Of a stretch of DNA of 24,672 nt, positions 1-24,672 are shown piece by piece. The stretch lies in the IMG/VR virus record IMGVR_UViG_3300043409_001085, positions 1 through 24,672 of that record; one strand, given 5' to 3'. The notes below the pieces were generated by a model that saw only the letters and a list, made by a program, of their open reading frames with translations, was not told the origin of the DNA and did not search any database. A program made the position numbers and the translations under genes. The DNA comes from a virus. Numbering within the stretch: the stretch's first letter is position 1; every line of letters begins with the position of its first letter.

Positions 1-1388
1 GCGTAGATCAGGGCGGTGTTGATACTGTGCAGCACTGCAGCACCCTCAATCCAGCGCACGGCTGCGAAGCCGGTGCTGCCCTCCTTGAGAGGCACGGCCT
101 TCAGGTAGAACGCCTCGGTACTGTTGCGGGGCCGCACCTTGACCACCTTGCCGACGAAGTGCACGGTGCTGACCTGGTCGGCACTGGCCACCTCGTTGTC
201 CACGGCGCGCACCAGAGTGCCGTCACCGCCGTCCTCGACCACCAGGTTGACCACGTCGTCAAAGCAGAGCGTGCTGTCCACCACCGACACGTCGCCACTG
301 GGGATGCCCGCTGCGATGGCGGCCAGGCGCAGCTGCTCAGCGATGGCTGCCGGCACGGTGGCCGCAGTGCTGCTGATGATCCATGCCGTCACGGCTGACT
401 GGTAGGCGTTCGTCAGGTCCGTCACCACCTTGGAGTAGTTCGGGTTGCTGACGGTTTTGTTGTGGGTGTACGCCAGGCTGATGTCGCTGGCACCCGCGTG
501 CACTGCGTTCAGCTTGACGTAGCGGTCGCCTGTGGTCCAGACGAACTCGGTGGCAGTTGGAGCCAGCGGGTTGACGGCTGCCGTGAAGGTCGTTGCGCCC
601 TTCTTGACCACCAGGCCCGTGGGGCTCCAGAGGTACCAGCCCAGCTCGGCTTGCGCCAGGCTGCCTGGTGCCGGCGTCGGGATGTACGCGGCCTCAGTGA
701 CCGTCTGGGTACCGCCTGCGGGGTCCAGGGTGAACAGCGGCACGTTCGCCGTGTCCAGTATGCCTGGGTAGGCGGCCTCGGGAGTGGTGTACTCGAAGTC
801 CACCACCGTGCCGTCGCCGCGCGTGGCGCTGACCTTGATGGTGCGGCCGAAGGTGCCGGCGCGCACCCAGAGGGCGGCCTTCTCGTGCGTCGGGGTACCG
901 TCGCCGTACTGGGGCACGCTGGTGGCGGTGGGCACGATGCTGTTGCCTGCCATGAACACGTACTTGCCTAGGGCCGTAGCCGCGCTGGCGCCGCCTGACT
1001 CCAGGAGGTCCAGGGTCGGGTCGATGGCGTTGCGCAGGTACGGGAGGAAGACGCTGTCGGTTCGGTTGAACGCGATCACCGGCGGCCAGGCCGCGATGGT
1101 GTTGCGCGGGCCACGCCGGATTAGGATGGTGTAGTCCTTGCCGGCGTTGCTGTAGTCCAGGCGGCGCCAGCTCAGGCTGTCCTCGCTGATGGTGCCGAAC
1201 TGGCCCGAGCAGATCGTGTTCTCGATGAAGGTCTCGGCAACGTGCCGGGTGCCGTGTCGGCGGGCCAGGCCGCGCACCGGATCGGGCAGCATGTTGACTT
1301 GCTCGGTGACCTGGCCGGGCTGACGCTCGTGCGGCACTTGCTGGGACACGCCCTGGATCAGTGGCGCGTAGGCTTGCGTGACCTTCAT
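1..1388 (-). CDS. Tail tubular protein B (T7 gp12-like), 3' end outside window
   Basis: Partial gene: 462 codons from an ATG at 1388, still open at the window edge. The translation starts MKVTQAYAPLIQGVSQQVPH and continues with QVNMLPDPVRGLARRHGT, the typical opening of the T7 gp12 family (794 aa in T7), whose proteins form the hexameric tail nozzle below the gp11 adaptor ring. About the first 58% of a protein of that size is present. The start lies 1 nt after the stop of the gp11-like gene. No strong Shine-Dalgarno sequence precedes it, so it is probably translated by coupling. The gene sits last in the visible portal-scaffold-capsid-gp11-gp12 order, as expected. Family assignment is firm; the rest of the protein cannot be judged. 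Confidence 0.93.
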   Translation of the reverse strand, partial: MKVTQAYAPLIQGVSQQVPHERQPGQVTEQVNMLPDPVRGLARRHGTRHVAETFIENTICSGQFGTISEDSLSWRRLDYSNAGKDYTILIRRGPRNTIAAWPPVIAFNRTDSVFLPYLRNAIDPTLDLLESGGASAATALGKYVFMAGNSIVPTATSVPQYGDGTPTHEKAALWVRAGTFGRTIKVSATRGDGTVVDFEYTTPEAAYPGILDTANVPLFTLDPAGGTQTVTEAAYIPTPAPGSLAQAELGWYLWSPTGLVVKKGATTFTAAVNPLAPTATEFVWTTGDRYVKLNAVHAGASDISLAYTHNKTVSNPNYSKVVTDLTNAYQSAVTAWIISSTAATVPAAIAEQLRLAAIAAGIPSGDVSVVDSTLCFDDVVNLVVEDGGDGTLVRAVDNEVASADQVSTVHFVGKVVKVRPRNSTEAFYLKAVPLKEGSTGFAAVRWIEGAAVLHSINTALIY

Positions 1389-1389
1389 G

Positions 1390-1956
1390 TCAGTACCACA
1401 GCCGGCGCGAGCGCAGCTTTATCAAGGCCAGGCGGGGGTTAGCCAGCACCATGTTGGCCTTGGCCTGGCGCGTATCCTCAGCGCTCAGCTCGGCGAGCAG
1501 CCGGCCGAACTCGTCCTTGAGGTCACGGGTCTTGGTGCTGTCCCCGTCGTAGTTCTTCTGGAAAGTGTACACCGACTCGGCCGCGATGCACTGGAATGGC
1601 AGCTCGGGCAAGTCGTCCAGCGGCACGTTGCGGATCAACGATACCTTGGCGGGCTCGGTGAAGGTCACGCTGCCCGTGCTGGCGTCGTACAGGCGCCTGC
1701 CGCGCAGGATGTATTTCGATTCCTTGCCGTACACACCGAGCGTGTCCGCCGGCACATAGATGGCAGAGTCAATGGTGGATACCGGGAGCGTCACCGTCTC
1801 CCGGTTGAAGTACCAGCCGATGGACTGGCGGGCCAGGTTGATCCTCGTAAGGACACCCAGCATCGCCCCCTTGAAGCCGTGAGGCTCCTCCAGCGAATTC
1901 AACGGGGCCTCGCCCATTGAACCCAGCATGGCGTTGATTACGTCGAGCTTCCGCAT
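1390..1956 (-). CDS. Tail tubular protein A (T7 gp11-like)
   Basis: 188 aa, close to the 196 aa of T7 gp11. The start MRKLDVINAMLGSMGEAPLN and the following SLEEPHGFKGAMLGVL are typical of this family. In T7 the protein forms a dodecameric ring between the portal and the gp12 nozzle. The ATG at 1956 follows a good Shine-Dalgarno (AAGGAG, 5-nt spacing) placed just after the T-tract of the terminator that follows the capsid gene. Expression therefore depends on read-through past that terminator, as in T7, which helps keep tail protein levels below capsid levels. The gene ends 1 nt before the gp12-like start. Assignment rests on sequence recognition plus position. Confidence 0.93.
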   Translation of the reverse strand: MRKLDVINAMLGSMGEAPLNSLEEPHGFKGAMLGVLTRINLARQSIGWYFNRETVTLPVSTIDSAIYVPADTLGVYGKESKYILRGRRLYDASTGSVTFTEPAKVSLIRNVPLDDLPELPFQCIAAESVYTFQKNYDGDSTKTRDLKDEFGRLLAELSAEDTRQAKANMVLANPRLALIKLRSRRLWY

Positions 1957-1969
1957 TCGGTCTCCTTAC

Positions 1970-2003
1970 GAAAAAACCCCTGCACCGGGTTAGGGCGCAG
2001 GGG
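1970..2003 (-). terminator. Rho-independent terminator after the major capsid gene
   Basis: On the minus strand a 7-bp perfect stem, CCCCTGC (2003-1997) with GCAGGGG (1983-1977), encloses a 13-nt loop and is followed directly by TTTTTT (1976-1971). It lies between the capsid stop codon and the Shine-Dalgarno of the gp11-like gene. T7 has its single strong terminator (T-phi) at the same place, where partial termination limits transcription of the tail genes. The equivalent role here is inferred from position and structure. Confidence 0.88.
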
Positions 2004-2013
2004 CGGGTAGTGC

Positions 2014-3009
2014 TTAGGGGGCCAGGATCAGGCCGCTGTAGTCGGCGCGGTCCACGGTCACACCGAAGGCGGTGTGGGCGTCCACGAACCAGCACTTCAG
2101 CTTCTCGTCCCAGAACACCGCCGTGGTCACGGGGATGGTCTCGCCGGCCAGCAGGGCCATCGGGCTGAACACCGCCGCCACGACCTTGGTGAAGTCACCG
2201 TCGTAGGCGTTGCTGTTGGCCGCGTTGGACAGCGGGTGGCTGGTGATGTTCTCACCGCCCGGGAAGTTGTTGCTCTGCAGGATGGGCACGCCGTAGTGCT
2301 TCAGCACCGGGCCCGTGACGCTGTTGCCAGCGGCAGTCAGGTACGTGGTGTTGATGAGCTGCTCGTTCTGGGACAGCGCCCAGAACTCGGCGGGCTTCAG
2401 CAGGATGGTCAGGTCGTCGGTCTGCACGTCGATGTCCTTGTTCGCAAACTGCACGAACAGGTCGATCAGGTAGGCAGCCAGCTTGGCCGGGTCGCTGCGG
2501 TCGGTGCCGTTGGTCATCGTGACGCGGTTGCCGCCGCCGTACCCCTTGCCGTCCACGCCCGCGTACTTGCTGGCGGTGGCCTGGCCGGCCTTGATAGCCT
2601 GGATGGCGAACGCCTGGTCCATGAACTTGGCCAGCTTCTTGCCGTGCTCGACGCCCACCAGCGAACGAGCGTCCTTGTTGTCCTGCCACACGTCCAGCAT
2701 CGGGAAGGTGTTGCGGGCCAGGATGACGGTATCGACCGTCAGCGTGTTCTTGCCGAAGTGCGGCTGCAGGCTGCCCTCAGCAGCGACGCCGGGCTGCAGG
2801 ACCTGCAGCTGGGCCTCGCCCACGGCGTAGGACTGCAGCACCGAGGTGCCACGCACGCTGCGCACGGGGATCATCGGCTTGATGACGCTCTTGCGGTCGA
2901 TGGTGCCGTGAACGACGCCCGTGTACTCCTCAATGTGGAGTGCGTCGGTGGCGCCGGTGCCGCCGTTTTGGCCGGGGCGGATCAGATTCGAGGTTGATTC
3001 CAAAGGCAT
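2014..3009 (-). CDS. Major capsid protein (T7 gp10-like)
   Basis: 331 aa, near the 345 aa of T7 gp10A. Family features include the N-terminal region with GGTGATDALHIEEYTGVVHG, the central TILLKPAEFWALSQNEQLIN, and the C-terminal VFWDEKLKCWFVDAHTAFGV. It is the HK97-fold shell subunit. The ATG at 3009 has an AAGGA Shine-Dalgarno at 6-nt spacing. A phage-type promoter lies in the spacer just upstream and an intrinsic terminator just downstream, so the gene forms a high-expression unit like T7 gene 10. No slippery site giving a minor capsid form was seen near the C-terminus. Confidence 0.96.
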   Translation of the reverse strand: MPLESTSNLIRPGQNGGTGATDALHIEEYTGVVHGTIDRKSVIKPMIPVRSVRGTSVLQSYAVGEAQLQVLQPGVAAEGSLQPHFGKNTLTVDTVILARNTFPMLDVWQDNKDARSLVGVEHGKKLAKFMDQAFAIQAIKAGQATASKYAGVDGKGYGGGNRVTMTNGTDRSDPAKLAAYLIDLFVQFANKDIDVQTDDLTILLKPAEFWALSQNEQLINTTYLTAAGNSVTGPVLKHYGVPILQSNNFPGGENITSHPLSNAANSNAYDGDFTKVVAAVFSPMALLAGETIPVTTAVFWDEKLKCWFVDAHTAFGVTVDRADYSGLILAP

Positions 3010-3066
3010 ATTGATTCCTTGTTCAGGGTTGGATTGCGGTAAACAGAGGGACCCGCAACCCGGGCC

Positions 3067-3092
3067 CTAGCTGTAGATAGTGTAGGGTCAAC
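3067..3092 (-). promoter_or_regulatory. Phage RNA polymerase promoter ahead of the capsid gene
   Basis: Reading the minus strand from 3090, the motif ACCCTACACTATCTACAGCT starts inside the stop codon of the scaffold gene and runs into the scaffold-capsid spacer. A 17-nt stretch (3073-3089) is identical, in the same orientation, to the site ahead of the late operon at 6659-6675. The CACTAT core recalls the T7 promoter (CACTATA) and the SP6 promoter (GACACTATAG). The position matches T7 phi10. The transcription start is not known: no GGG follows the core, and GGGCCC begins about 9 nt later. Confidence 0.75.
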
Positions 3093-3885
3093 CTCGCCAC
3101 GCGGCACGCCGCGCTTTGAGCTTGTCATACTCGGGGCTGTTCATTTGGCCGCGCCGGGCCAGATCAGCCACGGCCTTGGTGTAGTCAGCGGGACTCAGCG
3201 CGTCGCTGGCGACCGGCCCGGCGCCCGTGGCGTTGGCCAGTGGGTTCGCTGGAGTCTGCGTGGCCTTGTCGCTCTTGGCGTACAGGCCTTTCAGCTCGCG
3301 CACCATCGCCTTGGCAGCCATGCCGCCGGCCTTGAGCGCAGCGTTCACGGCGACCAGCTCGTCCGGGTCGGCGTTGGCCCGCACCCACTCGCGCAGCTTG
3401 GCCCACTCGGCCTCGCCGCCAGCCACCTCGACCACAGCCTTGGTGTCGGCCGCGATCTTGGCCTCGGCCTTGGCTCGCTGGTCTTTGACCGACTTCTCGG
3501 CCAGGTTGACGTAACGCTCGAAGCCCTTGGCCTTGTCGCCCAGGCCCGCCAGCACAACCTTGAGCTGGCTGAAGTCGCCGTCACCCGCAGCCTTGACGGC
3601 GGGGTGCTCGGGGCCCAGGCCCAGGTTGCCGATGAAGTCCAGGGCTACGTCCAGGCCAGCGTCCCCGGTGGGGGCGTAGGTCACGGGAGTGGTGCTGGGT
3701 GCAGGGGGCGGCGGGGGCGGTGCCGGCGGGTCGATGGTCAGACCAGGGGCCGGAGCAGGGGCAGCTGCTGCCGGCGCAGCTACCGGCGCGGGGGCCGGGG
3801 CAGCCGCAGCGGGGGCGGCTGGGGTAGCTGGGGCGGCCTGGGTAGCAGGCTGAGTTGGTTGCGCGTTAGCGGCGGGTGTAGTCAT
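3088..3885 (-). CDS. Capsid assembly (scaffolding) protein (T7 gp9-like)
   Basis: 265 aa (T7 gp9 is 307 aa), between portal and capsid genes as in all T7-like phages. Residues about 3-70 are an Ala/Pro-rich low-complexity stretch ending in a run of prolines, probably disordered. The remainder is charged and helix-rich (for example FERYVNLAEKSVKDQRAKAE and the C-terminal DKLKARRAAWRG), consistent with a scaffold whose basic C-terminus contacts the shell. The family is poorly conserved, so identification rests on gene order, length and composition. The ATG at 3885 overlaps the portal stop (ATGA) and has an AAGGA Shine-Dalgarno 5 nt upstream. Confidence 0.85.
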   Translation of the reverse strand: MTTPAANAQPTQPATQAAPATPAAPAAAAPAPAPVAAPAAAAPAPAPGLTIDPPAPPPPPPAPSTTPVTYAPTGDAGLDVALDFIGNLGLGPEHPAVKAAGDGDFSQLKVVLAGLGDKAKGFERYVNLAEKSVKDQRAKAEAKIAADTKAVVEVAGGEAEWAKLREWVRANADPDELVAVNAALKAGGMAAKAMVRELKGLYAKSDKATQTPANPLANATGAGPVASDALSPADYTKAVADLARRGQMNSPEYDKLKARRAAWRG

Positions 3886-5393
3886 GCGGGTCCTTGTGGT
3901 TGTGCGGCAGCGACGCCAGCAGCGGTGGCTGCTTCCTCGGCGGCGCGGTTGGCAGATGCCTGGGCCTGTTCTTGGGCGAACTCGGCGTCGGACTTGATGA
4001 ACTGGGACAGGTCAACCCCGACACCGGCGCCGACGTAGACGGCCAGCGGGTCGAACTTGAGCCGCTGCTGGAACGCCTCGGGCAGGGCACTGATGCGGCC
4101 CATGATGTCCAGACCGCGCGACAGGTTCTCTAGGTCGCCACCACGGCTCAGGGCCTCCAGGCCCGTCACCACGGTGACCTCGATGTCGGTGCCGTCCAGC
4201 TTGAAGCCGGCGCCGCCCAGGGCCCAGCGGGCCATCGGTGCTTGCAGCTCGGCGCCCAGGCGGGTGTAGACCCCGCCAAAGCTGGCTTCCAGCTCGGCGG
4301 CCAGGAGGCGGATCTCCTCGGCAGTCACGCGCTCGGCGTTGCGCTGCACGCTCTGGGCGTGTAGGAAGGCCCGACCCAGGCGCTGTTCCCAGCGCTCCAG
4401 GACGGCCATGCCCTGCTGCACTGCGCCAGCTGTCTGGGCCTGTATGACTGTCACGTCGTCCTTGTTCCCCGGGAGCGCGTCCCCGTTTTTGCTGGCCTTC
4501 AGATCGTCAGCGGACAGGTGCGAGGTGGGCGAGACCAGCCAGCGGAACTCGGCGGACAGGACGGACCCGTCCACCACGCTCTCGGCCAGGGTGTCCAGCG
4601 CCTCGAAGTCTGCCTCGTTGTCCTCGACCAGGCCCGCACCATAGTCGGCCTCGTCGGCCAGGTCCCAGGTCTGCACCTGGAAGGGTTCGGTGCCTGGCGC
4701 CCAGCGGCCGTCGAACTGCGCGGGTAGTCGGGTGTTGTCTACCCACTGGCTCATGCGGTAGTAGCCGTTGGGCTCGCGGGTCACCCATCGGTAGTGGCAG
4801 ACCTTGGTGCTGTCCTGGCCACGCTGGGCCGGGAGTACCTGCTGCACCTCGAAGGGCAGCTCGTCCCGGTACACCCGCTCTCGCGTTACCAGGGTCTGCA
4901 CCCGGCTGTACAGGTCGCGCTTGACGCAGAAGTATTTGACGCTCTGCACCCGCAGCTTGCCGTCCTCCTGGAGCAGCAGTGCGTTGCCCAGGGCGGGCAG
5001 GTGCTTCATCAGGGTGTGCAGCTTGGGGCGCTGGCCGCTGGTGTCCAGGAAGGCCACAGCCTTGCGCTCGATGGCGGACAGAGCCTGCGTCTGCTGGGCC
5101 TCGGTGATGCCTGCTTCCAGCGCGGCGTTGAGGGACTTGCCCACCAGCGTTGCGCGGAAGAACGGGGCCGTGGGCCGGAACATCGTGAGCACCAGCTTGT
5201 TCGACAGGTGCGTGATAAGCTGCCCGCCGAGCGACTGGTAGCCGTGGCTGGTGGTGCTGTTGTACTGGTCCTGGCCCTCAGGGTAGAGCAGGCGTGGCAG
5301 GGTCAGGGAAGCGTAACGCTCCCAGCGCCGCATGAGCGGCTGCCGTAGGGCGTCGAGTGTTTCCCAGGCGTGCTGGGCTGAGCGGTAATTCAA
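3882..5393 (-). CDS. Head-tail connector (portal) protein (T7 gp8-like)
   Basis: 503 aa (T7 gp8 is 536). The opening region (HAWETLDALRQPLMRRWERY, then SLTLPRLLYPEG) and the following SLGGQLITHLSNKLVLTMF are characteristic of the T7-type portal that forms the dodecameric DNA entry ring. The C-terminus is Ala/Gln-rich. The start is a TTG at 5393, overlapping the stop of the upstream gene (TTGA). A purine-rich GGGGGTGAGGA lies immediately upstream. No ATG lies near enough to keep the conserved N-terminus, so the TTG start is well supported. The gene is translationally linked to the scaffold gene that follows. Confidence 0.95.
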   Translation of the reverse strand: MNYRSAQHAWETLDALRQPLMRRWERYASLTLPRLLYPEGQDQYNSTTSHGYQSLGGQLITHLSNKLVLTMFRPTAPFFRATLVGKSLNAALEAGITEAQQTQALSAIERKAVAFLDTSGQRPKLHTLMKHLPALGNALLLQEDGKLRVQSVKYFCVKRDLYSRVQTLVTRERVYRDELPFEVQQVLPAQRGQDSTKVCHYRWVTREPNGYYRMSQWVDNTRLPAQFDGRWAPGTEPFQVQTWDLADEADYGAGLVEDNEADFEALDTLAESVVDGSVLSAEFRWLVSPTSHLSADDLKASKNGDALPGNKDDVTVIQAQTAGAVQQGMAVLERWEQRLGRAFLHAQSVQRNAERVTAEEIRLLAAELEASFGGVYTRLGAELQAPMARWALGGAGFKLDGTDIEVTVVTGLEALSRGGDLENLSRGLDIMGRISALPEAFQQRLKFDPLAVYVGAGVGVDLSQFIKSDAEFAQEQAQASANRAAEEAATAAGVAAAQPQGPA

Positions 5394-5992
5394 ATCCTCA
5401 CCCCCGTGGCGTAGTTGCGGCCGAAGACGGCACGCCGGCGTCGGATGGCGCCGGCCGAGTTGGCGCTGTTGGGGTCGTCGATGGCCACGTCGGGCGCAGC
5501 CAGCTCCTGCGGCTTGGCTGCCTTGGCTGCCTTGTCGCGTTCGGCTGCCAGTCGGGCGGAGTCGGCAGCAGCGCGGGCAGCGGCGTTCATGGCCGACAGC
5601 TGCGCAGCAGTCTGGGCTTCGCCTGCTGCGATGGTCGCGTTGGCGATGCGCTCGGCGTTGGCAGCCTGGCCGCTGGCGTTGGTGAGTTTGTCGAGTACGG
5701 GCTCGATGACCTTCTCTTTGACAGGCTCGATGAGCAAGTCGTCAACGTCCTTACCAAACGCCCGCGTGATGTCCTCAGACTGGCCGAAGGCGTTTTTGAT
5801 TGCGCTCGGGCCGACCAGGTCGTCAACACCACGCCCTACTTCGCGCAGGCCGTCCTCGATGCGATTACCGTCAAAGCGGGCCACCCCTTGAACGACATCG
5901 TCGAATCCACGGGCGGTTGACTTGACATCCTCCTCGAACTTCGAGAAGGCATCCTTGACGGTGTCCTCGATTTTGTTGAACACGTTGCACAT
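5390..5992 (-). CDS. Putative small virion or tail-assembly protein
   Basis: 200 aa, directly upstream of the portal gene. The N-terminus (MCNVFNKIEDTVKDAFSKFE) is amphipathic. Residues about 95-160 are very rich in Ala, Glu and Arg (for example AAARAAADSARLAAERDKAA), suggesting a long helix or coiled coil. The C-terminus ends basic, AIRRRRAVFGRNYATGVRI. T7-like phages carry small virion-associated genes such as 6.7 and 7.3 here, so a minor virion role is inferred from position and composition, not from clear homology. The Shine-Dalgarno AAGGA lies in the loop of a predicted hairpin (5994-6010). Confidence 0.6.
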   Translation of the reverse strand: MCNVFNKIEDTVKDAFSKFEEDVKSTARGFDDVVQGVARFDGNRIEDGLREVGRGVDDLVGPSAIKNAFGQSEDITRAFGKDVDDLLIEPVKEKVIEPVLDKLTNASGQAANAERIANATIAAGEAQTAAQLSAMNAAARAAADSARLAAERDKAAKAAKPQELAAPDVAIDDPNSANSAGAIRRRRAVFGRNYATGVRI

Positions 5993-5993
5993 A

Positions 5994-6018
5994 GGCAGCT
6001 CCTTGCTGCCTGGGCAGC
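5994..6018 (-). promoter_or_regulatory. Hairpin displaying the ribosome binding site of the 5390-5992 gene
   Basis: The minus-strand RNA reads GCTGCC (6018-6013), CA, GGCAGC (6010-6005), AAGGA (6004-6000), GCTGCC (5999-5994), T, then the ATG at 5992. The middle arm can pair with either outer arm. Pairing with the downstream arm places the Shine-Dalgarno in a 5-nt loop; pairing with the upstream arm frees the downstream arm, though a 2-nt loop would force some opening. The element sits in the short spacer between two virion genes. The arms are directly visible; any regulatory effect is inference. Confidence 0.45.
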
Positions 6019-6019
6019 G

Positions 6020-6448
6020 TCAAAGGGTTGTGATGAAGGATCGGCCCAGGGCCTTGACGCCGGCCGCCTTGCGGTAGTGTGGCGCGGCCACGCCGAACAT
6101 GTCCCCGAACAGGACGTGCTGGGCGCCGTGCAGGCGGCCGATGCCGCGCAGCAGGCGGGGCACGTCGGCCCACACGGGCTCGTCGCTGAGCGGGAACACC
6201 AGGTTCTCAAAGAGGACGGGCTCGTCGCTGAACCAGACCTTGCCGGACTCGACGAAAATCAGCCACGCGGCGTCGGCGTACAGGTGCTCCTGGTACGCGG
6301 CGCGGCGCAGTGCGTAGCGCACCTTGGTCTGCGAGCTGGACGCGACCAGCGGGTTGGTTACGCGCCCGCCGCGCACGGCCGCGTCAAGTCGGCTGACCAC
6401 GTCGTCGATCAGCGCCCAGGTCGACGAGTCTGCTGGCTGGGCCTTCAT
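6020..6448 (-). CDS. Hypothetical protein in the late operon
   Basis: 142 aa, soluble, not recognised with confidence. The start chosen is the ATG at 6448, which overlaps the preceding stop (ATGA); longer in-frame starts would lie inside the 6445-6645 gene. The protein has a cluster of aromatic and acidic residues in the middle (DAAWLIFVESGKVWFSDEP) and a C-terminal half with GRLHGAQHVLFGDMFGVAAP. The context, between RNA polymerase and portal, is where phiKMV-type phages carry a few small virion-associated or unknown genes. A minor structural or assembly role is possible but unproven. Confidence 0.7.
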   Translation of the reverse strand: MKAQPADSSTWALIDDVVSRLDAAVRGGRVTNPLVASSSQTKVRYALRRAAYQEHLYADAAWLIFVESGKVWFSDEPVLFENLVFPLSDEPVWADVPRLLRGIGRLHGAQHVLFGDMFGVAAPHYRKAAGVKALGRSFITTL

Positions 6449-6645
6449 ACGACCCAGCCCTTGCGCAGCGCGCGGAGTGTCATCTGCACGCCAATGATCT
6501 GACCTGCCTGGATCGGGGTTGTTTGGCTGTTCGTGTCGCAAGGTGTGAGCTGGCGCTCCAGCGCCTGCACTTGCTCCTCGGTCAGCCGAACGAGTTGGAT
6601 AGGAGGCGGGGTTCGCCCACCGGGGATTGGTTTGTTCGCGGACAT
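6445..6645 (-). CDS. Small hypothetical protein, first gene of the late operon
   Basis: 66 aa with a Pro-rich start (NKPIPGGRTPPPIQLVRL), then a charged segment (TEEQVQALERQL) and a C-terminus GVQMTLRALRKGWVV. I do not recognise the family. It has the best ribosome binding site in the window (AGGAGGT, 5 nt before the ATG) and begins about 12 nt downstream of the phage promoter motif, so it should be strongly expressed late. It overlaps the next gene by ATGA. Confidence 0.72.
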   Translation of the reverse strand: MSANKPIPGGRTPPPIQLVRLTEEQVQALERQLTPCDTNSQTTPIQAGQIIGVQMTLRALRKGWVV

Positions 6646-6655
6646 GTGTTACCTC

Positions 6656-6678
6656 CTGGTAGATAGTGTAGGGTCTCT
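6656..6678 (-). promoter_or_regulatory. Phage RNA polymerase promoter for the late operon
   Basis: The minus-strand sequence GACCCTACACTATCTAC (6675-6659) is identical over 17 nt to the site ahead of the capsid gene (3089-3073). It lies between the RNA polymerase gene and the first late gene, immediately before a strong Shine-Dalgarno. Two identical copies at the two expected late positions, both in the coding direction, support a promoter for the phage's own polymerase. The core resembles T7 and SP6 promoters but differs in the upstream half (GACCC), which is where specificity resides in these enzymes. Confidence 0.75.
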
Positions 6679-6702
6679 GGATACAGGGTCTACACTATCT
6701 AC
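6659..6702. repeat. Perfect 12-bp inverted repeat with an inverted partial promoter copy
   Basis: GTAGATAGTGTA at 6659-6670 and its exact complement TACACTATCTAC at 6691-6702 are separated by 20 nt. The right arm belongs to a 17-nt plus-strand sequence (6691-6707) identical to the downstream part of the capsid promoter (3084-3068) but pointing back into the RNA polymerase gene. In minus-strand RNA it gives a 12-bp hairpin starting about 10 nt after the RNA polymerase stop codon. There is no T-tract, so it is not a typical intrinsic terminator. It could be an RNA processing or stability element, or a decoy promoter. Confidence 0.7.
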
Positions 6703-6711
6703 AGCTACACG

Positions 6712-9153
6712 TTAAGAGAAGAAGAACTCACTGCGCAGAACCTCACGTATGTCGAGGTTACCCGGCGCCGGTACTGGTGGTAGTTCAGGATACCGCTGGC
6801 GCAGATCAGCCAGTGGATCGTTGTTCTCGTACAGCTCAACGAACTTCTGACGGATCAGTGTGGCCAACAACTCACTGTCAGCTGCTGTGGTACCGTAGTC
6901 ATCATGCACCATTGCAAGACCTGCATCTATTGAGGCGTCGGCGAAGGACGCTGCGGTCATATGCAGGTGAGCTGCGTCGAGTGAGTGCACGAAGTTGGGC
7001 GCCAGTCCAGCTGAGTGCTTGTTGAGGTCTGGGTCGTCAGTCTCCTGTACCGTCTTGATAACCTCGGTACCAGCGAGCCTGGTGATGACGCGAAAGCTGG
7101 CGTAGTCGAAGTAGGCTTGGCCAGCTGGGAAGCCAGAAGGCGTAGACCAAGTCAGTACAGGTTCCTTGTCAGCATCAAAGGTCTTGGCCAGCTGTCGGCC
7201 GGCGCTCTTGAGCCAGCGCATAGCCTGAGTGCCCTTGACCAGCACGTCCCCGATGGCGGGCCAGGCATGCTTCATCAGCTCGGTGCTGGCTGCCCGGTAC
7301 TCGTTGCGGGTGAAGGGGTTGGTCACCGCCATCAGGTAGTCGGACTGCACGTACTTGGTGGCCGACTGCTTGGTGACGCCGTAGGGCGTGGTCATCACAG
7401 AGCGCTTGACCACCGCGCGGCTGACGCCGTGCGCGAGCCAGCGGGCGCTGTACTCGCCTGGCTCGGCCGCCATGCGCCCCAGGGTGGCCTTGGCCACGAT
7501 GCCATAGATGTCCTGCTTGACCGGCCCGGCCGTCAGGTTCACGGCGGCGCCACCCACCTCGTCCCGGAGCATGGCGCTCAGGTGCTGGAGTCCGTTGCAG
7601 GTGCCGTCCTGGCCCACCGGGAGCGCCGTGCGGAAGCCCTGGGGGTCGGCCCGCCATGCCTGGTACTCGAAGCACCAGGCGAGGTACTGGAGGGGCTTGT
7701 CGGCCTGCTGCCAGCCTGTGTTGTTGATGGGGTCCTTGGCGAAGGCCAGGTGCTGCTGGGCGTTGCCGTAGGCCCACTCCTGCCGGTCTGCCAGGCTGGC
7801 CTTGTCGAAGCCCCAGAGGTTGGCGCCGTTGACGTGGAACCAGCGCTTGGCGCCGGGGGTGGCAAGCGGCTTGGCCATGCTGTCGGCGAACCGCAGCAGC
7901 GCCCGTTGCAGGTCGGAGCCCTGCGGATTGAGCCCGTAGGTCAGCGGGTACAGCCGGCCCCGGGTGTCGGCGAAGTAGACGAAGTGCAGGGCCGGGTAGT
8001 CGCGGAAGAAGTCGGCCGCCCGGGTAGCGGCGTAGAAGCGGCTGTACTTGGCGCCGTTGAGCTTGTGCTCCTCGTACCAGTCGCGCATCAGGTTCTTCCA
8101 GTCACGGAAGGCCAGCGCCTGGACGCCGTCCATCTGGTTGGAGTCCATACCACGGACCAGCCAGCTCGGTGCGGGCGGCTTGGGCCTGCCCTGCACCGGC
8201 ACCACCTCGTCGGTGCGCACACCGGCGGCGGCCAAGGCCAGGACGGTATCCAGCATGCGGGCGTTGACGGCCCAGGCCGTGTCCTGCAGCGCATTCACGG
8301 CGCGGAACACCGTGGGCGCTGGGTCCTTGTACAGGGGGCGCAGGCTGGGATGGCCGCGCACCAGGCAGGGCAGGCTGCGCTGCAGCTCAGGGGTATGGTA
8401 CCCGCCACCGTGCCAGCCGGCCCACGGCAGGGGCTTCTCGACGCAGGGGCCGAACACCGGCGTGGTGATGGCGACGAAGTGCTTGATGCGGTCGATCTGT
8501 TGCAGCACCTCGAAGCTCAGGGTCACCTCGCGGGGCAGGTACTTGTTGTGCACCTTGCGTATGGGGTCCAGCTCGACCAGGCCCAGCACCTGGCACAGGC
8601 CCAGCAGGTACAGGCCAACCTGCTCGCGGGCGCCCATCGGCCACTCGATGAACTCGACGCCGTTCTTCTTGGCCTGCATCTTGAAGACCGTCATGCGGTG
8701 CCGCTCGTCCTTCGAGAGCCGGCGCCCCAGGTCCTGGCTGATGGCCGCGTACAGGTCGGGGTTCTGCGCCTGTATCTGTTGCAGCACCAGCTCGTTGCGG
8801 ATCGTGCCGCCCACCAGACCAGCCACGGTGCGGTGGTCGCTCTTGCGCTTGGCGCCCAGGCAGCAGGACACGATGGTGCGCACCGTCAGGAAGGCCACGG
8901 CGTCGTAGTCCAGGTCGGCCAGGAGGATGGCGTGGGCCGGCTTGGTGTTGCGCGGCTGGGCCGACGCCGTCTGGATCATCTGTGCCACGGCCTGGGCCAG
9001 GGGCCGCACGAATTCCTGCATCAGCCCCTTGGCGTAGGGGTTGGTGTGTGCCCGGCCCTTGTCCTCTGCCTTGGTCATCATGGCATCGGCGCGCTTGATG
9101 CCGCCGTAGTACATGCGGGCCTCGACCTCGGCTTGGGTCAGGCGCTGGGTCAT
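6712..9153 (-). CDS. T7-type single-subunit DNA-directed RNA polymerase
   Basis: 813 aa (T7 gp1 is 883). Catalytic landmarks: an Asp around residue 516 in GQDGTCNGLQHLSAMLRDEV (T7 D537), Lys and Tyr in KRSVMTTPYG around 580-590 (T7 K631 and Y639), and the second Asp around 749 in MVHDDYG (T7 D812). GLAPNFVHSLDAAHL also matches the T7 enzyme, and the C-terminus ends aromatic (EFFFS). It transcribes the late genes, probably from the ACCCTACACTATCTAC promoters. The specificity-loop region (about residues 690-720) is unlike T7, fitting the divergent promoter. The ATG at 9153 overlaps the ligase stop (ATGA). The last ~430 nt are less GC-rich than the rest of the gene. Confidence 0.98.
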   Translation of the reverse strand: MTQRLTQAEVEARMYYGGIKRADAMMTKAEDKGRAHTNPYAKGLMQEFVRPLAQAVAQMIQTASAQPRNTKPAHAILLADLDYDAVAFLTVRTIVSCCLGAKRKSDHRTVAGLVGGTIRNELVLQQIQAQNPDLYAAISQDLGRRLSKDERHRMTVFKMQAKKNGVEFIEWPMGAREQVGLYLLGLCQVLGLVELDPIRKVHNKYLPREVTLSFEVLQQIDRIKHFVAITTPVFGPCVEKPLPWAGWHGGGYHTPELQRSLPCLVRGHPSLRPLYKDPAPTVFRAVNALQDTAWAVNARMLDTVLALAAAGVRTDEVVPVQGRPKPPAPSWLVRGMDSNQMDGVQALAFRDWKNLMRDWYEEHKLNGAKYSRFYAATRAADFFRDYPALHFVYFADTRGRLYPLTYGLNPQGSDLQRALLRFADSMAKPLATPGAKRWFHVNGANLWGFDKASLADRQEWAYGNAQQHLAFAKDPINNTGWQQADKPLQYLAWCFEYQAWRADPQGFRTALPVGQDGTCNGLQHLSAMLRDEVGGAAVNLTAGPVKQDIYGIVAKATLGRMAAEPGEYSARWLAHGVSRAVVKRSVMTTPYGVTKQSATKYVQSDYLMAVTNPFTRNEYRAASTELMKHAWPAIGDVLVKGTQAMRWLKSAGRQLAKTFDADKEPVLTWSTPSGFPAGQAYFDYASFRVITRLAGTEVIKTVQETDDPDLNKHSAGLAPNFVHSLDAAHLHMTAASFADASIDAGLAMVHDDYGTTAADSELLATLIRQKFVELYENNDPLADLRQRYPELPPVPAPGNLDIREVLRSEFFFS

Positions 9154-10025
9154 ACGTCCGGGGTGTCCTTGTCGTCACGGATGCGCACGAACCGGGGCTC
9201 GCGCAGGAAGCCGTCGCTGGTGTAGCCCATCGCCTCGACCTCGACAATCTTGCCGACGATCTGCGACGGGGCGGCTACGAAGGCGTCCACCTGGGCCTGC
9301 TTGAGACCAGTGGCCACGCGCTGCACGGTGCCCTTGGCCCACTGCAGGCCCAGCGCGCAGGTGTTCTTGCCGGTCTTCTCACCGCGCTCGGGGAACACCT
9401 CGACCACCTTCAGGTCCAGGGAGACCAGCGGCTTGATCTTGATGACCTCGCCGTCGCGGCAGCGGCCGGCCTTGTAGGGCTTGTCCATGTGCCGCAGGAT
9501 CAGGCCGTCGAAGCGCCCGCTCTGCTGCTTGGCCACGGCGGCGTCGAACAGGGCGTCGATAGGGCTGTATCCCTGATGGTGCTCGACGTGGATGGGCTGC
9601 CCGGGACCTGTCGCCGTCGCGCTCAGCCCGCGCAGCCGCCGCATCCGCTCGTGGTACGGGCTGGGGTCCTCCTGCAGCCCGTCTGTGTAGTCGAACGCCA
9701 CGAAGCCCAGCTCGGGGGCCGGGTACTGCCGGCGGAACATGCCGCTGACATCCTGGAACGGCAGTCCCGGGTGCCACACCTCGCCGTGGATGGTTCCGTC
9801 AGCCACCAGGCCCCACAGCTGGTCGGCGATGTGCTGACATGACTTCACCTCGTTTCCAAGGCTGGACAGGACGGTCACGCACTCGCCGCCCTCGAACACG
9901 AAGCGGGCGTGGCACCCGTCGTACTTGGGCTGCACGACGTAGTTGTGCAGGTCACTCGCAAGGCGCTGCTGCACCTTGGTAGACAGGTCGCGGTAGTCGA
10001 TGGCTTTCTGGATGTCAAAGCTCAT
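9150..10025 (-). CDS. ATP-dependent DNA ligase (T7 gp1.3-like)
   Basis: 291 aa from the ATG at 10025, which has GGGGGAA upstream; a longer in-frame start at 10064 lacks this. Nucleotidyltransferase motifs are visible: motif I QPKYDG with the adenylated lysine K34, motif III GTIHGEVW, motif IV FDGLILR, and motif V VIKIKPLV. A C-terminal OB-fold follows (KIVEVEAMGYTSDGFLREPR). The enzyme seals nicks during phage replication and recombination. The length is a little below T7 ligase (359 aa), a minimal ligase. It overlaps the upstream small gene by 11 nt and the RNA polymerase gene by 4 nt. Confidence 0.95.
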   Translation of the reverse strand: MSFDIQKAIDYRDLSTKVQQRLASDLHNYVVQPKYDGCHARFVFEGGECVTVLSSLGNEVKSCQHIADQLWGLVADGTIHGEVWHPGLPFQDVSGMFRRQYPAPELGFVAFDYTDGLQEDPSPYHERMRRLRGLSATATGPGQPIHVEHHQGYSPIDALFDAAVAKQQSGRFDGLILRHMDKPYKAGRCRDGEVIKIKPLVSLDLKVVEVFPERGEKTGKNTCALGLQWAKGTVQRVATGLKQAQVDAFVAAPSQIVGKIVEVEAMGYTSDGFLREPRFVRIRDDKDTPDV

Positions 10026-10257
10026 CGTCTTCCCCCATCGCCTCTTGTACAACCTGCCGCACACAACGAGCTACCTCGCGCCGCTTGAACCCGCCGCGCT
10101 GGTCTGCTGGTAGGGCGCCGATCACGTTAGTGGGCACAAACTGGGAGTAGCCGAGTGCCCTACCGTCGCCGGTGGTTGTCCGCGCCACGACCGACCATGA
10201 GTCGATCATGGCGTCGTAGCCGGTTTCCACCGTTACCTGGAAATCTAGTCGCCTCAC
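10015..10257 (-). CDS. Small hypothetical protein upstream of ligase
   Basis: 80 aa from a GTG at 10257 that overlaps the preceding stop (GTGA) and has a strong AAGGAG Shine-Dalgarno 5 nt upstream. The protein starts with a beta-rich segment (RRLDFQVTVETGYDAMIDSW), then FVPTNVIGALPADQRGGFKR and an acidic end (EAMGEDDEL). I do not recognise it. Its place between DUF5664 or Cys-motif genes and the ligase puts it in the replication and nucleotide block, which says little about function. Confidence 0.72.
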   Translation of the reverse strand: MRRLDFQVTVETGYDAMIDSWSVVARTTTGDGRALGYSQFVPTNVIGALPADQRGGFKRREVARCVRQVVQEAMGEDDEL

Positions 10258-10514
10258 GGGTGCTCCTTCTCGGCTTGGTGTAGGCACCGGCTGCAGATGA
10301 CGCGGGCGTCAGACAGCAGGGTGTCGGGGCGCAGCAGCTGGGCCAGCAGGGCGTACAGCTTGTCGCGCCGGTCGTTGGGCCAGTCCTCCATGTACCGCTC
10401 AAGAACCGCGGCCGGCGGGAACTTGAGCTGCCCAGGCTGCATGCTCTGGGCGTAGATCAGCAGGCTCAGCGTCAGGGCCTTTGGGTGCTCGTTCTCGATG
10501 GGTTTGATTCTCAC
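10254..10514 (-). CDS. Small hypothetical protein with C-terminal Cys pair
   Basis: 86 aa starting at a GTG (10514) that overlaps the upstream stop (GTGA). An upstream in-frame ATG at 10589 would add 25 residues of shadow-like Arg/Pro-rich sequence inside the previous gene and is rejected. The protein is helical in appearance (TLSLLIYAQSMQ, VLERYMEDWPNDRRDKLYAL), ending ARVICSRCLHQAEKEHP. The C-x2-C near the end could contribute to metal binding, but a second pair is absent. Function unknown. It is coupled to genes on both sides through 4-nt overlaps. Confidence 0.72.
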   Translation of the reverse strand: MRIKPIENEHPKALTLSLLIYAQSMQPGQLKFPPAAVLERYMEDWPNDRRDKLYALLAQLLRPDTLLSDARVICSRCLHQAEKEHP

Positions 10515-10714
10515 TGGGTCGGTATCTCGGCGGTCAGGACAAAGGGGTCGGTGCCCTCGGGGCTGCCCCGGCAGGGCGTGTTGGCGCACACGTAGGCGTC
10601 GGCCGTGCCCAGGTCAGCAGGGCCCAGCACGCAGTCCAGGCAGCTCAGCTGGTCGCTGAAAGTCACCTCGAAGCGGCGGTTCAGGAAGGTGAAGACGGGC
10701 TTCTCAGCTGGCAC
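10511..10714 (-). CDS. Cys4 mini-domain protein, paralogue of the neighbouring protein's N-terminus
   Basis: 67 aa from a GTG at 10714 with a good GGAGG Shine-Dalgarno at 6 nt. The whole protein is a small beta/Cys domain: FLNRRFEVTF, then C25-x2-C28-x14-C43-x4-C48, then DPFVLTAEIP. The same cysteine spacing and flanking strands occur in residues 1-60 of the upstream gene product (10704-11381), so one arose by duplication of the other or both derive from one domain. Four cysteines suggest a zinc-binding fold. The role is unknown; a DNA-, RNA- or protein-binding accessory is possible. Confidence 0.75.
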   Translation of the reverse strand: MPAEKPVFTFLNRRFEVTFSDQLSCLDCVLGPADLGTADAYVCANTPCRGSPEGTDPFVLTAEIPTQ

Positions 10715-11381
10715 GCGGGGCCTCCAGCTCGCGCAGCACGTTCTCCAAGGCCATCAGGGCGCTGGTGGCGATGTGCGCCAGGTGCAGCAACTCGGTCTCC
10801 TTGTCGCGCTGGAAGCGGGCTGCAAGGGGCGCGGCGTCACCGGGCATCTGTGTGCTGGCCTGCTCAGCAGCATCGCGGGTATGCCGGCCGATGGCGGCGC
10901 GGTAGCGATCGGCGTGCACCCCCAGCCAAGAGCCGCGCTCGTAGGGCGTTGGCTTCTTGTCGGTGACGGCCCACTGCATGACTTGCACCACGGCCTTGAT
11001 GGCGCGGGGCATGTCGTCCAACAGGGTCATGTCCAGCTTGCCGCTGTCGTCCTTGCGGCCGGCCACGGGGGTGCCCGGAGCCAGCACGTCCAGCTGAGTG
11101 CTGCCCCACGAGTCACCGGCAGCCGTGGCGGGTGGCACGCTCTCGCCCGGTTGGGGCGGGCGCAGTACGGGCGGGGCGCCGGGCGCCGCTCGGGGCGCTT
11201 CCCTCACGACGATGAAGTGGCCGCGCCCCTCGTTGCCCACGGAGTCGAGGAAGCAGGGCGTGGCATTGCAGTGGTCAACCAGCCCGGCGTCAGTGGCTGC
11301 TTCCTCGAACAAGCACCCGCCGCAGTCGGCGCGCGTGGCCGTAACTTCGTACTCGGTGCCCAGTATGGTCACGTTCTTCAT
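10704..11381 (-). CDS. Predicted dNTP pyrophosphohydrolase (DUF5664-type) with N-terminal Cys4 domain
   Basis: 225 aa from the ATG at 11381 (ATGA overlap with the exonuclease gene). Three parts are visible: a Cys4 domain (C20, C23, C38, C43), a Pro/Ala-rich linker (about 55-105), and a helical C-terminal domain starting RKDDSGKLDMTLLDDMPRA with DRYRAAIGRHTRDAAEQAS and HLAHIATSALMALENVL. The last part matches my recollection of the DUF5664 family, annotated as dATP/dGTP diphosphohydrolase, N-terminal, with a MazG-like all-alpha arrangement. Such enzymes would trim nucleotide pools during replication. Domain identification is from memory of the pattern and is moderately sure; activity is inferred. 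Confidence 0.75.
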   Translation of the reverse strand: MKNVTILGTEYEVTATRADCGGCLFEEAATDAGLVDHCNATPCFLDSVGNEGRGHFIVVREAPRAAPGAPPVLRPPQPGESVPPATAAGDSWGSTQLDVLAPGTPVAGRKDDSGKLDMTLLDDMPRAIKAVVQVMQWAVTDKKPTPYERGSWLGVHADRYRAAIGRHTRDAAEQASTQMPGDAAPLAARFQRDKETELLHLAHIATSALMALENVLRELEAPRAS

Positions 11382-12160
11382 GCTGCCAGAAGCCCTTTGC
11401 GTTTGATCTTGCTGTTGACGGTGTAACGGTCGCGCGACCAGCCATCGCACGCGACGCAGTGGTAGCGATTGTACTTGCCCACGTTGGTGTACGAGAACCC
11501 GTCCGGGTTGAGCTGGTTACTGCCGCAGCGCGGGCACTGCATGCCCTCGTTGGTGTCGTACACGGCCACGTTAGGGTGTCCCTCGACCCACGGGCGCAGC
11601 TTGAGGTACACCTCCTCGGTCGAGAGCACGTCCGGGATGTTGTACTTGCGCATGCTGGCCCAGGCCCGGGGGTTGCCCTTCAAGCACTCGGCCCACAGCT
11701 CGAAGCCGGGGAACTCCTTGTGCTTGGACTTGGGCACCGTGCTCAGGTACTGGGATAGCCACTCCAGCTTGTTGCTGGTGAAGGCACCGACCTGGCGGGC
11801 CATCAGCATGGTGTCCAGCACCTTGACGGGGCTGGGCGGGCGCATGCCGGCCAGGACCATGCGGGCCCTGATCTTGCGCATGTCGAAGCGCTTGCCGTTC
11901 TGCGCCACGAGGAAGTCGTACTCGTGCAGGATGGACCACAATCCGTCGAGCAGCTTGCGGTCGTCACGCGGGTCGCTGGCCGTGCTGTTGTCCTCGTAGA
12001 CCAGGCTGCGCTTGCTACCGCCCAGCGGCTTGAAGCAGTAGCTCAGGATGGACCACTCGGTCTTGATCTGGTTGAGCCCCACGTTCTGGTCGAACAGGCC
12101 CCAGACGTGCCCCTCAAGGGGCGCGGTCTCGATGTCGATAGTGCCGATCTTTGCTGTCAA
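11378..12160 (-). CDS. Stand-alone DnaQ/RNase H-like 3'-5' exonuclease with C-terminal zinc ribbon
   Basis: 260 aa. DEDD exonuclease motifs are clear: D9 and E11 in TIDIETAP, N88 and D93 in VAQNGKRFD, Y173 and D177 in KYNIPDVLSTEEVY. The C-terminal ~55 residues form a zinc ribbon with C209-x2-C212 and C235-x2-C238. The start is a TTG at 12160 (TTGA overlap with the endonuclease VII gene) preceded by AAGGA at 7 nt. It is separate from the exonuclease domain inside the phage DNA polymerase, so it probably acts in nucleic-acid degradation or repair, not proofreading. The zinc ribbon may recruit it to DNA or to a protein partner. Confidence 0.85.
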   Translation of the reverse strand: MTAKIGTIDIETAPLEGHVWGLFDQNVGLNQIKTEWSILSYCFKPLGGSKRSLVYEDNSTASDPRDDRKLLDGLWSILHEYDFLVAQNGKRFDMRKIRARMVLAGMRPPSPVKVLDTMLMARQVGAFTSNKLEWLSQYLSTVPKSKHKEFPGFELWAECLKGNPRAWASMRKYNIPDVLSTEEVYLKLRPWVEGHPNVAVYDTNEGMQCPRCGSNQLNPDGFSYTNVGKYNRYHCVACDGWSRDRYTVNSKIKRKGLLAA

Positions 12161-12540
12161 GTGGCGTCCTTCTTGGTGGCCCTGCGCTTGCGCGCCAGGG
12201 TGTTGCGGCGAACCCGCTTCTCATCGGGTGTCTTGTGCAGTGGGTGCAGCCACGGCGTCTGGGGCGTGACGTGCCTCTGCAGGTAGGCGCCCAGGCCGTT
12301 GCCGAAAGCGGCCAGCTCGCGCACCCCGTAACGGGCGGCGTTGTTCTCGACCTTGCCCAGCAGGGCGTTGACGCCCCGGTCCAACACGGCGCGGATCACG
12401 CCGGTGCTGTGGTCGTGGTCCAGCACGGCCTGGCCGGGACGTATCAGGATGCCTGACAGGGCGCATCGGCCCTTCTGGGCAGCCAGCAGCTCGGCCCGCA
12501 CCTCGGCGATCTTGGCGCGGCTCAGCTTAACCAAAGTCAT
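12157..12540 (-). CDS. Endonuclease VII-family (His-Me finger) nuclease lacking zinc ligands
   Basis: 127 aa from the ATG at 12540, which has a perfect AGGAGG Shine-Dalgarno; the longer in-frame extension lies wholly within the exonuclease gene. The family core is present: GRCALSGILI, LDHDHSTG (residues 40-47), and RAVLDRGVNALLGKVENN (50-67), with catalytic D41/H42 and N58. Typical endonuclease VII proteins bind zinc through two C-x2-C pairs; here they read C-x2-S and D-x2-V, so zinc binding looks lost. The C-terminus is very basic. The enzyme probably resolves branched DNA before packaging, as T7 gp3 does, or degrades host DNA. Confidence 0.88.
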   Translation of the reverse strand: MTLVKLSRAKIAEVRAELLAAQKGRCALSGILIRPGQAVLDHDHSTGVIRAVLDRGVNALLGKVENNAARYGVRELAAFGNGLGAYLQRHVTPQTPWLHPLHKTPDEKRVRRNTLARKRRATKKDAT

Positions 12541-13477
12541 GGGCACCTCCTGCCTCTTGCACGCGGTTGAACAACTCGTCGATGGCCGCCTCGCCGCATT
12601 CGGTGACCAGCAGGCCCTCGCACCAGTGGGCGTCGGGGCGGGTCCGCATCCACAGCAGGGCGGCCTGCTCGGCCAGCTCAACGTCAGCGCGCAGCTCGCC
12701 GTAGTAGCTGGTGTACAGCTGCCGCACCACGGCCAGGCCCTGGACGAAGCTGGTCGTCTTGGCCAGCGCCTCCTGGGCGCCCTTCTCCCCGATGCGCAGC
12801 TTGCGCAGCTGGCCCGCCTCGGGATGGCCCTTGGCGTAGAAGCTGCCGTCACAGTAGAACGGTAGGCCGGGTATGTTGTCGGCCGTGTCCCCTTGCAGGA
12901 GCTGCAGCAGGAACCACTTGGGTCCGTACACCTTGTCGTTATGCACCAGCTCGTAGGTGCCGGATGGTACGAACAGCAGGCCGTGCGTGGCCCAGTCCAT
13001 GTGCCAGCAGCCGGTGAGCATCCGCATGTCCTTGTCTTGCGTCAGGATCACGCCCGCCCCGTCCGGGTAGGCGCTGACCTCGGCCATCAGGTCGTCGGCC
13101 TCGCGGTCCAGTAGGACGCGGGCCTGCGGATGCGCCTCCAACAGGCCCCGCAGGAACTCCCAGTTCTTGGGCCGGCGGGCGTTGCTGCGCTGGCCCTGGT
13201 AGGGCTTGGCGCGGGCGATGGCGTAGCGGTGCCCCTTGTGGGAGCCCCGCCCGGTGACGGCCAGGATCACTGACTCGGCACCGCACGCGGCCGTGGCCGA
13301 GGCGATCTTGTCGTTGAGCCGGCCGCGTGCCTCGGCTGGGGTTGTGTCGTCGTTGCCGGCGCAGAAGTACGCCAGCCCGTCGCCGTCGATAACGAGCACG
13401 CGCCCCGGCACGACACCCTCGACGGGGGCCTGTGGGGCGCGCGCCGCTGCGGCGTCAGCCAAAGCGGCGAAGTTCAT
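12527..13477 (-). CDS. 5'-3' exonuclease (PolI N-terminal/FEN family)
   Basis: 316 aa. Metal-binding motifs appear in the usual order: VIDGDGLAY (D31, D33), LDREADDLMAEV (D124, E126, D128, D129), ILTQDKDM (D148, D150), and GDTADNIPGL (D197, D200). It would remove RNA primers and resect DNA ends, the job done by T7 gp6. It is followed by a long helical C-terminal part. The ATG at 13477 shares one base with the upstream stop codon (TGATG). It lies downstream of polymerase and the SSB-like gene, in a compact replication and recombination block. Confidence 0.94.
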   Translation of the reverse strand: MNFAALADAAAARAPQAPVEGVVPGRVLVIDGDGLAYFCAGNDDTTPAEARGRLNDKIASATAACGAESVILAVTGRGSHKGHRYAIARAKPYQGQRSNARRPKNWEFLRGLLEAHPQARVLLDREADDLMAEVSAYPDGAGVILTQDKDMRMLTGCWHMDWATHGLLFVPSGTYELVHNDKVYGPKWFLLQLLQGDTADNIPGLPFYCDGSFYAKGHPEAGQLRKLRIGEKGAQEALAKTTSFVQGLAVVRQLYTSYYGELRADVELAEQAALLWMRTRPDAHWCEGLLVTECGEAAIDELFNRVQEAGGAHDFG

Positions 13478-14439
13478 CAGTACGGGATGTCGTCGTCAAT
13501 GCCGGCCAGCGGGTCGGCCTTGGCCTCGGCCTTCACCGTGGTGCGGGCTGGCGGGTCCTTGGGGCCGGCAGCGGCAGCCTTCACGGCGGGGCTGGGCGGC
13601 TGGGCAGGTGGGTCTTCCTCGTCGCCGGGCTCGTCGGGCGTGTCCACGTCGGGTATGTCCAGGCAGGCGCCGTTGGCCACCAGCAGTTGGTGGATGGGGC
13701 TGCCCTGGAAGTTGATGGCCGACATGATCTTGGCCTGGATGACGTTCTTGCTCTTGGCCGGGATGACGGTGCCGTCGTCCTTGGTGCGCTGTTCGTACTC
13801 GCCGTCGATGAAAATGCTGTCCCATTGGTCCTGGTCGGCCAGGGCCCAGACGAAGCAGCGCAGCGGCGTGATGGCCGGGTCGACCTTGAGCGGCTTGTAC
13901 TCGCCGGTCGGGCCGGGATTCTCGTGGTCGTCCCCGTTGACCACCTCGTAGCGCGGAGGCTCGATGGTGAAGGCGCCAGTGGCCTTGTCGAACAGCTCGA
14001 CCGCGATGCCCTTGGTACCGTCCTTGCGGCGGGTGTACTCGCGGTGCACGATGCGCCCCTTGTACGCCTCGCCGAGGGCCTGGGCGCCGTGCTTGAACTT
14101 GCCGCTGTAGTTCAAGGCGCGGAACAGCTTGAAGTAGCGGGCCTTGTCGCTGGTGCTCAGGCCCTCCTTGATGGTGATAAGCAGCGGGTACTTGGTGCCG
14201 TCCTCGCCGATGACGGGCGGGTGCTTGGGCCCGGATACCTCGAAGGTCACCTCGACCTGGTCGGCGTGCTTGGTCTTGCCCTGCCAGGTCTTGGCGTGCT
14301 TGCCAGTCTCGACGTAGCCCACCATGCGCAGGCGGCACGGCCCGGCGGCCGGTGGCTCACGGTCCCCACCGAACGCCTTGGCGACGGACTGGTCCTGGTA
14401 GGTGGCGGCTTGCTCGGCGATCTTCTTGAAGTCAACCAT
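13477..14439 (-). CDS. Putative single-stranded DNA-binding protein with SSB-type C-terminal tip
   Basis: 320 aa from the ATG at 14439 (AAGGA Shine-Dalgarno, 8 nt); a longer in-frame start at 14469 lies inside the polymerase gene without a comparable site. The N-terminal ~260 residues are mixed alpha/beta with no fold I can name. The last ~65 residues are a Pro/Ala-rich disordered linker ending DPLAGIDDDIPY, nearly the acidic tip DFDDDIPF of bacterial SSB, with Tyr replacing the final Phe. Such tips recruit replication partners. Its place between polymerase and 5'-3' exonuclease fits the phage ssDNA-binding protein (T7 gp2.5 analogue). Function is inferred mainly from tip and context. Confidence 0.7.
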   Translation of the reverse strand: MVDFKKIAEQAATYQDQSVAKAFGGDREPPAAGPCRLRMVGYVETGKHAKTWQGKTKHADQVEVTFEVSGPKHPPVIGEDGTKYPLLITIKEGLSTSDKARYFKLFRALNYSGKFKHGAQALGEAYKGRIVHREYTRRKDGTKGIAVELFDKATGAFTIEPPRYEVVNGDDHENPGPTGEYKPLKVDPAITPLRCFVWALADQDQWDSIFIDGEYEQRTKDDGTVIPAKSKNVIQAKIMSAINFQGSPIHQLLVANGACLDIPDVDTPDEPGDEEDPPAQPPSPAVKAAAAGPKDPPARTTVKAEAKADPLAGIDDDIPY

Positions 14440-16858
14440 TGGTGGTTCCTTTGTCAAACGATGGGACATACCCGTCCATGTAACGGGCGCGCAGTTCCTG
14501 CCGGATGGTGGCAGCTTGGGGGCGAATGCCAGGCAGCGGCTTGTCGTCCATCATGGACGCGCCAGCTGTGGTGTCGCTCGGTACGGGGACCGGCACAGGC
14601 CAGTCAAAATAGAACTCCATGAAGTCGCTGGCCGCCTCCATACAGGCGTGCAGCACAGCGGCCACCTCGTCGCGCACTGACGGGTGTGCGTCGGCGTACT
14701 CGGCGTCGTGCACCTGGTTGACCAGCAGGCCCAGCCCGCCCCAGTTCTTGCGGCGGTAGAACTCGCGCACGCTCAGCCACATGGCGGCCTTGGCCCACTC
14801 TCCGCCGCCGCCCTGTACAGGATAGTTGCGAATCTCGGTGGGCGAGAAGCTGGCGTTGGTGCCGCGCTTGACCAGGAACTCGGGGCTCGGGCTTTCCTGG
14901 AACGAGTAGAGCTTGCCGTCCGGGGTGCGCATGAAGCTGCGGCCCAGCTGGCACATCACACCACGCACGACTGGGTGCGGAACGAAGCGGTTGGTGGGCC
15001 GCCGGTTCTGCTTGATCTGCATGGTGATGCTCTCGTAGTACGCCGGTATCTCCGGGTACCGCTCGTCCTCGGCCGCCGACAGGCGCTCGACATCCTCCAG
15101 GGGCATGCCGGTGCTGCTGGCGATCTTGGCTGCGCCAGCGCCGTAGGCACGCTGGAAGCTGTACACCTTGGCGCCGGTGCGCTTGTAGTCCCACTCGGAC
15201 ACAGCCTCGTGCACGTTCCCCATCGCGTCGGTGTAGCCCTTGGCCAGGCGCAGCACCTCCTCGTACTGCATGCCCTCCTTGGCCGCCAGGCGTACGCAGT
15301 GCAGGTCCAAGCCCGCCTTCAGGTCCGCGATCAGCTGCTTGCTGCCGGTCAGGATGGCCTGGATGTACACCTCAAGGCTGCTGAAGTCGGACTGGATGAC
15401 GGAGCCACCCTCGAAGCGGCTGCGGAACAGCGACTTGACTTCGGACTTGTTGCCCTTGGGGATGTTCTGCAGGTTCGGCGACGAGCTGCTGAGCCGCGCC
15501 GTCACGGTGCTGCACATGTTGAGCTGGTGGTGGACGATGCCGTCCTCGCCAACCAGGGTCAGCATGCCCTTCTCGACACCCTCGCTGTCGGTGGTGACGT
15601 AGTAGGTGCCCAGGTCCTTGGCCATCGCGTGCATCTGTGCCAGGGCCTTGAGGAAAGGCACGTTGCGGTTGGCCAGCTCCTCGATCACCTCGGTGGCGGT
15701 GCTGTACACGCCCGGGTCGGCGGTCTCCCATGCCTTGCTAGGCGCGGTGTAGCCGGGGAACTTGAAGTAGCCGGTGCCCATGCGCGACTTGGGCTTGGTC
15801 AGGTCGGGCACCTTGATCTTGGTGGTCTTGGGCTCCCCAGCCCGCTTGCCGCCCTTGAAGCGCACCACGTTGTCGGGCGGCGGGCCCTCGGCGATGCCGC
15901 CGTAGCTGATCTGCTGCCCGTCATCGCCAACGACCCAGCGGGTCTCGTCCTTCTGGGCGTAGACCTGGTCGGGGTGGGCGCTGTCGAAGGTGAACTCGCC
16001 GGCCCCGATCTGGTACTCGCGCCGGTCGAACGGCACCGTGCCGCCGAAGATCAGCGCGCTGAGCTGGCGCCTGCTGGACCAGGAGAACTCGAAGGGCAAG
16101 TCCTTGGGCAGGTACTGGTGCAGGTCCGCCTTGTGCTGCGCGATGCGCGCGGCCAGGGCGGCAGCTTGCTCGCGCCCCAGGGGCACGTCCACGAACATAC
16201 CGTTGCGCTCGGCCTCGACGGTGAACAGCAGCGCACCCATGTTGAGCAGGATGCTGCGCACCTGGCCGGCCTCGCGGGCCCGCTTGAGCTGCCCGAGGAA
16301 GATCGCCTCGGTGTTCTCCACGTCGCCCTTCTCCCACTGGCCGGCCACCTCCTGGCCGCACAGGTACCTCTTCAGGATGCTGGGCTCGATGTCCTCGGTG
16401 GCCACGCCTGCGTTCCACAGGGCCTTGACCTCGTCGAACTTGGTGTTGCCGCCGTAGCGCGGAGCCACGTCGTCCAGGCTGAGCATGTGGCTCTCCTGCA
16501 CCATGCCCTCCAGCAGATACTCGGCGAGCTGGCAGTCCCACACGTTGCCGCCATCGGCCACCCACTGCATCCAGAAGGCCAGGTTCTCAGGCTCTTGCAG
16601 GGCGTGCAGCAGATCGAACTTGATGTTGAAGCCGACCAGCAGCTTGGCGTCGCCGACCACCTTGCGCAGCCAGCCCGGGTCGGTGCGGTTGGCACCGCCG
16701 GTACCCTTGCCCCGGTAGATGGACTCGACGGCCTTGGCCAACATGCCCTTGCGGCGCCAGCCCACCATCACGATGTCGTTGAGCCCGCCGAACGGCGTGC
16801 CCTTGCGTTTGAACCGGCTGACAGTGCCGGTCTCGATGTCGAAGGTGCAGTAGCTCAC
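14432..16858 (-). CDS. PolA-family DNA polymerase with 3'-5' exonuclease domain (T7 gp5-like)
   Basis: 808 aa (T7 gp5 is 704). The N-terminal exonuclease domain has D7 and E9 in YCTFDIETG and LLVGFNIKFDL near residue 75. Polymerase motif A is SVIQSDFSSLEVY near 490, motif B is RTGAKVYSFQRAYGAG near 560, and motif C is QVHDAEYAD near 716. Motif C reads HDA in place of the common HDE. RLSSSSPNLQNIPKGNKSEV before motif A is also typical. The extra length lies mainly between the exonuclease and palm. The start is a GTG at 16858 overlapping the previous stop (GTGA) with no clear Shine-Dalgarno. It replicates the phage genome with the helicase and primase. Confidence 0.97.
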   Translation of the reverse strand: MSYCTFDIETGTVSRFKRKGTPFGGLNDIVMVGWRRKGMLAKAVESIYRGKGTGGANRTDPGWLRKVVGDAKLLVGFNIKFDLLHALQEPENLAFWMQWVADGGNVWDCQLAEYLLEGMVQESHMLSLDDVAPRYGGNTKFDEVKALWNAGVATEDIEPSILKRYLCGQEVAGQWEKGDVENTEAIFLGQLKRAREAGQVRSILLNMGALLFTVEAERNGMFVDVPLGREQAAALAARIAQHKADLHQYLPKDLPFEFSWSSRRQLSALIFGGTVPFDRREYQIGAGEFTFDSAHPDQVYAQKDETRWVVGDDGQQISYGGIAEGPPPDNVVRFKGGKRAGEPKTTKIKVPDLTKPKSRMGTGYFKFPGYTAPSKAWETADPGVYSTATEVIEELANRNVPFLKALAQMHAMAKDLGTYYVTTDSEGVEKGMLTLVGEDGIVHHQLNMCSTVTARLSSSSPNLQNIPKGNKSEVKSLFRSRFEGGSVIQSDFSSLEVYIQAILTGSKQLIADLKAGLDLHCVRLAAKEGMQYEEVLRLAKGYTDAMGNVHEAVSEWDYKRTGAKVYSFQRAYGAGAAKIASSTGMPLEDVERLSAAEDERYPEIPAYYESITMQIKQNRRPTNRFVPHPVVRGVMCQLGRSFMRTPDGKLYSFQESPSPEFLVKRGTNASFSPTEIRNYPVQGGGGEWAKAAMWLSVREFYRRKNWGGLGLLVNQVHDAEYADAHPSVRDEVAAVLHACMEAASDFMEFYFDWPVPVPVPSDTTAGASMMDDKPLPGIRPQAATIRQELRARYMDGYVPSFDKGTTNG

Positions 16859-17076
16859 CGGGAGCTATCGTACACCGGTACGCCCTCGAAGTCCTTGGCC
16901 GCGTCGTCGTAGAAGGCCGCGCGGTAGCTAGCAGGCGCCTTAGGGGCAGTAAGACTGGCCACGAGGCGATGAACGGCCTCGACACTATAGGCTGGGTCGC
17001 CCTCCCCGTCGTGGTGGTCACTGGTCGTTACGTCGGGCGGTGGAAGGTCCATCACCGCATCGTGATACTTCTGCAT
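16855..17076 (-). CDS. Small hypothetical protein upstream of DNA polymerase
   Basis: 73 aa starting MQKYHDAVMDLPPPDVTT at 17076, preceded by GGAGG at a slightly long spacing. An alternative ATG at 17175 would overlap the whole neighbouring gene and is less likely. The middle is acidic (SDHHDGEGDPAYS) and the end is VPVYDSSR. No family is recognised. The gene overlaps the 3' end of the 52-aa gene and is joined by GTGA to DNA polymerase, so its translation probably feeds polymerase expression. Confidence 0.65.
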   Translation of the reverse strand: MQKYHDAVMDLPPPDVTTSDHHDGEGDPAYSVEAVHRLVASLTAPKAPASYRAAFYDDAAKDFEGVPVYDSSR

Positions 17077-17210
17077 GGCTCTCGTCCTCCAGGTAGGGTA
17101 ATCCAGATGGTCAGGCACGGCAGCAGGTTGATGCACCAGCGCCGATACTGCTTGCTGTAGTGGGCGCCGATCCACAGGCCACCCAGTTGGAGCAGGAGGC
17201 CGGCCTTCAC
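17052..17210 (-). CDS. Small putative membrane protein
   Basis: 52 aa from a GTG at 17210 that overlaps the upstream stop (GTGA), with GAGG about 9 nt before it. The sequence has two hydrophobic stretches, AGLLLQLGGLWIGAHYS (residues 3-19) and WCINLLPCLTIWITLP (26-41), separated by a basic KQYRR turn, so it could be a two-segment inner-membrane protein with the basic turn in the cytoplasm. The 3' end overlaps the next gene by 25 nt. Function unknown; small membrane proteins in phage replication blocks have varied or no known roles. Existence is supported by the overlap and hydrophobic pattern only. Confidence 0.6.
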   Translation of the reverse strand: MKAGLLLQLGGLWIGAHYSKQYRRWCINLLPCLTIWITLPGGREPCRSITMR

Positions 17211-17392
17211 GGCGCGACCTCTATGTACAGGATGCGCCGCACGATGGCAGGGCGGTGCTCGCCCTCGGTGGCGTCGAACACCTCAACGCCGCCGGGGTTG
17301 TCCTTGTAGAAGGTAGTCTCGACCTGACCGCTGCTGTACAGCATGGTATCGGCGAGCCACCCTTCCTTCACGTCGAGCAACACTTGCGTCAT
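17207..17392 (-). CDS. Small hypothetical protein downstream of helicase
   Basis: 61 aa from the ATG at 17392 (ATGA overlap with the helicase stop). A longer in-frame opening from 17605 is a shadow of the helicase gene and is rejected. The sequence starts MTQVLLDVKEGWLADTMLYS and ends AIVRRILYIEVAP, giving a beta-strand-rich look with mixed charge. No recognised family. Coupled to the helicase by its start overlap and to the next small gene by GTGA. Confidence 0.68.
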   Translation of the reverse strand: MTQVLLDVKEGWLADTMLYSSGQVETTFYKDNPGGVEVFDATEGEHRPAIVRRILYIEVAP

Positions 17393-18687
17393 GGTGCCTC
17401 CACATACCGGCCACGTGCGCCGTCGTAGATCACCTCGCGCATCGGCGAAGCGGGCTTGTTGGTGCGCACCTTCTTGTTCTTGGTGGTGCCGATGTACCGG
17501 CTGTTCACCAGCATCGGGTCGTTGACCGAGCCGATGGTGATGATGACATCGGCCGCGCCCTGCTTGCCCGTCTTGCTGTCCTTCAGCATCGGCAGCGTGG
17601 GCCACTGCAGGCCATCAGCGTCGGCGCTGAGCTGGCTCGTGGCCAACGCCGCGCAGTCGTGCTTGACGCCGATCAGGCGGGCCCACTGGTACATAGCCTC
17701 CAGCAACTGGTCTGTGCGCTGGCCGTTGTTGCCAGCCTCGCCGCCGAACCTGACGTTGTCCACCATGTCAAACAGCACCAGTGCCGGCTTGTGCGCGGCG
17801 ATGATGTCCTCGACCTGGTGGTTCCACATGCCGTGGATGTCGAACACCCGCAGCACCCCGGGCCGGCCACCCAGGGCCTTGGCGTAGTTGCTGCGCACCA
17901 TCGTGCGGTGCTGGTCGTTGCTGGCGATGCCCGACAGGCGCACCAGGTCCTCGGTGGTGGCGTTGAGCGCGGCCTGGAAGTTCCGCATAACGATGCGCTT
18001 GCCCGGTCCCTCGTTGTTGAACCACAGGATGCTGCGCTTCTCGCCGGGCCAGAGCGTGTCCACCTGAGCCGCCATGTGCGTCAGCTCGCTGGCACAGAAC
18101 GTGGTCTTGCCCTTGTCGGGGCGCGCAGCCACAACAACAAAGTCGCCGGGCACGAGCGGCTTCATGTGCTCGTTCAGGCAGGGCAGGCGCCAATGCAGGC
18201 CCCAGTCGTTCTCCTCAGCGGCCAGCAGCTCCTCGATGGGGTCCAGCACCTGGGCGCTGGCCACCTTGCGGTTGGCCGCTTCGCGGTAGCGGTCCAGGTT
18301 GGCTTGCAGGTCCTGGTACAGGTCCACCTCGGCGCCGTCGTTCCAGCGCTGCAGCAGGTCGGCCACCCGGGCCGCCGTGTCGGCCGCGATCAGGCGCTCG
18401 TTGATTCCAGCCGCTACGCCGGGCTCAACGTCCTCGTCGATCTGCTTGAACAGATGCCCGTAGACGCCCAGGTCCTCGTCGCGCAGGCGTGGGTGCGCCA
18501 GCTTGAACCAGGTGGTGAAGGGGCCGCTCTGGATCAGGTCGGTCCCGGTCTCCCGGAAGAACCTGCCGTAGTCGGCCAGCACCGTCTGGGTGCGGGCGTC
18601 CACGGCGCGCTCGGGCACGCTGCGGATCAGCTTGTCGTACTGCCCACGGTGCTTGAGCAGCCGCAGGACGGTGATGTCAAGGCTCAT
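17389..18687 (-). CDS. Replicative DNA helicase (DnaB/T7 gp4 helicase family)
   Basis: 432 aa. An N-terminal helical region (about 1-150) precedes a RecA-type core with Walker A ARPDKGKTTF near residue 190, a catalytic-Glu strand FNNEGPGKR near 225, Walker B ALVLFDMVDN near 305, and a sensor-like ATSQLSADA near 350, followed by a basic TKNKKVRTNKPA segment. The ARPxxGKT form is the DnaB variety. It would unwind the fork for the PolA-type polymerase. In T7 primase and helicase are one polypeptide; here the primase is a separate gene (19839-20648), as in phiKMV-type phages. The ATG directly follows the stop of the upstream gene. Confidence 0.94.
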   Translation of the reverse strand: MSLDITVLRLLKHRGQYDKLIRSVPERAVDARTQTVLADYGRFFRETGTDLIQSGPFTTWFKLAHPRLRDEDLGVYGHLFKQIDEDVEPGVAAGINERLIAADTAARVADLLQRWNDGAEVDLYQDLQANLDRYREAANRKVASAQVLDPIEELLAAEENDWGLHWRLPCLNEHMKPLVPGDFVVVAARPDKGKTTFCASELTHMAAQVDTLWPGEKRSILWFNNEGPGKRIVMRNFQAALNATTEDLVRLSGIASNDQHRTMVRSNYAKALGGRPGVLRVFDIHGMWNHQVEDIIAAHKPALVLFDMVDNVRFGGEAGNNGQRTDQLLEAMYQWARLIGVKHDCAALATSQLSADADGLQWPTLPMLKDSKTGKQGAADVIITIGSVNDPMLVNSRYIGTTKNKKVRTNKPASPMREVIYDGARGRYVEAP

Positions 18688-18909
18688 TCAATTCCCTGGA
18701 AATAGGACGTACCCTTGGCTGGGCTTGTCGGGGCGCTCGTCGTGCACCCACCCGTCTGGGCGCGGGGCGCATCCCTTCCATAGCTCAACCATGCCCTCCT
18801 CCATTAGGGCCTGTTCGCTGTGGCACTTGTATACGACGAGCCGGTCGCGGTCGAACCCCTGAAGAATCTCGATCAGGCGGCCAACGGTTATGGGCTTAAG
18901 CGGTTTCAT
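18688..18909 (-). CDS. Small hypothetical protein upstream of helicase
   Basis: 73 aa with a strong GAGGAG Shine-Dalgarno 4 nt before the ATG at 18909. The sequence runs MKPLKPITVGRLIEILQGFD, then RDRLVVYKCHSEQALMEEGM and a C-terminal DKPSQGYVLFPGN. The opening resembles small phage proteins that begin with a regulated strand-helix unit (VGRLIEILQGFDRD), but I cannot name a function. It overlaps the upstream gene by 14 nt and abuts the helicase start. Confidence 0.72.
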   Translation of the reverse strand: MKPLKPITVGRLIEILQGFDRDRLVVYKCHSEQALMEEGMVELWKGCAPRPDGWVHDERPDKPSQGYVLFPGN

Positions 18910-19306
18910 GTTTCTCCTCGGGTAGCCTGAAGCGGTGGCAGTGCGCTGTGACAGGCGTGCCGTGATCGCCTATGACCGTAATGTACGGCGGAAAGGTGAA
19001 CGAGGGCGTCACGTCTCTGGGCTGGTAGCCCACGACCGTGTACGCCTTGCCCTCAGTGAGGCCCGGGTATGGGCGCCCGTGGGCGATCAATACCTGGCCC
19101 ACCCGCACCTCCTCGAAGTCGGTTATGCCCGTGCCTGCCCACGGCCGCTCTGCCTCGGCCCGGGTGGGCCAGTTGGGTCTCACAGCCTGCACCAGGCACC
19201 CGCTGATAACGGCCTCGAAACCTCGGCTGCGCAGCAGGTCCACCATGCCTTGAGCGTCGCCACCGTCGTAAACTGCGAACCATTTTCCGGTGTAGCCGCT
19301 GCTCAT
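18896..19306 (-). CDS. Hypothetical protein, two-domain appearance
   Basis: 136 aa from the ATG at 19306 (ATGA overlap with the 34-aa gene). The N-terminal half (KWFAVYDGGDAQGMVDLLRS, then RGFEAVISGCLVQA) looks alpha/beta. The C-terminal half, from VRVGQVLIAHGRPYPGLTEG through KAYTVVGYQPRD to the end, looks like a small all-beta, SH3-like barrel. Neither half gives a catalytic motif I can identify. It lies between primase and helicase, so a replication-accessory role is possible but not shown. Confidence 0.72.
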   Translation of the reverse strand: MSSGYTGKWFAVYDGGDAQGMVDLLRSRGFEAVISGCLVQAVRPNWPTRAEAERPWAGTGITDFEEVRVGQVLIAHGRPYPGLTEGKAYTVVGYQPRDVTPSFTFPPYITVIGDHGTPVTAHCHRFRLPEEKHETA

Positions 19307-19407
19307 GCGGCTTCGTATATCCCGGTGTTGGTCTCGACGGACGCGTTGAATTTCGCAGACCGTTGTGCTTGGCCCACCTCAGCGGCCATCTGTGCGCGAC
19401 TTATCAT
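19303..19407 (-). CDS. 34-aa micro-ORF linked by ATGA overlaps on both sides
   Basis: The reading frame starts MISRAQMAAEVGQAQRSAKF and ends ETNTGIYEAA. Its ATG overlaps the preceding stop (ATGA at 19407-19404) and its own stop overlaps the next start in the same way (19306-19303). It fills the gap of about 100 nt between two well-supported genes exactly. There is no Shine-Dalgarno, so translation would be by coupling. That tight fit is the main evidence that it is real. The peptide is Ala/Gln-rich and probably helical; function unknown. Confidence 0.55.
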   Translation of the reverse strand: MISRAQMAAEVGQAQRSAKFNASVETNTGIYEAA

Positions 19408-19574
19408 GCCGCGCTGCTGCAGAGGTAGCCCACCAGGGCGGGCACGCCCAGGGCGCGGTTCAGGTTCTCGGCCTCGCGCGCCGCCAGCTCCTCGCAGGCG
19501 GCCTTGCCGGGCAGCTCACGCGGCGGGGTGCTGAAGGTCAGGCCACTGGCCAGCAGGAATGTGATGATCCACAT
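19404..19574 (-). CDS. Small exported or membrane-anchored protein
   Basis: 56 aa from the ATG at 19574, with GGAAG about 7 nt upstream; it begins 1 nt after the stop of the preceding gene. A longer in-frame opening from 19751 is a shadow of that gene. The N-terminus WIITFLLASGLTFS is a short hydrophobic segment like a signal peptide or membrane anchor, though it lacks a basic N-region. The remainder (PGKAACEELAAREAENLNRA and GVPALVGYLCSSAA) is soluble with two cysteines that could form a disulfide in the periplasm. Function unknown. Confidence 0.62.
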   Translation of the reverse strand: MWIITFLLASGLTFSTPPRELPGKAACEELAAREAENLNRALGVPALVGYLCSSAA

Positions 19575-19575
19575 G

Positions 19576-19851
19576 TCAGTTCTTCCAGGCGGCTTCGGTG
19601 ATAGCCCGCTCGTCGGCGGCCTGGGCAGCGCGCTTCTTGTCGGCCAGCTGTTGGGCCACATCGGCCACCCACTGGGCGTTGTCGGTCTCGGCCCGCCGCG
19701 CGGCCTTCGCCTTCTGCTCGGCCACTGACCTGATGACGCGCTGCTTGTCATCGACGGCGGCGTCGATACTGGCCAGCCGCTGCTGCGCGGCCCAGATCAG
19801 GCCAGCTAGCCGCATCAACGCGCGGGCGTAAGCGATCTTCAACGTAAACAT
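19576..19851 (-). CDS. Small coiled-coil protein
   Basis: 91 aa with an excellent AAGGAG Shine-Dalgarno before the ATG at 19851; the first 13 nt overlap the primase 3' end. An N-terminal amphipathic or hydrophobic helix (IAYARALMRLAGLIWAAQQR) is followed by a long Ala/Lys/Glu/Asp-rich stretch (DDKQRVIRSVAEQKAKAARR and so on) that looks like a continuous coiled coil. Spanin-like i-proteins can have such layouts, but the location far from the late region makes that weak. Function unknown. Confidence 0.7.
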   Translation of the reverse strand: MFTLKIAYARALMRLAGLIWAAQQRLASIDAAVDDKQRVIRSVAEQKAKAARRAETDNAQWVADVAQQLADKKRAAQAADERAITEAAWKN

Positions 19852-20648
19852 AGTAGCTCCTTGATTTCAAGTAACGAATGGTTCTTGGGGTCCTTGGCGC
19901 TGACGATGCGGCGCACAGGAACTCCCAGCGCCCGCAGCTCGCGGCACGCCTTGGTTGCGCCGGCGCGGCCGGCAGCGTCCGGGTCCAGCCACACGTTGAC
20001 GGGGCCGCCGCGTTGCAGCAGCAGCTCGACAATGCGCGGCGTGAGGGCCGTGCCCATCATGGACCAGCCCTCGGCCACCAGGCCGACCTTGAACGCGCTC
20101 AGAATATCCTCGGTCAGTGTCACAGCGCCTGCGTGGCCGTAGCGGGGCACCACGGAGGCGCGTGGCACGTCAGGGGACAGGTACTTCAGCCGGTGCGGGT
20201 TGGTGCTGCGGGCTTGCCAGAATACAGGCAGGCCCGTGGAGGGGTCCAGGACGGGCAACACGACCCGATCAGACGGCGGGTGGTAGTATGCCCCCAGGGC
20301 GGCTATTTCAGGCGCCCCAAGGCCCGCCTTCAGCAGCCACAGGGCCACGCCGGGTGGCCACTCGGCCAGCGGGTGCACCGCTGGCTTTGGCAGGGCCAGT
20401 CCGCAGGCCGCTGTGGCGCGGTCCTGGGCCGCCTGCCGCTGCAGCCTTGCGATGCGCGCCGCCAGGCTCTCGCGTGGCGCCGGCAGGCTGCCAGGCTCGG
20501 TGCAGCGGTAGCACCAAGCATTGTACCACTCACCACTCCTGCTGACCACCAGCTTGAAGCCGGGGCCGCAGTTGTGCTGGTACATGCGCCGCTCGCCGTC
20601 TTCCAGGCCCTGTGCGTGCTCCCGCCAGGAGGCGGGGTCGAGGGTCAC
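19839..20648 (-). CDS. DNA primase with TOPRIM domain (separate from helicase)
   Basis: 269 aa. An N-terminal zinc-ribbon-like region holds H25 and C27 (QHNCGPG) and C46-x2-C49 (WCYRC), close to the template-reading zinc motif of T7 gp4 primase but with a His-x-Cys first pair. The TOPRIM domain carries E180/D181 in TLTEDILSAFKVG and D222/D224 in NVWLDPDAAGRAG. It ends just after DPKNHSLLEIKELL, so no helicase domain is attached. It would synthesise primers for the lagging strand. The start is a GTG at 20648 overlapping the previous stop (GTGA) with no strong Shine-Dalgarno, suggesting coupled translation. Confidence 0.93.
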   Translation of the reverse strand: MTLDPASWREHAQGLEDGERRMYQHNCGPGFKLVVSRSGEWYNAWCYRCTEPGSLPAPRESLAARIARLQRQAAQDRATAACGLALPKPAVHPLAEWPPGVALWLLKAGLGAPEIAALGAYYHPPSDRVVLPVLDPSTGLPVFWQARSTNPHRLKYLSPDVPRASVVPRYGHAGAVTLTEDILSAFKVGLVAEGWSMMGTALTPRIVELLLQRGGPVNVWLDPDAAGRAGATKACRELRALGVPVRRIVSAKDPKNHSLLEIKELLCLR

Positions 20649-20842
20649 AGGATGTCGCGCCCCCGGGGATTGCCGTCAGCGCCGAGGAGCGTGCCAAACC
20701 AAAAGTTGAAAGGCCCCGGCTCCTCCGGCTGGATTGCGCCAGACCCAATGTAGCGAGAGGCGGCCCGCTCGGCCAACGACGCCGTAGAAAACAGCCGCAG
20801 CCGTTCGCCAAACAGGGCGTACTGCCCCGTGCGGCCGTCCAT
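20645..20842 (-). CDS. Small hypothetical protein, N-terminus uncertain (possible start at 20935)
   Basis: 65 aa from the ATG at 20842, the first standard start codon in the frame, with GGGG four nt upstream. The frame stays open further back to about 20935, where an ATA overlaps the preceding stop (ATAA) and has AAGGA five nt upstream, which would give 96 aa. The extra peptide (GGPILPYVIVGFGDDSWGL) looks like real protein sequence and GC-rich third positions continue through it. The common part contains GRTGQYALFGERLRLFSTAS and PGPFNFWFGTLLGADGNPRG. Function unknown. It is linked by GTGA to the primase gene. Confidence 0.6.
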   Translation of the reverse strand: MDGRTGQYALFGERLRLFSTASLAERAASRYIGSGAIQPEEPGPFNFWFGTLLGADGNPRGRDIL

Positions 20843-20931
20843 GAGGCCCCACGAGTCGTCTCCAAAGCCTACGATGACGTAGGGCAGGATCGGGCCGCCG
20901 CTGTGCGGGGCCAGTGCGTTGGGCGTCGTGT

Positions 20932-21192
20932 TTATGCTTGTCCTTTCGAGGTTGCTTCGTCTACGCCGTACCAGTGGTAAAGGCCCCGGTTTTCAGGGTC
21001 GTTGAGCGGCCAGCTTGTACGCCCCCTTCGGGCCGCCAGCTCGGGGCCCGGGGCCCCGCCACACTGCCAGCGCCCGGTGCTGGGCTCAAAGCGGGCGTAG
21101 GTCGGGCCGGGGCGAATGCGCCACCCCTCGATTTCGTACACGCCAGGGTAGGCCGGCGGCGTGGTTATTGGAAACGGGCCTATGCGCGCCAT
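20932..21192 (-). CDS. Small hypothetical early protein
   Basis: 86 aa with a strong AAGGAG Shine-Dalgarno 5 nt before the ATG at 21192; it overlaps the previous gene by 13 nt. It begins MARIGPFPITTPPAYPGVYE and contains many Trp and Pro residues (WRIRPGPTYARF, RWQCGGAPGPELA, LYHWYGVDEA). The VYEIEGW..GPTYARFEPSTGRW pattern looks like a small beta-sheet domain of the kind found in phage early genes that describe no enzyme. No function can be assigned. Confidence 0.72.
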   Translation of the reverse strand: MARIGPFPITTPPAYPGVYEIEGWRIRPGPTYARFEPSTGRWQCGGAPGPELAARRGRTSWPLNDPENRGLYHWYGVDEATSKGQA

Positions 21193-21488
21193 GTTGGCTC
21201 CTTGAATTTGGTCGGGTCGAACGGCCCCCAGGCGTGCGCCCGGGGCCCCAGCAGAGACATGACCGGGGCCGGGTCTGGGGTGTGCTTCTGGGCCACACAG
21301 TCCTCACCCAGCGCCACGGCCAGCTGATACCCCGCGCTGGGCGCGTGCGGCTTGTTGAACTCCAGCACCCAGGTGCCGTCGATCAAACACACGCCCACGG
21401 GCTCCTGCAGGAAGCAGTCCTTGACTGCCCAAAAGAACCGGGGCAGCGACACACCCGCCGGCTTCTCGACGTTGATGATTGTGCGCAT
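21180..21488 (-). CDS. Small hypothetical early protein
   Basis: 102 aa from the ATG at 21488 with AAGGA 6 nt upstream. The sequence has an alpha/beta opening (RTIINVEKPAGVSLPRFFWA, then VKDCFLQEPVGVCLIDGTWV) and a tail with PAPVMSLLGPRAHAWGPFDP. No recognisable motif. It starts 2 nt after the preceding stop. Probably an early, host-interaction or accessory gene judging by position only. Confidence 0.72.
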   Translation of the reverse strand: MRTIINVEKPAGVSLPRFFWAVKDCFLQEPVGVCLIDGTWVLEFNKPHAPSAGYQLAVALGEDCVAQKHTPDPAPVMSLLGPRAHAWGPFDPTKFKEPTWRA

Positions 21489-21490
21489 GC

Positions 21491-21838
21491 TCAGTCCTTA
21501 CGCAAGGTTGTCGACGGGAACTCGAACTGGCGCAAGTTACAGTGCGCCGACAGCGAGACCTCCCGATCGTTGCGCAGGTCCTCAACAACGGCCTGCAGCA
21601 GGCTCGCGCTGTACTCGCTGGTGTACCCAATAGCGGGCGCAGAGCCCTGCAGCAGCGTGTCCGGGTCAGGCCGGCAGCGGCTCAAGGTCTGGAGTATCAA
21701 AACATGCGAGCTGGTCTTGTACTCCCAGACGGCTGCCTCGGCCTTGTCGAGACCCAATGGGCCCACCAGCGCGGTGGCGGCTTCGATGGCCTCGTTGTGC
21801 GTGCCCACGGCGCGGATGTTGTAGGTGGTGCGGTACAT
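21491..21838 (-). CDS. Hypothetical early protein
   Basis: 115 aa starting MYRTTYNIRAVGTHNEAIEA at 21838, where the ATG shares a base with the preceding stop (TGATG) and GGGGGGAG lies 4 nt upstream. A longer in-frame opening from 22096 overlaps two other genes with Arg/Ser-rich shadow sequence and is rejected. The protein looks alpha/beta with SSHVLILQTLSRCRPDPDTL and LLQAVVEDLRNDREVSLSAH. No family recognised. Confidence 0.72.
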   Translation of the reverse strand: MYRTTYNIRAVGTHNEAIEAATALVGPLGLDKAEAAVWEYKTSSHVLILQTLSRCRPDPDTLLQGSAPAIGYTSEYSASLLQAVVEDLRNDREVSLSAHCNLRQFEFPSTTLRKD

Positions 21839-21993
21839 CAGACTCCCCCCAGAAGATAGGCGAACGCCAGCATGGCGCCGCCAGTGGTTGCGATGAAGCC
21901 CCACGAGCCCCGTGTGAGCGGGGCGTGCAGGAGCACCCAAGACGCGCTGAAGAAGCAGGCCAGGAAGCCCACCCAGAGCAGGTAGTCCGTCAT
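21838..21993 (-). CDS. Small two-segment membrane protein
   Basis: 51 aa: MTDYLLWVGFLACFFSASWV, LLHAPLTRGSWG, FIATTGGAMLAFAYLLGGV. Two hydrophobic segments (about residues 4-22 and 31-50) are joined by a short turn with one Arg. The ATG overlaps the upstream stop (ATGA), GGTGGGG lies just before it, and its own stop overlaps the next start (TGATG), so the frame fits precisely between neighbours. A holin-like topology is conceivable, but the early location argues for a host-membrane or superinfection role; neither is shown. Confidence 0.65.
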   Translation of the reverse strand: MTDYLLWVGFLACFFSASWVLLHAPLTRGSWGFIATTGGAMLAFAYLLGGV

Positions 21994-22184
21994 TTGCCCC
22001 ACCTGTTCTGCTGGAGCTGGCGCCCCTGGTAGCGCTGCAGCACGTCCGCCACGTCGGTGGGCACAGCCAGGCCCGTCTTGGACTGCTCGCGCACAAAGAA
22101 TGCGGCGTCGCGCTCGTTGATGGTGGCGTCAGGGTCCTCGATGGCCAGGTCGGCCAGGGCCTTGAGCTGGGCAGTGGTTAGCAT
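21990..22184 (-). CDS. Small hypothetical early protein
   Basis: 64 aa: MLTTAQLKALADLAIEDPDA, then TINERDAAFFVREQSKTGLA and a C-terminus DVADVLQRYQGRQLQQNRWG. Mostly helical and acidic at first, basic at the end. GGAG lies 8 nt before the ATG at 22184, which overlaps the previous stop by 7 nt. No motif or family is recognised. Confidence 0.68.
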   Translation of the reverse strand: MLTTAQLKALADLAIEDPDATINERDAAFFVREQSKTGLAVPTDVADVLQRYQGRQLQQNRWGK

Positions 22185-22459
22185 TCGCGTTTCTCCAGGA
22201 AGGCGATCATCTGGTCGAGCAGGGCCCAGCGGGCACGGCCGTAGGCACTGCGCTTGGACCAGAGGGTCAAGCGCTTCCGCGCCCTGTAATACTCCCGGGA
22301 CCCACCCTGTATGGGGAACCCCGGCTCAAGCCCCATGTCTTCTATAAGCTGGTAGCATTCCGCCCAGCTGCCGCTGTTGACGCAGATACCGAACTCCCGC
22401 TTGATTGGGATCGCCCCGGATTTGATCGCCCGGAGTTGGGCAAGCAAGGGGCTTACCAC
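22178..22459 (-). CDS. Small hypothetical early protein
   Basis: 93 aa from a GTG at 22459 overlapping the preceding stop (GTGGTAA), with AAGGGG about 6 nt upstream. Sequence features include PIKREFGICVNSGSWAECYQ, a basic RARKRLTLWSKRSAYGRARW segment and a helical C-terminus ALLDQMIAFLEKREC. Basic and aromatic content would suit nucleic-acid or protein binding, but no domain is recognised. Confidence 0.68.
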   Translation of the reverse strand: MVSPLLAQLRAIKSGAIPIKREFGICVNSGSWAECYQLIEDMGLEPGFPIQGGSREYYRARKRLTLWSKRSAYGRARWALLDQMIAFLEKREC

Positions 22460-22620
22460 GGCAGCCCCTTGGAGTTCTGCAGGGCTGCCTCAGCGTTGGC
22501 CAGCTTGGCCAGGCTGAAGGGCCGGTGGTTGTAGGTCACCCGGTCCAAGACGACCCATTGGCCGTTGGTGAATCGAGCCTGGAAGCGCGGGCCAACCGGC
22601 GCGCGTTGATAGTTTCTCAT
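22453..22620 (-). CDS. Small basic hypothetical early protein
   Basis: 55 aa starting MRNYQRAPVGPRFQARFTNG at 22620, preceded by GGGGAA at 4-5 nt; an upstream in-frame ATG at 22653 lies within the hairpin spacer and has no ribosome site. Continues QWVVLDRVTYNHRPFSLAKL and ends NSKGLPW. Strongly basic, beta-rich start. Function unknown. It is the first gene after the long hairpin at 22645-22695 and is coupled to the next gene. Confidence 0.66.
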   Translation of the reverse strand: MRNYQRAPVGPRFQARFTNGQWVVLDRVTYNHRPFSLAKLANAEAALQNSKGLPW

Positions 22621-22644
22621 AGGGTTCCCCAAATGATGCCACAT

Positions 22645-22695
22645 GGCACCCACAAAGACCCGGAAGGCGCTTGTGGGTGCCGCCCCGAGGGCGGC
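22645..22695 (-). repeat. Long early intergenic hairpin pair
   Basis: A perfect 11-bp stem, GGCACCCACAA (22645-22655) with TTGTGGGTGCC (22671-22681), encloses 15 nt. It is followed at once by a GC-rich stem, GCCGCCC (22679-22685) with GGGCGGC (22689-22695), around CGA; the two share 3 nt and compete partly. It fills the spacer between the 22702-23238 and 22453-22620 genes. There is no T-tract on either side, so an RNA processing site is more likely than a terminator. Confidence 0.7.
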
Positions 22696-22701
22696 GGGCT
22701 G

Positions 22702-23238
22702 TCACACTGCGTCATGCACCAGGTAAGCAGTCACCAGACTGCGCAGTAGCGGTATCTGCGCCCGGTCGAAGGACCTGTTCCACCCTTTCGGGCTGAAGGC
22801 CACAGGGGCAAACTCAGCCAATGTCAGCCCCTGGCCGAATGGGTACGAGACCTTGACCTCGTGCGCCCCATTCCTGTTCAAGTCCAGGCGGGCCCGGTCT
22901 GACTCAGGCCGGCCGAACTTGTAAGCACCCGCCCGGACACGGGTGCTGTCCATACAGTAGGTGACTCCGTCGAGGATGTACCGCACGCCGACGTGCCCCA
23001 TACTCAGGTGCCTCACGGCGTTGCCCGCGTCTACATGACTGCGTGGTGTGTGCTCGTCATTCCAGGGGTCAGGCAGGATTATCTCCACTTCTGCGATCTT
23101 CAGGTCTTTCAGCGCCTTCGCGGCCAGCGCGGCGAATACCCCACACCCGCCGTAGTTCAGGCACAGGATGTTACGGTCGACGGCGGAGCGAAGCCGCACA
23201 AGGCGGCGGGCAAGCTCCCGTTGGTTGATGGTTGCCAT
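22702..23238 (-). CDS. Early protein with a Cys-His-Asp pattern (possible cysteine-peptidase fold)
   Basis: 178 aa starting MATINQRELARRLVRLRSAV at 23238. No Shine-Dalgarno is evident; a longer start at 23355 would run through the structured spacer and the kinase gene with low-quality sequence, so it is rejected. NYGGCGVFAALAAKAL puts C32 at the head of a hydrophobic helix, and GHVGVRYILDGVTYCMDS puts H82 on a strand followed by D97. That order (Cys helix, His strand, Asp/Asn) occurs in papain-like and transglutaminase-like peptidases. The catalytic call is inference only. Position next to the early kinase gene suggests action on host proteins. Confidence 0.72.
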   Translation of the reverse strand: MATINQRELARRLVRLRSAVDRNILCLNYGGCGVFAALAAKALKDLKIAEVEIILPDPWNDEHTPRSHVDAGNAVRHLSMGHVGVRYILDGVTYCMDSTRVRAGAYKFGRPESDRARLDLNRNGAHEVKVSYPFGQGLTLAEFAPVAFSPKGWNRSFDRAQIPLLRSLVTAYLVHDAV

Positions 23239-23251
23239 GATGGGATGGTGG

Positions 23252-23300
23252 GTTGCAGTGCACAGCGCACTCCAAAGCCCGCGACGGCGGGCGATGGGCT
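23252..23300 (-). repeat. 49-nt two-hairpin element, copy 2
   Basis: Same layout as the copy at 23959-24007: GTTGCAGTGC opening, stem AGTGC/GCACT (23257-23261 with 23267-23271), 5-nt spacer, stem GCCCGC/GCGGGC (23277-23282 with 23287-23292) with a 4-nt loop, 3 nt, then GGGCT. It lies between the kinase stop and the start of the 178-aa gene. Relative to copy 1, differences fall in loops and spacers, plus one compensatory pair change. An RNA-level function is therefore likely. Confidence 0.75.
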
Positions 23301-23306
23301 GAGCTG

Positions 23307-23948
23307 TTATTGAACCCGCATGTGAAACTGCTGCTGCAGGGGCGGCAGCTTCCACTGGGCGCGGGTGGCAGGCAGGGCGCGGCGTAGCGACGCAGAAGGG
23401 AACCCAGCCCAGCGTGGCGCCGTCAACGCCCGGACAGTGTCGGCGCAGCTCCCGGTGTAGCTGTTACCTGACGGGTCTGTGATGATAAGCTCCTGGCGCG
23501 CTTCTGACCACATCACGTTCCCGCTGTGGAGGTCGCCCGTGGCCTCGTCACCCAGGTGGCCGTGCAGCAGGTGCACGGTGTCTGCCAGCTCGGGTAGCTG
23601 GCACAGCTCCCACGACCAATGGGTCCTCGACCAGCCTTTGTGTACGCGGATGGTGTAGTCGTACCGTTCCATGACGGCGTACCAGGAGTCACGCGAGTAA
23701 CAACCCTGCGCCTCCTTCATTACTGGCAGCTCGCTGGCGTCGCCAACGGCAAACACCCACGGCAGGTTCTTCATTTCCGGGCTGCCGCGACCGTAACGGC
23801 GGCCCCGCACAAAGCACCACTCGATGAAATCGCGGGTGCCGTCGTTATCGGCCACCTTCAGGGCCATATCGACTCCGTACTCATACACTACGGCGTATGC
23901 GCCCTTGCCCCGCACGGGCCCGACAAGGTCTTTGCTAACCTTGAGCAT
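23307..23948 (-). CDS. Early protein kinase resembling the kinase domain of T7 gp0.7
   Basis: 213 aa. A glycine-rich loop RGKGAYAVVYE (13-23) and ALKVAD with K31 are followed by the catalytic loop GDLHSGNVMW (138-147; D139, N144) and a metal-binding ITDPSGN (D158). The DLHSGN..ITDP arrangement is close to the T7 gp0.7 sequence DMHSGNIMF..ITDP. T7 gp0.7 (359 aa) phosphorylates host RNA polymerase, RNase III and others early in infection and has a C-terminal host transcription shut-off domain. Here the protein ends soon after the kinase domain, so that domain appears to be absent. The ATG at 23948 has GGAGA 6 nt upstream. Confidence 0.82.
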   Translation of the reverse strand: MLKVSKDLVGPVRGKGAYAVVYEYGVDMALKVADNDGTRDFIEWCFVRGRRYGRGSPEMKNLPWVFAVGDASELPVMKEAQGCYSRDSWYAVMERYDYTIRVHKGWSRTHWSWELCQLPELADTVHLLHGHLGDEATGDLHSGNVMWSEARQELIITDPSGNSYTGSCADTVRALTAPRWAGFPSASLRRALPATRAQWKLPPLQQQFHMRVQ

Positions 23949-23958
23949 GACAATCTCC

Positions 23959-24007
23959 GTTGCAGTGCCAAACGCACTCCCAGGCCCACCGCAGTGGGCT
24001 AGGGGCT
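23959..24007 (-). repeat. 49-nt two-hairpin element, copy 1
   Basis: Located between the stop of the first early gene and the start of the kinase gene. GTTGCAGTGC opening, stem AGTGC/GCACT (23964-23968 with 23974-23978) with a 5-nt loop, 5-nt spacer, stem GCCCAC/GTGGGC (23984-23989 with 23994-23999) with a 4-nt loop, 3 nt, then GGGCT. Exactly the same length and spacing as copy 2 (23252-23300), with an A-T to G-C pair exchange in the second stem. In mRNA the first stem lies just ahead of the kinase ribosome binding site. Confidence 0.75.
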
Positions 24008-24027
24008 ACGCTTTAAGCGGCCGTAGA

Positions 24028-24513
24028 TCAGAAGGCTGCTTCTCCCACCCCGGCCAGGTTATCCTCGTCGGCCGTGGTTTCGCGGGCTTGGCCCACTACT
24101 TCACCCGCAGGGTCCACCACGCCCAGGGCATCCAGCACCATGCGGGCCATGCGGCGACCCTCAATTTGCTTGCCACTGTAGCCCTTGGCGCCGCTGGGCC
24201 GCTCAAGGGTCTTTTCGGCCAGCATGATGATGGCGCCCTTCTTCCATGCCTGACCCTCGACAGGGGCGCAGAACTTCTTGGTGGCCGCGTCAGCCGCAAA
24301 GCCGATGATTTCAGCCGCCGCTTTGTAATAGCCGTTCTTGACCTTGGTGATGGCGGACTGAATGCCGTGGTGCTTGATAAAGGTAGCGGCTTGCTTGCCA
24401 CCCACCACAAAGGCCGTTTCCAGTTCCACATGGGTAACCTTCTTGCCCGTGGTCAGGGCAAAGGTACCGGGCAGCTGGATGGTGGAAACGGCAGTGTTGG
24501 TCGATTGTTCCAT
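24028..24513 (-). CDS. Hypothetical protein, first gene of the early region in this window
   Basis: 161 aa from the ATG at 24513 (MEQSTNTAVSTIQLPGTFAL). An in-frame ATG at 24549 would add 12 residues but lies in the inverted repeat at 24545-24582, so the shorter form is preferred; the ribosome binding site (GTGAGAA) is weak. Contains VELETAFVVGGKQAATFIKH, a lysine-rich centre, and EGRRMARMVLDALGVVDPAG with an acidic tail. I do not recognise a family. Being first after the putative early promoter, it may be made in quantity at the start of infection. Confidence 0.75.
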   Translation of the reverse strand: MEQSTNTAVSTIQLPGTFALTTGKKVTHVELETAFVVGGKQAATFIKHHGIQSAITKVKNGYYKAAAEIIGFAADAATKKFCAPVEGQAWKKGAIIMLAEKTLERPSGAKGYSGKQIEGRRMARMVLDALGVVDPAGEVVGQARETTADEDNLAGVGEAAF

Positions 24514-24544
24514 GTTGATTCTCACAGATTGAACGATGCAACAG

Positions 24545-24582
24545 TGCATCCTACAATACCCGAACAGATACTGTAGGATGCA
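24545..24582. repeat. Perfect 11-bp inverted repeat in the early leader
   Basis: TGCATCCTACA (24545-24555) and TGTAGGATGCA (24572-24582) flank 16 nt. It lies between the TATAAT box (24600-24595) and the first early gene, so it would be in the 5' untranslated region of early mRNA or act as an operator just downstream of the promoter. It is not related in sequence to the 49-nt elements. The dyad itself is certain; its role is inferred. Confidence 0.7.
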
Positions 24583-24594
24583 GGCGCAGGGAGG

Positions 24595-24623
24595 ATTATA
24601 AACCTCATGCCGCGCCGTGCATT
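24595..24623 (-). promoter_or_regulatory. Possible host sigma-70 promoter for the early genes
   Basis: On the minus strand a perfect TATAAT lies at 24600-24595 in otherwise GC-rich DNA. At spacings of 15-17 nt no strong -35 box exists (best candidates match 2-3 of 6 positions of TTGACA). Position upstream of the first early gene in the window fits an early promoter served by host RNA polymerase, but the weak -35 leaves this tentative. Between 24513 and the window end nothing else coding was found. Confidence 0.4.
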
Positions 24624-24672
24624 CCTGCTATGGTAGTCCCGAGGGCGTCCAGCCATAGCCCACGCATATTTC

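Follow-up and report, generated by a model that had tools for sequence, protein, structure and literature searches.

Between the early genes of phage T7, the messenger RNA carries a series of RNase III sites (R0.3, R0.5, R1, R1.1 and R1.3), which are structured RNAs of about 50 nt located near the stop codon of one gene and the Shine-Dalgarno (SD) sequence of the next, and which form hairpins with upper stems of 9–13 bp, most of them with a lower stem as well. The early RNA of HK022 contains the cis-acting put sites, each a pair of adjoining stem-loops present as two leader copies only, and cluster K mycobacteriophages repeat a signal (SAS) just upstream of many start sites, which includes an inverted repeat in its extended form (ESAS). 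RNA pseudoknots have been described as well, with gp32 binding one that lies 67 nt upstream of its own start codon (PMC3014915), and with the ToxI antitoxins consisting of repeated small pseudoknots (PMC12373285).

The locus described here belongs to a 24,672-base IMG/VR virus record (IMGVR_UViG_3300043409_001085), probably a fragment, which was analysed as a whole and is referred to below as the window. Its main genes are on the minus strand and follow a phiKMV-like order, in which the early genes at the high-coordinate end are succeeded by those for the primase, helicase, DNA polymerase and RNA polymerase and then by the virion genes; judging from this gene order, the early region of the carriers would be transcribed by the host polymerase. 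By its helicase, the nearest cultured relative is Curvibacter phage P26059B (Kalppathivirus), and the helicase was also the route by which relatives of the window were reached. Searches of the phage collection returned no nucleotide relatives of the early region and no relatives of the gene 2 kinase protein, and the search of the viral contigs returned none of gene 1. The features of the early region are, in the direction of transcription:

24535–24577, minus strand: gene 1 leader hairpin, adjoining ATGCA-CTGT-TGCAT; candidate third copy only
24028–24513, minus strand: gene 1, the first early gene in the window, 5′ of copy A, without a family match
24010–24014, minus strand: copy A pseudoknot 5′ strand AAAGC, pairing with loop GTTTG in four of five positions, one of them G-U
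23959–24007, minus strand: copy A core; P2 lower stem 24002–24004 with 23979–23981, P2 upper stem 23994–23999 with 23984–23989, P3 23974–23978 with 23964–23968, P3 loop 23969–23973; same fold as copy B
23307–23948, minus strand: gene 2, a T7 gp0.7-like protein kinase (PHROG phrog_15752, E 1.3e-8, a short match)
23303–23307, minus strand: copy B pseudoknot 5′ strand ACAGC, pairing with loop GCTGT in five of five positions
23252–23300, minus strand: copy B core; P2 lower stem 23295–23297 with 23272–23274, P2 upper stem 23287–23292 with 23277–23282, P3 23267–23271 with 23257–23261, P3 loop 23262–23266; same fold as copy A
22702–23238, minus strand: gene 3, 3′ of copy B, function unknown, with a related open reading frame (ORF) in contig L013

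In contig L013, a homologue of gene 1 also lies immediately 5′ of that contig's first copy of the element.

A preliminary description of this DNA had reported two 49-nt copies with the same stems and spacing, and both were confirmed, on the minus strand and in a gapless alignment; they are the only strong copies in the window, one following gene 1 and one following gene 2, so that the kinase gene has copy A before it and copy B after it. Their shared fold, ...(((..((((((....))))))..)))(((((.....)))))....., comprises a first hairpin (P2) of six pairs, a 2 × 2 mismatch and three lower pairs, which abuts the second hairpin (P3) with zero spacer. The differences between the copies number 12 on recounting, not 13, and eight of them are indeed unpaired, as had been claimed for all but one pair; the other four, however, make up two complete pair swaps, with the result that all 14 pairs are intact, an outcome with P of about 0.002 for 12 random substitutions. 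The swap at positions 13–20 (A-U to G-C) is the one already recognized, in what had been called the second stem, whereas that at 6–27 (C-G to A-U) had been misread as changes in a spacer. The start of the element had been placed too far 3′, since the sequence extends 5′ to 24010–24014 and 23303–23307, segments which pair with the P3 loops, and the alternative fold proposed for a GGGCT motif is not conserved, copy A reading GGGCC and the relatives not keeping the pairing. An intrinsic terminator, which requires a U tract after a GC-rich hairpin, does not describe the window copies, where the bases that come after the hairpins are CTGGG or TTTGG for P2 and GCAAC for P3.

Two neighboring stretches of the minus strand contain hairpins of their own. 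The gene 1 leader hairpin has the layout of the element but no sequence or model match, being missed by both of the refined models described below (R2 and R3), and the layout scan that yielded it returns 0–2 hits in shuffled windows too. In the same leader (24535–24600), TATAAT at 24595–24600 is followed by a long hairpin with ATCTGTT in its loop, which we take to be the heptamer of the T7 class II (CJ) termination signals, although seven bases may match by chance. The hairpins in the gap between genes 3 and 4 (22618–22701), GCCGCC..GGCGGC and CACCCACAA..TTGTGGGTG, are different ones and go unmatched by the models.

The preliminary description had proposed a covariation search starting from the two copies, and a covariance model built from copies A and B alone (R1) found the element in phiKMV-like relatives with its structure conserved; at E < 0.005, the window and the viral contigs related to it yielded 27 matches. 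The model built from the R1 matches (R2) matched 57 times at E < 0.05, across 56 sources and always on the coding strand, and with a third model (R3) the count for the first record set was 84 (E < 0.01), although these represent fewer distinct elements because several contigs overlap; the refined models gave 37 further matches in two other phage types, all E-values being rough as they come from a shortened calibration. Copy A scores 59.0 bits with R2 and 54.3 bits with R3, and copy B 62.4 and 57.9 bits. The element measures about 57 nt including the pseudoknot strand and is present in 1–6 copies per record; across the family, P2 has 4–10 bp above the two-mismatch joint (4 bp in some copies) and P3 has 5–6 bp. 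In alignment A6, which has 57 distinct rows, 98.2% of the cells are paired and 12 of the 14 pairs show changes on both sides, with a covariation score of 0.695 as compared to 0.153 after shuffling and at most 0.19 in slid registers; A6 was fitted to the model, which favors the covariation score, but the controls are nonetheless far lower. Covariation, strand and position in a large number of phages thus give strong support to the initial suggestion of an RNA element between early genes. The two copies are members of an undescribed family of small knotted RNA structures, and the structure itself we consider to be established with high confidence.

A further pair, between model positions 3 and 45, covaries too (CG in 27, AU in 8, UG in 4 and unpaired in 8), which may partly reflect the existence of two subtypes, and it is not claimed here as part of the fold. 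One subtype starts with AGA (or ATA) and has CCTGC..GCAGG or CCTAC..GTAGG as its P3 in place of AGTGC..GCACT; it is often the copy nearest to the primase and occurs in L006, L008, L012, L016, L019, L020, L022, L023, L025 and L045. A self-cleaving ribozyme was considered and rejected, as few unpaired bases are conserved. No Rfam 15 family reached its gathering score, a permissive search of the region giving one chance-level match elsewhere, and no paper describing the element was found in the open-access literature searched.

Outside the core, the segment that lies 3–7 (or 8) nt 5′ of it is complementary to the apical loop of P3, with strand and loop combinations such as AAAGC/GCTTT, TCAGC/GCTGA, GACATT/AATGTC, GATAGT/ACTATC and TGATC/GATCA. 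In one fixed register, 88.8% of the cells are paired over 99 distinct elements, as compared to 70.1% after exchanging the loops at random among elements (none of 1000 such shuffles being as high) and 30–48% in shifted registers; this 5′ strand lies outside R1, R2 and R3, which makes the test independent of the models, although relatedness can inflate any shuffle test. A hairpin loop that pairs with an outside strand, with support from covariation, defines the H-type class, and the topology predicted from these alignments is that of an H-type pseudoknot with P2 inserted between its first strand and P3. The same compensatory changes bear on the idea of a DNA-level feature, i.e., a promoter of the phage RNA polymerase, a protein operator or a recombination site, for which one could cite the near-palindromic P3 (AGTGC..GCACT) and the identical elements that flank different genes in L090 and L091. 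The changes in all helices, the pseudoknot included, preserve pairing and not DNA sequence, all matches are in gene orientation, and the fragments representing the other phage types yielded no T7-type RNA polymerase, so that we regard a DNA-level role as highly improbable.

The placement of the element is as regular as its fold. In 49 of 63 matches, the stop codon of an open frame is found at −3 to 12 nt upstream (7% at random positions), in 42 of 63 an SD sequence and start codon follow 8–20 nt downstream (8% at random), and both are in place in 32 of 63 (1% at random), i.e., the element fills the gap that extends from the stop codon to the SD sequence of the next early gene. Some copies are 31–50 nt from the start codon and yet still at the stop codon. 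Pseudoknot strand and stop codon overlap in 59 of 91 elements (19 of 46 in the autographivirus group, 29 of 34 and 11 of 11 in the other groups), and in copy B of the window the first base of that strand is the final base of the kinase stop codon. Stop-codon readthrough was also considered, and it is not general, the upstream frame closing within 60 codons in 67 of 80 cases. Of the 54 sense matches in the autographivirus records, 50 are in the early region, at 1.7–6.9 kb upstream of the helicase; the match in L033 would count as early too, provided that its record is circularly permuted, and the remaining ones are weak.

The start codon 8–20 nt downstream in 42 of 63 matches would suit translational control, in which a pseudoknot before the SD sequence recruits ribosomes (e.g., through protein S1) or serves as an operator that shuts the early genes together, and the binding of gp32 to the gene 32 pseudoknot of T4 is a precedent for such a phage operator (PMC3014915). 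This reading is, however, at odds with the copies at 31–50 nt from the start but at the stop codon, the stop anchor being at least as tight, and with an SD sequence that lies outside the structure, and a single phage repressor would not explain the occurrence in three unrelated phage types; we consider it a rather doubtful explanation. The same gap, together with a similar length, is what the T7 R sites would lead one to expect of a strict RNase III site, at which the host enzyme cuts within the stacked P2–P3 helix as in T7 early mRNA, and the setting is comparable, with early genes presumably transcribed by the host, judging from gene order, and a gp0.7-like kinase. The helices argue otherwise, since the upper stems of the T7 sites are uninterrupted over 9–13 bp while P2 and P3 have the shorter dimensions given above, and the pseudoknot is conserved even though it would not be needed for cutting, making a strict RNase III site unlikely.

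Several genes recur next to the element. Aquamicrobium phage P14 carries a copy upstream of a gene annotated as a Ser/Thr kinase, an arrangement like that of copy A and the kinase gene in the window. The annotated start of P14 gp05 (L115 2232; NC_041912 gp05) falls within an element, and the true start is probably further downstream, past the SD sequence. In many relatives, the early gene 5′ of the first copy is phrog_1448, function unknown (e.g., L020 4732–5247, with homologues in L006, L008, L031 and others), which is a candidate partner or simply a conserved neighbor.

The most regular arrangement is that of L090 and L091, in which 5–6 consecutive elements, spaced by 250–450 nt, each head a small ORF; comparable arrays of small early ORFs headed by elements occur in the HTVC023P-like contigs L090, L091, L095, L097, L211, L219, L222 and L223. 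An identical element sequence stands before different genes in L090 and L091, with different upstream genes too, which implies that the element marks cassette boundaries and may be the place at which cassettes recombine or are exchanged. Such spacing bears on antitermination in the manner of HK022 put, by which the element would help the host RNA polymerase through a long early operon. In both cases two adjoining stem-loops occur in early transcripts, and a long host-transcribed operon would be expected where, as in the phiKMV-like order, the RNA polymerase gene is late. The put sites, however, are in leaders as opposed to every 250–450 nt, and the left/right repeat of HK022 (78% identity; L109 28282–28243 on the minus and 29478–29518 on the plus strand, not annotated in the record), which we take to be putL and putR, is unlike the element and is not found by the model. 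Identity with put was therefore rejected for want of a sequence or structure match, the put sites having been located through that repeat, and antitermination of this kind seems to us very unlikely.

The preliminary description had regarded the structure as possibly unique to one lineage, which turned out to be wrong, as the element is shared by three or more phage types whose replication and packaging genes are unrelated; the independence of these groups was judged from marker genes on fragments, the group names being similarity labels only. The carriers other than autographiviruses were reached by a pattern scan of viral contigs. In one group (L093, L103 and relatives), the primase/helicase is closest to an uncultured podovirus record and to Pelagibacter phages HTVC115P, HTVC103P and HTVC104P, and in the other (L090, L091 and relatives) the terminase is closest to phage 023Pt_psg01 and Pelagibacter phages HTVC027P and HTVC023P; a search of 80 and 78 relatives of these groups gave 14 and 23 further matches, in a single orientation per set. 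In the annotated record MW202701, of the L093/L103 type, a copy lies exactly between two annotated genes.

The stretches searched of HTVC115P, HTVC027P, 023Pt_psg01 and DSL-LC04 gave no match, and no convincing match was obtained in T7, HK022, phiKMV, KP34, Cd1, Lullwater, BL199, f20-Xaj, Scott or PSTNGR1; an exact 20-nt pattern search found nothing. A specific pattern matched three times in bacterial and archaeal genomes totalling 257 billion bases, about the number estimated for chance, and in two of the three genomes, when searched again, the best score was 28.5 bits (E 0.003). R3 found none in 299 Pseudomonadota genomes, an empty result that shows little with about 20 candidates scored per genome. 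Two weak late matches after the capsid gene (G006 and G017) were left out of the counts because their second hairpin is not properly formed.

Occurrence in unrelated phages, together with the early position, would also fit an anti-defence decoy, in which multi-copy early pseudoknots mimic the RNA antitoxins of type III toxin-antitoxin systems (ToxIN-like) or similar; the ToxI antitoxins consist of a 36-nt pseudoknot in repeated form (PMC12373285), and evasion of ToxIN through RNA mimicry has been reported for a phage (PMC3475682). A decoy would not need a fixed placement between stop codon and SD sequence, the Rfam search gave no match and the inserted P2 is unlike the simple ToxI pseudoknot; we hold the decoy to be decidedly unlikely.

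Since unrelated phages share it, the element probably acts in the mRNA via a host-supplied factor or autonomously, and not via the RNA polymerase or repressor of one phage. The regular placement at the stop codon and SD sequence, with one element per cassette, points to a role at message boundaries rather than to a single leader-type antiterminator, and processing or end protection has the best precedent, because gaps of this kind are where the RNase III sites of T7 lie. The explanation that we tentatively put first, as a serious possibility short of a probable one, is therefore that of an intercistronic boundary element, which would determine how each early message is processed, how stable it is or whether it is translated independently. 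A ribosome finishing the upstream gene would hold the 5′ strand of the pseudoknot open; after its departure, the RNA would fold and separate the two messages, in that the folded element would mark or shield the RNA ends that host nucleases generate and keep the downstream start site available for independent use. In its deployment, such an element would resemble the RNase III sites between the T7 early genes, with a different structure. Against the boundary role stand the helices, which are short for RNase III, and the copies at 31–50 nt from the start codon, and the presence of a single element in each gap would suit translational control or multi-copy decoys as well.

A broader reading, which we consider possible but doubtful, is that of a mobile RNA element common to unrelated phages, with folding gated by the ribosome that finishes the upstream gene, as suggested by the stop codon being part of the pseudoknot strand, and acting as a general module that engages a conserved host factor. 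If this were true, each early host-takeover gene would be an independent, exchangeable expression cassette. A structured RNA found across unrelated phage types at the borders of fast-evolving early genes suggests a common host-directed mechanism of early expression, and in cassette arrays the element delimits small takeover genes, which should aid in finding them in phages of uncultured hosts. With Curvibacter phage P26059B as a cultured carrier, the question is directly testable.

Of the known systems, SAS differs in that its sequence is conserved, whereas the element conserves its structure but varies in sequence and has, in addition, a pseudoknot and an anchor to the stop codon. ToxI shares with the element the repetition of small RNA pseudoknots but consists of 36-nt tandem repeats beside a toxin gene, as opposed to copies of about 57 nt that have an extra hairpin and are separated by genes, among which no toxin gene was recognized in the neighbors scanned. 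The autoregulatory pseudoknot of T4/T2 gene 32 is likewise of the H-type and upstream of a phage start codon; it is, however, a single operator of one gene, bound by gp32, while the element is repeated many times in front of genes unrelated to one another, contains P2 as an insert and has the stop codon within its first strand. The RNase III site of the preliminary description survives as a functional analogy of placement only, since two abutting short hairpins and a pseudoknot replace the long stems of the T7 R sites and the model finds nothing in T7. What the two have in common is a structured RNA of about 50 nt, repeated between early genes and set near a stop codon and the next SD sequence.
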